Assembly (NCBI GenBank): GCA_017617545.1
Contig: JAFZVZ010000026.1
Coordinates: forward strand, 62,001-126,000
Source: Lachnospiraceae bacterium
GTDB taxonomy: Bacteria; Bacillota; Clostridia; Lachnospirales; Lachnospiraceae
DNA: 64,000 nt
Direction of reading: 5' to 3'
This document shows positions 1 through 64,000 of the stretch, piece after piece. The translations under genes and the position numbers were made by a program. Position 1 is the first letter of the stretch. The number at the start of each line of letters is the position of its first letter. The notes under the pieces are model-generated. The model saw only the letters and a list, made by a program, of their open reading frames with translations, ran no database searches and was not told where the DNA came from.

Positions 1-1080
1 CGGGATGTCCGGGCAGTCGATGACGCCCTTGAGAAGCATCAGGAACTCCGGGATGACCTCCTTGATGTTGTCCGCGATAAAAACCTGATTGTTGTAAAGT
101 TTGATCGTGCCGTCGAGGCTGTCGTACTCCGTGTTGATCTTCGGAAAATAAAGGATGCCCTTTAAGTTGAACGGATAGTCCATGTTCAGGTGAATCCAGA
201 ACAGCGGCTCCTTGTAATCGTGGAACGTCGTACGGTAGAACTCCTTGTACTCCTCTTCCTTGCACTCGGAAGGCGTGTGCAAAAACAGCGGGAACGTGTC
301 GTTGATCGGCTTCGGTCCCTTCTTCTCCTTCTTGGGTTCTGCCTCGGTTTTCTCACCGTCAGCAGCCTCGCCGTCAACCTCCTTCGCCTTGCCGTCCTCG
401 TCGACCTCGGCGTCGATCACCTCAGGCTCCTCCACGGGAGCGGGCTTCGTCGCGTCCTCGAAGAAGATCGGAACCGGCATGAACGAGCAGTACTTGCCGA
501 GAACTTCCTTCACGCGGTACTCGTTCGAGAACTCGTAGCTGTCCTCGTTGAGGTAAAGCGTGATCTCCGTGCCGCGCTCGGTGCGGTCGGAATCGCTCAT
601 CTCATAGTCGATGCCCTCCTCGGACTCCCAGCGCACGGCCTGCGCGCCGTCCTTGTAGGAGAGCGTGTCGATCGTCACCTTGTGCGCAACCATGAACGCG
701 CTGTAGAAACCGAGACCGAAGTGGCCGATGATCTGGTCCTCGCTCGCCTTGTCCTTGTATTTCGCAAGGAAGTCGGTCGCGCCGGAAAATGCGATCTGGT
801 TAATGTACTCCTTCACCTCATCCGCGGTCATACCGATACCGTTGTCGATGATGGTGAGCGTCTTCTCCTCGGGGTTGCTGCGCACGATGATCTTCCACTC
901 GTTGTCATCCGCGATCTCCGCCTCGCCGATCAGCGCAAGCTTCTTCAGCTTCGTGATGGCGTCGCAGCCGTTCGATACAAGCTCTCTTAAGAAAATGTCG
1001 TGATCCGAGTAGAGCCACTTCTTGATGATGGGAAATATATTTTCCGAATTGATGGACAGATTGCCCTGTTCTTTAGCCAT
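1..1080 (-). CDS. htpG: Hsp90-family chaperone HtpG (3' end beyond window)
   Basis: ATP-dependent cytosolic chaperone. The frame starts at ATG 1080, with GGAGG about 6 nt upstream, and is still open at base 1, so about 360 codons are present. The N-terminal GHKL ATPase motifs are clear: LVSNGCDAI, IDNGIGM and GHFGLGFYSAF. After the ATPase domain, residues ~212-257 form a highly charged stretch rich in Glu, Asp, Lys and Ala, ending in KKEKKGPKPIND, before the middle domain resumes with TFPLFLHTPSE. Most bacterial HtpG proteins lack such a long charged linker; eukaryotic Hsp90 has one. The gene has its own sigma-A promoter and a CIRCE operator immediately upstream, so HrcA heat-shock control is expected. 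Identity is certain; only the 3' end is missing. Confidence 0.97.
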   Translation of the reverse strand, partial: MAKEQGNLSINSENIFPIIKKWLYSDHDIFLRELVSNGCDAITKLKKLALIGEAEIADDNEWKIIVRSNPEEKTLTIIDNGIGMTADEVKEYINQIAFSGATDFLAKYKDKASEDQIIGHFGLGFYSAFMVAHKVTIDTLSYKDGAQAVRWESEEGIDYEMSDSDRTERGTEITLYLNEDSYEFSNEYRVKEVLGKYCSFMPVPIFFEDATKPAPVEEPEVIDAEVDEDGKAKEVDGEAADGEKTEAEPKKEKKGPKPINDTFPLFLHTPSECKEEEYKEFYRTTFHDYKEPLFWIHLNMDYPFNLKGILYFPKINTEYDSLDGTIKLYNNQVFIADNIKEVIPEFLMLLKGVIDCPDIP

Positions 1081-1179
1081 GATATGCCTCCGTTCCGTCC
1101 GCCTGCGCGGACCGGTTTTTCGTATGTCAGATCGTCGGTTTTTCACCCTGTCAGACGGTGTATTTTCCGACCTTTCACA

Positions 1180-1208
1180 AGTATACTCCCGCCCGGTATG
1201 TTTGTCAA
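1180..1208 (-). promoter_or_regulatory. sigma-A promoter of htpG
   Basis: On the minus strand TTGACA (1208-1203) is followed after exactly 17 bp by TATACT (1185-1180). Both hexamers are at or near consensus, about 100 bp upstream of the htpG start. A CGGAAAAT octamer (1162-1169) lies just downstream in the leader. Confidence 0.85.
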
Positions 1209-1215
1209 CGAAAAA

Positions 1216-1242
1216 TTAGCACTCATTTTGTCTGAGTGCTAA
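1216..1242. promoter_or_regulatory. CIRCE operator (HrcA binding site)
   Basis: TTAGCACTC (1216-1224), nine bases, then GAGTGCTAA (1234-1242): a perfect match to the canonical CIRCE inverted repeat. It sits in the gap between the dus stop and htpG, 7 bp upstream of the htpG -35 hexamer, so htpG is the only plausible target. CIRCE usually controls groE and dnaK operons. Confidence 0.97.
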
Positions 1243-1284
1243 CAAGTGTTTTTTGATATGTTGAAAATGCTCCGCAACCGCTCG

Positions 1285-2211
1285 TTATCCGAGCAGCTCC
1301 GCTGCCGCAGCGAGGTACTCCGCCTCCGTCCTGCACTTGTGGATATGCTTCTTCGCGCGCTCCGCGTCGGGAAAACGGTCCCCGAGATAGCCCCAGACTT
1401 CCTTCATCTTGAACAGCGTGTCCTTCACGCCCCACAGATTCACATAGGCGCGGTACAGATCATCGTGGAAGTCCCGCAGCTCCGCAGGCGTCATCTCTCT
1501 GCCCTCGCGGATCTCACGGAAAATGCCCGGGTTCGTGACGGCGCCCCGCCCGATCATGACGGCATTCAAATTCGGAAATCTCCCGATCAGCGCCTCATAG
1601 TCCGCGACGCTTGTGATGTCCCCGTTGAAGCAAAGCGGTGCCTTGCAATGATCATACGCGTAGGCAAACGCGTCCATGTCCGGCGTGCCGCCGTACCAGT
1701 CCTCGCGCACGCGCGCATGCACGATCAATTCGGAAATCGGATGGCGGTTGTAAATGTCAAGAATGCGCGGCCACTCCGCCTGAGCGTCTGCGTACCCGAG
1801 CCTTGTCTTCACCGAGACGGGAACCGGCAGCTCCTGTGCAAACAGCTTCCCAAAGAACTCCTCCATCCCCTCGGGGTCGCGCAGAAAACCGCTGCCGCGG
1901 CGCTTCTTCACGACAGTCCCCGACGGACAGCCGAAGTTTAAGTTGACCTCTGTATAACCAAGATCCGCAAGCAGACGGATCATGTCCGCCGCGCCGTCGG
2001 CATCGTCGGTCAGCACCTGCGGCACAACGAACAGGCCCTTGTTGTGCGAAGGGTCAAACTCGCGCCCCTGGCGCGTCTTGAAGGACCGTCCGCTCACAGG
2101 CGAAAGAAACGGGGTGAAATAGGTATCCACCCCGCCGAAATGCCGTTCTATGATCTGCCGAAAGAGGTATCCCGTGACCTCCTCCATCGGCGCCAGATAC
2201 AACTTAGCCAA
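1285..2211 (-). CDS. tRNA-dihydrouridine synthase family protein
   Basis: FMN-dependent enzyme that reduces uridines to dihydrouridine in the D-loop region of tRNA. 308 aa, about the family length (300-340). The TIM-barrel start YLAPMEEVTG, the catalytic-cysteine motif LNFGCPSGTV (Cys95), the substrate lysine region VSVKTRLG, ELIVHARVRE and the flavin-phosphate motif AVMIGRGAVTNPGIF are all present and in order. The subgroup (DusA, B or C) cannot be fixed by eye. The stop lies 42 bp from the CIRCE element. The TraX-like gene ends 14 bp upstream, so this is probably the last gene of a run beginning further upstream. A CGGAAAAT octamer (1517-1524) lies inside the gene as the Ile-Phe-Arg codons. 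Confidence 0.93.
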   Translation of the reverse strand: MAKLYLAPMEEVTGYLFRQIIERHFGGVDTYFTPFLSPVSGRSFKTRQGREFDPSHNKGLFVVPQVLTDDADGAADMIRLLADLGYTEVNLNFGCPSGTVVKKRRGSGFLRDPEGMEEFFGKLFAQELPVPVSVKTRLGYADAQAEWPRILDIYNRHPISELIVHARVREDWYGGTPDMDAFAYAYDHCKAPLCFNGDITSVADYEALIGRFPNLNAVMIGRGAVTNPGIFREIREGREMTPAELRDFHDDLYRAYVNLWGVKDTLFKMKEVWGYLGDRFPDAERAKKHIHKCRTEAEYLAAAAELLG

Positions 2212-2225
2212 ATTGCGTTCCTCCG

Positions 2226-3110
2226 TCAGCCCTTCCCGAAAAAGTTGCTGTAGATCTCATGGAAATAGCGCGATTCCACCAAAACCGCCAGGTGCACCGG
2301 GTAGTACGCGTAGAACAGGATGCGCACCATCGGATGCTTTGTCTTGTCGTAGCCGAGCTCGCCGTTGTAGGCGAACACGCAGACAATGCCCAGAAGCGTA
2401 GCCATCGCAAAATAGATGGACTGGGTCGCCATGAAGAGCGCCATCACACCGAGCATGATCGCCATCGTCTTCCGCTCCTCGCGGAACATATAGCAGATGA
2501 GTATGATGATCGGCGCTTCCACCGAATAGTCGAGCGAGAGCGGGAAGAGCATGCACACCAGTATGGTGACCATGATCGTTGCGCCCATGCAGGCCATATA
2601 GCCGAGGTTGTGTAAAAACTGTTTCACCATCAGATCGCCGAAGTGATCTCTGATCTTCTGCACGACTATAAGCATCAGCATGCAGATCACGAAGGTGAAC
2701 AGAATATTTAAACCCGGAATGACCCACCCGGTAAGTTCGGTCTGCTCCGCGGCAGGGAGCTTTTCAAACCACTTGTTTAAGCCGTCCTCGGCCCCGAAGA
2801 CTGCGTCACCGCCGGCAGCCTCGTAAGCTTCCTTCGCGTTCTTCAGCGCCTCGAGGCGCTGCATGGTCCACAGATAAAACCAGAATAACTCAGCGACGAG
2901 CGCCGTGAAGAACACGCGCAGCGTGTATTTGGCGCGGCTCGAGGTCTTCGCAAAGCCCTCCGCGATCAGAAAGCACGCGATCGGCAGCGCCGGGCGTCCG
3001 AAGATGCGGAACAGCGTGTAGAGACCGCTTCCCCTTTCCAGAAATACGATCGCCGTATGATCAAGCGTCATCGTGACGATAAGAATGATCTTTAAAACCA
3101 GAGCGCTCAC
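2226..3110 (-). CDS. TraX-like polytopic membrane protein
   Basis: 294 aa with about eight hydrophobic segments. The N-terminal pattern LKIILIVTMTLDHTA, then FRIFGRPALPIACFLIAEGF and YTLRVFF, is the hallmark of the TraX family, named from the F plasmid pilin acetylation protein and common as a chromosomal gene of unknown role in Firmicutes. A hydrophilic insertion at residues ~95-135 (QRLEALKNAKEAYEAAGGD and following) separates the second and third membrane regions. The start overlaps the upstream GH13 stop by 4 bp (ATGA), so translational coupling is likely. No conjugation genes are nearby, so this is not evidence for a mobile element. Family call good, function unknown. Confidence 0.8.
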   Translation of the reverse strand: MSALVLKIILIVTMTLDHTAIVFLERGSGLYTLFRIFGRPALPIACFLIAEGFAKTSSRAKYTLRVFFTALVAELFWFYLWTMQRLEALKNAKEAYEAAGGDAVFGAEDGLNKWFEKLPAAEQTELTGWVIPGLNILFTFVICMLMLIVVQKIRDHFGDLMVKQFLHNLGYMACMGATIMVTILVCMLFPLSLDYSVEAPIIILICYMFREERKTMAIMLGVMALFMATQSIYFAMATLLGIVCVFAYNGELGYDKTKHPMVRILFYAYYPVHLAVLVESRYFHEIYSNFFGKG

Positions 3111-5185
3111 CGAAGCCTCTTCCCCCTTGTTACAATCTTAGTCGCAGCCGGCGCCGGCATGCTCTGCAGCACCGCGATCGTTCTGGCCGGGATCGTCAGA
3201 AGGTCTCCGACCTCCTTCCCGGTCTCCAGACTGCGGTCGGTCGCGAGAGCGATCCGGAAACCGCCGCGTCCGGGCAGCACCGGGATGGCAAAGGTCTGCT
3301 CCTCCCAGTACATGTTGAATATCAGATAGAACGAGTCGTCGCTCGCGTTGCGATCCGTCTGCGCGGAATTGCGGACCTGAATGGTCTGTGCTCCCGCGAA
3401 AGTCTGTTCTACATTGGTAGAACCATTGTTAACCAACGTCTTGCCGTCTCCGTCCGCCCTGCGTTCCACCTTCGCGAAATCACCGCTCAAGAGGATGCCG
3501 AGGCAGCGGTTGTACGGACTGTCGTCCGGCCTCCATGCCTCTCTTCCGTGCACGGACACATCCGGCGCGCCGCTCGAGAGATAATCCATACCCTTGAGCG
3601 GAATGGGATTGTGCAGCACGGGATGCGCCTTCCGAAGAGCGATCGCTTCGCGCACGAAGGCCGTAAAATCCGCCTGGCGCTTCTGCTCTGCCCAGTTGAC
3701 CCATCCGGTCGGATTGTCCTGGTTGTACGCGTTGTTGTTGCCGCCCTGCGAATTGCCGAACTCGTCTCCCGCGAGAAGCATCGGCGCGCCCTGCGATACC
3801 ATCATCGCGAGGATCGCGTTTTTCCGCATGCGAATTCGTAGGTCTCGGATCTTCCGACGCCTGTCGGGCCCCTCCGCGCCGCAGTTCCAGCTGTGATTGT
3901 AATCACTGCCGTCGCGGCCGTGCTCCCCGTTGGCATCGTTGTGCTTCACATCGTACATATACAGGTCGGCGAGCGTGAAACCGTTGTGGTCGGTGATGTA
4001 ATTGATCACGCCGACGTTCGCGCTGCTTCTCGTAACTCTTCCGGCGAACGTGCGCGTCATGCCCTCGTCGCCCTTTAGGAAGCGTCTCGCATCAGCGAGG
4101 TATCCGTCATTGTATTCCGCCAGCATCGGCGTCTTGGGCTCCGCCTGGGAGGCATAGATCCCGTTTGCGTCCCATCCGCCGCACAGAAGCTTTGTGTCGG
4201 CAAGGTACGGATCCGTGGCGAGCATGCGCACATCCACGGAATCTCCGCCGAGGCGGAAACCGTCGATCCCGTACTCGCGCACCCAGAAGCGAAGCGCGTC
4301 GTGCGCCAGGCTCCGGTTCGTGTCCGCCGGGATCATCATTTCGAGAAGAACCTCGATGCCCGCAGCGTGGAGCTTCTTCACCATCGCGCGGAACTCCGCA
4401 TCCGCCCTGCCCGGATCGGACGCGTAGGATGCTTTCGGCGCGAACAGAAAATACCGCTTCGCGTAGCCCCAGTAATTGACCTTGCGCTCCCTCTCCGTCT
4501 CCTCGGCGATCGCCTCGGGGATCCGGGACTGCATTCCGCTTCCGCGGTAGTACGGGGTTGCGGCAAATGCGGGCACGCTCTCATCGCGGTCCCCTTCCCG
4601 CCAGCATTCATTGAACTCGGTCACCGGCATCAGCAAAACCGCGTTGATGCCAAGGCTCCGAAGATATTCCGTCTTACCCGCGAGCGCCGCGTAGGTGCCT
4701 GCGTTCGCGCTCTTCGTCTCCTTCGTGAAGCCGCGCACATGCAGCTTGTACAGGATCAGATCGTTCATTGCGATCCCGGGTCTTCCGAGCGCCGCTCCGT
4801 TGCCGGCCGGACGCACGATGCCGCGCACCAGCCGTTCCTCCTTCGCGCTCAGACGCTTGCCGAACCGCTCACGGCCTGCCAGCAGCCGCACATACGGATC
4901 CGTGAACCGTATGCCCTTCGCCTCATAGTCGTACTGCCAGCCGCCCTCCGGCGTCTCGCTGCCGAGCTTCACGCACACGCTGAACACGGAAGCCGTACGG
5001 TCCTCCGCCTCCATCGTGATCGCGTAGGCAGGCTCCGCGGACGCGCCCCGATACAACCTGAGGGTCACTTCCTCCGCAGCCGGTACGGACACGGCAAAAT
5101 TGACATACGAACCCGACACCGTAGCGCCCAAAGGCTCCGGTGTGCCACGCTTATATTCGACTGTGCATTCCGTTGCAAGTCTCAT
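3107..5185 (-). CDS. GlgX-like GH13 protein lacking the catalytic residues
   Basis: 692 aa with the layout of isoamylase or GlgX-type glycogen debranching enzymes: an N-terminal beta-sandwich (residues 1-110), a GH13 barrel beginning with DLILYKLHVRGFTKE, and a C-terminal beta domain. The fold landmarks persist but all three catalytic positions are changed. The nucleophile motif (normally GFRxD) reads GFRLGGDSV near residue 310. The acid/base region (normally AEPWD) reads LLCGGWD near 340. The stabiliser motif (normally TAHDGFTL) reads ITDHNGFTL near 400. The downstream DEFGNSQGGNNNAYNQDN segment is typical of GlgX. Hydrolysis is therefore unlikely; a glucan-binding or regulatory role is an inference. 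I recall similar Lachnospiraceae proteins with an altered nucleophile motif, so this is probably a conserved subfamily rather than decay. The ABC-F stop is 5 bp upstream. Confidence 0.85.
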   Translation of the reverse strand: MRLATECTVEYKRGTPEPLGATVSGSYVNFAVSVPAAEEVTLRLYRGASAEPAYAITMEAEDRTASVFSVCVKLGSETPEGGWQYDYEAKGIRFTDPYVRLLAGRERFGKRLSAKEERLVRGIVRPAGNGAALGRPGIAMNDLILYKLHVRGFTKETKSANAGTYAALAGKTEYLRSLGINAVLLMPVTEFNECWREGDRDESVPAFAATPYYRGSGMQSRIPEAIAEETERERKVNYWGYAKRYFLFAPKASYASDPGRADAEFRAMVKKLHAAGIEVLLEMMIPADTNRSLAHDALRFWVREYGIDGFRLGGDSVDVRMLATDPYLADTKLLCGGWDANGIYASQAEPKTPMLAEYNDGYLADARRFLKGDEGMTRTFAGRVTRSSANVGVINYITDHNGFTLADLYMYDVKHNDANGEHGRDGSDYNHSWNCGAEGPDRRRKIRDLRIRMRKNAILAMMVSQGAPMLLAGDEFGNSQGGNNNAYNQDNPTGWVNWAEQKRQADFTAFVREAIALRKAHPVLHNPIPLKGMDYLSSGAPDVSVHGREAWRPDDSPYNRCLGILLSGDFAKVERRADGDGKTLVNNGSTNVEQTFAGAQTIQVRNSAQTDRNASDDSFYLIFNMYWEEQTFAIPVLPGRGGFRIALATDRSLETGKEVGDLLTIPARTIAVLQSMPAPAATKIVTRGKRLR

Positions 5186-5190
5186 AGGTT

Positions 5191-6825
5191 TCAGTCGTCC
5201 TCCTCCGCGTTCACGACAAGCTTCTGGCGCTTCACCGCCATCGCGTCGTTCTCGAGGTATTCGTCGTATGTGGTTACCTTATCGATCAGCGTGCCGTCAG
5301 GCAAGATCTCCATGATACGGTTGCCGACGGTCTGAATGAACTGGTGGTCCTGCGAGGTGAACAGAGCCACACCCGTAAACTTCATAAGGCCGTTATTTAA
5401 CGCCGTGATCGACTCCATATCCAGGTGGTTCGTAGGCTCGTCGAGGATCAGCACGTTCGCGCCCATGATCATCATTTTCGAGAGAAGCACACGCACGCGC
5501 TCACCGCCGGACAGAACGTTCACCGGCTTCACGCCGTCGTCTCCCGCGAAGAGCATACGTCCGAGGAACCCGCGGACATACGTCACATCCTTCTCCGGCG
5601 AGAACGGCATCAGGAAATCAACGATCGATTCACTTCCCTTGAACAGCTCGGTATTATCCTTCGGAAAATACGCCTGCGTCGTGGTGATACCCCACTTGAA
5701 CTCGCCCTCGTCCGGCTCCATCTCGCCGGCAAGGATCTTGAACAGTACCGTGCTCGCCATCGTGTTCGCGCCGACGAAGGCAACCTTGTCCTCGCGTCCT
5801 AAGACGAACGAGATATCGTCGAGCACCTTCACGCCGTCGATCGTCTTCGAGAGGTGCGAAACCGTGAGCACCTCGTTGCCGATGTCTCTGTTCGGGCGGA
5901 AATCGATGTACGGGTATTTGCGGGACGACGGACGGATGTCATCGAGCTCGATCTTCTCGAGAGCTCTCTTTCTGGACGTCGCCTGCTTGGATTTCGAAGC
6001 GTTCGCGGAGAAGCGCTGGATGAACTCCTGCAGCTCCTTGATCTTCTCCTCCTTCTTGCGGTTCGCCTCCTTCATCTGCTTGATCATCAACTGGCTCGAC
6101 TCGTACCAGAAATCGTAGTTACCTGCGTACAGCTGGATCTTGGAGTAGTCGATGTCCGCGATGTGCGTGCAAACCTTGTTCAGGAAATAACGGTCGTGGG
6201 AAACCACGATGACCGTGTTGTCGAAATTGATGAGGAACTCCTCCAGCCACTGGATCGCCGCGAGGTCGAGGTGGTTGGTAGGCTCGTCGAGGAGCAGAAT
6301 GTCGGGGTTGCCGAACAGCGCCTGCGCAAGGAGTACCTTGACCTTGTCGCTGCCGTTCAACTCGCTCATCTGCATGTAGTGCATGTCGGTCTCAATGCCG
6401 AGTCCGTTTAAGAGGGTTGCCGCGTCGGACTCGGCCTCCCAGCCGTTCATCTCAGCGAACTCATTTTCCAACTCGCTCGCCTTGATGCCGTCCTCCTCCG
6501 TAAAATCCTCCTTCGCGTAGATGGCATCCTTCTCCTGCATGATGTCATACAGACGCTTGTTGCCCATGATAACGGTGTCAAGCACGTTGTACGCGTCATA
6601 CTTGAAGTGGTCCTGCTGCAGGAACGAGAGCCGCTGCCCCTGGGTGATGATGACATCGCCCTTGGTCGGCTCAAGCTGTCCGTTCAGGATCTTGAGGAAC
6701 GTCGACTTGCCGGCGCCGTTCGCGCCGATGATGCCGTAGCAGTTTCCCTCGGTAAATTTGATGTTAACATCCTCAAACAGCGCCTTCTTGCCGATGCGCA
6801 GCGTGATGTTGCTGGCTTGTATCAT
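5191..6825 (-). CDS. ABC-F family ATPase (YbiT/YkpA type)
   Basis: Soluble tandem-ATPase protein of the ABC-F class, which acts on ribosomes (translation factor or antibiotic protection). 544 aa from ATG 6825, chosen because AGGAG lies 8 nt upstream; the frame extends 25 codons further into the glnN tail without an RBS. Domain 1 has Walker A GANGAGKSTF, signature-like ELNGSDKVKV and Walker B ILLLDEPTNHLD. A charged linker with REANRKKEEK-type helices follows. Domain 2 has signature LSGGERVRVLL and LILDEPTNHLD, but its Walker A reads VGANTMASTVLF, without the invariant Lys and second Gly. As I recall, this degenerate second P-loop is shared by the YkpA-like subgroup. Follows glnN by 32 bp. Confidence 0.92.
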   Translation of the reverse strand: MIQASNITLRIGKKALFEDVNIKFTEGNCYGIIGANGAGKSTFLKILNGQLEPTKGDVIITQGQRLSFLQQDHFKYDAYNVLDTVIMGNKRLYDIMQEKDAIYAKEDFTEEDGIKASELENEFAEMNGWEAESDAATLLNGLGIETDMHYMQMSELNGSDKVKVLLAQALFGNPDILLLDEPTNHLDLAAIQWLEEFLINFDNTVIVVSHDRYFLNKVCTHIADIDYSKIQLYAGNYDFWYESSQLMIKQMKEANRKKEEKIKELQEFIQRFSANASKSKQATSRKRALEKIELDDIRPSSRKYPYIDFRPNRDIGNEVLTVSHLSKTIDGVKVLDDISFVLGREDKVAFVGANTMASTVLFKILAGEMEPDEGEFKWGITTTQAYFPKDNTELFKGSESIVDFLMPFSPEKDVTYVRGFLGRMLFAGDDGVKPVNVLSGGERVRVLLSKMMIMGANVLILDEPTNHLDMESITALNNGLMKFTGVALFTSQDHQFIQTVGNRIMEILPDGTLIDKVTTYDEYLENDAMAVKRQKLVVNAEEDD

Positions 6826-6857
6826 TGGTCTTTCTCCTGTCGTTTTGTTTCGTATGG

Positions 6858-8966
6858 TTAAATCTCGAAGAGCATCTCCGCGTAGGTCGGTACCGGCCAC
6901 AGGTCGCGGTCGATCACGAGTTCAAGCTTGTCGATCGGTGTGCGGAGCGCTGCCATCGCGGGTACAACCTTCTCGTGGAAGAACTCTGCCATCTCGCGGC
7001 CCTCCGGCTTGGAGACAGCCTCCTCATCGAGTCGGCGAAGCTCCGTGAGAGCGTCCTGCGCCTCGCGAAGAAGTCTGGAGCTCTCCAGCAGAAGCTCGAT
7101 CTGCACGCTGGTGTCCGCCTCGGGAACCGCCTGCGTCACGGTCTTGATGGAGTCCGCAAGGCGTGTCGTGAACCGGATCACGGACGGGATGTATTTGCAG
7201 CCCGCCATCGAGATCATCGTGCGCGCCTCGATATTGATCGCTTTCGCGTAAATCTCATAGTCGATCTCCGCACGGCTGCGAAGCTCGGTCTCGGTAAATA
7301 CGCCTTGATGTCCGAAGGTCTTGATCGCCTTCTCGGTCACGAGCGCGGGGATCGCGTCGACCATCGAGCGAAGGTTCGGAAGTCCGCGTCTCTCGGCCTC
7401 CTCAACCCACTCCTTCGCGTAGCCGTTGCCGTTGAAGATGATGCGCTCATGCTCCGCGAGCGACGTCTTGATCAGGTCATGCACGGCCTGCTCGAAGTCA
7501 TCCGCCTTCTCCAGGATATCGGCGAAACGCTCCAGCGTCTCAGCCACGATCGTATTGATCGTCGTGTTCGCGTCCGCGATGGACATCGACGAACCGACGG
7601 AGCGGAATTCAAACTTGTTGCCGGTGAACGCAAACGGCGACGTGCGGTTTCTGTCCGTCGCGTCACGGCCGATCGAAGGCAGCGTGGACACACCCGTGTA
7701 GAGGCGTCCCTCCTTCTTCAGGCGCTTCGCCTCGCCGGTCTCCACAAGCTGCGTGACAACGTCGTCGAGCTGCTCGCCGAGGAACACGGAAACGATCGCC
7801 GGAGGCGCCTCGTTGGCACCGAGACGATGATCGTTGCCCGGGTTGGCCGCGGAGAGGCGCACAAGGTCCGCATGGTTGTCAACCGCCTCCAGAACCGCGG
7901 TCAGGAACAGCAGGAACTGAACATTCTCGTTCGGCGTCTTGCCGGGATTCAAGAGGTTCTTGCCGGTGTCGGTGACAAGCGACCAGTTGTTGTGCTTGCC
8001 GGAACCGTTCACGCCGGCGAACGGCTTCTCATGCAGGAGGCACTCGAGACCGTGGCGCTTCGCCACCTTCTTCATGCACTCCATGATCAGCTGGTTATGG
8101 TCCGTTGAGATATTGACCGTCGTATAGAACGGCGCGAGCTCGTGCTGCGCGGGCGCCGCCTCGTTGTGCTGCGTCTTCGCGTAGATGCCGAGCTTCCAGA
8201 GCTCATGGTTGAGCTCCTTCATGAACGCGCCGACACGCTCCTTCAGGCTTCCGAAATAGTGGTCGTCCATCTCCTGCCCCTTCGGAGGCTTCGCGCCGAA
8301 CAGCGTGCGTCCGGTGAAGATCAGGTCCTCGCGCTTCATGTAATTCTTGTGGTCGATCAGGAAATACTCCTGCTCAGCGCCGACCGAGCACTCCACGCGT
8401 TTCACGTCGTCATGGCCGAACAGCTTCAGGACTCGGAGCGCCTGCTTGTTGATGGCTGCCATGGAACGCAGCAGCGGTGTCTTCATATCCAGCGCATCGC
8501 CCGTGTAGGAGCAGAACGCGGTGGGGATGCAGAGCGTCACGCCTGAAGCGTCCTCGCGAAGGAACGCCGGCGACGTAAAATCCCATGCCGTGTAGCCGCG
8601 CGCCTCGAACGTCGCGCGCAGACCGCCGCTCGGGAACGAGGACGCGTCCGGCTCGCCCTTGATGAGCTCCTTGCCGGAAAACTCCATGATCGCCTTGCCG
8701 CCCGGTGCCGGCGTGATGAACGAGTCGTGCTTCTCCGCCGTCACACCCGTAAGAGGCTGGAACCAGTGCGTGTAGTGCGTCGCGCCGCGCTCGATCGCCC
8801 AGTCCTTCATGCAGCCTGCGATCACCTGCGCAACCTCGCTTGTCAGCGGCTCGGAACGCTCCAACGCGCGCTCCCAGGCCTCGAACGTCTCCTTCGGAAG
8901 ACGCTCGCGCATCACGGTTTCGTTAAATGCGTCCATGCCGAATATATCGGTCAGTTTCTCCACCAT
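6858..8966 (-). CDS. glnN: type III glutamine synthetase
   Basis: Makes glutamine from glutamate, ammonia and ATP. 702 aa is the length of the GSIII (GlnN) class, far longer than GlnA of types I and II (about 350-470). It carries THWFQPLTG and EKHDSFITP near residue 70, EQEYFLID in the N-terminal half, KHNNWSL and the ATP-site segment GANEAPPAIVSVFLG in the middle, and a C-terminal SMAGCKYIPSVIRF region. Start at ATG 8966; a GAGG lies about 12 nt upstream, slightly far. The gene sits behind the mscS terminator and is followed by the ABC-F gene, so a promoter in the short gap at 8967-9040 is expected, though no strong hexamers stand out. No PII gene or glutamine riboswitch is visible. Confidence 0.96.
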   Translation of the reverse strand: MVEKLTDIFGMDAFNETVMRERLPKETFEAWERALERSEPLTSEVAQVIAGCMKDWAIERGATHYTHWFQPLTGVTAEKHDSFITPAPGGKAIMEFSGKELIKGEPDASSFPSGGLRATFEARGYTAWDFTSPAFLREDASGVTLCIPTAFCSYTGDALDMKTPLLRSMAAINKQALRVLKLFGHDDVKRVECSVGAEQEYFLIDHKNYMKREDLIFTGRTLFGAKPPKGQEMDDHYFGSLKERVGAFMKELNHELWKLGIYAKTQHNEAAPAQHELAPFYTTVNISTDHNQLIMECMKKVAKRHGLECLLHEKPFAGVNGSGKHNNWSLVTDTGKNLLNPGKTPNENVQFLLFLTAVLEAVDNHADLVRLSAANPGNDHRLGANEAPPAIVSVFLGEQLDDVVTQLVETGEAKRLKKEGRLYTGVSTLPSIGRDATDRNRTSPFAFTGNKFEFRSVGSSMSIADANTTINTIVAETLERFADILEKADDFEQAVHDLIKTSLAEHERIIFNGNGYAKEWVEEAERRGLPNLRSMVDAIPALVTEKAIKTFGHQGVFTETELRSRAEIDYEIYAKAINIEARTMISMAGCKYIPSVIRFTTRLADSIKTVTQAVPEADTSVQIELLLESSRLLREAQDALTELRRLDEEAVSKPEGREMAEFFHEKVVPAMAALRTPIDKLELVIDRDLWPVPTYAEMLFEI

Positions 8967-9042
8967 TGTTCCATTACCTCGGATCTGTTGATTTCTCTTG
9001 TTCGCGAATGAACCCGTCCGGGATTCATTGCTTTATGTTACG

Positions 9043-9068
9043 AAAAATGCCGAACGAACCGGCATTTT
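9043..9068 (-). terminator. rho-independent terminator of the MscS gene
   Basis: AAAATGCCG (9044-9052) and CGGCATTTT (9060-9068) form a perfect 9-bp stem with a 7-nt loop. Read on the minus strand it ends in a run of five U. It lies 17 bp past the mscS stop. Confidence 0.85.
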
Positions 9069-9084
9069 CCCGTAAACTTCATAG

Positions 9085-9939
9085 TTACTGCGCGTCCTTC
9101 TTCTCCCCTGTGATCGTGACATCCAGCTGCTGGAACGGGATCGTGAACCCGCGCTCCTTCATCGCATACCGGATCTCCTCCATCATCGAAAAATACGCTC
9201 CCCAGTAGTCTTCCTTCTTCACCCAGAAACGGAAGAACAGGTTGACGGAGCTGTCGCCGAACTCCTTCACAAGCACCTCGACGGGCTTGTCCTTAAGCAG
9301 GCGCTCATCCGCCTCCGCAAGCTCCAGAAGCATCGCGCGGACGCTGCGGATATCGTCGTCGTACGAGATCGGCACGGTGAGGTCCACACGTCTCGTGGGC
9401 TCCGCCGATACGTTGACAAGATTGGAGTTGGCCAGGCTGCCGTTCGGCAGGATGACCGTGCGGTTGTCCGTCGTGACCAGTCTCGTGTAGCAGATGCCGA
9501 TGTCCTTCACGGTGCCCTCAAGCCCCGACGCGACGATATAGTCGCCGACGCGGAACGGTCTTGTCAGAAGGATCAGCACGCCGCCCGCGAAATTCGAGAG
9601 GCTGCCCTGAAGCGCAAGGCCGATCGCAAGACCCGCGGACCCGAGGATCGTCGCCACCGACGTGATCGGAAGTCCGAGCAGCTCGAACATAAGGACAAAC
9701 AGGATTGTGTACATTCCGACACGGCACAGCGACAGCAGAAACTTCGCCAATCCGCTGTCCATGCCCTTCTGCTGGCTGACCGCGAGCGCTTTCTCGATCA
9801 GCGCGCACAGCTTGCGGATCAGCTTTCGTCCGATCCACCACAGGACAAACGCGAAGACGATCCGAAGCGCCACCGACGAGAACATCGCCAGTGCCTCCGG
9901 AAAATCTCCTTTATACAGATATTGCAGAAATTCTTTCAT
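9085..9939 (-). CDS. MscS-family mechanosensitive channel
   Basis: 284 aa, the size of the small-conductance channel. Three hydrophobic segments lie in the first ~125 residues. The third contains the pore-lining Gly/Ala pattern LGSAGLAIGLALQGSLSNFA, followed by LLTRPFRVGDYI and the beta domain with TRLVTTDNRTVILPNGSL, both diagnostic for MscS. The cytoplasmic alpha/beta domain ends with PFQQLDVTI. It opens on membrane tension to release solutes in hypo-osmotic shock. AAGGAG lies about 10 nt upstream of ATG 9939. glgB ends 35 bp upstream, so the two may be cotranscribed; a terminator separates it from glnN. Confidence 0.95.
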   Translation of the reverse strand: MKEFLQYLYKGDFPEALAMFSSVALRIVFAFVLWWIGRKLIRKLCALIEKALAVSQQKGMDSGLAKFLLSLCRVGMYTILFVLMFELLGLPITSVATILGSAGLAIGLALQGSLSNFAGGVLILLTRPFRVGDYIVASGLEGTVKDIGICYTRLVTTDNRTVILPNGSLANSNLVNVSAEPTRRVDLTVPISYDDDIRSVRAMLLELAEADERLLKDKPVEVLVKEFGDSSVNLFFRFWVKKEDYWGAYFSMMEEIRYAMKERGFTIPFQQLDVTITGEKKDAQ

Positions 9940-9974
9940 GGTCGGTACTTCTCCTTACCGATGTTCACACCGCC

Positions 9975-12215
9975 TCAGTTCTTCTCCTTCAGGATCGGTG
10001 TGCATGTGAAGATCGCGCATCCGAGCGGCGGGATCGTGATCTGGATCGAGTTGTCACGTCCGTCGACGCGCTCCTCTTTCGACTGCTTCAGTCTCGGGTT
10101 CGTGTTGCCGCTGCCGCCGTAGCATACGGCATCCGAGTTGAAGATCTCCTTGTATTTGCCGGGGAACGGAACACCGAGCGACTGCTTCTCATAGACGACC
10201 GGCGTGAAGTTGCATACAACGAACAGCGACTCCGCGGGATTCTCCGTCTTACGCACGAACGTCACGATGCTGTGGTCCGCGTCGAGGCAGCTCATCCACT
10301 CAAAACCGTCCGGATCCTGGTCGAGCTTGTAAAGCGCCGGATGCGAGGTGTAGATCGCGTTGAGGTCCTTGACCATCGCGTGCATCTTCGCGTTCAGCGT
10401 GCCGCCCTTGTCGCCGTCGACCTTGTCGGTCAGCAGGTGCCACTCGAGGCTCTTCTCCTCGTTCCACTCCGCGAGCTGCGCCATATCCTGGCCCATGAAC
10501 AGAAGCTTCTTGCCCGGGTGGCAGGTCATGTAACCGTATGCCACGCGGAGGTTCGCAAACTTCTCCTCGTAGGTGCCGGGCATTTTCCCAAGCATGGAAC
10601 CCTTGCCGTGCACAACCTCGTCGTGCGAGAGGACAAGGATGAAATTCTCACTGTATGCATAGATCATGCTGAATGTCAGCGACCCGTGGCAGCCGCGGCG
10701 GAACAGAGGATCCTGCCGCATGTAGGTCGTAAAATCGTTCATCCAGCCCATATTCCACTTGAAGTCAAAGCCGAGGCCCTCGTCGTTGAGGTCGCCCGTG
10801 ATCTTCGGCCATGCCGTCGACTCCTCGGCGATCATCAGCGCGCCCGGAACAAGCTTCTTCGTGATCGAGTTGAGGTGCTTGAGAAGCTCGATCGCCTCGA
10901 GGTTCTCGTTGCCGCCGTACATGTTGGCGACCCACTCGCCGTCGTTCTTCCCGTAGTCGAGATACAGCATCGATGCCACGGCGTCCATGCGGATGCCGTC
11001 CACGTGATACTTCTTAAGCCAGAACAGCGCGTTCGCGATCAGGAAGTTGGAAACCTCCGGCCGGCCGTAGTTGAAGATCAGCGTGCCCCAGTGCGGGTGG
11101 CTGCCCTTGCGGGGATCCTGGTGCTCGTACAGGCACGTTCCGTCGAAGTTCGAAAGGCCGAACGTATCTCTCGGAAAATGAGCCGGCACCCAGTCGAGGA
11201 TGACCCCGATGCCCTGCTTGTGCATATAGTCGACGAAGTACATGAAATCCTCGGGCGAGCCGTAGCGCGAGGTCACTGCGTAATAGCCCGTCACCTGGTA
11301 GCCCCAGGACGCGTCGAGCGGGTGCTCCATCAGAGGCATCAGCTCAATGTGCGTGTACCCGGTCTCCTTCACGTACTCGGCGATCATGACCGCCAGTTCG
11401 CGGTAATTGTAAAAGCTTCCGTTCTCCTCGGCAGGTTTCTTCCAGGAGCCGAGGTGAACCTCGTAGATCGACATCGGGGAAGCTTTGAAATCGATGTTCT
11501 TGCGGCCCTCCATGTAGCGGTCGTCGGACCATTTGAAATTGCGAAGGTCGGCAACACGGGACGCAGTGCCCGGGCGAAGCTCCGCAGCGTTGGCGTACGG
11601 ATCCGCCTTGAGGTACGTCAGACCGCCCTTGACCTTGATCTCAAACTTGTACAGCTCTCCCGCTCCGACACCCGGAATGAAGAGCTCGAAAATGCCGCTG
11701 TTGCCGAGGCGTCTCATCGGGTAGAGACGACCGTCCCAGTGGTTGAAATCACCGACCACGCTGATGCGCATCGCGTTCGGAGCCCAGACCGCGAAATACG
11801 TTCCGTCCACGCCGTCGAGCGTCATCGGATGCGCGCCGAGCTTCTCGTACACGGAGTAATGGATGCCCGCGTTGAACTCGCGGCAATCCTCCTCGGTGAT
11901 CTGCGGCCAGAAGCGGTACGCGTCCTCAACGGTGCGCTCGCCGCCGGCATAGAGGAAGCGGAAACGGTATCGGCCCTCCGGTGCGATGCATGCGAAAAAT
12001 CCGCCCTCATCCACCTTCTCCATCTCGATGGACTCCGCGGAACCGGCCTCGCCGAGCAGCAGGATCGCTCTCTCCGCATTCGGGTCAAATGCCGTATACA
12101 CCATTCCCGATTTGGTCTTGTGCGCTCCCAGCACGGTGTGCGGGTCGTCGTGTTCGGAGAATACGATCCCCTCGATCTCTCTCCAGTTCATCTGTTTGTA
12201 CAAGGTTTCATCCAT
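9975..12215 (-). CDS. glgB: 1,4-alpha-glucan branching enzyme
   Basis: Introduces alpha-1,6 branches into glycogen. 746 aa. The N-terminal CBM48-like part includes PHTVLGAHK and YFAVWAPNAMRISVVGDFN. The GH13 barrel has intact catalytic motifs: VDGIRMDAVAS (nucleophile Asp), MIAEESTAWP (acid/base Glu) and LSHDEVVHGK (stabilising Asp). LDWVPAHFP and SWGYQVTGYY are typical of GlgB. Start ATG 12215 has GGAGG 8 nt upstream. This intact enzyme contrasts with the apparently dead GlgX-like protein at 3107-5185. No other glg genes are in the window. Confidence 0.97.
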   Translation of the reverse strand: MDETLYKQMNWREIEGIVFSEHDDPHTVLGAHKTKSGMVYTAFDPNAERAILLLGEAGSAESIEMEKVDEGGFFACIAPEGRYRFRFLYAGGERTVEDAYRFWPQITEEDCREFNAGIHYSVYEKLGAHPMTLDGVDGTYFAVWAPNAMRISVVGDFNHWDGRLYPMRRLGNSGIFELFIPGVGAGELYKFEIKVKGGLTYLKADPYANAAELRPGTASRVADLRNFKWSDDRYMEGRKNIDFKASPMSIYEVHLGSWKKPAEENGSFYNYRELAVMIAEYVKETGYTHIELMPLMEHPLDASWGYQVTGYYAVTSRYGSPEDFMYFVDYMHKQGIGVILDWVPAHFPRDTFGLSNFDGTCLYEHQDPRKGSHPHWGTLIFNYGRPEVSNFLIANALFWLKKYHVDGIRMDAVASMLYLDYGKNDGEWVANMYGGNENLEAIELLKHLNSITKKLVPGALMIAEESTAWPKITGDLNDEGLGFDFKWNMGWMNDFTTYMRQDPLFRRGCHGSLTFSMIYAYSENFILVLSHDEVVHGKGSMLGKMPGTYEEKFANLRVAYGYMTCHPGKKLLFMGQDMAQLAEWNEEKSLEWHLLTDKVDGDKGGTLNAKMHAMVKDLNAIYTSHPALYKLDQDPDGFEWMSCLDADHSIVTFVRKTENPAESLFVVCNFTPVVYEKQSLGVPFPGKYKEIFNSDAVCYGGSGNTNPRLKQSKEERVDGRDNSIQITIPPLGCAIFTCTPILKEKN

Positions 12216-12307
12216 ACCGATTGCCTCCGTAACGGTTAGTCAGAAAACTGCTATCTCTGTGAATCGCTGACGATTCATACATTTCTCTTCCGTATCCCGC
12301 CTGTAAC

Positions 12308-12973
12308 TTACTCGAGATACCACGCGTCTGTCGTGCTATCCTCGCCCTCGGCCGGCTTCGGTGTGTACCGGCGGAGGATCTTCTCCATCAGGAATGATTT
12401 TATGAGCACATATCCGGAAATTCCTCCCAGGATCAACAGGGAAAGGAACGCCGGTGACAGCCATACAAGGAACACTCCGACCGCCGCGAGCAGCACGATC
12501 ACAAGCGTGCTCGGCAGGTGGCGGAGAGACAGCACAAACGCCATCTTGATGATCTTCATCGTGGGCATGTTAAACCGGGACAGGATCGGGTAGACATACA
12601 CCGAGATGAAGACAAACAATACCGTAAAGATCAGCCAAAGCGTAAAATAAACCTGCGATAAGGTTTCGCCCTCCTTCATTGCCATCGCAAACGAATAGCA
12701 ATACAAAACGGATAAGGCGGCAACCAACTGCAGGATACCGAGTACACAACCTTGCTTGAAATTGTCCTTGAACGAATGAAAGAACGTTCTTACCGCATAG
12801 CCGCGGCTCTTGCGGATATTCTTGGCGATCGCATAGTACAACCCGGTGGATGCCGGGCCGATGCCGATGACCACGGTCAGAATGAACATCCAATTCAGCA
12901 CCATGAGGTCCCAGAGCTTGTTCATCGCCGAGAAAAATCTGTTCTCAGAATTAAATACATCATTAACGTTCAT
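12308..12973 (-). CDS. DUF624 (YesL-like) membrane protein
   Basis: 221 aa with about five to six membrane segments. The N-terminal WDLMVLNWMFILTVVIGIGPASTGLYYA and the cytoplasmic AVRTFFHSFKDNFKQG are typical of the DUF624/YesL family, often found beside carbohydrate ABC transporters and two-component systems and of unknown biochemical role. The tail is hydrophilic. It has its own promoter at 13056-13084 and reads toward glgB, 92 bp away; that gap holds only a small dyad (TGAATCG/CGATTCA near 12258-12276) without a T-run, so read-through into glgB is possible. Confidence 0.82.
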   Translation of the reverse strand: MNVNDVFNSENRFFSAMNKLWDLMVLNWMFILTVVIGIGPASTGLYYAIAKNIRKSRGYAVRTFFHSFKDNFKQGCVLGILQLVAALSVLYCYSFAMAMKEGETLSQVYFTLWLIFTVLFVFISVYVYPILSRFNMPTMKIIKMAFVLSLRHLPSTLVIVLLAAVGVFLVWLSPAFLSLLILGGISGYVLIKSFLMEKILRRYTPKPAEGEDSTTDAWYLE

Positions 12974-13055
12974 AACGCACCCTCATCATCCATGATTCGC
13001 GCTTCGCTCAGCCGTTCCGAATTCGGCTCTCCCCCGCAAGCGCATAGTTATTAAC

Positions 13056-13084
13056 AGTTTACCTTATTTGCCGCTGTTCGTCAA
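13056..13084 (-). promoter_or_regulatory. probable sigma-A promoter of the DUF624 gene
   Basis: Minus strand TTGACG (13084-13079), 17 bp, TAAACT (13061-13056), about 80 bp upstream of the start. It lies in the 316-bp gap 12974-13289, which otherwise contains one CGGAAAAT octamer (13130-13137) and the patatin-gene terminator. Confidence 0.65.
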
Positions 13085-13210
13085 GTCAAGAGTTGCTTTG
13101 TTTATGCCCTTCAGACGCATTCTCTGCGCATTTTCCGCTTTTCCCTTTTTTACCCTGAAAATCTGCCCGTAACGCCTGCCGCAGGTTCCGCTTTGCCCCG
13201 GTTTTGAATC

Positions 13211-13252
13211 GCTAAAAAAAGTCCGCACCGGCCTCTCGGCGGTACGGACTTT
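13211..13252 (-). terminator. rho-independent terminator of the patatin-like gene
   Basis: Arms AAAGTCCG (13218-13225) and CGGACTTT (13245-13252), extended inward by ACCG/CGGT with one mismatch. Read on the minus strand the hairpin is followed by seven U. Sits 38 bp beyond the stop at 13290. Confidence 0.88.
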
Positions 13253-13289
13253 TCTTCGGTGTAATTCCAATCGTAACTTCGGTCTGCGG

Positions 13290-14237
13290 TCACAGCCCCA
13301 GCTTCTTCATCATCTCATCGATCTTGCTGAAGTTGCGGTTCGCGCTCGCCATCGCATTTTGCGCGTTCGCGGCGGCGAGAGCCTTCTCGTTGTCCTCGCG
13401 GATCCGCGCCTCCTTCTCGGCAGCGGAAACGGGGAACCCGAGCATCCGGCGCTCATAAAACTCAAACGCGCGGAGCGTGTCATAAAAACCGAGGTTCAGG
13501 CGATACGCGGCGTTGCGGCCGTCAAAATCCAGCGTGCCGGTAAGAAGCATGCCGATCTCCTGGCTCGGCGTGATCTGAATGATCGTATCCGCGCGGGACG
13601 CGCACATCAGATCGTATTCGTAGGACGGGTTGAGAAGCACCAGGATCAGATGCTTGACATCGTCCTCGATCAGCGGACGGAGCGGAAGGTTGTCATAGAT
13701 CCCGCCGTCTCGGTATTCTACGCCGTTGATCGTGACCGGATCATACACGAACGGCATCGCGGTCGCCGCGAGCAGCAGCTGCATCAGTTCCTCCGGCGTC
13801 TTGCCGTTGAGCGCGACATACTCTCCCTCGATGTCGAGGTCGTCATTCCTGTGGCCGAAGCAGGTCCTGATGATCTGAAGCGACTCGGTCGCGTCGGACT
13901 TCTTCGCAAGTGTCGTGTACGTCTTGATCGGCGAGTCCGAAACCTTCTGCAGGTCAACAAGCTCGCGCAGGATCTTGATCAGACCGTCGCGGGAGCAAAC
14001 GCCCTCGGGCGTGATATCCAGAAACTGGATCGGACGGATGTTATACCATGCATCCTCCGCCTTCTGATAATCCCCGTTCAAAAACATAACGGCATTCAAC
14101 GTGCCGATGGAATCACTGGAAATTGCCTTGATCCAGGAATCCATCTTGAGAAAGCGAAGGGCTTTCCACACACCGATCTGGTAGGAGCCCTTTCCGCCGC
14201 CTCCGCCGAATACCAATCCGAAATCTCTCTGTTCCAT
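13290..14237 (-). CDS. patatin-like phospholipase family protein
   Basis: Serine acyl hydrolase of the patatin fold (lipid acyl esters). 315 aa. The oxyanion-hole loop reads FGGGGGKGSYQIGV near residue 11. The nucleophile elbow reads SSDSIGTLNA; the Ser is present although the usual first Gly of GxSxG is Ser. The dyad aspartate lies in EYRDGGIYDNLP near 185. No signal peptide, so probably cytosolic. The C-terminal ~50 residues are a charged Ala/Glu/Arg helix. GGAGG precedes ATG 14237. A separate terminator follows and mutY lies upstream on the same strand with a 107-bp gap. Confidence 0.88.
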   Translation of the reverse strand: MEQRDFGLVFGGGGGKGSYQIGVWKALRFLKMDSWIKAISSDSIGTLNAVMFLNGDYQKAEDAWYNIRPIQFLDITPEGVCSRDGLIKILRELVDLQKVSDSPIKTYTTLAKKSDATESLQIIRTCFGHRNDDLDIEGEYVALNGKTPEELMQLLLAATAMPFVYDPVTINGVEYRDGGIYDNLPLRPLIEDDVKHLILVLLNPSYEYDLMCASRADTIIQITPSQEIGMLLTGTLDFDGRNAAYRLNLGFYDTLRAFEFYERRMLGFPVSAAEKEARIREDNEKALAAANAQNAMASANRNFSKIDEMMKKLGL

Positions 14238-14344
14238 TCCTCATCCTCCCATACACAGTACGCGCGAGCCGCGGCCCGCAGCATGTTTACCCGAATATTA
14301 TACCATTATTTTCCGAAAAATACCACTACAGCCTTAATGCTGTT

Positions 14345-15469
14345 CTACAATTGTAGTTTGTATGCCCGGAATGCCTGCGGAAGCCCTACCGTCTCGGTGA
14401 TTTCCGCAGAAGTCATCCACGCATACTCTTTCGGTGCAGCAAACTCTTCCCGATGTTCGTCCGCGACATCAATCCGATACCCTCTCATCTCCCACTCCAC
14501 GTGGCTGAACACATGGCGGCTGTCGTCAATGCGATGGGCACTGAGTGCGACGTCTCCGCTCATACCGGCCTCCGAAAGGATCGCCGACGCCGCTTTCTTC
14601 ACTCCGGCGGCGGACAGATGCCCGTCGACATTGGGCAGCTCCCACATTCCCGCGAGCAGCCCGGACTGCGGTCTGCGGTGAAGAAGGAAATGATCGTTGC
14701 AGCGGATCACCATAACGGTTCTCTGCCGGACCGGTCTCGCTTTCTTCTCCGCCTTCCTCGGGATCTCCCCGGTCAGGCCCTCGGCGTACGCCTTGCACAG
14801 ATGCGACAGCGGACACACGTCACAGTGCGGCTTTCCGTTGGGAATGCAGACCGTCGCGCCGATGTCCATGACGGCCTGGTTGAACCGTCCCGGAGTCGTA
14901 TCTTTTGTCTTTGAGCCCCGCATCCCCGCTTCCATCGCGTCCGTCAGCATCTCACGAACCTGCTTTTTATAGCTCTCGGAGCGGATGTCATCGCGGTAGG
15001 CGGTCAGTCTGGCATACACGCGCAGCACGTTGCCGTCCACGGCGGGAACGCACTGCCCGAACGATATGGACGCGATCGCGCCGGCGGTGTAATCGCCGAT
15101 GCCCGGCAGCTCCCGAAGGAGCGCGTAGTCCGCGGGAAGCTCCCCGCCATAACGCTCGCAGATCACCTTTGCCGCCTTGCCGATATTACGTACGCGCGAG
15201 TAATACCCGAGCCCTTCCCACAGCTTGATCAGACGGTCCTCCTGCGCCTCCGCGACCGCTCTCACGGTCGGAAGATCAGCCAGGAACCGGTCATAGTACC
15301 CTCTCACCGCCTCCACGCGCGTCTGCTGGAGCATGATCTCCGAGATCCACACGTGGTACGGGACCGGGTCGTCACGCCACGGAAGCACGCGCGCATTGTA
15401 CGCGTACCACTGCAGAAGCGCGGGCACCGACTCGCGACATCTCTCTTGTGCAGTTTTTTCCTTCCCCAT
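14345..15469 (-). CDS. mutY: A/G-specific adenine glycosylase
   Basis: Base-excision repair enzyme that removes adenine opposite 8-oxoguanine. Landmarks in order: LPWRDDPVPYHVWISEIMLQQTRV, the helix-hairpin-helix LPGIGDYTAGAIASI with VDGNVLRV (catalytic Asp), the 4Fe-4S motif C-x6-C-x2-C-x5-C in CIPNGKPHCDVCPLSHLC, then a C-terminal NUDIX-like 8-oxoG domain (LLAGMWELPNVDG). The start at 15469 is preferred to 15508 because GGGAG lies 7-8 nt upstream and the N-terminus then has the usual length. The TAG stop overlaps the palindrome CTACAATTGTAG (14345-14356). Confidence 0.95.
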   Translation of the reverse strand: MGKEKTAQERCRESVPALLQWYAYNARVLPWRDDPVPYHVWISEIMLQQTRVEAVRGYYDRFLADLPTVRAVAEAQEDRLIKLWEGLGYYSRVRNIGKAAKVICERYGGELPADYALLRELPGIGDYTAGAIASISFGQCVPAVDGNVLRVYARLTAYRDDIRSESYKKQVREMLTDAMEAGMRGSKTKDTTPGRFNQAVMDIGATVCIPNGKPHCDVCPLSHLCKAYAEGLTGEIPRKAEKKARPVRQRTVMVIRCNDHFLLHRRPQSGLLAGMWELPNVDGHLSAAGVKKAASAILSEAGMSGDVALSAHRIDDSRHVFSHVEWEMRGYRIDVADEHREEFAAPKEYAWMTSAEITETVGLPQAFRAYKLQL

Positions 15470-15612
15470 GGCCGCTCTCCCGCTTTGTATCAGTGATTCT
15501 TTCGGCATCCGTCGGCCCTTTCCGAACCCTTCCTGCCTACCCGGTCATTATACCAAATGCCGCCCCCGTTGCGCAATCACGCAGGCACATGTTTCTTCGG
15601 AAAATGCTCCGA

Positions 15613-15667
15613 AAACAAACAAGCGGCCTTCATCCGCGCGCTTACCGCGCTTTGGCTGAAGACCGCT
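15613..15667 (-). terminator. rho-independent terminator of the ABC-DUF1854-ABC cluster
   Basis: A long imperfect hairpin spans 15622-15667: outer arms AGCGG/CCGCT and CTTCA/TGAAG, and an inner GCGCG/CGCGC stem. On the minus strand a T-rich tail follows (15613-15620). It stands 13 bp from the stop at 15681. The octamer-hairpin CTTCGGAAAATGCTCCGAA (from 15595) lies directly beyond it. Confidence 0.8.
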
Positions 15668-15680
15668 GTCATTTTTCAAA

Positions 15681-17942
15681 TTATACCGTTGCTCCTGCAA
15701 CTTCCGCCACGTCGTTGATGATCGCATTTTCCATCGCGGCAGCGGCATCCTCGCCCTTGAGGGCCTGCATCTGCAGCTGGGCCGTAACAAGGCCGTAGTA
15801 GATGCCCTTCTTCTCCATGAGCTCGTTGTGCGTGCCGATCTCGGCGATGTGGTGTCCGTCGATGACGACGAGACGGTCCGCATCCTTGAGGGTCGAAAGA
15901 CGGTGCGCGATGGCAAATGTCGTGCACCCTGCCGTGAGTCGCTCCAGAGCCTTCTGGATCAGGTACTCACTCTCCGTGTCAAGCGCCGAGGTTGCCTCAT
16001 CGAGGATGAGAAGCTTCGGCTTGTTGAGGATGGCGCGCGCGATCGCAAGTCGCTGGCGCTCGCCGCCCGAGAGACTGTAGCCGTGCTCGCCGACGTACGT
16101 GTTGTAGCCGTCCGGCGTCTTCACGATGAAGTCATGGGCGTTGGCCATCTTGGCCGCCATGATGATCTCCTCCTCGGTCGCGTCAGGCTTCGCGAAACGC
16201 AGGTTGTTGTAGATCGTGCCGGCGAACAGGAAGTTCTCCTGAAGCACCACGCCGATCTGCGAGTGGTATTTTTCGATGCGAAGGTCGTTGATGTCCACGC
16301 CGTCGATCAGCAAGTGTCCGTCGTCGACTTCGTAGAGACGCATGATCAGGTTGATCAAAGTCGACTTTCCGGTTCCGGAAGCGCCGACCAGACCGATCAT
16401 TTCACCCGGCTTGACCGAGAGGTTGATCTTCTCGAGAACCGGCTCGTAGGAACGGTAACCGAAGGTCACGTCCTTGAACTCCACGGCTCCCTTGACATCG
16501 AGATCGACTGCCTGCTCATGATCCTTGATCAGCGGCTCCTCGTCCATGACGTCATAGATACGCTCAAGACTTGTCATCAGCTGCGTGATCATACGCGGCA
16601 GGAATGTCATCCAGCCCAGAGGTCCGTACAGCATCCACGTGTAGTTGATGAACTGCTGCAGCTGGCCGACCGTAAAGCGGTCCTCCAGCACGCCGACGCC
16701 GCCGAAGTAGGTCACGGCGTAGACGCCCATGCCCATGACAAAGGAAATCATCGGGAAAAGTGCCGCCCAGAACACCTCGTTGCGCTCCTGAACTTTGGCG
16801 AACTCATCCGTGAGCTTCCGGAAATGCTCCGTCTCCTGCTCCTCGGTTCCGAAGGATTTTACGACGCGCATGCCCGCAAGGATGTCCTGCAGACCGCTGT
16901 TCGTCTTGTCAAACCGATGCCACTGCATGTGGAACCGGCGATGGATGTTCTTGCGGAACGAGATGGACAGTCCGAGTGCGATCGGCACGAACACAACCGA
17001 CATGAGTGTGAGCTGCCAGTCCATCGTCAGCATGACGACGACAACGGAGATCATCGAGATGATACACGAGAACATTCCGGCAAATGCTTCCTCCATGAAG
17101 CGGCGCACCTGCCTCGTATCGTCGACGATACGGTTCATCAGCTCGCCCGGACGGCGGTCCTGAATGAACGAAAGGGACAGGATCTGCACCTTCTTGTAGA
17201 GCATTCTTCGAAGGTCCATGCTCATCTTCGTTCCCATCGAGATGCACATCCAGTACCGAAGCACGTGCAGCAGGATGGTGATGATCGTAATGCCGATCAG
17301 GATGGCGGCGTAGATGAGGATCTCCTTCATGCCGCCGCGCCCGACCTTCAGGTAATCATCGATGAACACCTGCTGGATCTTCGGGATGATCAGCTGGACG
17401 ACCGCCACGCCGAGCATGAGCAGGGCAATGATGACGAGCCATCCCTTGTAAGCTCCGCAGAGCTTGAAAAACTTCCACAGGACGGAGGGCTTGTGGCTGC
17501 ACTTCGGGCATTCCTTCGTGCCCCTCAGCGCGCGCCCGCAGACCGGACAGGTCTTGTCGTATTCCCGGCTGATGACCTGCTTCGGCACGCCGTCGCGCAG
17601 CAGAAGAGCTCCCTTGGCGATAAATGCCACTCGCGACACATGCTTCATCGTGAAGCGCGCGAGGATCCGCTCTTCCGGGTCCTGCACGGTGCGCACGATC
17701 AGAATACCGTTGTTCACGAGCGGATCGCACTTGAGGTACGTGATGTCCGCAAGCGCGAGGTCCGTCACGGTCTCCGTGCCCGAGATGATCAGCAGGCGGC
17801 GGTTCGTCACGACGATGTACCCGTCGTGCTTCATCTTGCCGTCCGTGCCGATATCATAGGGCGAGCAGTACCGGATCTCCTCTCCGTCCGCCGGCGTAAA
17901 TGCGCGTTGCTGCATCGCCGGCAAATCAAACTTTAAATTCAT
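15681..17942 (-). CDS. ABC half-transporter with N-terminal PH-like region and zinc ribbon
   Basis: 753 aa. Residues 1-115 form a beta-rich region (HDGYIVVTNRRLLIISG, then ADITYLKCDPL) resembling bacterial PH-like domains. A zinc ribbon, CPVCGRALRGTKECPKC, follows at ~130-146. Six membrane helices run from ~165 to 450. The nucleotide-binding domain has Walker A GLVGASGTGKST, signature LSGGERQRLAIARA and Walker B LLILDEATSALD. This is a type IV exporter-like half-transporter. It has the same unusual N-terminal plan as the ABC gene at 18654-21038, and a DUF1854 protein lies between them, so a heterodimer with an accessory subunit is likely. Substrate unknown. I recall DUF1854 beside ABC transporters in cyanophycin-related loci of proteobacteria; no cyanophycin gene is seen here. 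Confidence 0.93.
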   Translation of the reverse strand: MNLKFDLPAMQQRAFTPADGEEIRYCSPYDIGTDGKMKHDGYIVVTNRRLLIISGTETVTDLALADITYLKCDPLVNNGILIVRTVQDPEERILARFTMKHVSRVAFIAKGALLLRDGVPKQVISREYDKTCPVCGRALRGTKECPKCSHKPSVLWKFFKLCGAYKGWLVIIALLMLGVAVVQLIIPKIQQVFIDDYLKVGRGGMKEILIYAAILIGITIITILLHVLRYWMCISMGTKMSMDLRRMLYKKVQILSLSFIQDRRPGELMNRIVDDTRQVRRFMEEAFAGMFSCIISMISVVVVMLTMDWQLTLMSVVFVPIALGLSISFRKNIHRRFHMQWHRFDKTNSGLQDILAGMRVVKSFGTEEQETEHFRKLTDEFAKVQERNEVFWAALFPMISFVMGMGVYAVTYFGGVGVLEDRFTVGQLQQFINYTWMLYGPLGWMTFLPRMITQLMTSLERIYDVMDEEPLIKDHEQAVDLDVKGAVEFKDVTFGYRSYEPVLEKINLSVKPGEMIGLVGASGTGKSTLINLIMRLYEVDDGHLLIDGVDINDLRIEKYHSQIGVVLQENFLFAGTIYNNLRFAKPDATEEEIIMAAKMANAHDFIVKTPDGYNTYVGEHGYSLSGGERQRLAIARAILNKPKLLILDEATSALDTESEYLIQKALERLTAGCTTFAIAHRLSTLKDADRLVVIDGHHIAEIGTHNELMEKKGIYYGLVTAQLQMQALKGEDAAAAMENAIINDVAEVAGATV

Positions 17943-17953
17943 ATAGTCCCCCT

Positions 17954-18541
17954 TTACAGGAATAGATCCAATTTCTTCAACTCTCCCGCCGACAGCTTCG
18001 TATAATCCGGGATCTCAAACCGGTTGCCGTCGAGGTCGGTGATCATCAGCCGCACGTCGCTTAAGCTCACAACCGAGCTCGAGTTCATGTAGATGACAAA
18101 CTTGCAGGGACCTTCCGTGGTCTCGACCTCCCAGTACGCATGACCGTACTCCTCGCGGATGTCGTGGATCTTCGTGATGACCGGCGTAAAATAGCGCAGG
18201 CTCATCTGCTCCTCGAGCATTTTCCGCGTTTCCTTCGAGACGTCCTTGGTGATATCCTTGATGATGCCGATCTCCTTCGACTTCTCCTCCGTCGTGCGGA
18301 TGGAGATGTACGTCGTCGGTGCGGTGAACGGAAAGCTCCGCACGACACGCACGCGATCATAGTGCTCCGGCTCGCCCTTCTCGCCCTCGGCGATGTCAAG
18401 CGACACGAAGCCTCCCGCGGTGCGCGTGAAGACCGCGTTGTCTTTATTCAGATAGCGAAGCCGCAGCATCTCCTCGGTCTCCGCCTCCATCTGCGCCAGG
18501 TCGAATTCCTCGTCCGCGCCTTCAAAATTCTTAAAACCCAT
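17954..18541 (-). CDS. DUF1854 domain protein
   Basis: 195 aa, soluble, no signal peptide. The C-terminal half has the DUF1854 pattern: LRYFTPVITKIHDIREEYGH, YWEVETTEGPCKFVIY, LMITDLDGNRFEIPDY. The N-terminal part contains another beta-rich stretch (AVFTRTAGGFVSLDIAEG, YDRVRVVRSFPF). It is encoded 11 bp before the downstream ABC half-transporter and about 110 bp after the other. That sandwich suggests an accessory or regulatory subunit of the exporter. Biochemical role unknown. Confidence 0.88.
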   Translation of the reverse strand: MGFKNFEGADEEFDLAQMEAETEEMLRLRYLNKDNAVFTRTAGGFVSLDIAEGEKGEPEHYDRVRVVRSFPFTAPTTYISIRTTEEKSKEIGIIKDITKDVSKETRKMLEEQMSLRYFTPVITKIHDIREEYGHAYWEVETTEGPCKFVIYMNSSSVVSLSDVRLMITDLDGNRFEIPDYTKLSAGELKKLDLFL

Positions 18542-18590
18542 AGTGTTCTCCTATCTGTCGCCGCCGCTGCCGGCGGCCAAACCATATCGA

Positions 18591-18648
18591 TCCTTCGGAA
18601 AATGTATCCGAAGTACGACCTATACCTCTCCTTCGGAAAATGCATCCG
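18591..18648. repeat. tandem pair of octamer hairpins
   Basis: The 112-bp gap between the DUF1854 start and the ABC stop holds two nearly identical copies, 38 bp apart, of CTTCGGAAAATG followed by two bases and TCCGAAG (from 18594 and from 18632). Each can fold with CTTCGGA/TCCGAAG arms. Each contains the window-wide octamer CGGAAAAT (18596-18603 and 18634-18641). Confidence 0.85.
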
Positions 18649-18653
18649 AAGAC

Positions 18654-21038
18654 TTATTCGATACCCTTCAGCGCAAGCGCCTTGGTCTGCAGTTCCTTCA
18701 GCTTGTAGTACACGCCCTTCTTGGCGATCAGCTCCTCATGTGTGCCCTCCTCGGCGATCTTGCCCTCGTCGATGACGATCAGCGTATCCGCGTCACGCAG
18801 CGTCGAGAGACGGTGCGCGATGGAGATTGTCGTGCGGCCCTTGATGAGCATGTTGATCGACTGCTGGATCGCCTGCTCCGTCTCGGTGTCGACCGCTGCC
18901 GTCGCCTCATCGAGGATGAGGATCTTCGGGTTGGCGAGGATGGCTCGCGCGATGGAAATTCGCTGCCGCTCACCGCCCGAGAGCTCGCGTCCCGAGGAAC
19001 CGATGATCGTGTCGTAGCCGTCCGGCATGCGGCAGATAAAATCGTGCGCCGAAGCGAGCACCGCCGCCCGGATGATCTCCGCGCGGGTGGCGTCCTTCTT
19101 CGCGTAAGCGATATTTTCCGCTACCGTGCCCATGAACATGTAGGTCTCCTGCGACACCATCGCGACATTGCCGCGCAGCGTCTTGAACGACAGATCCTTT
19201 AAGTTCACGCCGTCCAGCGAGACCGTGCCCTCCTGCGGGTCATAGAGCCGCGAGATCAGGTTTACGATCGTGGTCTTGCCCGCGCCGGAACGCCCGACGA
19301 TACCGAGCATGCGGCCGCCCTCGACCTTTAAATTGATGTTCTTCAGAACAGGCTTGTTCTTCTCGTATCCGAAGGTGACATCCTTCATCTCGATCGTTCC
19401 CTCGATCGTGTCGAGCGAGACGGCGTCCTCCTTCTCCTGGATCTCCGGAACCGCGTCGATGATCTCAAACATACGCTGCGCGCTGTTCATGCAGTTCGTA
19501 AACCAGCGGAAGAAGAACGACATGAAATCCATCGGGCCCGTCATCTGGCCGACGTAGCCGGCGAAGGTGATCAGCACCGCGAAGTCAAACCTCTTCTGGA
19601 TCAGGATCAGGTACGCACCCACGATGTATACCATCAGGGATGCGAGATTTTCCGCGGCCGAGTACAGCGCGGAAAATTTGTTGTCGTAGTTCATGACCGC
19701 GAGATCGGCGCTTCGCACCTTCTCGTTGGCCTTGTCAAACCGGCCGACCTCACTGCTCTCCTGACCGAACGCCTTGACGACACGGGCGCCGCTTAGGTTG
19801 TCGTGGATCTTCGAGTTCAGCGAGCGTGTCGCGCGGTGTCTGCGGCCGTAGCGATGCCACAGTCTGGGCAGCATGAACCAGCTCACAAGGAACGTGATCG
19901 GCATGAACATCAGCGCCACAATGGCGAGCGGAATGCTCAGCCGGAACATCACCACCGCCATGGCGATGATGGAAAATACATTGATCAAAAAGTACGGAAG
20001 TCCGTCGATGAAGAAGCCCGAAACCTCGTCCGAGTCAGACATGACACGGGTCATCAGCGATCCGGTCTGCTTGCTCGTGAAGAAGTTGATGGAGAGCTTG
20101 CCCATGGCTCCGAACACGTCGTTGCGCATGGATTTGACGACTCTCGGAACGATCTTCGCGGTCATGACACCCTGGATGATGCCGACCAGCTGTATCGTGA
20201 TCTTCGTCATCACCATCGTGACGACCAGCAACAGCAGGATCGTCACGTAGCGGTTGCCCTCGATGGACAAAAACGACAGGAACTTCTCGTCCTTGCCGAG
20301 CACCTTGCGGTACAGCACGACACCGTTTAAGTACGGCCATACGATGTTGAGCGCCGCTGTGGCCAGGTAGCACAGGAACATGACGAAAATGCGCCATTTA
20401 TACGGCTTCAGGTAAGCGATCGTCCTGCGGAAAATGGACTTCTTGTTCATGCACTTCGGGCAGACCTTGCGGTCCGAATCCGGGTACATCGTGCCGCAGT
20501 TCGGGCAGTAGTCCTCTTCCTCGTCATCCTTGAGCATATCCTCGTCGATCTCCTTGCCGTCGGCAAGCTTCTCGCAGATGCGCTCGATCTTCGTCGCGCT
20601 CCCCATGCAATGGTTCGATACGGCTGCCACGGTCTCCGCAGCCCCCTCCGCCTCCTCATCGTTCGGATCCTTATGAATGATGATCAGGAAGCCGCCGCTC
20701 ACCGAGCGCTCGATATACGCGTTCTTAATGTCGGAAATGTCAAACTCCGCGAAGCTCCACACACGGTCGCGGTCTGCGGCGCGCGTCTTGCGCGTCTCCA
20801 TTCCCTTAAAATAATGCACCTCCCCCGCCAGCGGGTCCGCCGTCGCCGAGATGAGCTTATTTTTCGTCGCCACGATCCAGCCCGGCGTGAATTCACACGC
20901 AAGGTTCATGTCCGTGCGGACGCTCACAAGCACATCCGACTCCGCGATCCCCCTGTCGCGAAGGTCAATCTCAATTTCCTTCGGAAGCTTTCCGGCTGCT
21001 TTCGTCTCCGCCGAAATCTTCCGATTCTTCTTACCCAT
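18654..21038 (-). CDS. ABC half-transporter with N-terminal PH-like region and zinc ribbon (partner)
   Basis: 794 aa from ATG 21038, chosen because GAGG sits 5-6 nt upstream; the frame extends 14 codons further without an RBS. Residues ~20-150 are a beta-rich PH-like region (ACEFTPGWIVATKNKLIS, FAEFDISDIKNAYIERSV). An acidic linker (DEDMLKDDEEEDY) leads to a zinc ribbon with CPNCG and CPKCM. Then come six membrane helices and a nucleotide-binding domain: Walker A GIVGRSGAGKTT, signature LSGGERQRISIARA, Walker B ILILDEATAAVD. Same architecture as the gene at 15681-17942, with which it probably heterodimerises. First gene of the cluster; no consensus promoter was found between it and lysA. Confidence 0.93.
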   Translation of the reverse strand: MGKKNRKISAETKAAGKLPKEIEIDLRDRGIAESDVLVSVRTDMNLACEFTPGWIVATKNKLISATADPLAGEVHYFKGMETRKTRAADRDRVWSFAEFDISDIKNAYIERSVSGGFLIIIHKDPNDEEAEGAAETVAAVSNHCMGSATKIERICEKLADGKEIDEDMLKDDEEEDYCPNCGTMYPDSDRKVCPKCMNKKSIFRRTIAYLKPYKWRIFVMFLCYLATAALNIVWPYLNGVVLYRKVLGKDEKFLSFLSIEGNRYVTILLLLVVTMVMTKITIQLVGIIQGVMTAKIVPRVVKSMRNDVFGAMGKLSINFFTSKQTGSLMTRVMSDSDEVSGFFIDGLPYFLINVFSIIAMAVVMFRLSIPLAIVALMFMPITFLVSWFMLPRLWHRYGRRHRATRSLNSKIHDNLSGARVVKAFGQESSEVGRFDKANEKVRSADLAVMNYDNKFSALYSAAENLASLMVYIVGAYLILIQKRFDFAVLITFAGYVGQMTGPMDFMSFFFRWFTNCMNSAQRMFEIIDAVPEIQEKEDAVSLDTIEGTIEMKDVTFGYEKNKPVLKNINLKVEGGRMLGIVGRSGAGKTTIVNLISRLYDPQEGTVSLDGVNLKDLSFKTLRGNVAMVSQETYMFMGTVAENIAYAKKDATRAEIIRAAVLASAHDFICRMPDGYDTIIGSSGRELSGGERQRISIARAILANPKILILDEATAAVDTETEQAIQQSINMLIKGRTTISIAHRLSTLRDADTLIVIDEGKIAEEGTHEELIAKKGVYYKLKELQTKALALKGIE

Positions 21039-21107
21039 GGTATCCTCATTTCTCCGCCGAATCCGGCGGGCAAAAAACAAGCGGCTCCGATAAACACCGA
21101 AACCGCA

Positions 21108-22373
21108 TTAAAAATATCTGTTCATAATATCACTGAAATCGAATGTCGCAAAATAATCCTTCGGCGTTTCCGCTCGTCGGATCATCTGCACTGACCCGTC
21201 AGGTCGAAGCAGCAGCTCTGCTGATTTCAGCTTACCGTTGTAATTGTATCCCATGGCAAAGCCGTGGGCACCGGTATCATGGATAAACAGATAGTCTCCA
21301 ATGTCGATCTTCGGCAGTTTGCGATCGATCGCAAACTTGTCGTTATTCTCACACAAAGAACCGACCACATCGTAAGTGTGATCACACGGCTCATTCTCCT
21401 TCCCCAGAACCGTGATGTGATGATACGCCCCATACATAGCCGGACGCATCAGGTTGACGGCGCAGGCATCCACGCCGATGTACTCCTTGTAAATGTGCTT
21501 CTCGTGGATGGCCTTGACCACAAGTCCCCCGTAAGGCGCAAGCATAAAGCGACCAAGCTCGGTGTAGATGGCAACATCACCCATACCGGCCGGCACCAAT
21601 ACTTCCTCATAGACTTCCTTCACGCCGCGTCCCACAGCCGCGATATCCACTGCCTCCTGCTCCGGGCGGTAAGGGATTCCGATTCCGCCGGAAAGGTTGA
21701 CAAACGCGATATGCGCACCTGTCTCACGCTTCAACTCCACAGCCAACTCAAAAAGAGTCCGTGCGAGCGTCGGATAGTAGTTCTCCGCTGTCGTGTTGCT
21801 CACAAGGAACGAATGCACACCGAAATGCTTCACGCCAAGCTTCTGAAGCTCGCGGAAAGCCTCAATCAGCTGCTCTTTCGTGCAGCCGTATTTGGCATCG
21901 CCGGGGTTGTCCATGATCCCGTTGCCGAGTTCATAGACTCCGCCCGGATTGTACCGCATGCAGACGGTCTCCGGAATGCCGCACTCCTCCTGTAAGAACG
22001 GGATATGCGTGATGTCGTCGAGGTTGATATAAGCGCCCAGTTCACGTGCCTTGGTATACTCTCCGAACGGTGTCTCATTGGATGAGAACATAATATTCTC
22101 CCCGCGAATGCCGGCCGCGTCGGCAAGGCACAGCTCGGTGTAGGAAGAGCAGTCTGCGCCGCAGCCTTCTTCCCTGAGTATCTGCAAAATATACGGATTC
22201 GGAGTAGCCTTCACCGCAAAGAATTCCTTGTAACCCGGATTCCACGCAAATGCCTTCTGCAACTCGCGGGCATTGCGACGGATCGCAGCTTCGTCATAGA
22301 TATGAAAAGGCGTAGGATACGTCTTGACGATCTCTTTGACCTGCTGTTCGGTTACGAACGGTTTCTTGCTCAT
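21108..22373 (-). CDS. lysA: diaminopimelate decarboxylase (fold-III PLP enzyme)
   Basis: Converts meso-diaminopimelate to lysine. 421 aa from ATG 22373, with AGGAG upstream and a clear promoter. The PLP lysine motif is EFFAVKATPNPYIL. It is followed by GCGADCSSYTEL, VNLSGGIGIPYRPE (phosphate-binding glycines) and SLCENNDKFAID (catalytic Cys of the second domain). The DapDC and ornithine/arginine decarboxylase families are related; the CENN and GGGxG-like patterns fit LysA best. No lysine riboswitch is visible in the 50-nt leader. The gene runs toward the ABC cluster, with a weak GCGG/CCGC hairpin and T-run near 21075-21101 as a possible terminator. Confidence 0.88.
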   Translation of the reverse strand: MSKKPFVTEQQVKEIVKTYPTPFHIYDEAAIRRNARELQKAFAWNPGYKEFFAVKATPNPYILQILREEGCGADCSSYTELCLADAAGIRGENIMFSSNETPFGEYTKARELGAYINLDDITHIPFLQEECGIPETVCMRYNPGGVYELGNGIMDNPGDAKYGCTKEQLIEAFRELQKLGVKHFGVHSFLVSNTTAENYYPTLARTLFELAVELKRETGAHIAFVNLSGGIGIPYRPEQEAVDIAAVGRGVKEVYEEVLVPAGMGDVAIYTELGRFMLAPYGGLVVKAIHEKHIYKEYIGVDACAVNLMRPAMYGAYHHITVLGKENEPCDHTYDVVGSLCENNDKFAIDRKLPKIDIGDYLFIHDTGAHGFAMGYNYNGKLKSAELLLRPDGSVQMIRRAETPKDYFATFDFSDIMNRYF

Positions 22374-22424
22374 TGTCGACTCTCCTTTCTTTCGTATTTT
22401 TCTTTCGGGCACGAAACTTTTTGC

Positions 22425-22453
22425 ATTATAACACCATATTTACCAATTGACAA
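22425..22453 (-). promoter_or_regulatory. sigma-A promoter of lysA
   Basis: Minus strand TTGTCA (22453-22448), 17 bp, then a perfect TATAAT (22430-22425), about 50 bp upstream of the lysA start. Confidence 0.85.
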
Positions 22454-22494
22454 TGGATATTTTACAAAAAATAGATGGATTATTTTACACAGCG

Positions 22495-22516
22495 AAAAAG
22501 AGCCCCGAAGGGCTCT
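22495..22516 (-). terminator. rho-independent terminator of the Ig-like gene remnant
   Basis: AGAGCCC (22499-22505), tetraloop CGAA, GGGCTCT (22510-22516), followed on the minus strand by five U. It lies 8 bp past the stop of the fragment at 22525-22680 and also stops read-through into lysA. Confidence 0.88.
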
Positions 22517-22524
22517 CTTCCGCA

Positions 22525-22680
22525 TCACTTTCGTGTGGTATCCTTGATCGGCGTTCCCGTAAAATCTTCATGGTTTCCGTCGCCGATGTAGCGAACCTGA
22601 ATGTTGTACTCTCCCGGCAAAACGCCGGATACCGCATGAAAGGTTCTGTACAAAGTGCGATTGTTTACTTGCAAGAAACC
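22525..22680 (-). pseudogene. C-terminal remnant of an Ig-like (Big-type) surface protein gene
   Basis: A 51-codon minus-strand frame ends in a normal stop directly before a good terminator but has no ATG, and an in-frame TGA lies just upstream (22681-22683). The translation contains SGVLPGEYNIQVRYIGDGN followed by HEDFTGTPIKD. This is the end pattern of bacterial Ig-like repeats (x-G-x-Y-x-V-x-Y-x-G-D-x-N-Y). The rest of the gene is absent: the plus-strand topoisomerase gene and its promoter occupy the upstream side. Read as the tail of a deleted gene; a TTG-initiated small peptide is the alternative. Confidence 0.55.
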
Positions 22681-22697
22681 TCAAAATGTGGTATCTT
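22669..22697 (+). promoter_or_regulatory. candidate promoter of the topoisomerase pair
   Basis: TTGCAA (22669-22674), 17 bp, TATCTT (22692-22697), about 70 bp upstream of the ATG at 22769. Hexamers are fair rather than perfect. It overlaps the start of the gene remnant on the other strand. Confidence 0.55.
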
Positions 22698-22768
22698 ATT
22701 AAAGATGTAGGCACAAAATAAAGGCCGGAAGCAGTCTTCCACTGCGCCGGACGGAGGAAGGTATCGAC

Positions 22769-24712
22769 ATGGCAGAATACAATGGCAGTCAGATCGTCGT
22801 TCTCGAAGGGCTCGAGGCCGTTCGCAAGCGCCCCGGTATGTACATCGGTTCGACCGGCACGAAGGGTCTTCACCACCTCGTGTGGGAAATCCTCGACAAC
22901 GGCATCGATGAGCACCTCGCGGGCTACTGCAACGAGATCAACATCACTCTTCAGAAGGACGGCGGCATAACGATCCTCGACCACGGCCGCGGCGTTCCGG
23001 TGGACATCCATCCGACCAAGGGCATCCCGACCGCGCGCGTCGTCTACACGATCCTGCACGCGGGTGGCAAATTCGGCAACACCGTCTACAAGGTGTCCGG
23101 CGGTCTGCACGGTGTCGGCGCCTCTGTCGTCAACGCCCTCTCCTCACGCATGATCGTGGAGATCAAGAGAGGCGGCAACGTCTACCGCGACGAGTACCGC
23201 GACGGCGGCCAGCCCGTGACGCAGCTGGTGGACGGACTTCTTCCGGTTGTCGGCTCCTGCAAGAAGAGCGATACCGGCACGAAGGTCACATTTTACCCTG
23301 ACCCGTCGATCTTCGAGACCGTCGAGTTCAAGGCAGAGACCATCTGCAAGCGCCTCAAGGAGATCGCCTACTTAAACCGCGGCCTCACGATCACATTTAC
23401 CGACGAGAAGGCCGGCGGCGAGACCCGCACCTATTATGAGGAAAACGGCATCAAGAGCTTCATTTCCTACATCAACCGCGACGCGACGCCGCTCCATCCC
23501 GAGCCCGTGTACGTCACCGGTTCCAAGGGTGATATCGAGGTGGAGATCGCCTTCCAGTATATCAATGATTACTCCGAACAGATCAACGCGTACTGTAACC
23601 GCATCAACCTTGTGGACGGCGGTACGCTTGTGACCGGTTTCAAGACGGCGCTCACGCGCGTGCTCAACAACTACGCGAGAGAGCTCAACTACCTCAAGGA
23701 CAAGGACGACAACTTCGACGGCAAGGACGTGAGAAACGGCCTCGTCGCGATCGTCTCCATCAAGCATCCCGACCCGCAGTTCGAGGGTCAGACAAAAACC
23801 AAGCTCGGCAACACCGACGCCAAGCTCGCGGTGGACGAAGTATTTGCCGCGGAGGTCACGAGATGGTTTGACAAGAACGTCGAGGTGCTCCGCACGATCC
23901 TCGACAACACCGCACGCTCCTGCAAGGCCCGCCAGGCGAGCGACAAGGCGCGCACGGCGGTTCTGAAGCAGCTCAACGACGTGGATACCAAGAGCAAGCT
24001 TGCGGCCTGCTCCTCGAAGAAACCGTCCGAGTGTGAAGTCTACATCGTCGAGGGTGATTCCGCAGGCGGTACCGTGAAGACGGCGCGCAACCGCAAGACG
24101 CAGGCGGTCCTTCCGCTGCGAGGCAAGATCATCAACGTCGAGAAGGCAACGCTCGAGAAGGTTTTGCAGAACAATGAGATCAAGTCCATGATCGCCGCGT
24201 TCGGCTGCGGCATCGGCGACGAATTCGATATCAACAAGCTCCGCTACGACAAGATCATCATCCTGACCGATGCCGACGTCGACGGCGGCCATATCAGCAC
24301 CCTGCTGCTCACCTTCTTCTACCGGTTCATGCCGGAGCTGATCCTCGAGGGCAAGGTGTATCGCGGTCTTCCGCCGCTGTACAAGGTGGAGTATGAGACC
24401 ACGGGCAAGAAGAAGGGCAAGCACAGCGCCTACCTGATGAACGATTTCGAGCTGGAGAAGCTCCGCAAGGAACTGGAGCGCGGCGGAAAGATCCTGAACG
24501 TGCAGCGCTACAAGGGTCTCGGCGAAATGGACGCAAACCAGCTCTGGGAAACAACGCTCGATCCCGAGCGCCGCGTGCTCGCGCAGATCACGATCGGCGA
24601 CTCCGTCGAGGCGGACGAGACCACGAACCTGCTGATGGGCAGCGCGGTACCTCCCCGCAAGGAATTCATCATGAACGAAGCGAAGTACGCCACGCTCGAT
24701 CTGCAGGCCTAA
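22769..24712 (+). CDS. type IIA DNA topoisomerase subunit B (GyrB/ParE family)
   Basis: ATPase subunit of gyrase or topoisomerase IV, 647 aa. The GHKL ATP site includes EAVRKRPGMYIGST, ILDNGIDEHLAGY, DHGRGVPVDIHP and SGGLHGVGASVVNALS. The TOPRIM part has VEGDSAGGTVKTARNRKTQ, LPLRGKIINVEK and TDADVDGGHIST, ending with YKGLGEMDANQLWETT. GGAGG precedes ATG 22769. The gene is 23 bp ahead of the A subunit. The partner lacks a visible GyrA box and the TOPRIM wording differs from housekeeping GyrB, so I favour a topoisomerase IV-like (ParE) enzyme, but the sequence alone does not settle it. Confidence 0.92.
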   Translation: MAEYNGSQIVVLEGLEAVRKRPGMYIGSTGTKGLHHLVWEILDNGIDEHLAGYCNEINITLQKDGGITILDHGRGVPVDIHPTKGIPTARVVYTILHAGGKFGNTVYKVSGGLHGVGASVVNALSSRMIVEIKRGGNVYRDEYRDGGQPVTQLVDGLLPVVGSCKKSDTGTKVTFYPDPSIFETVEFKAETICKRLKEIAYLNRGLTITFTDEKAGGETRTYYEENGIKSFISYINRDATPLHPEPVYVTGSKGDIEVEIAFQYINDYSEQINAYCNRINLVDGGTLVTGFKTALTRVLNNYARELNYLKDKDDNFDGKDVRNGLVAIVSIKHPDPQFEGQTKTKLGNTDAKLAVDEVFAAEVTRWFDKNVEVLRTILDNTARSCKARQASDKARTAVLKQLNDVDTKSKLAACSSKKPSECEVYIVEGDSAGGTVKTARNRKTQAVLPLRGKIINVEKATLEKVLQNNEIKSMIAAFGCGIGDEFDINKLRYDKIIILTDADVDGGHISTLLLTFFYRFMPELILEGKVYRGLPPLYKVEYETTGKKKGKHSAYLMNDFELEKLRKELERGGKILNVQRYKGLGEMDANQLWETTLDPERRVLAQITIGDSVEADETTNLLMGSAVPPRKEFIMNEAKYATLDLQA

Positions 24713-24735
24713 AATACTAACCAACGGAGTCTACC

Positions 24736-26982
24736 ATGGACAACGAACATAATGATACCATACAAATTGATTTCGCCGAAGAGATGCGCAACGCCTTCCG
24801 CGACTACGCGGTCAGCGTCATCATCGCGCGCGCCCTGCCGGATGTGCGCGACGGCTTAAAGCCCGTACAGCGACGCATCCTTTACGCGATGAACGAGCTC
24901 GGTCTCGATCCGAAGAAGCCGCACCGTAAGAGCGCGCGTATCGTCGGCGATACGATGGGTAAATACCACCCTCACGGCGACACCTCGATCTACGATGCCC
25001 TCGTGCACATGACCGAGGACTACTCCCTCGCAATCCCGCTCGTGGACGGCCACGGAAACTTCGGCTCCATCGACGGTGACGGCGCCGCTGCCATGCGATA
25101 CACCGAGGCCCGCCTCTCCGAGGGTGCCATGACGATGCTCGAGCACCTCGACAAGGGTCTTGTGGAATTCATTCCGAACTTTGACGAGAGCGAGAAGGAG
25201 CCGACGGTCCTGCCGGCGATGCTCCCGAACCTCCTGATCAACGGCACGACCGGTATCGCGGTCGGTATGGCGACCAACATTCCTCCGCACAATCCCGCGG
25301 AGGTCATCGACGCTACCATCGCCGTGATGCACGATCCGACCATAAGCACGGAGGAGTTGATGCAGCTGCTGCCCGGCCCCGATTTTCCGACGGGCGGCAC
25401 GATCGTCAACAGCGACGAACTGCTCTCCCTCTACGAGACCGGCGAGGGCAAGATCCGCATCCGCGCGAAAGCGCAGGTGGAGGGCGGCGACAACGGCAAG
25501 CGCAACGTCATCATCACCGAGATCCCCTACACAGTCGCCGGAACGAAACAGAAGCTTGTGGAAGCTCTTGCCGACGCGCTCCGCAACAAGACGTTCGACG
25601 AGATCTCCGATGTGCGCGACGAGTCCTCCAAAGAGGGCATCCGCATCGTCATCGAGGTGAAGAAGGACCGCGACGTTGAGAACCTTTTGAACGGTCTGTA
25701 TAAGAAAACTCCGTTGGAGGATACATTTTCCGCGTACTTCCTTGCCGTCAAGGACAACCAGCCGCGCCAGTTCGGTCTGCGCGCGATGCTGCAGGAGTTC
25801 ATCGACTTCCAGGAAGAGCTCTACACCAAGGAATACCAATACCTGCTGGACAAGGCGACGAAGCGCCTCGAGATCGTATCCGGTCTCATGCGCGCGGTCG
25901 ACGTCATCGACTACATCATCGAAGTCATCCGCGGTTCCTCGACCGTCAAGCAGGTCAAGGAATGTCTGACGACCGGCAAGATCGAGGACATCCGTTTCAA
26001 GACCGAGGAGGCCAAGCGCGCCGCTGTAGCGTTTGATTTCACGGAGGCACAGGCCGACGCCATCCTCGCGATGCAGATGCAGAAACTCGTCGGACTTGAG
26101 ATCCTCAAGCTCACCGAAGAGCATGACGATCTCAACAAAAAGATCAAGCTGTACAACAAGATCCTCGGCAAGCGCTCCGAGCTCTACAAAGTCATCGAAC
26201 AGCAGCTTCTCGAATTCCGCGAAAAATTCGCGCGTCCGCGCCGCACCGTCATCACGACCTCCGCGGCGAAGGACTACGTCGTTGAGGAGAAGATTGAGGA
26301 TCTGATGATCCTGATGGATCGCTTCGGCTACACGAAGGCTGTCGATGTCACCGCGTACCAGAAGGCCGGCGAGGAGGCTCTGCGGGAGTTCACACAGGCA
26401 GTGCGCATCCCTTCGAACGACCGCCTGTGCATCTTCACGGCGGAGGGCAACATGTACCAGCTCAAGGTCTCGCAGATCCCGCGCTGCCGCATCAAGGAAA
26501 AAGGCACCCTTCTTCAGGTGCTCACGAAGATCGACCAGGAGACGCCTCTTCTGCTCCTGCCCGCCGAGGAGCTCGACAACTCGATGCTTCTGTTCCTCAC
26601 AAAGCACGGCTGGATCAAGTGCGTGTCCGGCTCCGAGTTCTACACGAACCGCGCCGTCATCGCCTCCACGAAGCTCGAGGACGGTGATGCGCTCGTCGGT
26701 CTCACCGCTCTGTCGAGCGCAGAGTTCGGCTCCGGCAAGCAGAAGGTCATCGTGCTGACCGAGAAGAAACTCTCGCTCGGCTTCCCGCTTGAGCAGGTCA
26801 ACGTGCTCGGCAAGACAGCGAAGGGCGTCCGCGCCATCACGCTCGATAAGAAAGACTCCGTCATCTACGGCACCTCCTTCGACATCAACACCGAGGAGTT
26901 CGTATACGACGGCAAAACCTACAACGCGAAGAAGATCCGCAACCGCGCGCGCGGCGCCAAGGGACAGAACGCGACGCTGTAA
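24736..26982 (+). CDS. type IIA DNA topoisomerase subunit A (ParC/GyrA family)
   Basis: DNA cleavage subunit, 748 aa. The quinolone-resistance region is recognisable: [20 protein letters not shown]. The catalytic tyrosine lies in [11 protein letters not shown]. The central part has [20 protein letters not shown] and [17 protein letters not shown], followed by a coiled-coil tower and a C-terminal beta-pinwheel. The gyrase-specific GyrA box (QRRGGKG) is not visible; the nearest pinwheel segment reads [13 protein letters not shown]. That favours a decatenating topoisomerase IV rather than gyrase. Cotranscribed with the B subunit; a bidirectional terminator at 27057 separates it from the convergent rpoD. 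Confidence 0.92.
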
Positions 26983-27056
26983 CAGCCGCGTAAATAATCT
27001 GCGACAGCTGCATCATGCGATGGTTCTACCATTGTAGAATATACTTGCATAAGAAA

Positions 27057-27090
27057 GGGGACACACAATCTGTGTGTCCCCTGTTTGTTT
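27057..27090. terminator. bidirectional terminator between the topoisomerase A subunit and rpoD
   Basis: GGGGACACACA (27057-27067), 3-nt loop, TGTGTGTCCCC (27071-27081): a perfect 11-bp stem. TGTTTGTTTCCTTT follows on the plus side and a T-rich stretch on the minus side. The two genes converge here. A TTCTAC-N4-GTAGAA dyad (27024-27039) precedes it. Confidence 0.92.
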
Positions 27091-27109
27091 CCTTTCGCGC
27101 TCTTATGGA

Positions 27110-28336
27110 TCAGACGTCAAATCCCTTCAGAAGCTTTGCTCTGCTCGGATGGCGGAGCTTACGAAGCGCCTTCGCCTCGATCTGGCGGATACGCTCACGC
27201 GTTACGTTGAACTCCTTGCCGACTTCCTCGAGCGTGCGCTGGCGTCCGTCGATCAGACCGAAACGGAGCTTAAGCACTCTGCGCTCACGGTCGGTCAGCG
27301 TATCGAGAAGCTTCTCAATCTGCTCCTGCAGCATCATGTAGGACGTTGCCTCCTCCGGTCCGGGAGTCTGCTCATCCTTGATGAAATCGCCGAGGTGGCT
27401 GTCGTCCTCCTCACCGATCGGCGTATCCATGGAGATCGGATCCGCGCTGATCTTGAGAACCTCTCGCACCTTCTCGACAGGCATGTTCATCGCGGCTGCG
27501 AGCTCATTTTCCGTAGGTTCGCGACCGAGTTCCTGAAGAAGGTTACGGCTGACACGGTAGGTCTTGTTGATGACCTCGGACATATGCACGGGGATACGGA
27601 TCGTGCGGGACTGGTCCGCGATGGAACGCGTGATCGCCTGACGGATCCACCATGTCGCGTAGGTGGAGAACTTGTATCCCTTCGTATAATCAAACTTGTC
27701 AACGGCCTTGATCAGACCGAGGTTGCCTTCCTGAATGAGATCGAGGAACGACAGTCCGCGGCCGACATAGCGCTTCGCGATGCTGACCACGAGACGAAGG
27801 TTCGCCTCCGTGAGCTTGCGCTTGGCAGCCTTGTCACCGTCCAGGATCTTCGTGGCGAGCTCAATCTCCTCCTCCACGCTCAGCAGTCCGAAGTTACCGA
27901 TCTCGCGCAGGTACTGCTTGACCGGGTCGTCCGACATCGCGTTCGCGATATTATTCAGTTCATCGTTGTCGGCGGGGATAACCTCGTCGTTCTCGTTGTC
28001 CATCAGCATGTCATCGTCAAACACACCGATATCATCGATTGTACCGAGATCCGATCCGAGATCCGCCTCCAGCTTTCTCAGCGTCTGATCGTTCGGGTCC
28101 TCGTCGGGCAGGTCGCTGTCTCCGTCGCCGTCGTCATCCAGTTTCAGCAGGACGCTGATCCCACGTCCTTCGAGGTAATCGTACACCCGCTCGAACTGAT
28201 CCTCGCTCTTGCAGAAGTCCTTCATGACCTCGTTCACATATTCTGCTTCAATGCTGTTGGCGTGATCGTATCCGAACTGCGCCAACTCCTCCAACCGACT
28301 CTCAAACGTTGCAATCTGTTCACTCATAAATTGCAC
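27110..28336 (-). CDS. rpoD: primary RNA polymerase sigma factor
   Basis: Group 1 sigma-70 factor, 408 aa. Region 1.1 (first ~85 residues) is followed by a long acidic stretch. Region 1.2/2 includes [47 protein letters not shown] and the -10 recognition helix [13 protein letters not shown]. Region 4 ends with [20 protein letters not shown] and [13 protein letters not shown]. The frame opens at GTG 28336; ATG 28327 is a second candidate, with GGAGG 4 or 13 nt upstream respectively. The usual neighbour dnaG is absent. Confidence 0.97.
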
Positions 28337-28423
28337 AAATCCTCCGTAATATTACAGTCCGCCTTCTCATATCCCCCAACAAATCAACCCATCTCGCACC
28401 GAAAGACCCGGTGCCTGATGAAA

Positions 28424-28855
28424 CTAACGATCGGCGTCCTTCGCCGTCTCCAGTTTCTTCATCGCGCGGAAGCAGTACTCCATGATGTCGCTTCGCTTGA
28501 CGATGCCGATAAATATGTCGTTGTCATCCGTGACCGGCACAAAGTTCTGTGTCATGGCAACGCGCAACAGGCTCTCCACCTCCGCGTTGACGTTGACCGC
28601 CGCGTAATGCAGACGACGCGGGATCCGTGTGATCGGAATGCGCTCCGCATCATGCATGTTCATATCCGCCGCGTTTTTGACGCCCCACAGAAGGTCGCCC
28701 TCCGTCAGTGTTCCGACGTAGCGTCCGTTTCGATCCAGCATCGGGATCGCAGAATACCGGTGAAACTCCATCTTCTCCAGAACCTGACGCAGACTGTACT
28801 CGTTTGTAACATACGCAACTTCACTCTTCGGAGTCAAGAAAAACAGAATGTTCAA
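28424..28855 (-). CDS. CBS-domain pair protein
   Basis: 143 aa made of two CBS motifs (adenine-nucleotide-sensing modules): YSLRQVLEKMEFHRYSAIPM with GTLTEGDLLWG, and a second ending FVPVTDDNDIFIGIVKRSDI. No other domain, so probably a regulatory protein. I place the start at TTG 28855, giving NILFFLTPKSEVAYV: an AGGTGG lies upstream, and the longer reading (GTG 28912) would begin inside the promoter. rpoD lies 87 bp downstream. Confidence 0.82.
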   Translation of the reverse strand: MNILFFLTPKSEVAYVTNEYSLRQVLEKMEFHRYSAIPMLDRNGRYVGTLTEGDLLWGVKNAADMNMHDAERIPITRIPRRLHYAAVNVNAEVESLLRVAMTQNFVPVTDDNDIFIGIVKRSDIMEYCFRAMKKLETAKDADR

Positions 28856-28895
28856 GTCGTTCCACCACCTTTCCCCGGATGATACACACCCCGCA

Positions 28896-28925
28896 AGTAT
28901 AGCATCACCCACACTGCAAAGTCAA
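28896..28925 (-). promoter_or_regulatory. sigma-A promoter of the CBS gene (possibly also rpoD)
   Basis: Minus strand TTGACT (28925-28920), 18 bp, TATACT (28901-28896). Transcription would begin near 28889, downstream of the longest possible start codon, which supports initiation at TTG 28855. The 136-bp gap to the transglutaminase gene also holds a CGGAAAAT octamer (29006-29013). Confidence 0.75.
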
Positions 28926-29048
28926 CCATTTTTGTGCGTTCATCAGGCAGTATTTTTCGCGATTATCCGATCCCTTCCGAGATCGGTCCAAACCATCGTT
29001 TTCTTCGGAAAATGATCCCGTCGCCGTCCGGTCGCCCGCGTCGGCCGG

Positions 29049-31748
29049 TCACCTCGTCGCGTACCGGTAATCGATCGTGTAATTGTCCGTCACGTTGCGG
29101 CCGTTCTCGTCCAGAACCTGCACATAAACGGTGCGCTGTCCCATACTTCCGATCTCCACGGCAACCCCGTGGTCCCACTCATCCTCCTCCGTCAGCACGC
29201 GAAGCGTGTGCCCGTCCGCGAGGGTACCGCTTGTAATGCTCCAACGGACACTGTTCGGATTTCCGTCCGAATCCGCGTATATCATCAGGTTCAGCATACG
29301 CGAAGTGATGATGATGCGGGGGTCGTTCACACTGATCGAGTACAGGTATGTCACATCCTTACCGTTGGCGTCGATCACCTTGATCGGTATGACGGAATTC
29401 TGCGTGAAGATATATTCTCCCACGTTCTTGTACAACTCGTACCCGCTCAGCGTGTAGCTCGGTCCCACAATGGTATCGCCCTCCCGCAGCTGACCGTACG
29501 TCTGATGCCAGTTGAACGTGAACTCGTAGTCCGGATACGTGCCGTCATACTCTCTTGACAGCACATCGTACGAGATCAGCAGGTACAGGTCGTTGTAATC
29601 CCAGTTAAAGATGTCTCCGCCCTGGATCAGTCCGTTGCCGACACCAAGACCGCTGTCGGATCCGGTAACCTCAACAGGAACCCACCCGGTACCGCCGAGG
29701 TATACCTCAACCCATGCGTGTCCGCGGTTCGCCGTCACGGAAGTCCACTGTCCGGGTCTTCCCTGCTGCACGAGTCCGACGCAAAATCTTGACGGTATTC
29801 CGTAGGCGCGGTACATCATCGCCGCCGCAGCCGCGTAATGCTGGCAGATACCCTGCTTGCTCTCCGTCAGGAAATACAGGACCATGTCCTTATCATCCGG
29901 AAAATCAGGGAATTCCATAGTGTAGGAAGCCGCATTCTGGATGTAGCGGGCAATGTCGCCGACCAGAGTGTACGTGTCACTGTACGAGGAGATTCCTCCC
30001 TCCGCGCCGAGCGCAAGAAGCGCGTCGCGCAGATCGTCCGATATGTACGTGTAATTCGCGTAGACAAACTCCCGGTACTGCTCCTCGCGCTCACTGCTCG
30101 AGTATACGTACCAGTCGTAGGCTCCGGGAACATAGGTCTCGCAGGTATACTTATTGTCCGTATCACTCACCGAGGGATCCATCGTCATAAAATACGGATA
30201 GACCAAATGCTTCAGCTTCAGATCCTTAATGACAACCGCGTCACGGCTGTATCCGCTTTCCTTCAGGTTGTTGCCGGTGATATATTCACTCCACGGCTTG
30301 AATTCTTCCTCGCCCTCGATCTTGTACCAGGAATGACCGTCATAGTAGCCGTAGGAAAATTCTTTGAAATAGTAATCGCGGTCGCTTTGTCCGTAGAAGG
30401 AAAACACGATCGGCGGTTCCATGTTTGCTCCGGGTCCGAAGCCGTTGCTCTTGAACTCGAATCCGTTCTTGCTCAGGTCAAAGCCGTCCTCTTCAGCGGA
30501 ATCGATCTCTCCGGTAAATCCCTTGCCGTCACCCCTCTGCTGACCTTTTCCGTCCTTACCCTTACCGTCTTTATCGTCCTTGTTACCGGTAACCGTGAGC
30601 GTGCCTGTCTTCCTGACGACGCTGTAGTAATTGCTGACATCGCCGTACTTGTCGTTGACAATCTTAACAACGGCGATCGTATTCGCTGCCGTGCCGGGAT
30701 AGATCAGATATCCATCGCAGCGCACCTCAATGCTGTCGCCGTTCGCAAGGCCGTCTCCGTCTACCGTGTATTCGTCACAGGTCAGCATTGTGCCGTCGTA
30801 CGGCTTGCTCGCCGATCCGCTGGTGACGATGATCGACCGTCTCTCTACACTCAGATTACCGTCGTTATAAATGATACGGTACTGATCCGTAACATCGTTG
30901 CCGTCCTCATCCGTGATGCAGCTTCGCTCCGGATCGATATGGTTTACGGCATACAGACTTCCGACGCCCGCAAAATTCTCGTATACGCAATGGAATTCCG
31001 CCGTGTGTCCGGGTTTCAGTTCCCCTGCGGTGATCTTCCATTTGTCACAGTGAAGGAACTCAAACGGATCCCCGTTGTACTTCAGCGTCTGGCTCTCCGC
31101 CTCCACCGTGATGATCGTACGGGTATCCGTGATCTCACCGTACTTCTTCGGAAGCTTGTAGCAATCCGTCGCGTCCGTGCCGTCCTCATGCTCGATGGTG
31201 ACTTCTCCCACGCAATACCGGACAGTCTTGAGAACACCGCCCTTATCGCGGTCGGGATACTCGATCGTGCTGCCCGTAACGCGGTCGCCGTAGACGAGAC
31301 CGCCGATGGAATAATTTTCCTCAGAGATAATGACTCTCTCCGGGTCTTTAGCGGCCTCATAATCCGGGAGCCACAGTTCGAGCTCCTTCGGCAGGATTTC
31401 AAACTCCGTGCTGTCGCTGTCCTTCTCAAAACCCAAAATGGAAACGGAATGGGCGCGCACCTCATACCTGCCCGGCAGGCGGGGCACTTCCTCGCTCCAC
31501 TTTGAATCCTTGTCATCGGCAAGGCGGTATTCATATGTCGTCTCCGCGATCGCGGAAAATCCCGACGACGGCTTCGGTGTCTCCCCGTAGTACACCGACT
31601 CGCAACTCAGGTCGCGGTACCGGAAGCCCACACCGAAGACAAACACCAGGATTGGGATCATCAGAGCGATCACGATCAGGGCGATCTTCTTCGTCCTCCT
31701 CAGCACCTGCGCTAAGTGTGTCATCTTTTTTTCGTATTGTTCGTACAT
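29049..31748 (-). CDS. membrane-anchored transglutaminase-like protein with YDG repeats
   Basis: 899 aa from ATG 31748 (AGGAGG 6 nt upstream). An N-terminal membrane anchor (IALIVIALMIPILVFVFGV, residues ~22-42) precedes a large extracytoplasmic part. Ig-like YDG units occupy roughly residues 170-390 (TLKYNGDPFEF, SASKPYDGTMLTCD), followed by a Lys/Gly/Asp-rich linker. The transglutaminase core has GICQHYAAAAAMMYRAYGIP (nucleophile Cys near 634), the His motif NRGHAWVEVYLGG, and WVPVEVTG where Asp is usual, so Glu may be the third member. Another Ig-like unit closes the protein. It could act as a protease, amidase or crosslinker at the cell surface. Last gene of the six-gene AAA operon. Confidence 0.88.
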   Translation of the reverse strand: MYEQYEKKMTHLAQVLRRTKKIALIVIALMIPILVFVFGVGFRYRDLSCESVYYGETPKPSSGFSAIAETTYEYRLADDKDSKWSEEVPRLPGRYEVRAHSVSILGFEKDSDSTEFEILPKELELWLPDYEAAKDPERVIISEENYSIGGLVYGDRVTGSTIEYPDRDKGGVLKTVRYCVGEVTIEHEDGTDATDCYKLPKKYGEITDTRTIITVEAESQTLKYNGDPFEFLHCDKWKITAGELKPGHTAEFHCVYENFAGVGSLYAVNHIDPERSCITDEDGNDVTDQYRIIYNDGNLSVERRSIIVTSGSASKPYDGTMLTCDEYTVDGDGLANGDSIEVRCDGYLIYPGTAANTIAVVKIVNDKYGDVSNYYSVVRKTGTLTVTGNKDDKDGKGKDGKGQQRGDGKGFTGEIDSAEEDGFDLSKNGFEFKSNGFGPGANMEPPIVFSFYGQSDRDYYFKEFSYGYYDGHSWYKIEGEEEFKPWSEYITGNNLKESGYSRDAVVIKDLKLKHLVYPYFMTMDPSVSDTDNKYTCETYVPGAYDWYVYSSSEREEQYREFVYANYTYISDDLRDALLALGAEGGISSYSDTYTLVGDIARYIQNAASYTMEFPDFPDDKDMVLYFLTESKQGICQHYAAAAAMMYRAYGIPSRFCVGLVQQGRPGQWTSVTANRGHAWVEVYLGGTGWVPVEVTGSDSGLGVGNGLIQGGDIFNWDYNDLYLLISYDVLSREYDGTYPDYEFTFNWHQTYGQLREGDTIVGPSYTLSGYELYKNVGEYIFTQNSVIPIKVIDANGKDVTYLYSISVNDPRIIITSRMLNLMIYADSDGNPNSVRWSITSGTLADGHTLRVLTEEDEWDHGVAVEIGSMGQRTVYVQVLDENGRNVTDNYTIDYRYATR

Positions 31749-31803
31749 TCCGAACCTCCTGTGCGGCGTTCGCACAAAAAACTTCTCCCCGTTTTGAAAA
31801 ATG

Positions 31804-32934
31804 TTACTCTGTCAGTACGTACACGCCGGTCTGACAGTAGATCGCGTAACAGTCGGAAATATCCCAGTAGTTCTGGTTGCGCAGTGTATAACTGTACACC
31901 GTATTATCGTATGTTCCCGGATCGTAATAACCCGAAAGCTGCTGCATGGTGAGCACTTCGAGCGTGTCGCCCGGGAGAAGTTCGCCGGCGACCAGTTCCC
32001 AGTCATTCTTGATGACCGTGTCATAGTACGGCCGCACAACATCCTTTGTACGGACGACGAGCTTGCGCGGCGTCACCGTCAGAAGTCCAAGTTCGTAATC
32101 GATCTTGTACAGATCCGTGATATTGGTTCCGGCGGCGTCATAGATCTCAAACCGGATCGTATTGTTGCTGATGCCTGCCAGGGTAAGGCTTCCCGTCACC
32201 GTCACCTCTGTCCGGTGTCCGGGGTTGATGCTGCCGGACTTGATATCATACCTCAGGTTCGTGAGCGGCGTCCCGTCATACTCCTTGCTGTCTGAGGCTG
32301 TCGTGACAACCAGCTGCCCGTACATGACGAGCAGTTCCCCGGGTTCGCAGGAGACATCGTAATTGTCGGTGATCTCCTCCCCGTACGCGTCCATGATGCG
32401 CACGCGGAAGGTGTTGAGGTGTTTACCCGGTTCCGTCGGATCCGCAAAATCGTATGCCTCAAAGGTCTCTCCCGAGGACAGGTGCCCTCCCGACAGATTG
32501 ACGGTCTCCACGACAAGCGGCGTCCCGTTGTATACCTTCCAGCCGGATTCGCTCGTAAACGTCAGCTTCCTCCGGAGGATCTCCAACGTACCGTATTTCA
32601 TCTCAATGTCGTACTGGTCGGTGACATCCTTTCCCGCGCTGTCGCGAACGATAACCTTCGCGATGTTCTCACTCGTGCCGACAACCGTCTGCTGTCCCTT
32701 CACCTCAACCGTCAGCTCATGCTCCTTCGACACCTCTCCGGAGAGTATGTGCCATACCTTGCTCTCCAGCGGGTTGCCGTCGTACGTCTTGCTCGCCGAA
32801 CCGGTCTGGATCACCAGCTTCGTCTTGCGATAGCGGAAGCTGCCCGACGCGACAAGGAGGGTCATCAACACCAACCCGACCGTCAGCGCGACGGCGCACG
32901 CTCCGACTGTAAAAACTGAAATGTGTTTCTTCAT
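31804..32934 (-). CDS. membrane-anchored protein of four tandem YDG-type Ig-like repeats
   Basis: 376 aa. A hydrophobic helix (FTVGACAVALTVGLVLMTLL, residues ~8-28) is followed by four repeats of about 80-85 residues, beginning near residues 38 (TGSASKTYDGNPLES), 122 (SESGWKVYNGTPLVV), 208 (ASDSKEYDGTPLTN) and 290 (TKDVVRPYYDTVIK). Each ends with a D-x-x-G-x-x-(I/V)-T-D-x-Y block such as SAGKDVTDQYDIEMKYG. The fourth is the most diverged. No catalytic domain: a surface adhesin or scaffold is the natural reading. The neighbouring transglutaminase protein carries the same repeat type, so the two were probably built from one module. Confidence 0.85.
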   Translation of the reverse strand: MKKHISVFTVGACAVALTVGLVLMTLLVASGSFRYRKTKLVIQTGSASKTYDGNPLESKVWHILSGEVSKEHELTVEVKGQQTVVGTSENIAKVIVRDSAGKDVTDQYDIEMKYGTLEILRRKLTFTSESGWKVYNGTPLVVETVNLSGGHLSSGETFEAYDFADPTEPGKHLNTFRVRIMDAYGEEITDNYDVSCEPGELLVMYGQLVVTTASDSKEYDGTPLTNLRYDIKSGSINPGHRTEVTVTGSLTLAGISNNTIRFEIYDAAGTNITDLYKIDYELGLLTVTPRKLVVRTKDVVRPYYDTVIKNDWELVAGELLPGDTLEVLTMQQLSGYYDPGTYDNTVYSYTLRNQNYWDISDCYAIYCQTGVYVLTE

Positions 32935-33000
32935 CGTTTCCGTAACCTTACTCTTCTGTCTTCGGCATCCGCTGCGGATGCCGCCGTTCGAACTCCCACA

Positions 33001-34368
33001 CTATACCGACTGACACAGGTAATCCAGATAACTGCGGCACAGAGGCATCGCTTCCGCGCCGAACAGTTCCGCCAGCTTGATCAAAAGCGCCTTGCTTGCT
33101 TTCGCGATGACGACGGGGTTCTGGCCCTCCAGCTTGCGGAGCACCTTCTTCACCAGGAAATCGTCAAGCGCGTCCTCCTCGGTCCCGCCGCACGCGATGT
33201 AGACGGATACATACTCCTCCATCTGTTTGCGGATACGGTTGCCGTAGGTGATGTGATAGCTTTCCATGAGGAAGCGGTCGATCTCCTGCACCTTGCGGCG
33301 GTTTCTCGCGGTCATCGCGTACGAGCGCTTTGCCCAGTCCACCATCGTGCAGAAATCGTTGTACGACAGTCTCATTCCGTTCGACGCGTGCGCCGTGAAC
33401 GGCTTTGCCTTGCGGTCGAGGTTCATGACCATCGCGCGGTCGTAAACCTTGTCGGATATGGCAAATGTCGAGTCGTCGTTGTTGGCGGTTCCGATGAACC
33501 ACACGTTGACAGGAATGCGGAACCGGCCTTCCTCAAACAGCGCCGGATCGTGCTCCCAGCTGTCCGAGGTCATCTCGAGATACCGGTCGCTCGGATTGAG
33601 CTCCATCAGTGAAAGGAAATCCGCGAAGAAATACTCCACGCGAGCGATGTTCATCTCGTCGAGCACGATGATGCATATGTCGTCCGAGTACCGCGCCTCA
33701 TACAGCTTCTTCAGAAGCGCGCTCTCGTTGAACTGCTTGGTAAACTCGTTGAAGTACCCGATGACATCGGCGCGCTCCTTCCACATCGGCTGTACGGAGA
33801 TGACCGACGAAGCGTTTCCGAGATATGCTCCGAACGCCGTTGCCAGCGATGTCTTGCCCGTGCCGGACAGACCCTGCATGATCATCAGGTTTGATACGGA
33901 AAATCCAGCCAGGAACCGGCGGATGTCCTCCACCTCGTAATACAGTTTCAGGTTGGTCGCCGCGTAAGCGCGGAAATCCTCGCACACGGTTACGAGCGGA
34001 ACGATCCCCGCCTTTGCCTCCGGAACCGACGTGAGCATCTGCTTGTCGATCGATCCGAGAGCGCGGAACCGGACTCCGTCCGTTCCTTTCCTCTTTGACC
34101 GCTTCTTCCCCCTCCACAGGAAACCCCTGCCGGAAGAGATGATCACAAGCGTCATCACCAGGAGGATCGCCGGAAGCAGCAACGCCATGATAACGGTGAT
34201 GTAAACCGTCTCCGAATGAAGCAGCGTGCCGTCACTGAAGAGATCCGTCATCCTTCCCGCTTTGCCGCCGGCTATCGCAATGATGATCAGCACAACGCAG
34301 GCCAGCGCGACGATCCCGCAGATGCGGAACCACCGGAACCAGACATTTGTGTTGTCCCGTTCTTCCAT
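33001..34368 (-). CDS. membrane-anchored McrB/MoxR-like AAA ATPase (copy 1)
   Basis: 455 aa. Two N-terminal membrane helices (~12-34 and ~52-75), a basic linker, then an AAA_5-type ATPase: Walker A MQGLSGTGKTSLATAFGAYL (~165-184), an insertion with VISVQPMWKERADVIGYFNE, Walker B CIIVLDEMNIARVEYFFADF, and sensor 1 IGTANNDDSTFAISDKVYDRA. The C-terminal helical lid ends with LFGAEAMPLCRSYLDYL. The insertion and sensor wording are those of McrB-like ATPases rather than housekeeping proteases. It starts 3 bp after the DUF2357-like gene. Very similar to the AAA at 35988-37409. Confidence 0.9.
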   Translation of the reverse strand: MEERDNTNVWFRWFRICGIVALACVVLIIIAIAGGKAGRMTDLFSDGTLLHSETVYITVIMALLLPAILLVMTLVIISSGRGFLWRGKKRSKRKGTDGVRFRALGSIDKQMLTSVPEAKAGIVPLVTVCEDFRAYAATNLKLYYEVEDIRRFLAGFSVSNLMIMQGLSGTGKTSLATAFGAYLGNASSVISVQPMWKERADVIGYFNEFTKQFNESALLKKLYEARYSDDICIIVLDEMNIARVEYFFADFLSLMELNPSDRYLEMTSDSWEHDPALFEEGRFRIPVNVWFIGTANNDDSTFAISDKVYDRAMVMNLDRKAKPFTAHASNGMRLSYNDFCTMVDWAKRSYAMTARNRRKVQEIDRFLMESYHITYGNRIRKQMEEYVSVYIACGGTEEDALDDFLVKKVLRKLEGQNPVVIAKASKALLIKLAELFGAEAMPLCRSYLDYLCQSV

Positions 34369-34371
34369 AGG

Positions 34372-35937
34372 TTAGTCCTTCTTTCTCCACAGGATCTTCC
34401 TGCGGATCTTTCGTTTTGCAACGCCCCAGTTGCGCTCAAAGTAGCGGTCAAACGCATCCTTCTCGCGCTCGAGCTCGAGGAACCGCTCCTTCTCCGTCAT
34501 ATCCTCCGGATTCGCGATCCCCAGTTTCTCCATGAGACCGATGATCCGCGCCTCCTGCAGGGCAATATTTTCCTTCTGCGCCTCGATCTCGCCCTTCAGG
34601 CGGTTGATCTCGTTCTGAAGTCCCTCGGCGTATTCGGCGCTCTGCTTCCGCTCCGTCGACATCTGCGTGCGGAGCGTCGTCATATCCGCGCGGAACCGCT
34701 CGATCCCATCCTGAAGTCTGTCCGCCCGCTCTCCGGCGTTCGCCGCGCCGATGCGGATTGCCTCCGCCTCCGAGCGAAGCGCCTCGCACTGCGCCTCCGT
34801 CTGCTCTCTGCGCCCGACCTCCGCGAGGATCAGCTGACGGTACTCCTCCGGCGTGATCTCATCGCCGTTCTCCGACCGCTGCAATATCTCCTGAAGTCTT
34901 TGTTCGAAAAATGCTCTCTCCACCGCCGCGCGGCGCTCTTCCTCCTCGCGGTACCGGCCGGCCAGCTCCTCCGCGAGGTTACGGCCGTATTTGGCGTTTA
35001 AGTAGCTTAAGAACATCACCGTCTCGGTGATCTCATGTTCCATCTCCGGCGGGAACGGGGAGAACGAATTCTCGTGCCGCTCTGCCGTAAACCCGTCGCC
35101 CGTGTAGCCGCTCAGGTAATCGTACAGGGCCACGACCTCGCGGAAATGCGTGTCCATTCGAAGGATGTTCGTCCGCGTGATCGGCGGCGTGACCATCGGC
35201 GCCAGCGCCACATTTTTCATAAGCGGCATATCCAGCAATACAGCCACCTGCGCCGCGATCGCCTCGATCCTCACGAGCTTGGCGGCATTTTTCTTCTCCA
35301 CATCCGCCAGTCCGTCGGTGCCGTCGCTGAAGCGCACCTCCACGGTGATCGGACCGCCCTCCGTGCGCATCTCCTTGCGGAACTCCGTCTCGGAGCTTGA
35401 CTCCTTCCACGCCTGCGCGATCTTGTAATAGCGGTAATCCACAAAATCTCTCGTGTAGCACAGAACCATGTACAGCACACGGTTTTCGTACACGGCGAAA
35501 TTGCTCTCGTTCTCATACACCTTCAGCCGGTCGGGGATCAGATCCTCGCCCTCGTCCGGGACATGCGTGATCATCTCGCTGTGGCGGGACAGATGCTCCA
35601 CGGATGCGCGGGACACCTTGCGCACGCGCTCGATCGGCGTGACATTGCCCTCCACCTTGATGAACTGACGGTCCTCGCGGATCGCCGCCTCAAGGTGCGG
35701 CAGCGCAACCTCGATGCGCTCGATCCAGTCCTCCTCGATCGTCACGTCATAGTAGACCGAGGACAGTTTTTCCGTTTCCAAACCGGTATGCGCGATCAGA
35801 TCCCGCAACTTGCGCTCCTCGGGGCCGACCTGCGGCGCAACCGCGCCCATCTCTCCCGGTCCCCCGGGCTGCAGCCCGAGCTGCTCGGCAAATCGTTTCG
35901 CCGCCCGGTAATACCGATCCATTATGTCTTGACTCAT
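34372..35937 (-). CDS. DUF2357-like coiled-coil protein
   Basis: 521 aa, soluble, no signal peptide or membrane segment. Residues ~60-330 resemble DUF2357, the module that partners McrB-like ATPases; the clearest piece is VYENESNFAVYENRVLYMVL, with VSRASVEHLSRHSE before it. Residues ~330-480 form a long charged coiled coil. The tail is basic (WGVAKRKIRRKILWRKKD). I cannot find an obvious PD-(D/E)XK nuclease signature. Lying between two AAA genes (50 and 3 bp gaps), it is the likely adaptor or effector of the ATPases. GGAG precedes ATG 35937. Family assignment is by motif only. Confidence 0.6.
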   Translation of the reverse strand: MSQDIMDRYYRAAKRFAEQLGLQPGGPGEMGAVAPQVGPEERKLRDLIAHTGLETEKLSSVYYDVTIEEDWIERIEVALPHLEAAIREDRQFIKVEGNVTPIERVRKVSRASVEHLSRHSEMITHVPDEGEDLIPDRLKVYENESNFAVYENRVLYMVLCYTRDFVDYRYYKIAQAWKESSSETEFRKEMRTEGGPITVEVRFSDGTDGLADVEKKNAAKLVRIEAIAAQVAVLLDMPLMKNVALAPMVTPPITRTNILRMDTHFREVVALYDYLSGYTGDGFTAERHENSFSPFPPEMEHEITETVMFLSYLNAKYGRNLAEELAGRYREEEERRAAVERAFFEQRLQEILQRSENGDEITPEEYRQLILAEVGRREQTEAQCEALRSEAEAIRIGAANAGERADRLQDGIERFRADMTTLRTQMSTERKQSAEYAEGLQNEINRLKGEIEAQKENIALQEARIIGLMEKLGIANPEDMTEKERFLELEREKDAFDRYFERNWGVAKRKIRRKILWRKKD

Positions 35938-35987
35938 GGTCGTTTCTCCTATGTTTCCTGCGCGTCCGCGCTCATCTCCCGCTCAGC

Positions 35988-37409
35988 TTACGAAGCGTTT
36001 CTGCGCAGACGGTCCAGACTGTCACGGCAGAGTGGCATGTTCGCCAGCCCGAAGGTCGTCTCGAATACATTCTCAAGCGCATCCATCGAGTACCGGATCA
36101 GGACAGGGCTGATGCTGTCGAGCTTGCGGAGGACCTTCTTCGCGAGCATATCGTCGACCGCCTCGGTCTCCGTTCCGCCGCACGCGATGTACACGGGGAT
36201 GTACTCCTCCATCTGCCGGCGGATACGGTTGCCGTACGTGACACGGAACCGGTCGGTCAGGAACTCGTCGATCTTCTGGATCTTCGCGATCGCGTCCTCG
36301 GAAAGGCTGTACGCCTGCTTGGCCTCGTTCACGATCTTCGTAAAATGAGTGAACGAGATCCGGTCACCCGCATTGTACACGGGCTCGAAGATATCCGCCT
36401 TGCGGTCGAGGTTCATGACCATGGCGCGGTCGTACACCTTGTCGGAGATGGCAAACGTCGAGTCGTCGTTGTTCGCCGTGCCGATGAACCACACATTTTC
36501 CGGAATACGGAGCATGCCTCGCTCGAGAAGCTGCGGGTCGTCCTCCCACGTGTCGGACACGACCTCGAGGTAGCGGTTTGCGGGGCTCAGCTCCATCTGG
36601 GAAAGGAAGTCCGCGAAATAATACTCGACGCGCGCGATGTTCATCTCATCGAGCACGATCACGTACATCTCGTCGGTGTAGCGCGCCTCGTACAGTTTCT
36701 TGAGAAGCGTTCCCTCGCTGAAGCGCTTCGTGAACTCGTTGAAGTAACCGACGATATCCGAGCGCTCCTTCCACATCGGCTGCACGGAGATGACCGTCGA
36801 AGGGTTCTGCAGATAGTTGCCGAACGCCGTCGCCATCGAGGTCTTACCGGTACCGGAGAGACCCTGCATGACCAGAAGGTGGGAAACGCCGATGCCGGCG
36901 ATGAATTTGCGGATGTCCTCCTCGCTGTAGAACAGGCCGAGCCGGGACGCCGCGTAATTGCGGAAGTTGCGGCAGATCTCCGTCAGCGTGATCTCGTCAT
37001 CATGCTTCGGCGGAACGTAGCGAAGCGCCGCGCGGTCGTACTGGACAAGCGTGTGGAAGCGGGACGTGATCTCCTCATCCTCCGAGATCTCAAGCTGTCC
37101 GGCCGGTTCCTCCTTCTTGAGGTTGCCCATAAGGCCTGCTCCCTCGCCCCCGGCCGCGGCTCCTTCGGCAGCGCCCTCGGCGCCGTTCTCCGCGCCGGCT
37201 TCACCGTCGGTGCCGTCCTTCTGCTTTCCTCTCCTGCCTCTCTTGCCTGCAGGCTTCTTCTCCGTCGTCATGTACAGCACCGCGATGATCATCACCGCAA
37301 TGCAGGAAAATAACAATACAAAGTATGCGATCAGTGCAACCTTTGAGGAAAGGATGCTCCAGAGCGCTTCAAAAAGTGTTCCGAAAATAAGGCTGTGTAT
37401 CGGATTCAT
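35988..37409 (-). CDS. membrane-anchored McrB/MoxR-like AAA ATPase (copy 2)
   Basis: 473 aa. N-terminal membrane region (KVALIAYFVLLFSCIAVMII, ~23-45), a basic patch (GKRGRRGKQK) and a low-complexity Gly/Ala/Glu linker (~65-95), then the ATPase. Walker A is MQGLSGTGKTSMATAFGNYL near residue 185, Walker B VIVLDEMNIARVEYYFADFL, sensor FIGTANNDDSTFAISDKVYD, lid GNRIRRQMEEYIPVYIACGG. The end FGLANMPLCRDSLDRLRRN matches copy 1. The paralogues differ mainly in the membrane and linker parts, consistent with tandem duplication and possible hetero-hexamer formation. GGAGGAG precedes ATG 37409. Confidence 0.9.
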   Translation of the reverse strand: MNPIHSLIFGTLFEALWSILSSKVALIAYFVLLFSCIAVMIIAVLYMTTEKKPAGKRGRRGKQKDGTDGEAGAENGAEGAAEGAAAGGEGAGLMGNLKKEEPAGQLEISEDEEITSRFHTLVQYDRAALRYVPPKHDDEITLTEICRNFRNYAASRLGLFYSEEDIRKFIAGIGVSHLLVMQGLSGTGKTSMATAFGNYLQNPSTVISVQPMWKERSDIVGYFNEFTKRFSEGTLLKKLYEARYTDEMYVIVLDEMNIARVEYYFADFLSQMELSPANRYLEVVSDTWEDDPQLLERGMLRIPENVWFIGTANNDDSTFAISDKVYDRAMVMNLDRKADIFEPVYNAGDRISFTHFTKIVNEAKQAYSLSEDAIAKIQKIDEFLTDRFRVTYGNRIRRQMEEYIPVYIACGGTETEAVDDMLAKKVLRKLDSISPVLIRYSMDALENVFETTFGLANMPLCRDSLDRLRRNAS

Positions 37410-37423
37410 GTTCTCCTCCCGTG

Positions 37424-38482
37424 TCAGATCGTGTTGGTTTGCAGATACCTGCGGCTCAGCGGCAGTTCCCTGTTTCCGAACAGGTCGCCGAACACTGCGG
37501 CGGCTCTGCGGATCGCGCCGGCGCCGTCATTTCGGCAGATGCCCGGCAGCAGCACGCTGCTCAGGGCCCGGTCAAACGCTTCCTCGCGGCTTGTGCCGGT
37601 GGCGATCAGGCAGGCCGACAGGCTCTCCATGCTGCGGATGATCCGGTTCCGGACACCCGGCAGCCAGTCGCACGCGCACCTTGTGAGAAGTTCGTCCGCC
37701 TTGCGCCAGTCCTCCTCGGGAAGGAAGTTCTCCTCCTCCGTCTCCCGGAGAATGCCCCGGAAGGTATCTCCCCCGATGCCTAAGTACGGTCGTCCCTTCG
37801 CCGCGTCCGCCCAGTACGCTTCCACCTTCGTGCGCATGTGCTCCGGCACGGTGTCGTCCGCCACGGAAAATGCAGCGAACTCATCCGGTGCCGCCGGAAT
37901 CTGTTCTCCGAAAAATGATGACAACAGCCGCACAAGCGCGGTCAGAACAACATCCTGTGTGCCGGACACGCCCTCAAGCTTCACGCAGCCCGTCGCCGCG
38001 TACGCCGCGAGGATATGTCCGATCCCGCCGGTGTCGACGAGCACGCCGCACGACTCGAGATACCTTCGGATCCGCTCCGCGAGCATCGGCATGGTCTCAC
38101 CGGGGATCTCAACGGCATTGCGCCCCTGCGCCGGCATCACCGAGGAGAGCAACACTCCGGAGGTACCCGCCTGCGCGACATTTGGACGCACGCCGAAAGA
38201 CGCCGCAGGCAAAGACGCCCGCGCCGTAAGATAGGCACGATTTTGAAGTTCCTGATTTTTCTTCCTTCTGGAAATCAAACGAGTGACAAGGATCACGATC
38301 CCTGCCACGAGAACCGCGGTGACAATACCGCACAGAATGTATAGAAACGCCCACGAACCGGACGTCGACGCGGCCTCCTCCGTCTTCTCAACCGCAACCT
38401 CCGTCTGATCCGGGTACGAAAAATAGTCCGAGTAATCTGAAAACGCATCGGAATACAGGAACCAGCTTCTCACTATGTTCAT
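37424..38482 (-). CDS. degenerate, P-loop-less paralogue of the membrane AAA ATPases
   Basis: 352 aa from ATG 38482 (purine-rich GGGGGATGATG just upstream). One membrane helix (AFLYILCGIVTAVLVAGIVI) precedes a cytoplasmic part that aligns by eye with the two neighbouring AAA proteins. RIRRYLESCGVL corresponds to DIRRFLAGFSVS. EGVSGTQDVVLTALVRLL corresponds to QGLSGTGKTSLATAFGAYL, so the Walker A Gly-Lys-Thr has become Gln-Asp-Val. RNRIIRSMESLSACLIATG matches the lid, and FGNRELPLSRRYLQ matches the shared C-terminus. Walker B and the sensor are missing. Probably a non-hydrolysing regulatory or structural subunit. First gene of the operon; the next begins 14 bp later. Confidence 0.75.
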   Translation of the reverse strand: MNIVRSWFLYSDAFSDYSDYFSYPDQTEVAVEKTEEAASTSGSWAFLYILCGIVTAVLVAGIVILVTRLISRRKKNQELQNRAYLTARASLPAASFGVRPNVAQAGTSGVLLSSVMPAQGRNAVEIPGETMPMLAERIRRYLESCGVLVDTGGIGHILAAYAATGCVKLEGVSGTQDVVLTALVRLLSSFFGEQIPAAPDEFAAFSVADDTVPEHMRTKVEAYWADAAKGRPYLGIGGDTFRGILRETEEENFLPEEDWRKADELLTRCACDWLPGVRNRIIRSMESLSACLIATGTSREEAFDRALSSVLLPGICRNDGAGAIRRAAAVFGDLFGNRELPLSRRYLQTNTI

Positions 38483-38521
38483 TTCATCATCCCCCATGTG
38501 TCGTATAGCGACATCTGATTT

Positions 38522-38550
38522 ATTATAGCAGACGGTCAGAGAAAAAGCAA
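38522..38550 (-). promoter_or_regulatory. promoter of the AAA/YDG/transglutaminase operon
   Basis: Minus strand TTGCTT (38550-38545), 17 bp, perfect TATAAT (38527-38522), about 40 bp upstream of ATG 38482. The next five genes are spaced 3-66 bp with no terminator visible, so one transcript could cover 29.0-38.5 kb. Confidence 0.75.
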
Positions 38551-38592
38551 GATAAATACCTAAGTTGACAGCAGTTCAATCCTTCCCGAACC

Positions 38593-38621
38593 TTGACAAA
38601 TCCGCCCCCTCGCGGTAAGAT
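38593..38621 (+). promoter_or_regulatory. sigma-A promoter of gltX
   Basis: TTGACA (38593-38598), 17 bp, TAAGAT (38616-38621), about 90 bp upstream of the ATG. A CGGAAAAT octamer (38657-38664, minus) is in the leader. No T-box motif was seen. Confidence 0.75.
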
Positions 38622-38708
38622 GTTGAACACATCCCGGAGAACGCGTCGGACGGTTCATTTTCCGAAATAACGCGGCGTCTCCGAAGAAACTGACGGAGGT
38701 ATACTATT

Positions 38709-40178
38709 ATGAACGCGAAGATCAGAACACGCTTCGCGCCGAGTCCCACGGGACGCATGCATGTCGGCAACCTTCGTACCGCGCTGTACGAGTATCTGAC
38801 CGCAAAGCATGAGGGCGGTGATTTTATATTACGAATAGAGGACACTGACCAGGAACGCTATGTGGAAGGTGCCGTTGACATCATATACCGCACGATGGAA
38901 AAGGCAGGTCTTGAGCACGACGAGGGTCCGGACAAGGACAAAGGCGTCGGCCCCTATGTACAGAGCGACCGCGTGAAGACCGGTCTGTACATGGAGTACG
39001 CGAAGAAGCTGATTGAGAAAGGCGAGGCGTACTACTGCTTCTGCACCAAGGAACGTCTCGACTCCCTGAAGGGCGTCGTCGACAGCGAGGGCAAGGAGAT
39101 CACGAAGTACGACAAGCACTGCCTCTCACTCTCCAAGGAGGAGATCGAGGCCAACCTCGCGGCCGGCATGCCGTTCGTCATCCGCCAGAACATTCCCACG
39201 GAGGGAACGACCACCTTTACCGACGCGAACTACGGCGATATCACGGTCAACAACGACGAGCTCGACGATATGATCCTGATCAAGAGCGACGGCTATCCGA
39301 CGTACAATTTTGCGAACGTCGTCGATGATCATCTGATGGGCATCACGCACGTCGTACGCGGCAACGAGTACCTTTCCTCGACTCCGAAGTACACGCGCCT
39401 CTACAACGCGTTCGGCTGGGAGGAGCCGGTGTACATCCACTGCCCTCTCATCACCAACGAGGAGCACCAGAAGCTCTCCAAGAGAAGCGGCCATTCCTCG
39501 TTCGAGGACCTTCTCGAGCAGGGTTTCGTGCCCGAGGCGATCATCAACTTCGTCGCGCTTCTCGGCTGGAGCCCGGAGGACAACACCGAGATCATGTCGC
39601 TGCAGGAGCTGATCGAGAGGTTCGACTACCACCACATCAGCAAGTCCCCCGCCGTGTTTGACATGACGAAGCTTCGCTGGATGAACGGCGAGTACATCAA
39701 GAATATGGACAACGAGCGCTATTATGAGTTTGCGCTTCCTTACGTCAGCGAGGTTGTCAAGCGCGATTGCGATCTTCGCAAGATCGCCGATCTTGTCAAG
39801 ACCCGCATCGAGACGTTCACCGACATCGCCGAGAAGATCGACTTCTTCGAGGAGCTTCCGGACTACGACATCGAGATGTACACGCATAAGAAGATGAAGA
39901 CGAACTCCGAGATCGCACTCGGCGTACTCCGCGACCTTCTGCCCCGCCTTGAGGCGCTCGACGATTACTCGATCGCAGGCGTTGAGAAGCTCTGCATGGA
40001 CTACGTTGCCGAGAAGGAGATCAAGAACGGTGTCTGCCTGTGGCCTCTGCGCACGGCCGTGTCCGGCAAGCAGATGACGCCCGGCGGCGCTTACGAGATC
40101 ATGGAGATCCTCGGCAAGGACGAGAGTCTTCGCCGCGTCCGCATCGGTATCGACAAGCTCGCTGCAGCTGTGGAGTAA
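38709..40178 (+). CDS. gltX: glutamyl-tRNA synthetase
   Basis: Charges tRNA-Glu, and often tRNA-Gln in organisms relying on the amidotransferase route. 489 aa, normal length. The class I HIGH motif lies in [31 protein letters not shown], the [20 protein letters not shown] block and the KMSKS-equivalent [20 protein letters not shown] are all present. The C-terminal anticodon-binding helices follow. A hairpin lies just past the stop, so it is probably monocistronic. Confidence 0.97.
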
Positions 40179-40196
40179 GATTTTCTACAATGTCCC

Positions 40197-40220
40197 GGGG
40201 CAGTTCCGGCTGCCCCGGTG
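40197..40220 (+). terminator. hairpin after gltX
   Basis: CCGGGGCAG (40197-40205) and CTGCCCCGG (40212-40220) form a perfect 9-bp stem with a 6-nt loop, 18 bp past the stop. The downstream T-run is weak and interrupted, so termination efficiency is uncertain. Confidence 0.6.
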
Positions 40221-40403
40221 AATCTTTATTCGATATTTTTTCTCTTTCGTTACACTTTTCTGTCTTTTTTTCTGAATTCAGGATTTCCCATCCGTTCCCC
40301 TAACCCGCGATTATCGTGTCGCGCTCTTTTTGTCATATTTCTTTTGTCCGCAGTCTTTCTCCCGGGACTGTCTCTGCCGTTACGGCTTCTACGAGGTATA
40401 CCC

Positions 40404-42455
40404 ATGATACAACAGAATACCACTGCCGCTCTGCCACGGAGCAACTCTGCCCAGGAGGAGGCGATCCGACACCGAGACGGTCCGATGCTCGTGCTCGCGG
40501 GCCCCGGCTCCGGCAAAACCTATGTCATCACCAACCGTGTGAAGCACCTGATCGAAGAGAGTCTTGTCCCGCCCGAGGAGATCCTTGTGATCACCTTCTC
40601 GCGCGCCGCCGCGGACGAAATGAAACAGCGCTTTGACGCGCTGACCGGAGGGCTGTACCCCGGTGTCACGTTCGGGACATTTCACGCGTGCTTCTTCCAC
40701 ATGCTTCAGTACGCCCGCGGTTACAGCGCGGATTCGATCCTTCGGGAAGCCGAAGCGGTCTCCGTTCTCGGGGAAATCCTGACCGACATCCGCCCGGAGT
40801 ACGCGGAGGACCCCGCGCTTGTGCGCGACATCTACGAGGAGATCCTTCGCGTCAAGTGCAGCGTCCTAGATACTACACATGTAGAACATCTGAAATACAA
40901 GTCTTCCACGTGTGATGGGAAGACATTTTTCGAGGCGTTTACAAGATATCTCGAGGCGCTCCGCGTGCGGCGAAAACTTGACTTCGAGGACATGCTCCTG
41001 CTCACCCGCGAGCTGCTCACGGAGGATGATTCCGTGCTCTCGTTCTGGCGCAAGCGTTACCGCTACCTGCTGGTCGACGAGTTCCAGGACGTGAACCGGC
41101 TTCAGTACGAGATCGTCCGTCTCCTCGCCGGCGAGGACGGCAACCTCTTCGCGGTCGGTGACGACGACCAGTCGATCTACGGCTTTCGCGGATCCGACCC
41201 GCAGATCATGCAGCAGATGCCGATGGACATGCCCTCCTGCCGCATCGTTACGCTGCCGGTTAACTATCGGAGCACGCCGCAGATCGTAAGCGCCGCCGAC
41301 GCGCTCATCGCCAACAATTCCGTCCGCTATCAAAAAGAACACACCACCGCACAGCCGGACGGAAGCGCAGTTCGCATGCTCCGGTTTGAAACCGTTTCCT
41401 CGGAAAATGAATTCCTCCTCTCGGAGATCTCCTCACTCGCCGCGGCGGGCTGCCCGCTTCGGGAAATCGCTGTGTTGTTCCGCACCAATCTTCAGATGCG
41501 CAGTCTCTGCGATGCTCTCGGCCGCTCCGGCATCCCGTACCGGATCCGCGGATTTCTCCCGAACCTGTATGATGACCCGCATGTACAGGTCGTTCTCGCG
41601 TATCTGCGCGCGGCAGGCGGCGACCGCTCCCGCAGGACCGTTCTCACAATTGCCAACCAGCCGAAGCGCTATCTCGAGCGACGCCTTCTGACCGATCCGA
41701 AGATCGATCTTGCGGCGATCCGCGAGCAGGTGCGCCGCGAGGGCAAAGCCTATCTGGCAAACAATGTAGACCGGCTGATCTACGATCTCGCCATGCTCTC
41801 GAAAATGAACCCGTTTGCGGCGGTCAACTATATCCGTAAGGTCATCGGCTACGACAAGCATGTCGTGGAGCACAGTCCGCGCAGCGAGGACTCCCTCGAC
41901 ACGCTTGCCGAGTTTCAGGAGACCGTGCGCGCCTACGAAACCGTTCCGCAGCTGCTTGAAGCGATCGAGGAAGCTTCGCGAGGGGACTCGGTGCGCCGCG
42001 GCGCGCAGACCAACCGACAGGACGACACTCAGGACGACCGCGTTGCGCTGATGACATTTCACGCGTCCAAAGGCCTTGAATTCCGGCATGTCTACATCTG
42101 CGACTGCAACGAGACACTCGTTCCACACAAAAAAGCGCTCCTCCCCGAAACCATCGAGGAGGAACGCCGTCTTCTCTATGTCGCCATGACCCGCGCCCGC
42201 GAATCGCTCTCTCTGTTGTACACCGACAAACGCTTCGGCAAGGAACTCCCTCCGTCCGGATTTCTCGGGGAGATCCTTCTTCCGGCCTCCGCGCTCACTC
42301 CCGGAACACGCGTGTCCCACCGCCAGTTCGGCGAAGGCACCGTCCTGTCCTTATCGGATGACAGACTGCGCATCCGCTTCGACCGGTTCCTGCTGCCGAA
42401 GACGCTGTCGTACCGTCTCTGTGCAAGATCGATGCTGATACAATTACTTCTTTAA
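40404..42455 (+). CDS. UvrD/Rep-family DNA helicase
   Basis: Superfamily 1A 3'-5' helicase, 683 aa from ATG 40404 (GAGG 8 nt upstream). Motif I: VLAGPGSGKTYVITNRV. Ia: ILVITFSRAAADEMKQR. II: YLLVDEFQDVNRLQYEI. III: FAVGDDDQSIYGFRGSDPQI. IV: VNYRSTPQIV. V: MTFHASKGLEFRHVYI. VI: RRLLYVAMTRARESLSLLY. The end (RVSHRQFGEGTVLSL) is the PcrA/UvrD-type C-terminal module. It is somewhat shorter than PcrA (about 720-750), so it could be a second paralogue. The palindrome CTACACATGTAG (40873-40884) lies inside it. Confidence 0.93.
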   Translation: MIQQNTTAALPRSNSAQEEAIRHRDGPMLVLAGPGSGKTYVITNRVKHLIEESLVPPEEILVITFSRAAADEMKQRFDALTGGLYPGVTFGTFHACFFHMLQYARGYSADSILREAEAVSVLGEILTDIRPEYAEDPALVRDIYEEILRVKCSVLDTTHVEHLKYKSSTCDGKTFFEAFTRYLEALRVRRKLDFEDMLLLTRELLTEDDSVLSFWRKRYRYLLVDEFQDVNRLQYEIVRLLAGEDGNLFAVGDDDQSIYGFRGSDPQIMQQMPMDMPSCRIVTLPVNYRSTPQIVSAADALIANNSVRYQKEHTTAQPDGSAVRMLRFETVSSENEFLLSEISSLAAAGCPLREIAVLFRTNLQMRSLCDALGRSGIPYRIRGFLPNLYDDPHVQVVLAYLRAAGGDRSRRTVLTIANQPKRYLERRLLTDPKIDLAAIREQVRREGKAYLANNVDRLIYDLAMLSKMNPFAAVNYIRKVIGYDKHVVEHSPRSEDSLDTLAEFQETVRAYETVPQLLEAIEEASRGDSVRRGAQTNRQDDTQDDRVALMTFHASKGLEFRHVYICDCNETLVPHKKALLPETIEEERRLLYVAMTRARESLSLLYTDKRFGKELPPSGFLGEILLPASALTPGTRVSHRQFGEGTVLSLSDDRLRIRFDRFLLPKTLSYRLCARSMLIQLLL

Positions 42456-42495
42456 ACAAATCAAGCTCAATCTTTTTCCTCACGTTTGCCGCGCA

Positions 42496-42531
42496 AAAAT
42501 CCGACGCTTCACAAATTCTGCAAAGCGTCGG
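42496..42531 (-). terminator. rho-independent terminator of the DUF1292 gene
   Basis: CCGACGCTT (42501-42509) and AAGCGTCGG (42523-42531), a perfect 9-bp stem. On the minus strand it is followed by a T-run (complement of the A-rich 42495-42499). It lies between convergent genes. Confidence 0.85.
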
Positions 42532-42563
42532 CATGATTGACGTACCGTCTAGCACTGTTCTTC

Positions 42564-42878
42564 TTACTCCTCCTCGTCCTCGTCGAGCAGGTACTCGTCC
42601 GCAAGGAACTCATCGTAAGCCTTGGAAGCAGCCTCAAACTCCTCGTCCGACTCGATATCGTCGATGCGAATATCATCCTCGTCCTCCGGGTTCTCCCAGA
42701 AACGATACAGATACACATCGGGCTCCTCGTCACCCTCCCAGTCCTGCGGTGTTACCGCAATGTACTCGCGGTCATCGGGACCCGGGAAAATGCCGATCAC
42801 GTCGCACTTCAGCTCGGTGTTGTCGTCCAGATACAAGGTCACTTCGTCCTTATCGTAAAGTTCATCAAAATCGCTCAT
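42564..42878 (-). CDS. DUF1292 domain protein (YrzB-like)
   Basis: 104 aa, strongly acidic, soluble. VTLYLDDNTELKCDVIGIF, EYIAVTP and VYLYRFWENPEDEDDIRID match DUF1292, a small Firmicutes family of unknown function often encoded near RNA or cell-division genes. The C-terminus is almost entirely Glu/Asp. Stand-alone gene: a TATAAT-like hexamer (42923-42928 on the minus strand) lies ~45 bp upstream with a poor -35, and a terminator follows. Confidence 0.85.
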   Translation of the reverse strand: MSDFDELYDKDEVTLYLDDNTELKCDVIGIFPGPDDREYIAVTPQDWEGDEEPDVYLYRFWENPEDEDDIRIDDIESDEEFEAASKAYDEFLADEYLLDEDEEE

Positions 42879-43010
42879 GCTTATCCTCCGTAATTCACCG
42901 TCCGGTGATTGTTGATGGGTTGATTATAGCAGAAACGCGGCAAATAGTCCAGCCCAACAAAAACGCCTGCGTGCATGTGGTTGCAAACGTACCGGTGGCA
43001 GAAGTTGCAT

Positions 43011-43039
43011 TTGCCGTTTTTCGGAAAATTTAGTATAAT
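43011..43039 (+). promoter_or_regulatory. promoter of the TlpA-like gene, with an octamer in its spacer
   Basis: TTGCCG (43011-43016), 17 bp, perfect TATAAT (43034-43039), 80 bp upstream of the start. The octamer CGGAAAAT (43022-43029) lies inside the 17-bp spacer. Confidence 0.75.
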
Positions 43040-43118
43040 AAATGGTGACATTTTTCGAACGTTTCCGAATGATCCATCGCTGTAATACACACCGATGTCG
43101 AGGAAAGAAAGGACTTCC

Positions 43119-43667
43119 ATGAAAGCATTACGCGCGGTATCCGCAATACTGATCCTTATTCTCTGTACGGCGCTGCTCTCCGGTTGCAACGAGCAGACCG
43201 ACACTTCCGACCGTCCCAACGCGGACACGAAAACCGGCACACCGAAGGAGTTAGGGAACGGCGACATCGCTCCCGAATTCACGCTGGATCTCCTGGACGG
43301 AAGCACGTTCCGCATGTCGGAGCACGACGATGAGATTGTCCTTCTGAACTTCTGGGCAACCTGGTGCGGCCCGTGCGTCAAGGAGATGCCGGATCTTCAG
43401 AAGCTGTACTACGAGGAGATTCCGGGTGTCACGATCTGCTGCATCAGCATCGGCGACGACGCCAAAACTGTCGGAGAGTTTGTCGGGACCAACAGGCTGG
43501 ATCTCGGGTTCATCGGCTGCGCCGCCGACACCGCCATCGCCGAGTATTACCCGACTGACTACATTCCCTACACGGTTCTCGTGGTCAAAGGCGTTGTGCG
43601 CGAAACGATGGTCGGCACCAATTCCTATGATTCCTACAAGCGACTGATCAACAAGTACACGGAGTGA
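43119..43667 (+). CDS. TlpA/ResA-type thiol-disulfide lipoprotein
   Basis: 182 aa from ATG 43119 (AAAGGA upstream). Lipoprotein signal with lipobox LLSGC, then a short polar linker and a thioredoxin fold with VLLNFWATWCGPCVKEMPDL: the WCGPC active site of extracytoplasmic thiol oxidoreductases. The usual cis-Pro region reads DYIPYTVLVVKG. Cell-surface disulfide reduction or cytochrome-type maturation would be typical. The polyferredoxin membrane protein follows at 43742 and could feed electrons to it; that partnership is an inference from adjacency. Confidence 0.9.
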   Translation: MKALRAVSAILILILCTALLSGCNEQTDTSDRPNADTKTGTPKELGNGDIAPEFTLDLLDGSTFRMSEHDDEIVLLNFWATWCGPCVKEMPDLQKLYYEEIPGVTICCISIGDDAKTVGEFVGTNRLDLGFIGCAADTAIAEYYPTDYIPYTVLVVKGVVRETMVGTNSYDSYKRLINKYTE

Positions 43668-43741
43668 TGCGGGTTGTAAATGAGAGACACACCGACTGCG
43701 TCACGCGTTTGACGCGACCGCACAGAAACGGACTGATCACC

Positions 43742-44860
43742 ATGACTGAGCAAACCGACAGCAGGATCAAACGGTCCCGCTTACCGTTCACCCGCCGCTT
43801 CACGCAGCTGATCGCGGCGGTGTTGTACAACTGCAACTTCCGCGGATTTGTCGACGGCAAGATTTTCAAGGGGGACACCAAGGGCCTATGCGCCCCGGGC
43901 CTCAACTGCTATTCCTGCCCCGGCGCCGTCGCCTCCTGCCCTCTCGGCAGCCTGCAGACCGCGCTCGTCAACTCGCGCTACCGCGCCCCGTACTACATCC
44001 TCGGGACGCTTCTTCTGTTCGGTCTTTTTCTCGGCCGCTTCATCTGCGGCTTTCTGTGTCCGTTCGGCCTGATCCAGGAGCTTCTCCACAAGCTCCCGTC
44101 GCCGAAGATCCGCAAGAACCGCGTCACCCGCGTCCTCTCCTACGGCAAATACGTCATCCTCGCGGTCCTGGTCATCGCGATCCCTCTGTGGAAACTCGCG
44201 CCGGGATTTTGTAAATACATCTGCCCCGCCGGAACCTTTGAGGCAGGTCTTCCGCTCACCTTCAAAAACGATTTTCTTCGGAAAATGACCGGGGTTCTCT
44301 TTTCCTGGAAGGTAATGCTTCTCACGCTGATCGTCGTGGCCGGCGTGATCTGTTTCCGCTCCTTCTGCCGCTTCCTCTGCCCGCTCGGCGCCATCTACTC
44401 GTTCTTCCATCCGGTGTCCGTCTTCGGCGTCCGCGTGGATCCGAAGCTCTGCACCCACTGCGACGCCTGCGTCCGCCACTGTCAGATGGACATCCGCAAA
44501 GTGGGCGACCGCGAGTGCATCCGCTGCGGCAGCTGCGCCGAAGTCTGCCCGACCGAAGCGATCCACTTCGGGATCCGCGGGGTGAAGGCAGGGACTTACT
44601 CGCTTGCGGAAAATGAAGGGGTTGCCTCTGCGAATACCGAAACTTCCGTAAGTACTGCAACTACTACCGTGAACGCAGACGCTACCCGGAACAACACCCG
44701 CGGCCAAACCAATCATCGCCGGAGCATCATTTTGATCACCCGGATCGTCCTGCTGGCTCTGACCGTCTTCCTGCTCTGGTACGGCCTTTCTGACGGCGGC
44801 TGGGATGACTTGAAAAGCAAAGCGATCCGCGTGTGCTACGAATGCATCGGGATCGGATGA
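43742..44860 (+). CDS. polytopic 4Fe-4S ferredoxin-type membrane protein (NapH/CcoG-like)
   Basis: 372 aa from ATG 43742. Cys motifs: GLNCYSCPGAVASCPLG at the N-terminus, then CGFLCPFGLIQELL, CKYICPAGTFE and CRFLCPLGAIYSFF on membrane helices, typical of the 4Fe-4S membrane family. Two classic clusters follow in the C-terminal cytoplasmic part: CTHCDACVRHCQM and CIRCGSCAEVCPTEAI. A last membrane helix closes the protein (ITRIVLLALTVFLLWYG). The frame is open 26 codons upstream, overlapping the tlpA-like stop, but conservation begins after residue 26 of that form. Probable membrane electron-transfer partner of the TlpA-like lipoprotein. Confidence 0.87.
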   Translation: MTEQTDSRIKRSRLPFTRRFTQLIAAVLYNCNFRGFVDGKIFKGDTKGLCAPGLNCYSCPGAVASCPLGSLQTALVNSRYRAPYYILGTLLLFGLFLGRFICGFLCPFGLIQELLHKLPSPKIRKNRVTRVLSYGKYVILAVLVIAIPLWKLAPGFCKYICPAGTFEAGLPLTFKNDFLRKMTGVLFSWKVMLLTLIVVAGVICFRSFCRFLCPLGAIYSFFHPVSVFGVRVDPKLCTHCDACVRHCQMDIRKVGDRECIRCGSCAEVCPTEAIHFGIRGVKAGTYSLAENEGVASANTETSVSTATTTVNADATRNNTRGQTNHRRSIILITRIVLLALTVFLLWYGLSDGGWDDLKSKAIRVCYECIGIG

Positions 44861-44934
44861 CATAACGACCGACAAAGTCAGGTCGATAACGACTGCCGCT
44901 TAGGCTGTATTCTGTGAAAGGAACCGCTTCAACC

Positions 44935-47496
44935 ATGGACGAAACACTGCGCACAATTGAACAACTGTCCGACGCATCGGTCGAGTCCGTGGACGAAACA
45001 TTCGATAATACGACGAAATCCGTGGATGAAGAACCGAAAGCAACAATCGGACCGGCGAGCGAAACACCTGCCGACAGCGCAGGTTCCGAGGCGACCTCCG
45101 AACCTGTCCGTGTAACGATCTCCGTCCGCGATTTTGTGGAGTTTCTGACGCGGAGCGGTGACATTGACAACCGCTCCTCCGGAAGGGACGCGGATGCCAT
45201 GACGGAGGGCGCGCGGATCCATCGGCGCATCCAAAAGGCGCAACCCGCGGGCTACCGCGCCGAGGTCAGTCTCAAACACGAGGTGGTGCTGACTCACGAC
45301 GGAACGACATTTGCCATCACCGTGGAGGGCCGCGCCGACGGCATCTTCGACGATGCCGAGTACGGTCACACCATCGACGAGATCAAATGCCTGCTCCGCG
45401 ATGTGAACAGTCTTGACGGACCTGTGCCGGTGCATCTTGCGCAGGCACGCTGCTACGCGTATTTCGAGGCCGTGGCGAAAAATCTCTTCGCGATTTCCAT
45501 CCGCATGACTTACGTGCATATCGACACCGGAACCATTCGCTATTTCTACGAAACATTGCAACGCGACGAGCTGACCGAATGGTATCTCTCGCTCTGCCGC
45601 GAATACTGCCGATGGGCCAAATGGACCCACGACCATGCGGAAGCCCGCAACGCCTCCATCGAGGCGCTCTCGTTTCCGTTTGAATACCGCCCCGGTCAGA
45701 AGGACCTCGTGCTTGACGTCTACCGCACGATTCTTCGGAAGCGCAAACTCTTCATCGAGGCTCCCACCGGCGTCGGCAAGACGATCTCGACCATGTTCCC
45801 CGCGGTGCTCGCCATGGGGCGCGGCCTCGCGGAGAAAATCTTCTATCTCACCGCCAAGACGATCGCTCGAACTGTCGCCGAGGAATGCTGCGAGACGCTG
45901 ATCGGCGCAGGCGCCGCGCTCTTCACGATCACGCTGACCGCGAAGGAAAAGCTGTGCGTTCTCGAGGAACCGAACTGCAACCCAGAGGCGTGTCCCCGCG
46001 CCTGCGGACATTTTGACCGAGTCAACGACGCGTTGTTCGCGCTACTGTCGGAGGCTGTGACGCAGGATTCCGCCCGCCACACCGGCCTAAGCATCCGCCG
46101 CGAGACGATCATCGAGTATGCGGAGCGGTATCAGGTCTGCCCGCATGAGCTTAGCCTCGACCTTTCTCTGTTCGCGGACGCCGTGATCTGCGACTACAAC
46201 TACGTCTTCGACCCGACCGCGTACCTGCGGAGATACTTCTCCGAGGGCATCCAGAGGGACTATATATTCCTGATTGACGAGGCGCACAACCTCGTGGAGC
46301 GCTCGCGCGAAATGTACTCCGCCGAGATCGTCAAGGAGGACCTTCTCGCCGCGAAGCGCGCGCTCGAGGAGCATCATTCCGCAGCAGCCAAGCAGTGCAA
46401 CGCGCTCAATAAGGTCATGCTCGCCTACCGCAAGGAGTGCGACGGCTTTACCGTGCGCAGTGACGCGACGGAGTTTTTCACGAAGGCCGACCGGCTGATG
46501 TCGACGCTCGCCGACGTGCTCTCCGACCGGAAGCGGCCGGTGCCCGACGAGGCGGTCACTCTTTATTTTTCGCTTCAGCACATGATGGCGATGTACGAGC
46601 AGATGGAGGACAATTACACCATCTACTGCGACTTCCGCGACAGCGGTGATTTCTTCCTGCGCCTGCAGTGCATGGACGCGGCGGCACCGTTGTCCGCCTG
46701 CCTGGAGAAGGCGCGCAGCACCGTATTTTTCTCGGCGACGCTTCTGCCGATCGCGTACTACAAGGAGCAGCTCGGCGGCGACCCAGACGACTACGCAGTC
46801 TACTCGCCGACACCGTTCGATCCCGCGAGACGCCTTGTCATGGTCGCGCGCGACGTCGACACGCGCTACAAGAACCGCACGGAGGACGAGTACCGGAAGA
46901 TCGCGGACTACATCCGCACGCTCACTTCCGCCCGCAAGGGCAATTACATCGCGTTCTTCCCGTCGTACCGGTTTGCCGAGGACGTGGCCGCGCAGCTCAC
47001 GGACTGGGACGGCACTCTTCTGCTGCAGACAGCCAACATGAGCGAGAAAAAACGCGAGGAGTACCTCGCGGCGTTCGAGGAGGAGCACGACGGCTCGCTG
47101 CTCGGTCTCTTTGTGATGGGCGGCATCTTCGGCGAAGGCATCGACCTGCGGCGCGACTCACTGATCGGAGCGATCATCGTGGGTCCGGGCCTGCCGATGG
47201 TCTGCAACGAGCGCGAGCTGTTCCGCAATTACTACGAAGAAAAATCGGGTCAGGGCTTCGCGTACGCGTACCTCTACCCCGGCATGAACAAGGTGCAGCA
47301 GGCCGCCGGACGCGTCATCCGCACGATCGAGGACGCCGGCTGTATCCTTCTTCTCGACAACCGCTTCGGCACCTCCTCGTACCGCGATCTCTTCCCTCGC
47401 GAGTGGACGCCGGTGCACACGGTCACGCGGAGCACGATGCCGAAACTTGTGGAACAATTCTGGACGGATATGGAGACAAGTTCGCCTACTTCCTGA
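44935..47496 (+). CDS. nuclease-helicase fusion: PD-(D/E)XK domain plus DinG/XPD-like helicase
   Basis: 853 aa from ATG 44935. After an acidic, disordered N-terminus, residues ~65-230 have a Cas4-like PD-(D/E)XK layout, with ITVEGRADGIFDD and TIDEIKCLL as the Asp and Glu-x-Lys positions. Residues ~255-850 are an XPD/DinG-type helicase: PFEYRPGQKDLVLDVY, Walker A IEAPTGVGKTIST, DEAH box YIFLIDEAHNLVE, C-terminal motif MNKVQQAAGRVIRTIEDAG. Cysteines between motifs Ia and II (CVLEEPNCNPEACPRACG) suggest the 4Fe-4S cluster of this family. Likely a 5'-3' helicase in DNA repair with its own nuclease. Confidence 0.88.
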   Translation: MDETLRTIEQLSDASVESVDETFDNTTKSVDEEPKATIGPASETPADSAGSEATSEPVRVTISVRDFVEFLTRSGDIDNRSSGRDADAMTEGARIHRRIQKAQPAGYRAEVSLKHEVVLTHDGTTFAITVEGRADGIFDDAEYGHTIDEIKCLLRDVNSLDGPVPVHLAQARCYAYFEAVAKNLFAISIRMTYVHIDTGTIRYFYETLQRDELTEWYLSLCREYCRWAKWTHDHAEARNASIEALSFPFEYRPGQKDLVLDVYRTILRKRKLFIEAPTGVGKTISTMFPAVLAMGRGLAEKIFYLTAKTIARTVAEECCETLIGAGAALFTITLTAKEKLCVLEEPNCNPEACPRACGHFDRVNDALFALLSEAVTQDSARHTGLSIRRETIIEYAERYQVCPHELSLDLSLFADAVICDYNYVFDPTAYLRRYFSEGIQRDYIFLIDEAHNLVERSREMYSAEIVKEDLLAAKRALEEHHSAAAKQCNALNKVMLAYRKECDGFTVRSDATEFFTKADRLMSTLADVLSDRKRPVPDEAVTLYFSLQHMMAMYEQMEDNYTIYCDFRDSGDFFLRLQCMDAAAPLSACLEKARSTVFFSATLLPIAYYKEQLGGDPDDYAVYSPTPFDPARRLVMVARDVDTRYKNRTEDEYRKIADYIRTLTSARKGNYIAFFPSYRFAEDVAAQLTDWDGTLLLQTANMSEKKREEYLAAFEEEHDGSLLGLFVMGGIFGEGIDLRRDSLIGAIIVGPGLPMVCNERELFRNYYEEKSGQGFAYAYLYPGMNKVQQAAGRVIRTIEDAGCILLLDNRFGTSSYRDLFPREWTPVHTVTRSTMPKLVEQFWTDMETSSPTS

Positions 47497-47552
47497 GGCA
47501 GCATGCTTCTCCCGGTTCCTCGATTCGTTCAAACTTTCATGATCTCAAGCAA

Positions 47553-47581
47553 AAAGGATTGCCCACACCGGGCAATCCTTT
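47553..47581. terminator. bidirectional terminator between helicase and lipid-kinase genes
   Basis: AAAGGATTGCCC (47553-47564) and GGGCAATCCTTT (47570-47581), a perfect 12-bp stem with a 5-nt loop. T-rich on the plus side, five U on the minus side. It separates convergent genes. Confidence 0.93.
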
Positions 47582-47626
47582 CGTTTCTCTTTGTTGGTTA
47601 TCATTCACTCCGGAACACGCCGCTTT

Positions 47627-48595
47627 TCAAGCTTTCTCGCTCTCCTTCGCATTCCCGAACGCCGGCATCTGCATCTTCGACTCGAGGCATTTTACGAAGA
47701 CGTGGCGCGTCAGCGCCTGCACGTCGCCGTCGGTGTGCAGGTACTGTCTGCTGTCCGAGATCACTTCGATCTCGCTGCACTCGAACGTCTCCACGTTGCG
47801 ATGTTTCACATGCGTGCCTCGCACCAGCTTCGGCAGCATCGTGAGCACCCGCAGCGGACGGATCCCGTGCGCGATCACAACGCTCAGCTTGCCGTCGCAC
47901 GGATCGGCATCGGGCGCCATCTTCAGACCGCCTCCCTCGTACCGGCTGTTCATAAAACAGAGGAATATAACGTCGTCGTACGAGCGCGACATTCCGTCAC
48001 GGATCACGGTCGCACGGAAGCGCGGATTGGCAAATACCTGCTTGAACGCGGTCAGCAGATACGCAAGCTTCCCGAGATGCAGCTTGTTCAGGATCGGCTT
48101 GAGTTTGGCGCTGTCCACCTCGTGGCAGACCTTGGCGTCATAGCCGATGCCGCAGCTTCCCGCGAACCGCACGGTTCCGCGCGTCTCAAACGTCGCCACG
48201 CTTCCCACATCATACCCGCGCGTCTCCTCCGCTGCCAGCAGCATCTTCGCGCAATCGATGGGATCCTTCGGAAGCCCGATTCCCTTCACGTAATCATTGC
48301 CCGAACCGCCCGGCAGGAACGCAAGTTTCACATTCGTCGGAAAATCAAGGCCGTTGACAGCCTCGTTGATCGTGCCGTCACCGCCGAACACCCAGATGTC
48401 CGCCGCCTCGCCGCGACGGCAGATCGCGCGCACATACTTCGTGGCATCACCCGCATTTTCCGTAGGAAGAACCGTGAAAAACTCGGACGCCTTCATGCGC
48501 CTCTGCGCCGCCTGCTTTTTGAGAAACGTCTTAAGCTTCTCGACCTTGCTGCCGCCTCCGGTCTTCGCATGGTCATTGACAATCAGATAAATCAT
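47627..48595 (-). CDS. diacylglycerol-kinase family protein (YegS/DgkB-like)
   Basis: 322 aa cytosolic lipid kinase. Starts MIYLIVNDHAKTGGGSKV and has the family signature DIWVFGGDGTINEAVNG, followed by LAFLPGGSGNDYVKGIGLP, which bind ATP. The C-terminal beta domain has MNSRYEGGGLKMAPDADPCD and the end HTDGDV, all typical of the DAGK catalytic fold. Diacylglycerol recycling is the usual role; a sphingosine- or undecaprenol-type substrate cannot be excluded. Start at ATG 48595. Confidence 0.92.
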   Translation of the reverse strand: MIYLIVNDHAKTGGGSKVEKLKTFLKKQAAQRRMKASEFFTVLPTENAGDATKYVRAICRRGEAADIWVFGGDGTINEAVNGLDFPTNVKLAFLPGGSGNDYVKGIGLPKDPIDCAKMLLAAEETRGYDVGSVATFETRGTVRFAGSCGIGYDAKVCHEVDSAKLKPILNKLHLGKLAYLLTAFKQVFANPRFRATVIRDGMSRSYDDVIFLCFMNSRYEGGGLKMAPDADPCDGKLSVVIAHGIRPLRVLTMLPKLVRGTHVKHRNVETFECSEIEVISDSRQYLHTDGDVQALTRHVFVKCLESKMQMPAFGNAKESEKA

Positions 48596-48658
48596 AAACC
48601 CCTCTTCTCGCGGCCGAAGCCGCAGTCCCCAAATATATACGCTGTTGTTTCAAGGCTG

Positions 48659-49729
48659 TTACGCCTGCTTCTCTTCACTCTCCGAGCTGTCTGTTGCATC
48701 GACTTCAGCCGCGACAGCGTCTGCCTTATCGTCTGCTGCGGTTTTCGCAAGCTTCCCGCCGCGTACGCCCTCAGCGCCGGCGACAGACCCCTTCACCTTC
48801 TTCTCACGAGCGATGTAGATCGGGCGATGCTTGCCCTCCATGTAGCTGCGCGAGATGTACTGCCCCAGCACACCGAACATTAAAAGCTGCAGACCGCTCA
48901 TGAACAGGATCACGGTCACGATGGTCGGATAGCCGCTCACGGGGTTGCCGAAGATCAGCGTCTTGATGATCAGCCAGATCATCATGACGAACGAGAAGAT
49001 GCAGAAGAACACGCCCAGGAACGACGAGATCGCCAGCGGTACCGTGGAAAATGACACGATACCGTTGATCGAATAGCTCAACAGGCTGCCGAACGACCAC
49101 TTCGTCTCGCCGGCCACGCGCTCCACGTTGTGGTAGCCGATCCACTTCGTGCGGAAGCCGACCCACGCGAAGATGCCCTTCGTAAAACGGTTGTACTCGG
49201 GCATGTCCAGGACGGCGTCGACCATTTGCCGCGTCATCATGCGGTAGTCGGTCGCACCCTCCACGATGTCCACGCCGGAGATTTTCTTATTGAATTTGTA
49301 AAACATACTCGAGAACCACGAGCGGATCTTGCCCTCGCCCTCGCGGTCCACGCGCCGCATCGCGACGCTGTCGTACTCGCCCGAGAGAATTGCGTCGAGC
49401 ATCTCCGGGATGTAGCACGGCGGATGCTGCAGATCGGCATCCATCAGCACAACATAGTCGCCGACCGCGTTCGACAGTCCCGCGTAAATGCCGGACTCCT
49501 TGCCGAAGTTGCGCGAGAACGAGACGTACGAAACGCGCTCGTCCTTCCCGGCCAGCTCTTTCAAAATCTCAAGCGTACGATCCTTCGATCCGTCGTCCAC
49601 GAACAAGAACTCGCACTCAACCTTGTCGCGAATGCTCTCCGCGGTCTTCGTGATCTCCTCGTAAAATGCCCCCAGCACCGATTCCTCGTTGTAGCAGGGC
49701 ACCACGATTGACAAACATGGTTTCTCCAT
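48659..49729 (-). CDS. family 2 glycosyltransferase (GtrB/DPM1-like)
   Basis: 356 aa from ATG 49729; the longer frame to 49834 has no conserved sequence. GT-A start LSIVVPCYNEESVLGAFYEE, VDDGSKDRTLEIL, the DxD region VLMDADLQHPP and the distal RFTKGIFAWVGFRT are typical of polyprenyl-phosphate hexose synthases. Two C-terminal membrane helices follow (ISSFLGVFFCIFSFVMMIWL and TIVTVILFMSGLQLLMFGVL). The last ~45 residues are a charged Ala/Lys/Asp/Glu tail. It probably transfers a sugar to undecaprenyl phosphate for envelope glycosylation. Confidence 0.92.
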   Translation of the reverse strand: MEKPCLSIVVPCYNEESVLGAFYEEITKTAESIRDKVECEFLFVDDGSKDRTLEILKELAGKDERVSYVSFSRNFGKESGIYAGLSNAVGDYVVLMDADLQHPPCYIPEMLDAILSGEYDSVAMRRVDREGEGKIRSWFSSMFYKFNKKISGVDIVEGATDYRMMTRQMVDAVLDMPEYNRFTKGIFAWVGFRTKWIGYHNVERVAGETKWSFGSLLSYSINGIVSFSTVPLAISSFLGVFFCIFSFVMMIWLIIKTLIFGNPVSGYPTIVTVILFMSGLQLLMFGVLGQYISRSYMEGKHRPIYIAREKKVKGSVAGAEGVRGGKLAKTAADDKADAVAAEVDATDSSESEEKQA

Positions 49730-49917
49730 TACTTCTTTTGGTCCTTTCCGGTAATAAAATCTTCCCGATGATACCGGCCGTCTCGTATTTCCCCCACTTG
49801 CGGCCCGTTGCATACTATAGATGCGACTGTACATCTCCTGCTATTATACATTTTTCGGCGGAATGCCGCAACCCTTTGTTGAGTCGGTCATGCCGGGATA
49901 CTCAACAGCGGTCTGTT

Positions 49918-51225
49918 CTACAACAGTAGTGCAGCAGAAACAGCGAGCCCGGCCAATGCTGCCGCGATGGCTGGCACGGCGATACGCACGCCGTAGGAAA
50001 CGAATTTTCCGAAGGAAAAATCCACGCCGACGGTCTTCAGAAGGGACATCCACATGATGCCTGCGAGGGCTCCCACCGGCGTGAGGTAGGCACCCAGGTT
50101 CGAGCCGATGATGGTGGCGTACACGGCGGACAAAGGCGCCGAGCCGTACGACAGCAGCGACGTGAACAATACGCTCATGGGAATGTTGTTGATGACATTG
50201 GCCGCGCACGACGAGGCGATGCCGTAGGTGAGGATCGGATTGCCGTGGGACAGGACCTCTGCGATCCGCCCGGACAGACCGCTGCCGTTCATCGCGAGTA
50301 CAAGCCCGAACATCGAAAGCACGAACGGCGCCAGCAGCCACGGCAGGCGGTGCAGGCTTCGGAACAAAAGACGCGGACCTCGCTTCGTGACCGCGTTCAT
50401 CACGCAGGTGCACACGATCAGGCTGATCGCCGAGAACACGGCGATGCGCCACATCGGAAGATTGATGTAGGAGGCAACCGCAAGCAGCACCGTACACACG
50501 CCAAGGTGCACCATTCCGAGCACGACCGTCGGCTTGTGCCGGATCGTCGCGGCTTCAGACTCGCCGTGCATCGGCACGGAGAGCATTTTCCGAAACAACA
50601 GGCGGATCACGACGTACACCGCCGCGCCCGCGCACACCGTCGGGATCAGCATCACCTTCACGTACGCGAGGAAATCGATCCCCGCGCCGCTGGCGAGGTA
50701 AATGTTGGTCGGATTGCCGATGATGAACATCATGCTGAACGTGTTGGCCGCGATGAACTCCGTCACAAGGTACGGGATCGGGTTGATCTTCGCCGCCTTC
50801 GTAAAATACCCGATGAACGGCGTAAACGTCAGCACCACGATGTCGTTCGAGGTAAATACCGTGAGAACCGAGACCGTCAGAAACAGCGACGTGAGCAGCT
50901 TTCGCTGGTCGCTTCCGGCCCGCGCGAGCGTGCGCCCCGCGAGATAATGAAAGAAGCCCGCCTCATCGAGGTAGACCGAGAGAAATGTCATTGAGAAAAA
51001 TAAAGCCAGGATCTTGATCGGGTTGACAGCCGTGTCCGCGGTCAGACCCGCGCCGAACTGCCGAAGCGTAAGCCCCCTGGTCAGCAACAGCGCGATCACA
51101 CCGGCCGCTGCCACCAGCGGATAGGTATCAAAAACAATGCCCCGGATCGTAATCCGCGGCTTTGCTATGATCGCGACCATCATCGTAAGACACGTCGCGA
51201 GCGCAATGATACCGACCTTGACCAT
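49918..51225 (-). CDS. ArsB/NhaD-type anion permease family protein
   Basis: 435 aa, about eleven membrane helices. VFTSNDIVVLTFTPFI and MMFIIGNPTNIYLASGAGI in the first half, and ANVINNIPMSVLFTSLLS with GSNLGAYLTPVGALAG in the second, are the repeated signature loops of the ion transporter superfamily (ArsB, NhaD, CitM, SLC13). The substrate cannot be assigned; no ars genes adjoin. The TAG stop overlaps a CTAC-N4-GTAG dyad (49918-49929). Divergent from nadE with a 214-bp shared upstream region. Confidence 0.88.
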   Translation of the reverse strand: MVKVGIIALATCLTMMVAIIAKPRITIRGIVFDTYPLVAAAGVIALLLTRGLTLRQFGAGLTADTAVNPIKILALFFSMTFLSVYLDEAGFFHYLAGRTLARAGSDQRKLLTSLFLTVSVLTVFTSNDIVVLTFTPFIGYFTKAAKINPIPYLVTEFIAANTFSMMFIIGNPTNIYLASGAGIDFLAYVKVMLIPTVCAGAAVYVVIRLLFRKMLSVPMHGESEAATIRHKPTVVLGMVHLGVCTVLLAVASYINLPMWRIAVFSAISLIVCTCVMNAVTKRGPRLLFRSLHRLPWLLAPFVLSMFGLVLAMNGSGLSGRIAEVLSHGNPILTYGIASSCAANVINNIPMSVLFTSLLSYGSAPLSAVYATIIGSNLGAYLTPVGALAGIMWMSLLKTVGVDFSFGKFVSYGVRIAVPAIAAALAGLAVSAALLL

Positions 51226-51271
51226 GTGCTGCCCCTTCCTGCGGCCTTCCTGCGGCCAAAGGAATTATAGC

Positions 51272-51323
51272 ATTTTCCGAAGGAAATGCAACAGGATTTC
51301 AAAGCCTTGATTCTTCGGAAAAT
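51272..51323. repeat. inverted octamer pair between divergent ArsB-like and nadE genes
   Basis: ATTTTCCGAAG (51272-51282) and its exact complement CTTCGGAAAAT (51313-51323) form an 11-bp inverted repeat with a 30-nt loop in the divergent intergenic region. The first arm can also fold locally with GGAAATG. A weak TTGCGC-17-TAGTAT promoter for nadE may follow (near 51327-51355). Confidence 0.8.
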
Positions 51324-51439
51324 AATTGCGCCTCCGCCCGTCGTGTGATAGTATAAATCTGTGTCGACACAAACCCGGCAGCATCAGCTTTAACGAGCAA
51401 ACCCGGCGGGCACAGAAAGCGATGAAAAGGAGAACGAAT

Positions 51440-52192
51440 ATGAAATTCAACGCTCAGAAGGTAAAAGACGAATGTGTCGCGTGGATCCGCGATTTCTTTG
51501 AGCATAACGGCCCCGGCTGCAACGCAGTCGTCGGGATCAGCGGCGGCAAGGACAGCTCGATCGTCGCGGCGATGTGCGTGGAGGCGCTCGGGAAGGACCG
51601 CGTCATCGGCGTGCTGATGCCGAACGGTGACCAGCCCGATATCGAGTACTCGTACAAGCTCGTCGAGCACCTCGGCATCCGCTACTATGTGGTCAACATC
51701 AAGGATGCGTATCAGGGGATCGTGAACGCGTTGCCGGAGGATCTTCCGCTCTCGGAGCAGGCGCGCGTCAATCTTCCGCCCCGCCTTCGCATGTCGACGC
51801 TGTACTGCGTATCACAGTGCTGCAACGGCCGCGTTGCCAACACCTGCAACCTCTCTGAGGACTGGGTCGGCTATTCGACGCGCTACGGCGATTCGGTCGG
51901 TGATTTCAGCCCCTTAAGCCACCTGACCGTACAGGAGGTCAAAGAGATGGCCCGCCTGATCGGCGTTCCGGAGGAACTCATTGAGAAGAAACCGTCCGAC
52001 GGACTGTGCGGCAAGACCGACGAGGACAATCTCGGCTTCACATACGCAGCTCTCGACCGATACATCCGCACCGGCGAGATTGACAGCGAGGAGGACAAGG
52101 CCAAGATTGACAGACTGCACCGCAAGAACCTCTTCAAGCTGGCGCTGATGCCCTCGTTCGATCCCGGCATCGCAACGAAGGCGGACGAGTGA
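51440..52192 (+). CDS. nadE: NH3-dependent NAD+ synthetase
   Basis: Final step of NAD synthesis: amidation of nicotinate adenine dinucleotide. 250 aa from ATG 51440 (AAAGGAG 7 nt upstream); no glutaminase domain, so ammonia-dependent. ATP-PPase P-loop VVGISGGKDSSIVAAMC near residue 30, NTCNLSEDWVGYSTRYGDSV in the middle, and PSDGLCGKTDEDNLGFTYA, the deamido-NAD/Mg region. The frame could extend 38 codons upstream but without a conserved sequence. Confidence 0.96.
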   Translation: MKFNAQKVKDECVAWIRDFFEHNGPGCNAVVGISGGKDSSIVAAMCVEALGKDRVIGVLMPNGDQPDIEYSYKLVEHLGIRYYVVNIKDAYQGIVNALPEDLPLSEQARVNLPPRLRMSTLYCVSQCCNGRVANTCNLSEDWVGYSTRYGDSVGDFSPLSHLTVQEVKEMARLIGVPEELIEKKPSDGLCGKTDEDNLGFTYAALDRYIRTGEIDSEEDKAKIDRLHRKNLFKLALMPSFDPGIATKADE

Positions 52193-52263
52193 CCTGCCTC
52201 GGCATGGAATCATGGTTGATCGGCAAAACCTTTACCGGAACACAAGTATAAACAGAACTCACG

Positions 52264-52313
52264 GAATCCCGCCTCAAAAAGCGGGATTCTCGCTCCGCGA
52301 GAGCGATTTTCGC
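52264..52313 (+). terminator. hairpin cluster after nadE
   Basis: GAATCCCGC (52264-52272) and GCGGGATTC (52281-52289) form a perfect 9-bp stem, followed by smaller CGCTC/GAGCG and AGAGCG/CGCTCT stems up to 52317. No clear U-run follows directly. Likely a terminator or attenuator before the XRE gene. Confidence 0.55.
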
Positions 52314-52383
52314 TCTGCTTGATAGACTTTTTACTCTCGCACACCTAGAATGGCAGTAGAAACCGAAGGGGGGATTTACATAT

Positions 52384-53964
52384 ATGGATAAGAAATCTTT
52401 TGGTTCACTGCTGTCAGCTCTGCGCAAGGCCAGCGGCATGACACAGAAGGATCTTGCGGAGCGGCTCAACGTCTCCGACAAGGCTGTAAGCCGCTGGGAG
52501 CGCGATGAAAACTACCCGGATCTTCCGCTGTTGCCGGTGATCGCCGAGATCTTCAACGTGACAACGGACGAGCTGCTGCGCGGGGAACGCAACAATCCGG
52601 AGACCGGCGAGCCGAACACCGGCACTGCTCCCGAGCGCTCCGCGAAGCAGGTCAAGCGGCTTGTGGAAAGCGTCACCTCGCGGTACCTGGTCGGCTGTAT
52701 CATCGCGTTCTGTTCACTGATCGCTGCCATCGTGCTGCGGACGAGCGCGCACGCCGCGTACACTCCGGTCTATACTTACAACACATATACTCTGTTGTGG
52801 GAGGTAAACCCCAGAAGCATTACCGGCTCGCAGATCCTGTTTGCCATCGCACAGGGCTTTGCCTGGGTCATCTGGGTGGCCGGGATCGCGTTCGTAACAC
52901 TCACCTACCTGAGTTCCTACACCAAGCTTTCCGACGACGAGTTTACGGAGCACGAAACCGCTCTTGCGGAGGGGAAGCTTAAACTGAAGAGAATTTTCCG
53001 ATGGGCACTCTCACTGATCATCGCGGGTTTCGGTCTGCTGATCATGGATCTTAAGGTGGAGAATAAGATCGACGAGATCCTCGGACCGGGGCTTCTCCTT
53101 TCTCTGATCATACTGATCGCATTTCACCTGCTGTGGCGGCTTCTTTCGAAGCTTTTTACCGCCGTACCTGTTGCCGCCGCATCCATGCGAAGCAAGGAGT
53201 TCTTCAAAATCTGGAAGAAGAAATTCATCCGTGTCACCGTCGTCATTCTGTTGCTTTGGATTGCCCAGCTGATTGCCGGGATTCGCACCGACGGATTGAT
53301 CTATGCACCCGGAAAGGTGTTCTTCTCCTTCGAGAGTTTTCAAAAGTATATGGCTCGGGAACAGCGTGATTTCCACAGCGTGTACGACGAATCTGACCTC
53401 ACCGTGTCGCGGACTCTGCGCAAGGTAACCGTGTACGGATGCGACAACCGGGAAATAGTCTACTCCGTTCAGCCTTCTTTTTACAGTGATTACGTCCAGT
53501 ATGATCCGTACCTTATGCTGTCCAACGACGTTATCGATTGGGATACATCCGGAGTTCCTGACTATCCGGAGTTCGACCCCGGGCACTCTTTTCATTGGGC
53601 AAATACCAATGTCAATGCCGTGCTGCTCGGTGACTTCAACAGCTTCCTTCCGATCCGTGTATGCACTGCGACCGGTGCTGACATCGGTTTCTATCTCTTT
53701 GTCATCGTTTCCATCGCGATCCCGGTGATTGTCATCCCGCTGATCGCATGGATCCTGTGGAGGAAGTGCCGGAGGCAGTACGATTCCCGGAATACCGGCA
53801 CAACGGAAACCGATGGGAACGAGTTGGATAACGAACCCGCTGCAGAATTCTCGGACAATATGCCTGAAGCTCAAGTCTCCGACGAGGAGCCCTCACCGGA
53901 GGCTTCGGACCGTAACCTTACAGGTGATGTTTCAAACGACGAATCTCCTTCAGAAAAAGAATAA
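52384..53964 (+). CDS. XRE-family regulator with membrane and extracytoplasmic domains
   Basis: 526 aa. N-terminal Cro/C1 helix-turn-helix: LLSALRKASGMTQKDLAERL and VSDKAVSRWERDENYPDLPL (residues ~8-50). Then come a linker and membrane segments at ~100-120, 150-175, 205-225, 235-255 and 285-305. An extracytoplasmic domain of ~110 residues is rich in Tyr/Asp (TVYGCDNREIVYSVQPSFY, YDPYLMLSNDVIDWD). A last helix follows (YLFVIVSIAIPVIVIPLIAW) and a Ser/Glu/Asp-rich cytoplasmic tail. This is a one-component sensor-type layout; the signal is unknown. A strong terminator lies just after. Confidence 0.85.
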   Translation: MDKKSFGSLLSALRKASGMTQKDLAERLNVSDKAVSRWERDENYPDLPLLPVIAEIFNVTTDELLRGERNNPETGEPNTGTAPERSAKQVKRLVESVTSRYLVGCIIAFCSLIAAIVLRTSAHAAYTPVYTYNTYTLLWEVNPRSITGSQILFAIAQGFAWVIWVAGIAFVTLTYLSSYTKLSDDEFTEHETALAEGKLKLKRIFRWALSLIIAGFGLLIMDLKVENKIDEILGPGLLLSLIILIAFHLLWRLLSKLFTAVPVAAASMRSKEFFKIWKKKFIRVTVVILLLWIAQLIAGIRTDGLIYAPGKVFFSFESFQKYMAREQRDFHSVYDESDLTVSRTLRKVTVYGCDNREIVYSVQPSFYSDYVQYDPYLMLSNDVIDWDTSGVPDYPEFDPGHSFHWANTNVNAVLLGDFNSFLPIRVCTATGADIGFYLFVIVSIAIPVIVIPLIAWILWRKCRRQYDSRNTGTTETDGNELDNEPAAEFSDNMPEAQVSDEEPSPEASDRNLTGDVSNDESPSEKE

Positions 53965-53971
53965 CCGTAAC

Positions 53972-54004
53972 AAAGGCAGCACACCGCAATGGTGTACTGC
54001 CTTT
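53972..54004. terminator. bidirectional terminator between XRE and HD-RyR genes
   Basis: AAAGGCAGCACACC (53972-53985) and GGTGTACTGCCTTT (53991-54004), 14 bp with one mismatch and a 5-nt loop. TGTTTCTG follows on the plus side. The two genes converge here. Confidence 0.9.
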
Positions 54005-54058
54005 TGTTTCTGTCCTCACAACATTTTTCGCAATCCCGTGTTCCGCGATCCGCCATAC

Positions 54059-56092
54059 TCACAGCCGGTAGATCCTCACCCCGTCAAACTTCTTCAGCAG
54101 CACGAGCAGCTTGTTGAACGGTTTCCAGTCCTTCTGCTGGTCTCTCTCCGACAAATGGTGATAATGAAGCATCGCCCGCTCGGGCGTCAGCTCCCCATCC
54201 AGCATCAGCTTATGGCGGCGCAGCTGCTCCCGCAGCGCGGAGCGAGCCTTCTTCATTTCCTCCGCCGGTACGTCCAGCGGCAATGTCTCGTACTCGCGTC
54301 CGTAGCACCATCCCATCGCCTGATGCTCGCGCAGCCAGCGCTCATGCTCCAGGGGAGCGAACCGTTCCGCGTCCTTCTTCCCGAAGCGAAGCACCTGCTC
54401 ATACGCGACCGGCTTGTCGGTGTAGAAGCACTGGATCGCATCGAGATACCGCGCAAAATTCCTCGCGCGGTTGAGCGTCGACAGCTGGTACTCCAGCGAG
54501 TGCGACGTGAACTTCCGCTCCATCTCCTCCGCCGTCGCATCCGGCGGCATGCTCCTCGAGTGAAGAGCCACCGCAAAATCATACATATGCAGGAAGTTGC
54601 TCCCGGAGAGGTACACCCGCTTGCTCTTAAAGTCCGGCCTGCACAGGTGCGTCTTCACCGTCAGCGGGCAGCCCGACGTGTCCACGATCTTCCGAATGTC
54701 CTCCGTGAACCGCTGCTTCGTGCCCGCCATGTCGCTGTACGCCTTCAGCCGCGGCTCCTCCGACTGCTCCGGCGCCTTCTCCCACGCCTCGTGTGCGAGC
54801 AGGAACGCGGCGATCTTGTCACTTTCCGCGATATCGTATTCGTACACGGCCTCGATCGCATTGTTCGAAAAATCAAACCCGGCGTCCATGGGATGCAACT
54901 CCGTGCGCGAGTTGCGCCCGTAGGCGGTCCGGTTCCAGCACTGCAGCTCGTCGCAGAGCATCAGAAGCCACGCCAGCGGGCTCTGGGGCGCCTGCAACGG
55001 CCCCTTCCTCTTCGACGGGTCCTTGTCCTTGTAGAACGCGACAGCGAACTTATACAGGCTGTTGTGCAGGATGATCGCTGAGAGCGCGTCCACATGCTGC
55101 CTCGTAAGCGCCTCCGGCCCGAGGATCGCCGCAAGCTCATTGTAGAGACGCACCGCGCTGAAAAACGCGTGGTCCATATAGTAGCCGAACCGGTCCGGCT
55201 CCGTCGGCTTTTGGTTCAGAACCTGCAGCAGGTACTCCTCCGTGAAATCAAATGCCTCGCCGAGCGCGAGCGTAACATTGTGCGCGATCAGCTCCACCGA
55301 CGTCGCGAACGTCTTTCCGTACAGCTTCGAAAAATGCTCCCTCGCCCTGCCGTCAAGCGCTGTCAGCGTCTCCATGTTGTGGTACGCAAGGAACGGGCTT
55401 TCTTTACCGCGTCTTTGGTTGTTCACCTCGAAGTAGCTGAGCACCTGCTCGAAGGGCAGCTCAAACGGGTATCCGATGTCGTGGAAAAGCGACGACAGGC
55501 CCCAGAATTCCAGAAAATTGTTCGCTGCCTCCGACTCCTTCGCCGACTCCAGATGGTAGAACTCCCGGAAGCTTCTGCGGTAGTTCTCGTTCGTCTCGTA
55601 GATCGCCAGTCCGAGGGCAAACACGTAGACCGAGTGCGAGTAGTGGTCGCGGTGCTTCATCAGGAGGGAACTGCCATTTTGCTCGTACTCCGACAGCAGC
55701 TCGATCATTTTCTTCGAGCGTCCGTACCGACCGACGAAGATCTCCAGAAAGCAGTAATAAACGGAGTATGCGTCCTCTGCCACGCCCGAGTCGCAAAATG
55801 TCTCCAGCGACTTCTCAAGGCACAGGCGGTTGATGTCCATCTGCATGTTGTAGGGGATCTGTCCCGGATCCAAAGCCGTTCCGAGATACACGCCCTTCTC
55901 CTGCTCCTCCCGCTCGATCGCCGCATCGAAGCGGAGCTCCTCGCAGCGGTTGTGCAAAAACCGAAGCACCGCGGACTTTAGGTCGTTGCGCTTTCGGCTG
56001 TTGACATACAACTTCGGCTGCTTTGGTCCGTAATCGCAGTGGAAGCGCTCTTTGTTGATCAGGTTCATTTTCCGAATTGCGGTGTAAGCCAT
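54059..56092 (-). CDS. HD-domain phosphohydrolase-like protein with C-terminal RyR domain
   Basis: 677 aa, soluble. The central part has an HD-superfamily pattern: His in KHRDHYSHSVYVFALGLAIY, the His-Asp pair in GLSSLFHDIGYPFELPFEQV (~205-220), histidines in AHNVTLALGE and IILHNSLYKF, and a distal Asp in LLMLCDELQCWNRTAYGRN. The C-terminal ~110 residues contain LEHERWLREHQAMGWCYGRE, the signature of prokaryotic ryanodine-receptor (RyR) domains, which have been proposed to bind nucleotide-like ligands. The N-terminal ~130 residues match nothing I know. A nucleotide-responsive phosphohydrolase, perhaps stress- or defence-related, is an inference. Own promoter, no operon partner. Confidence 0.72.
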   Translation of the reverse strand: MAYTAIRKMNLINKERFHCDYGPKQPKLYVNSRKRNDLKSAVLRFLHNRCEELRFDAAIEREEQEKGVYLGTALDPGQIPYNMQMDINRLCLEKSLETFCDSGVAEDAYSVYYCFLEIFVGRYGRSKKMIELLSEYEQNGSSLLMKHRDHYSHSVYVFALGLAIYETNENYRRSFREFYHLESAKESEAANNFLEFWGLSSLFHDIGYPFELPFEQVLSYFEVNNQRRGKESPFLAYHNMETLTALDGRAREHFSKLYGKTFATSVELIAHNVTLALGEAFDFTEEYLLQVLNQKPTEPDRFGYYMDHAFFSAVRLYNELAAILGPEALTRQHVDALSAIILHNSLYKFAVAFYKDKDPSKRKGPLQAPQSPLAWLLMLCDELQCWNRTAYGRNSRTELHPMDAGFDFSNNAIEAVYEYDIAESDKIAAFLLAHEAWEKAPEQSEEPRLKAYSDMAGTKQRFTEDIRKIVDTSGCPLTVKTHLCRPDFKSKRVYLSGSNFLHMYDFAVALHSRSMPPDATAEEMERKFTSHSLEYQLSTLNRARNFARYLDAIQCFYTDKPVAYEQVLRFGKKDAERFAPLEHERWLREHQAMGWCYGREYETLPLDVPAEEMKKARSALREQLRRHKLMLDGELTPERAMLHYHHLSERDQQKDWKPFNKLLVLLKKFDGVRIYRL

Positions 56093-56231
56093 ATCTCTTC
56101 CTCAATCTGTCTTTCCCGATGCTGTCCTGCGCGGTTCCGTGCGGAGTCATTTTCCACGGTCATCATCTTTGATCCCGTGCGAAACCTGCCGTCTTTCTCT
56201 CCGGCCCGCGGAAGCAACGTGTATTTAAGTT

Positions 56232-56261
56232 ATTATACAATAGGACCGCCTACAAGTTCAA
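56232..56261 (-). promoter_or_regulatory. sigma-A promoter of the HD-RyR gene
   Basis: Minus strand TTGAAC (56261-56256), 18 bp, perfect TATAAT (56237-56232), about 140 bp upstream of ATG 56092. The 291-bp gap 56093-56383 also holds the permease terminator. Confidence 0.75.
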
Positions 56262-56304
56262 TGAAAAGATAAGAGGAACACAGCCGCGAAAAGGCGGTGC
56301 TGCA

Positions 56305-56339
56305 TGCAAAGAAGGCGGAGCCGCATCTGCGACTCCGCC
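56305..56339 (-). terminator. rho-independent terminator of the NCS2 permease gene
   Basis: GGCGGAG (56314-56320) and CTCCGCC (56333-56339), with an inner CGCA/TGCG stem. On the minus strand TTCTTTGC follows. It lies 45 bp past the stop. Confidence 0.82.
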
Positions 56340-56383
56340 CTGTGTAATACCGTATATATTGAGACACTTTCCGGAATGAAGGA

Positions 56384-57856
56384 TCACTCCTTCTCGCGCT
56401 CCTTCGGAGCTTCTTCCTTCGCCTCGGCCTGCTTAGCTGCGGGCTTCATCATCAGGTTCGTAAGGATACCGAGGATCAGCGCGCATGCAACTTCGGTGAT
56501 CGTGATCACACCGTTCGCAGTGGTGAAGGTAACCGCAAGTCCGCCGACACCTGCGATCAGGATAACGGAAACAACGAAGAGGTTTCTGTTGTCATTCAGA
56601 TCAACCTTCTGGATCATCTTCAGACCGGAAACAGCGATAAATCCGTAGAGAGCCATGCACACGCCGCCCATGACGCAGCTCGGGATCGAGTTGACGAACA
56701 CGATGAACGGATTGCAGAACGAGATTACGATCGCGCCGATGGCAGCCGCGAAGATGGAAACTACGGAAGCATTTTTCGTGATAGCCACACAACCGATGGA
56801 CTCACCGTACGTGGTGTTCGGGCAGCCGCCGAAGAATGCGCCGACCATGGAACCGACACCGTCGCCGAGGAGGGTCTTGTCAAGACCGGGATCCTTGAGA
56901 AGGTCGCGCTCAATGATCGAGGAGATATTCATATGGTCTGCGATGTGCTCGGCAAATACAACGAACGCAACCGGTGCATATGCCACAAGGATCGTCAGGA
57001 AATACGTTCCGTTGAAGTCGCTGAACGCGCCCTTTGCGTTCAGGAATGTCAGGTCCGGCATGTTGATAAACGACTTGAACGCGATCTTGCCGTCTACAAG
57101 GAAACCGTCCCATGCATTTTCCGAGATGATGTACATCTCCGGGATCTTGAGCATGTAACCGCAGTGGCTGACGATCAGTGCGAAGAAATAGCCTGCAAGG
57201 ATACCGTAGATGAACGGGATCAGCTTGCCGCTCTTCTTGCCGTAGACCGAGGAAAACATAACAACACCGAGCGTGACAAGTCCGCACAGAAGCGCGATCT
57301 TCGGATCCGTCGCGGGAGTACCTTTCTCCGCATCCTCAGCGATCGCCGTCGTCAGGTCGCCGACTGCGTTGCCGGCAAGGGAAAGTCCGATGATGGCAAC
57401 GGTAGGTCCGATAACAACCGCCGGCATCAGCTTCTCGATCCACTTCGTTCCGCGGAACTTTACAACGATGGCAATGATCACGTACACAAGACCTGCGATC
57501 ACCGCGCCGAGGATCAGTCCGAGGTATCCGAGTGCCATGGTCGAAGCTCCGGCAAACGCGGAGGTCATCGAGCCGAGGAACGCGAACGAAGAACCGAGGA
57601 ACACAGGGCTCTTACGCATCGTAAAGAACAGGTAGATCAGGGTACCGACACCTGCACCGAACAGTGCCGCCGCCGGGCTCATGGTCTTCGTCATCTCCCA
57701 TGCGATATCGCCCTTCTTGATCGCATCCGCAACATTTCCGTTGATGATGACCGGAACAACAAGCGTAGCCGTCATAATAGCAAGCAGCTGCTGGATCGCG
57801 AACACGATCAACTGTGAAAACTTCGGCTTGTCTTCCACTTGATAGATCAGTTTCAT
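56384..57856 (-). CDS. NCS2-family uracil/xanthine permease
   Basis: 490 aa, twelve to fourteen membrane segments. The NCS2 hallmarks are ATLVVPVIINGN near the start, MPAVVIGPTVAIIGLSLA (motif with the QH-like region), VFAEHIADHMNIS (substrate-site Glu) and FFGGCPNTTYGESIGCVAIT (NTTYxE motif of uracil transporters such as UraA/PyrP). The C-terminus is a charged Lys/Glu/Ala tail. Uracil is the likeliest substrate; xanthine is possible. A strong promoter with an upstream palindrome suggests regulation. No PyrR-type leader terminator is evident in the ~60-nt leader, only a small GAGGC/GCCTC stem. Confidence 0.92.
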   Translation of the reverse strand: MKLIYQVEDKPKFSQLIVFAIQQLLAIMTATLVVPVIINGNVADAIKKGDIAWEMTKTMSPAAALFGAGVGTLIYLFFTMRKSPVFLGSSFAFLGSMTSAFAGASTMALGYLGLILGAVIAGLVYVIIAIVVKFRGTKWIEKLMPAVVIGPTVAIIGLSLAGNAVGDLTTAIAEDAEKGTPATDPKIALLCGLVTLGVVMFSSVYGKKSGKLIPFIYGILAGYFFALIVSHCGYMLKIPEMYIISENAWDGFLVDGKIAFKSFINMPDLTFLNAKGAFSDFNGTYFLTILVAYAPVAFVVFAEHIADHMNISSIIERDLLKDPGLDKTLLGDGVGSMVGAFFGGCPNTTYGESIGCVAITKNASVVSIFAAAIGAIVISFCNPFIVFVNSIPSCVMGGVCMALYGFIAVSGLKMIQKVDLNDNRNLFVVSVILIAGVGGLAVTFTTANGVITITEVACALILGILTNLMMKPAAKQAEAKEEAPKEREKE

Positions 57857-57915
57857 AACTACCTCCTCGATATTAAGTTTATGCTACACAGAGGCCTAAA
57901 GCCTCACTGTTTTTG

Positions 57916-57944
57916 ATATTATCACGATGCGTTTCCTTTGTAAA
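57916..57944 (-). promoter_or_regulatory. sigma-A promoter of the NCS2 permease gene
   Basis: Minus strand TTTACA (57944-57939), 17 bp, TAATAT (57921-57916), about 60 bp upstream of the ATG. Confidence 0.85.
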
Positions 57945-57952
57945 CACGAATA

Positions 57953-57976
57953 CGTAAAATAACGTCTTATTTTACG
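57953..57976. promoter_or_regulatory. perfect 10-bp palindrome upstream of the permease promoter
   Basis: CGTAAAATAA (57953-57962) and TTATTTTACG (57967-57976) with a 4-nt spacer, 8 bp upstream of the -35 hexamer. Position and symmetry suggest an operator for a dimeric regulator. A second dyad, TTGTACTA/TAGTACAA (57998-58005 and 58012-58019), lies 21 bp further out. The rest of the 404-bp gap 57857-58260 is the structured element at 58090-58252. Confidence 0.65.
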
Positions 57977-58089
57977 CAAAAACCACCACATATAGTGTTG
58001 TACTATCGCTGTAGTACAACAGAATGTGGTGGTGTGTCAACGACATTTACATAATAAATTATGCGATAGCGATAAGGTGATTGTGTCGA

Positions 58090-58252
58090 TCCCCGCGGTA
58101 AGCATCGAGGCGGATTATGAAAGGCTTGCTTTCAATAATCCGGCGAGATGGTTACATAGGGTGGTGACGACAGTCACCGCCCGCCCACATGAGCAAAAAT
58201 GCGGTTTCCTTACCATTCGATCAAAAAGCGCATTTTTGCGAATGTGCGGGAA
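58090..58252 (-). repeat. structured multi-hairpin element, copy A
   Basis: Read on the minus strand. Closing stem TTCCCGC (58252-58246) with GCGGGGA (58096-58090). Hairpin 1: GCAAAAATGCG with CGCATTTTTGC, large loop containing AAGGAAA. Hairpin 2: GC-rich, GGTGAC/GTCACC core. Hairpin 3: outer GTAA/TTAC and CATC/GATG, an internal loop, GGATTAT/ATAATCC, a bulged T, then GAAAG-CAAG-CTTTC at the tip. Copy B (59494-59654) keeps the loops and the tip but has different stem sequences that still pair. It lies immediately downstream of nth, so it could be the 3' UTR of that mRNA. No open frame is convincing here. Confidence 0.75.
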
Positions 58253-58260
58253 TTGGTTTC

Positions 58261-59037
58261 TCACACCCTCTTCGGGCAGAGGTCCGCCAGGCAGCATCGC
58301 TCGCAGTACAGCTGCGCCGTCCGCGCGGTACACACCGCCCTTCCGTGGTCGACCATGCGGTGGCAGAAATCGTTGCTCTCCTCCGGCGGGATGATCTCAC
58401 TCAGCAGCTTCTCTACCTTGTGCGGATCGCGCTCGTCGTCCACGAGCCCCATGCGGTTTGCAAGCCGTATGCAGTGCGTGTCCGTCACGATCGCCGGCTT
58501 GCCGTAGATGTCACCGAGCACAAGGTTCGCGCTCTTGCGCCCCACGCCGGGAAGCTTCAGAAGCTCCTCCATCGTGTCCGGCACACGACACCCATATACG
58601 TCCCGCAACATCGTCATGCACGCCTTAATATCACGCGCCTTGCTCCGTCCGAGCCCGCACGGCCGCACGATCGCCTCAATGTCATCCTCGGATGCCTCCG
58701 CGATCGCTTCGATCGTCGGAAAATGCTCGTACAAAACGGGTGTGATCTGGTCCACTCTCGCGTCCGTGCACTGTGCCGCCAACCGAACGCTCACCAGAAG
58801 CTTCCACGCCTCGTCATACGCGAGCGTACAGTGCGTGTCGGGATATTCGGCCTTCAGGCGCTGTACGATCTCACAGGCGCGTTTTTTGCGTGCACGGGCA
58901 CTCTCCTGCCCCGCGCGCTTTCCGGCCGCTCCTGCGGCCCTCCTGCTCGCGCACACACCTTCAGAAAGGCCGGCACGCCCGGATGTTCGTCCGGCTGCCG
59001 ACCCCTGTGGTTTCTTCGTTATGTCCCGGCCGCTCAC
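58261..59037 (-). CDS. nth: endonuclease III
   Basis: Base-excision repair glycosylase/AP lyase for oxidised pyrimidines. Helix-hairpin-helix LPGVGRKSANLVLG carries the catalytic Lys; TDTHCIRLANRMG supplies the Asp. The 4Fe-4S ligands are spaced C-x8-C-x2-C-x5-C (CTARTAQLYCERCCLADLC), one or two residues longer than the E. coli x6. The start is GTG 59037, overlapping the preceding stop by 4 bp. The first ~50 residues are an Ala/Gly/Arg-rich, probably disordered extension before RACEIVQRLKAEYPDTHCTL, so a later start is possible. Structured element A follows 9 bp after the stop. Confidence 0.93.
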   Translation of the reverse strand: MSGRDITKKPQGSAAGRTSGRAGLSEGVCASRRAAGAAGKRAGQESARARKKRACEIVQRLKAEYPDTHCTLAYDEAWKLLVSVRLAAQCTDARVDQITPVLYEHFPTIEAIAEASEDDIEAIVRPCGLGRSKARDIKACMTMLRDVYGCRVPDTMEELLKLPGVGRKSANLVLGDIYGKPAIVTDTHCIRLANRMGLVDDERDPHKVEKLLSEIIPPEESNDFCHRMVDHGRAVCTARTAQLYCERCCLADLCPKRV

Positions 59038-59426
59038 GCGATCACTTCCGGAGCCGCGGTGAAGGAGAACTTCGAGCCCTTGGCATTGTCCAGATAGAGA
59101 ACCTCGAAAATGCCGTCGCCGACCTTGTACATCATGCCAAGTCCGGGATTGGCCTCAAGCATCGCTGCTCTCGCCTCGTCGCGATCGTCGCGAACAAGCT
59201 CGCCCGAGATGCGGAGCCATGCTCCGTCGGGATACATCGCGCTGATCTCCGTCTTCGGGTTGGCAAGCATCTGCGCGTAGCATGCCTTCGTGTTGTTCGT
59301 GCAGATGTAGGTTTTGCCTTCAAACTCCGCTACCGCGCCGAACGGGCGCACGCGGGGCTGGTCGCCCTCAACCGTTGCGATGAAAAATGTTCCTACCTTC
59401 TTCAGTTCTTCTGTGAGTTTGGTCAT
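59034..59426 (-). CDS. pyridoxamine 5'-phosphate oxidase-like FMN-binding protein
   Basis: 130 aa from ATG 59426 (GGGAGG 7 nt upstream). Split-barrel flavin fold: TFFIATVEGDQPRVRPFGAV, GKTYICTNNTKACYAQMLAN and AWLRISGELVRDDRDEAR are typical of the small PNPOx-like family, whose members bind FMN or F420 and are rarely true PdxH enzymes. The substrate is unknown. A TATACT hexamer lies ~26 bp upstream (59452-59457) with a poor -35. Translationally coupled to nth by a GTGA overlap. Confidence 0.87.
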   Translation of the reverse strand: MTKLTEELKKVGTFFIATVEGDQPRVRPFGAVAEFEGKTYICTNNTKACYAQMLANPKTEISAMYPDGAWLRISGELVRDDRDEARAAMLEANPGLGMMYKVGDGIFEVLYLDNAKGSKFSFTAAPEVIA

Positions 59427-59493
59427 GATGGTTCCTCCCAAGTAAGTATTTAGTATAAATGCTTCGCGCATACCCGCGTTCAATTCGCGCTTC

Positions 59494-59654
59494 GGCCACC
59501 TGGCATTCGCAAAAAAGCGATATTGAACAATACAATAAGGAAATCGCTTTTTTGCTCATTTGGGGCGGTAACTACATTACCGCCCCGCGAAGCGATTCCT
59601 TTTGATGTTTGAAAGCAAGCTTTCACATCAAAACTCATCGCTTCTTCGGTGGCC
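59494..59654 (+). repeat. structured multi-hairpin element, copy B
   Basis: Read on the plus strand. Closing stem GGCCACC (59494-59500) with GGTGGCC (59648-59654), perfect. Hairpin 1: GCAAAAAAGCGA with TCGCTTTTTTGC, loop containing AAGGAAA. Hairpin 2: GGGGCGGTAA with TTACCGCCCC, perfect 10 bp. Hairpin 3: AAGCGAT/ATCGCTT, internal loop TCC/CTC, TTTTGATG/CATCAAAA, bulged T residues, then the GAAAG-CAAG-CTTTC tip. Shared with copy A: CATTCGCAAAAA before hairpin 1, AAGGAAA, TTTTTGCTCAT, and the hairpin-3 tip. It fills the 190-bp region between the serine acetyltransferase stop and the PNPOx gene, on the strand opposite to both. Confidence 0.75.
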
Positions 59655-59673
59655 TTATGCATTTACTCTTTGA

Positions 59674-60651
59674 TTAAATGTTCCAGTACCAGGTCTCATC
59701 CTGATCAAGTTCCTTCTTTGTGACCTCCCCGGCCGGCTGGCCGGAGGCATTTTTCATGGTCATCTCCTGGTTCTTGATGCTCACTCGCGTGCCGGGCGCG
59801 ATCGGCTTCGTGATGAACGCGTTACTGCCGATGATCGAGCCCTTGCCGATCACGGTCTCACCGCCGAGAATGGACGCGCCGGCGTAGATGACGACATCGT
59901 CCTCGATCGTCGGGTGGCGGCGCTTGCCGCGCAGTTTCTGCCCGCCTCTCGTGGAGAGAGCGCCGAGCGTCACGCCCTGGTAGATCTTCACGTTGTTGCC
60001 GATGAGCGTCGTCTCACCGATGACGATGCCGGTGCCGTGGTCAATGAAGAAATTGCGGCCGATGGTCGCACCGGGATGAATGTCGATACCGGTCTGCCAG
60101 TGCGCATGCTCCGTCATGATGCGCGGGATCAGCGGAATGTCCAGGCGGAACAGCTCGTGTGCCACGCGGTACACCGTGATCGCGTACGCACCGGGATAGC
60201 ACAGGATGATCTCCTCGCGGAATTTGGCTGCCGGGTCTCCGTCGTAAAATGCTTCCAAATCCCCTTCCGCGTACTCACGGATCGCAGGCAGTCTGCGGAA
60301 GAACGCGACCGTCATGCGCTGTGCCTCAGCCTCCACCTCCGGATCCTCCGGCGTGCGTCCCGCGTACCGGTCCGCGTACGGGAGCGCCCTCGCGATCTGC
60401 TTGTTCAGACAGAACACGGCATCCTCGATCTGCACGGAGTAGTCATTTTCCAAATTATAAAACTTGCGCGTGCCGTCGCGGAAATAGCCCGGATAAATGA
60501 TCCGGATCAGCTTCTGCAGCACGCTGATGATCATGTCCTTCTGCGGCTGGCGGAACAGGTCCAGCTTGTCGATGGACCGATTTTCCTTATAGTCCGCGAG
60601 AATGTTTCCCACGATTGCGCCGATCTCTTTATCAATGATGTTGTTCTGCAT
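59674..60651 (-). CDS. cysE: serine O-acetyltransferase
   Basis: Makes O-acetylserine, the cysteine precursor. 325 aa from ATG 60651, preceded by GGAGGTGATCC, an unusually complete Shine-Dalgarno. After an all-helical N-terminal domain come the left-handed beta-helix hexapeptides: GIDIHPGATIGRNFFIDHGT (catalytic His/Asp), GIVIGETTLIGNNVKIYQGV, TLGALSTRGG and the HPTIEDDVVIYAGASILGG run. The N-terminal part is longer than in E. coli CysE, like the SAT form common in anaerobes. No T-box or other riboswitch is recognised in the 90-bp leader; a GGCCCGG/CCGGGCC hairpin (60700-60721) is present without a U-run. Confidence 0.93.
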   Translation of the reverse strand: MQNNIIDKEIGAIVGNILADYKENRSIDKLDLFRQPQKDMIISVLQKLIRIIYPGYFRDGTRKFYNLENDYSVQIEDAVFCLNKQIARALPYADRYAGRTPEDPEVEAEAQRMTVAFFRRLPAIREYAEGDLEAFYDGDPAAKFREEIILCYPGAYAITVYRVAHELFRLDIPLIPRIMTEHAHWQTGIDIHPGATIGRNFFIDHGTGIVIGETTLIGNNVKIYQGVTLGALSTRGGQKLRGKRRHPTIEDDVVIYAGASILGGETVIGKGSIIGSNAFITKPIAPGTRVSIKNQEMTMKNASGQPAGEVTKKELDQDETWYWNI

Positions 60652-60750
60652 CCGGATCACCTCCAGAGGGTTTAATATCCTGCTTCTTCAACCTGCCATG
60701 GCCCGGTCAGTCCCCCGGGCCGGACAGTCACTTCCTTCGTAAAATGCGGA

Positions 60751-62313
60751 TCATCGTTCAAACTTCGCGATGCTTCCTGCCAGTTCCTTCAGGTTCTCAT
60801 CGGCATCTTCCTTGTACCAGAGCATATTGCCGGACTGTATCGTTCCGATGAACTTGCCGTTTGCCTTCTTGCCGGTCTCCGAGCGCATTTCCCGCGTGTC
60901 GACGATATGATACCACTCCTCCGTCGCCTCGGCATCGAGTTCGCCGCCGGGCAGTTCCACGCGCAGCGAGAACACACCGTTTTCAAACGTCATGATATAG
61001 TGCGTGGCCTCCGGCGAAGCAAACTCCGCGTCATACGCGATCATCTCCGCTGCCGTCATACAGTCGGAAATGGTCATTGCATCGGTTGCTGTTTTGCTCT
61101 TGTTGACATAGCGGAGATACGAGGACTCCAGCAGCTGGAACACATCCATCAGATGGACGGTATTGTTCTGCTTCGACACGGAAATTTCCTTCGGCTCCAG
61201 GCGGATCTTATAGCTTACCGTCTCCGTAGTCTCGAACTGCTCGGAACTGCCGTCCTCGAAAAAGTCGACCGTATAGCCGGTGTCATCCGCTGCAACCCGC
61301 ACCTCATACTTGTAAAGATCGCCCAGATCATCGGTTCTTTCAAGGTTTTCGAGCGTACGCGTGATCTCTCTCTTGATCTCCTCGACAGCGCTGTCTACGT
61401 CCGCTCCGCCGAGATATCCGGCAATGCCGGACTTCGCGCCTGCTTCCAGGTACTGCTCCAGGAGCTTGTTGACATCTGCAACCTTGATCTGGCTGATATA
61501 CATATCCAGTTCATTTTCCGTGATGCCGAAATCGGAACCGTACTTATTCACGAACGTGCGGATATCGCTCTCATACTCATCCAGAAGATCCGTAAGATAC
61601 TGCTTCCAGTCGATCTTCTTGAGCATCTCCGACCCGTCCGTTGCCTCGGACAACTTCTGCAGATCGCTCTTCAGATCGCCGTCCGCGTACTCCTTAAACG
61701 ACTTGATGAACGCGGTGTACTCTTCCTTGTTCTTCAGCGACACGACATAGTTTCCGTCCTCGCCGCTCAGCTTCGCGCTTTTGAGAAGCTTTTCACACAT
61801 GTCCGCGAGCAACGCCGGCGTGCCCTGCTTCAGACCGTCCATCGAGAGATCCTTCGGCAGCGGAAGCATAAACCAGCCGTCCAGATCCGTCAGACCGAGC
61901 TCCGGTGCGACTTTTTGGATCACCGAAAAATTCATGTACATTTTCCCGTCGGCGATCGTAATGATATCGCCGAGGTCAACGCTATCGGTCTTCCCGTCGC
62001 GGGTCAGGTCGCACTTCAACGCCACCCGGTACTCCCCGTTCGGAATGTCAAACGAGACATCCACGCCGTATACGGTTTTCACAAGGTTCTTCGACCCGTC
62101 GGACGGTGACGGCCACGAACTCTCCTCATCCACGTCGATATGGAGCGTTCCCTCCTTCACATTGGCCATCGCCTCAAGCATGTCCGAGATGCTTCCCTTC
62201 ACAACGGAAGGAGTCTTTTCCTTTTCGCTGTCCCCATTCTTCCCGCACCCGGCAAGCAGACATGCCAACATGCAGAGAACGAGCAGCAGCACTGCACTTC
62301 TCTTTCTTTTCAT
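60751..62313 (-). CDS. predicted lipoprotein, function unknown
   Basis: 520 aa from ATG 62313. Basic start MKRKR, hydrophobic core and lipobox ACLLAGC: a lipid-anchored surface protein. The mature part is acidic and alternates beta-rich and helical stretches (GKMYMNFSVIQKVAPELGL; NELDMYISQIKVADVNKLLE). It contains ITIADGKMYM-type strands reminiscent of LppX/LolA-fold lipoproteins such as DUF6612-like families, but no motif is strong enough to assign. It lies between cysE and the surface-protein cluster with its own leader. Confidence 0.8.
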   Translation of the reverse strand: MKRKRSAVLLLVLCMLACLLAGCGKNGDSEKEKTPSVVKGSISDMLEAMANVKEGTLHIDVDEESSWPSPSDGSKNLVKTVYGVDVSFDIPNGEYRVALKCDLTRDGKTDSVDLGDIITIADGKMYMNFSVIQKVAPELGLTDLDGWFMLPLPKDLSMDGLKQGTPALLADMCEKLLKSAKLSGEDGNYVVSLKNKEEYTAFIKSFKEYADGDLKSDLQKLSEATDGSEMLKKIDWKQYLTDLLDEYESDIRTFVNKYGSDFGITENELDMYISQIKVADVNKLLEQYLEAGAKSGIAGYLGGADVDSAVEEIKREITRTLENLERTDDLGDLYKYEVRVAADDTGYTVDFFEDGSSEQFETTETVSYKIRLEPKEISVSKQNNTVHLMDVFQLLESSYLRYVNKSKTATDAMTISDCMTAAEMIAYDAEFASPEATHYIMTFENGVFSLRVELPGGELDAEATEEWYHIVDTREMRSETGKKANGKFIGTIQSGNMLWYKEDADENLKELAGSIAKFER

Positions 62314-62434
62314 TGTTTTGTCCCCCACAATATTTATACAGCGCACTATTGCGCTTTCATAATTTTATCATGTACGAAACCATTAGTCAATTGAAACGGC
62401 CGTTGAAGCCCTCAGTGTCCCTGTAAGGCTAATC

Positions 62435-62464
62435 AAAAGCAGGCGACCTCACAAGGCCGCCTGC
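62435..62464 (-). terminator. rho-independent terminator of the surface-protein cluster
   Basis: GCAGGCG (62439-62445) and CGCCTGC (62458-62464), with inner CCT/AGG pairing. On the minus strand TTTTGATT follows. It lies 13 bp past the stop at 62477. Confidence 0.82.
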
Positions 62465-62476
62465 CGTCTGATTTCG

Positions 62477-63043
62477 TTAAGGTGCTTCCGGCAGCAGGAT
62501 ATCTCCGTTTTCATCGACGTAGACATCACCGCTCCCCGTATCCTCCTGAGAAACCGGTTCCGTTTGAAGTATTTCGTTGTCCGCCGGTTTCGAAGTCGGT
62601 GTTGCGACATCCGGATCATCCGCTGTCTTGTCGGGACCGACGGATTCCTGTCCGGTGCTTGCCGTCAGTGTATCACCCTCCGTGTTTCCCTGCTCTCCCG
62701 TTCCGACCGGAGGATCGGGAATTTCGATTTCCGGAAGATCTGTATCTTCAGAAGGTTCCGCAGCGACAATGGTTTGAAGCTTTTCTTCACTGTCCTGCGG
62801 TTGAGTCTGCGCGTCCTGCCCCGCCTGCGGTACGCTGTCCTGCGGTTGAGTCTGCGCGCTTTGCCCCGCCTGCGATACAGTTTCGGACGTTTTTGTCTCT
62901 TCGGAAAATGTTTCCGAACTTCCGGTCGGAGCAGTCTCCGATCCGGTCTCTTTCCGGCTTGATTTCCTGCTATACAGGATGCCGGCACACAGGCAACCTA
63001 CCAGCAGGATCAGGCTAAGTATCCAAATGACATTTCGTTTCAT
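62477..63043 (-). CDS. membrane- or lipid-anchored low-complexity surface protein
   Basis: 188 aa. The N-terminus IWILSLILLVGCLCAGILYS is a membrane helix or a lipoprotein signal (L-V-G-C). The rest is disordered and rich in Ser, Thr, Glu, Gln, Asp and Pro, with a tandem 15-residue repeat (QAGQSAQTQPQDSVP and QAGQDAQTQPQDSEE). The end is DVYVDENGDILLPEAP. No catalytic domain: a cell-wall spanning stalk or spacer is the natural reading. Follows the small peptide gene by 68 bp, with a hairpin (63063-63098) in between. Confidence 0.75.
   Translation of the reverse strand: MKRNVIWILSLILLVGCLCAGILYSRKSSRKETGSETAPTGSSETFSEETKTSETVSQAGQSAQTQPQDSVPQAGQDAQTQPQDSEEKLQTIVAAEPSEDTDLPEIEIPDPPVGTGEQGNTEGDTLTASTGQESVGPDKTADDPDVATPTSKPADNEILQTEPVSQEDTGSGDVYVDENGDILLPEAP
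62790..62879 (-). repeat. 45-bp tandem duplication in the low-complexity gene
   Basis: Two adjacent 45-bp units (62790-62834 and 62835-62879) differ at a few bases and encode the two 15-residue repeats. They could change in number by slippage without a frameshift. Confidence 0.85.
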
Positions 63044-63111
63044 AGACTCTCCTCTGAGTTAACGAATGGGCCGGAACGCGGGCGCTCCCGCCCATTCGTC
63101 TGTTGCCGTCA

Positions 63112-63207
63112 TCAGCCTTCCGGTGTCTCAACTTCGCTGCTGGTGCTGATCACGTCCTCCGTGTCAAACAGAATGACTTCCACTACGGGCTTTTCATACT
63201 CTTTCAT
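63112..63207 (-). CDS. 31-residue peptide, function unknown
   Basis: A short frame with its own strong ribosome-binding site (AAAGGAG 8 nt before ATG 63207). It begins MKEYEKPVVEVILFDTEDVI, continues STSSEVETPEG and stops with TGA. The pattern of Tyr-x-x-Pro, a hydrophobic Val/Ile/Phe stretch, an acidic patch and a Ser/Thr tail resembles short Clostridia peptides found beside secreted proteins. It could be a ribosomally made, modified peptide precursor, or a small adaptor. It lies 16 bp after the surface-protein gene and so in the same transcript. No modification enzyme is visible within the window. Confidence 0.65.
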   Translation of the reverse strand: MKEYEKPVVEVILFDTEDVISTSSEVETPEG

Positions 63208-63223
63208 ATCCTTTGCTCCTTTC

Positions 63224-64000
63224 TCAATTGTTCGGGTTGCTCAGATAATTCATCGCTGCGACATAATAATTGTACAATGCCGTGACAGCATAACGCGCGT
63301 CATCGTTGTTGAACACGCTGCTTTCCGAGTTCAGCACCGTATTTACATAGGACAGTGCGGATACGGATATCGTAAACTCGCCGCCGGCAGATACCTTTAC
63401 TTCGTAAGTCTCTCCCAGTTTGTGCGCGGAGATCCCGGAAATCTCGATTTGGTAGCGCCCGTCGCTTTGCTTGACGCAATCGATACCGCTGCCGTTCATC
63501 GTCGCCGTAACGTTGCCGGTATAGCCGTCCTTCACTTTCAGGTAGATCCGGATGGCTGTTTCCGTTTCAAGGTTCAGTGAATAGGTAACCTTTTCAATCT
63601 GCGAATCACCGACATCCCGCACGATCACCCGATCTGCCACAGCCGTTTTGGCCGCTTCGACATCGCTTGCCGTGAGCGTGTTTTGTCCTGTCATTACTGC
63701 ATGATCCGTTCCCAGTTTCCAACCTCTTGTCGTAGCCAGGAATGGCTGAACATAATGGCCGTAATCCGCGATGGCTTTGACCAACGCGACTGTGTTTGAA
63801 GAGTAACCGTCCGTATGTGTCAGAACATAATCCACATAATCCTTAGCCGAATAGGTCTGACTCACGGTTTTGCTTTCCCCGCCCTTGGTATAATGCAGCA
63901 CTGCCGTAATCTCATCCGCCATCTGGACGGAATTGATATAGCAGGTGAAACCGTAATACTTATGGGTGGACGGGTTCGTGCAGTCAGCATCAAACGAGTC
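63224..64000 (-). CDS. secreted/surface protein, C-terminal part (5' end beyond window)
   Basis: The frame is open from base 64000 to the stop at 63224: 258 residues, N-terminus missing. An internal ATG at 63922 is not the real start, because the coding pattern continues upstream (THKYYGFTCYINSVQMADEI). The sequence is beta-rich with a helical linker (VALVKAIADYGHYVQPFLAT) and a Tyr/Asn-rich end (YAVTALYNYYVAAMNYLSN). It resembles C-terminal regions of large Lachnospiraceae surface proteins of unknown function. The downstream genes (31-aa peptide, low-complexity stalk) appear cotranscribed. Confidence 0.75.
   Translation of the reverse strand, partial: DSFDADCTNPSTHKYYGFTCYINSVQMADEITAVLHYTKGGESKTVSQTYSAKDYVDYVLTHTDGYSSNTVALVKAIADYGHYVQPFLATTRGWKLGTDHAVMTGQNTLTASDVEAAKTAVADRVIVRDVGDSQIEKVTYSLNLETETAIRIYLKVKDGYTGNVTATMNGSGIDCVKQSDGRYQIEISGISAHKLGETYEVKVSAGGEFTISVSALSYVNTVLNSESSVFNNDDARYAVTALYNYYVAAMNYLSNPNN

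Follow-up and report, generated by a model that had tools for sequence, protein, structure and literature searches.

A predicted membrane-anchored relative of McrBC, with no nuclease found, encoded beside surface-type proteins in a Lachnospiraceae genome

We analyzed a 64,000-nt stretch of DNA (hereafter the window) from Lachnospiraceae bacterium GCA_017617545.1 (contig JAFZVZ010000026.1, positions 62,001-126,000 of the forward strand; all positions below are those of the window). It carries a gene cluster that we read, at roughly even odds (about 0.5), as a predicted membrane-anchored McrBC relative, lacking any recognizable nuclease, that would grip the cytosolic tails of surface proteins and use NTP hydrolysis to place, assemble or turn over these proteins. 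McrBC is a DNA-restriction machine. The cluster belongs to a conserved branch in which the motor and its McrC-type partner are kept, a nuclease was not found, anchors are predicted and surface-type proteins are encoded nearby. Relatives of the McrBC motor that lack a recognizable nuclease, are predicted to be anchored and lie beside surface-type proteins have therefore likely been repurposed for envelope proteins, a DNA-defense engine thus likely having been turned into a handler of such proteins. If this is true, a defense motor has been reused for envelope biology.

A compact six-gene cluster

ORF calling and profile searches delineated six ORFs on the minus strand, g1-g6, spanning 29049-38497 and separated from g1 to g6 by gaps of 14, 50, 3, 66 and 28 bp. 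The last gap widens to 55 bp if g6 begins at its likely start, an ATG at 31748 with AGGAGG upstream. These coordinates agree with the gene number, order, strand and 3-66 bp spacing described by an initial sequence-only reading of this DNA. Its placement of N-terminal membrane anchors on all but the coiled-coil protein also stands, as a prediction from hydropathy: hydrophobic N-terminal segments are present in five of the six proteins (g1, g2, g4, g5 and g6) and absent from g3. A promoter upstream of g1 is plausible (38522-38550, minus strand; TGCTATAAT), with a perfect extended -10 (TGC-TATAAT, TATAAT at 38527-38522) separated by a 17-nt spacer from a weak -35, TTGCTT (38550-38545). The candidate is absent from our consensus-scan list because this -35 matches the consensus at only 3 of 6 positions; the same scan listed no terminator directly 3' of g6.

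Related loci came from two surveys, of 391 and 299 genomes, in which 31 and 32, respectively, were matched at E 1e-20, weak McrB matches included. One survey step retained 80 of 198 confirmed stretches, the best-scoring ones, so the loci constitute a sample; the strong matches of the 391-genome survey that lie in G161, G410 and G267:C2 were left out, and among genomes with weak matches only, 3 of 11 from the 299-genome survey and none from the 391-genome survey were taken as controls. Removing duplicates reduced 100 loci to 85 unique ones, window included, from Clostridia and Bacilli records; L054 and L055, weak matches without an AAA profile match, were excluded. Locus counts derive from a six-frame recount, the greedy gene caller having missed genes in GC-rich loci. 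The AAA copies of L046 were labeled by position, and its tree labels are swapped because its g2 lies downstream.

Two AAA genes flanking a DUF2357 gene and followed by YDG/transglutaminase genes were found in 59 of the 85 unique loci, most of the others being cut short. We ran the check that the sequence-only reading had set for itself, whether the genes stay together in related genomes: 12 of the 14 loci from the same genus keep the order g2-g3-g4-g5-g6, although a contig end cuts g6 at one of the 12, and of the other two loci one is cut before g2 and one has g2 moved. This supports a single conserved module in which McrB-type ATPases and a DUF2357-type partner go with predicted anchors and surface-type proteins. 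BLAST detects g1 at 6 of the 14 loci.

Motor proteins and their partner

Two genes encode McrB-type AAA proteins, g2 (35988-37409, minus strand; one hydrophobic segment, residues 24-42) and g4 (33001-34368, minus strand; two hydrophobic segments, residues 16-34 and 59-77), which confirms the two AAA copies described initially: both exceed the AAA_5 cut-off of 22 bits, at 24.3 and 25.5 bits, respectively. The McrB-type AAA domains carry Walker A and B motifs, that of g2 included, and NNDD occurs in both window copies, in 61/61 upstream and 59/61 downstream copies of related loci (two unread), and as NNDD or NTDD in 32 of 33 loci of a single-AAA type (one unread). PDB matches of the AAA family at E ≤0.01 comprised three McrB sequences (best E 2e-7), leaving E. 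coli McrB as its sole PDB relative (PDB 6hz4, 6ut6, 7vsr). MoxR operons, which pair a MoxR AAA protein with a DUF58/VWA partner, use another AAA branch. Because of the NxD+D motif and E. coli McrB as the only PDB match, both ATPases are by sequence McrB-family proteins, and the MoxR-like label first given to them was rejected; DUF58/VWA matches were also not found in the six proteins.

Within 23 of 61 loci, the two AAA cores are at least 98% identical. The DNA of such near-identical pairs agrees at 92.5-100% over 0.94-1.2 kb and diverges in the first 115-394 nt. Some pairs differ at synonymous sites; in L143, 68 mismatches leave a protein identity that rounds to 100%. This pattern, a new observation, is the one that gene conversion would give, and it offers a clue that both copies share one ring. 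The window itself does not display it, its g2 and g4 cores being 63% identical.

The first gene, g1 (37424-38497, minus strand, possibly starting at 38482, as first proposed), encodes a protein with one hydrophobic segment. Aligning seven g1 proteins with the AAA alignment by hhalign gave a match in the lid region (97.3%, E 1.7e-11), and none of 40 g1-counterpart ORFs (loci L097-L175) contains Walker A or B, in support of the earlier call of a P-loop-less AAA paralogue. Its counterparts in related loci often carry a fused GH3-like region, and a third AAA protein of this P-loop-less, often GH3-fused kind is likewise a new observation. The gene is the least conserved of the cluster and is missing or unrecognized in many loci.

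Between the two ATPase genes lies g3 (34372-35937, minus strand), which encodes a DUF2357-type, McrC-like protein with a long coiled coil, as the sequence-only reading had it, though the PF09823 score of 21.2 bits is below the cut-off of 23.3. The assignment is aided by a relative at L053, which aligns with g3 by BLAST (29% over 225 residues) and scores 43.5 for DUF2357, above cut-off, and by a protein 93% identical to g3 that bears a precomputed PF09823 annotation. Three of four other scanned members of the g3 type gave no DUF2357 match, and hhalign of the g3 family against one or two McrC-type partner sets was not significant. An AF2 model of g3 predicts a helix at residues 363-471 (mean pLDDT 81.5), consistent with a coiled coil; fold searches with two models returned nothing specific.

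The cluster shares with McrBC Type IV restriction systems the AAA family and a partner of DUF2357 type, a domain assigned to g3 by way of L053 and the 93% identical protein. Unlike McrBC, it has hydrophobic N-terminal anchors and no detectable PD-(D/E)xK nuclease: Pfam searches of g3 and six relatives found none, whereas the partners at all three control loci with weak McrB matches hit PDDEXK_7, two of them exceeding the cut-off and the third falling short of it. CoCoNuT systems share the NxD branch and a coiled coil in the McrC homologue (PMC11090510); they encode HEPN or another nuclease with the AAA/DUF2357 pair, and no such family scored above cut-off in the six window proteins.

This ancestry bears on whether the cluster is instead an envelope-based anti-phage system, in which an McrB-type ring would sense infection and trigger surface proteins or membrane damage. 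Both AAA proteins match PADLOC PDC-M26A, a related candidate defense model (E 7e-43 and 2e-42), and the genomic location of the operon varies within the genus, which would fit some mobility. However, profile searches of the six proteins found no nuclease, methylase or toxin family, housekeeping genes flank the operon wherever this was checked, at four loci (sigA, gltX and a uvrD-like gene; ssb and rpsF; rpoA and rplQ; glmM/glmS-like genes), and gene order is largely kept within the genus. We regard this alternative as very unlikely.

A sister system linked to SipW

In the AAA tree, proteins of the 85-locus type form a clade sister to the single-AAA type, in which 31 of 33 loci carry a SipW signal peptidase. 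The 85 unique loci, many of them short, yielded no SipW-profile match, and the window's genome has one subthreshold TIGR02228 match, outside the operon. The data show a pair of sister systems of McrB type, of which one goes with SipW and the other with YDG/transglutaminase proteins; if our reading holds, they would make a natural comparison.

The nearest published counterpart is CoCoPALM, a set of systems barely described in the main text of Bell et al. (2024; PMC11090510). There, an McrB-like domain with NxD, usually followed by E or D, is fused to an FtsB-like transmembrane and coiled-coil part; the McrC homologue has a coiled coil, and a signal peptidase family is associated. The single-AAA SipW loci fit this sketch and are the nearest clade in our tree. 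The window cluster resembles it in its NxD+D McrB-type AAA proteins with a predicted transmembrane segment and its coiled-coil DUF2357-type partner; as regards the FtsB-like part, g2 and g4 have hydrophobic segments called from hydropathy. It departs from that main-text description, whose clade could already cover AAA proteins like these, in having two AAA copies rather than one, a P-loop-less third AAA, YDG/transglutaminase proteins and no signal peptidase seen.

We therefore weighed a plain CoCoPALM pilus-assembly-linked system, its surface proteins being pilus-like subunits exported by general signal peptidase. The SipW-linked sister clade and the NxD motif speak for it. Against it stand the lack of SipW matches just described and the makeup of the surface proteins, which are large, carry YDG repeats and often include a transglutaminase domain; we consider it unlikely.

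In MoxR-linked transglutaminase operons, such as the PFNA cluster of Bifidobacterium (PMC8430577), AAA ATPase genes are likewise reported to neighbor those for transglutaminases and for Ig-like surface proteins. The initial proposal that the cluster merges a MoxR-transglutaminase theme with a DUF2357-McrB theme is not supported, because its MoxR half is not; the data instead describe the two sister systems. Judged by title, the matches listed in literature searches for McrB with transglutaminase and for SipW/TasA/AAA ATPase operons included nothing related, one for CoCoPALM gave nothing beyond Bell et al. (2024), and the matches listed for TgpA/MoxR/DUF58 included no TgpA paper.

Surface-type proteins and a proposed mechanism

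The last two genes encode the YDG-repeat protein and the YDG-transglutaminase protein that had been recognized at the outset. For g5 (31804-32934, minus strand; predicted N-terminal anchor, hydrophobic residues 10-28), AgI_II_C2 scores 31.0 bits (cut-off 27.1) and the YDG-like repeats 21.0, below the cut-off of 25. The predicted anchored g6 (29049-31775, minus strand) combines YDG-type repeats with a transglutaminase core (residues 597-702; Transglut_core E 2.5e-20). Because that domain occurs in 42 of 64 loci and g1 is absent or unrecognized in many, neither is evidently obligatory.

From the ATG at 31748, the first 20 residues of g6 (31689-31748, minus strand) form a predicted cytosolic tail with a conserved YxxY motif. 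With the pattern defined after inspection of these same sequences, 62 of the 64 loci have YxxY preceding the hydrophobic segment, against 5/135 and 33/325 in controls; each of the two loci without it has just one detected surface gene. A YxxY cytosolic tail on a surface protein, here predicted, is a further new observation.

Conserved tails of this kind on anchored surface-type proteins would also suit a sensor, in which extracellular YDG/transglutaminase proteins bind a ligand or the wall and their tails signal to an inner AAA-DUF2357 complex, with the P-loop-less, often GH3-fused subunit as a possible signaling arm. We find this doubtful: no regulator or kinase family was found in the six proteins, and near-identical motor copies in many loci would rather suggest mechanical work.

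In the tail-gripping machine that we favor, g2 and g4, together with g1, would form one mixed ring at the inner membrane face, positioned by the differing membrane parts of g2 and g4 and driven by their interchangeable motor domains. The DUF2357 protein g3 may insert into this ring as McrC does and switch hydrolysis on. The ring would act on the g6 tail, and perhaps also on g5. The original suggestion of an ATP-driven transmembrane machine for surface structures, or an envelope defense or stress system, is partly supported: the conserved module, predicted anchors and surface-type proteins agree with it, and its MoxR theme is not borne out. More tentatively, and with less confidence than in the reading above, the cluster may represent a class of transmembrane AAA machines derived from McrBC by conversion from DNA cutting to surface building. 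In such machines, a mixed ring made of an active, gene-converted motor pair and a P-loop-less, often GH3-fused subunit, under the control of a nuclease-free McrC stalk, would pull on the YxxY tails of large YDG/transglutaminase proteins and so erect and cross-link surface structures, even in wall-less relatives such as Anaeroplasma.

Outside the cell, where the YDG repeats and the transglutaminase domain would operate, the latter perhaps cross-links or cleaves surface protein. Catalysis in the transglutaminase-like superfamily relies on Cys-His-Asp. In g6, C644, H686 and E702 are invariant in 15 of 15 sequences, and the third, acidic member is likely Glu702 rather than the Asp of the canonical triad.

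Conservation and layout of the six-gene cluster

On one side of the cluster (29049-38497, minus strand) is a CBS-domain gene, which adjoins a sigma-70 gene; on the other is gltX, in divergent orientation. Its genes, g1 to g6 in order of transcription, are separated by gaps of 14, 50, 3, 66 and 28 bp, and a candidate promoter with an extended -10 box and a weak -35 is located at 38550-38522 (minus strand). The best match among named records was a g3 relative, 93% identical, in an uncultured Lachnospiraceae MAG. Matches occurred in 14 of 21 other genomes of the same genus (13 with two AAA genes, one with a single match), and three genus genomes at least 96% complete had none. At 12 of these 14 loci the five-gene order was kept, and at six BLAST recognised g1; the sole reordered locus, L046, carries its g2 copy downstream of g6, not upstream.

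A scan of named genomes identified at least 79 loci (from the best 80 of 198 confirmed stretches) under record titles of Lachnospiraceae, Oscillospiraceae, other Clostridia, Anaeroplasma, Acholeplasmataceae, Haloplasma and other Bacilli. Of 100 dual-type loci overall, 85 were left after duplicate removal, the window included. The order AAA-DUF2357-AAA and then YDG/transglutaminase genes was present in 59 of the 85, and a YDG or transglutaminase ORF in 64 (42 of them with a transglutaminase match), with absences uncertain because many loci are truncated, either at the 10-kb flank limit or where the contig ends. YDG genes lie upstream in L160.

Two sister AAA systems

Using a profile built from L052 and L053, both of which exceed the TIGR02228 cut-off, we found a SipW-type signal peptidase match in 31 of 33 single-AAA loci; the misses were L085, where a contig end cuts it, and the divergent L075. 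YDG/transglutaminase matches were found in none of these 33 loci, and SipW-profile matches in none of the 85 dual-type loci, many of them cut by flank or contig end. In a FastTree phylogeny rooted on three McrB proteins, 122 dual-type AAA proteins formed a clade (support 0.983) beside 32 single-type ones (support 0.979). L075, with a divergent AAA (358 bits), a weak DUF2357 partner (30 bits) and neither a SipW nor a transglutaminase match, fell outside both.

The SipW type agrees with the published sketch of CoCoPALM, the McrB/DUF2357-based systems of Bell et al. (2024; PMC11090510), whereas the signal-peptidase feature of their main-text description was not found in the transglutaminase type, which we therefore did not file under CoCoPALM. 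A TasA-like identity of the SipW-linked proteins gained no support. The single-AAA locus L069 has five SipW-profile matches, and an HD-GYP-like gene, judged by eye, heads several Lachnospiraceae SipW-type operons (L053:13624-14274, L076, L078-L082).

AAA proteins and their putative partners

Both AAA proteins, g2 and g4, passed the Pfam AAA_5 cut-off, Walker A and B were kept in all 122 dual-type copies, and a PDB profile search with the family returned three McrB sequences as sole matches at E 0.01. The sensor region of g2 and g4 reads NNDDST, the NxD-plus-D form, which the main text of Bell et al. (2024; PMC11090510) assigns to one branch of McrB proteins; in the ungapped PDB alignment NNDD is also readable as NxxD, and three weak McrB controls (two read by eye) carry NIDE there.

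The two AAA cores of a locus were at least 98% identical in 23 of 61 cases, with the nearest copy from another locus at 69-99%. The shared DNA stretch spans 0.94-1.2 kb and excludes the first 115-394 nt. Such a pattern would be expected from gene conversion if selection kept the motors interchangeable; the window's own pair is 63% identical. A near-identical direct repeat of about 1 kb flanks the DUF2357 gene in L125, L131, L143, L151 and 19 other loci, and could permit deletion of this middle gene.

The first gene, g1, matched the AAA lid region in a profile comparison. As its counterparts we took, by assumption, 40 weakly AAA-matching ORFs from L097-L175, none of which has Walker A or B. Thirty carry a GH3-like region (Pfam confirmed GH3 in all three of these that were scanned), which precedes hydrophobic segments (L140:5154-8510 and 29 others); given a two-segment hairpin, it would sit in the cytosol.

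The DUF2357 match of g3 was subthreshold, and three of four other scanned members of its type had none; L053, its BLAST relative, and SipW-type L076 scored above the cut-off. The predicted structure of g3 contains a 109-residue helix. A domain search found no nuclease domain in g3 or six relatives and matched one in the partners of all three control McrB loci.

Surface proteins and proposed action

The YDG-type proteins g5 and g6 each have a predicted membrane anchor (segments called by hydropathy scan). In the g6 transglutaminase core, Cys and His were invariant in 15 of 15 sequences, and the third acid is likely Glu. In 62 of 64 loci the g6-type protein opens with an xYxxY pattern, chosen after the sequences had been inspected, which precedes the hydrophobic segment; the pattern was present in 5/135 SipW-linked anchored proteins and 33/325 other anchored ORFs used for comparison.

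Together, the tail, the motors and the outer domains suggest a machine that would work from the cytosolic side on the surface proteins of its own locus, perhaps by insertion, polymerisation, cross-linking or recycling. Anaeroplasma, which has no cell wall, carries a full locus (L131), and peptidoglycan is therefore unlikely to be the only substrate. Six more transglutaminase-core loci, on contigs that the AAA query did not match, are present in the window's genome (C31, C5, C15, C27, C11 and C23).
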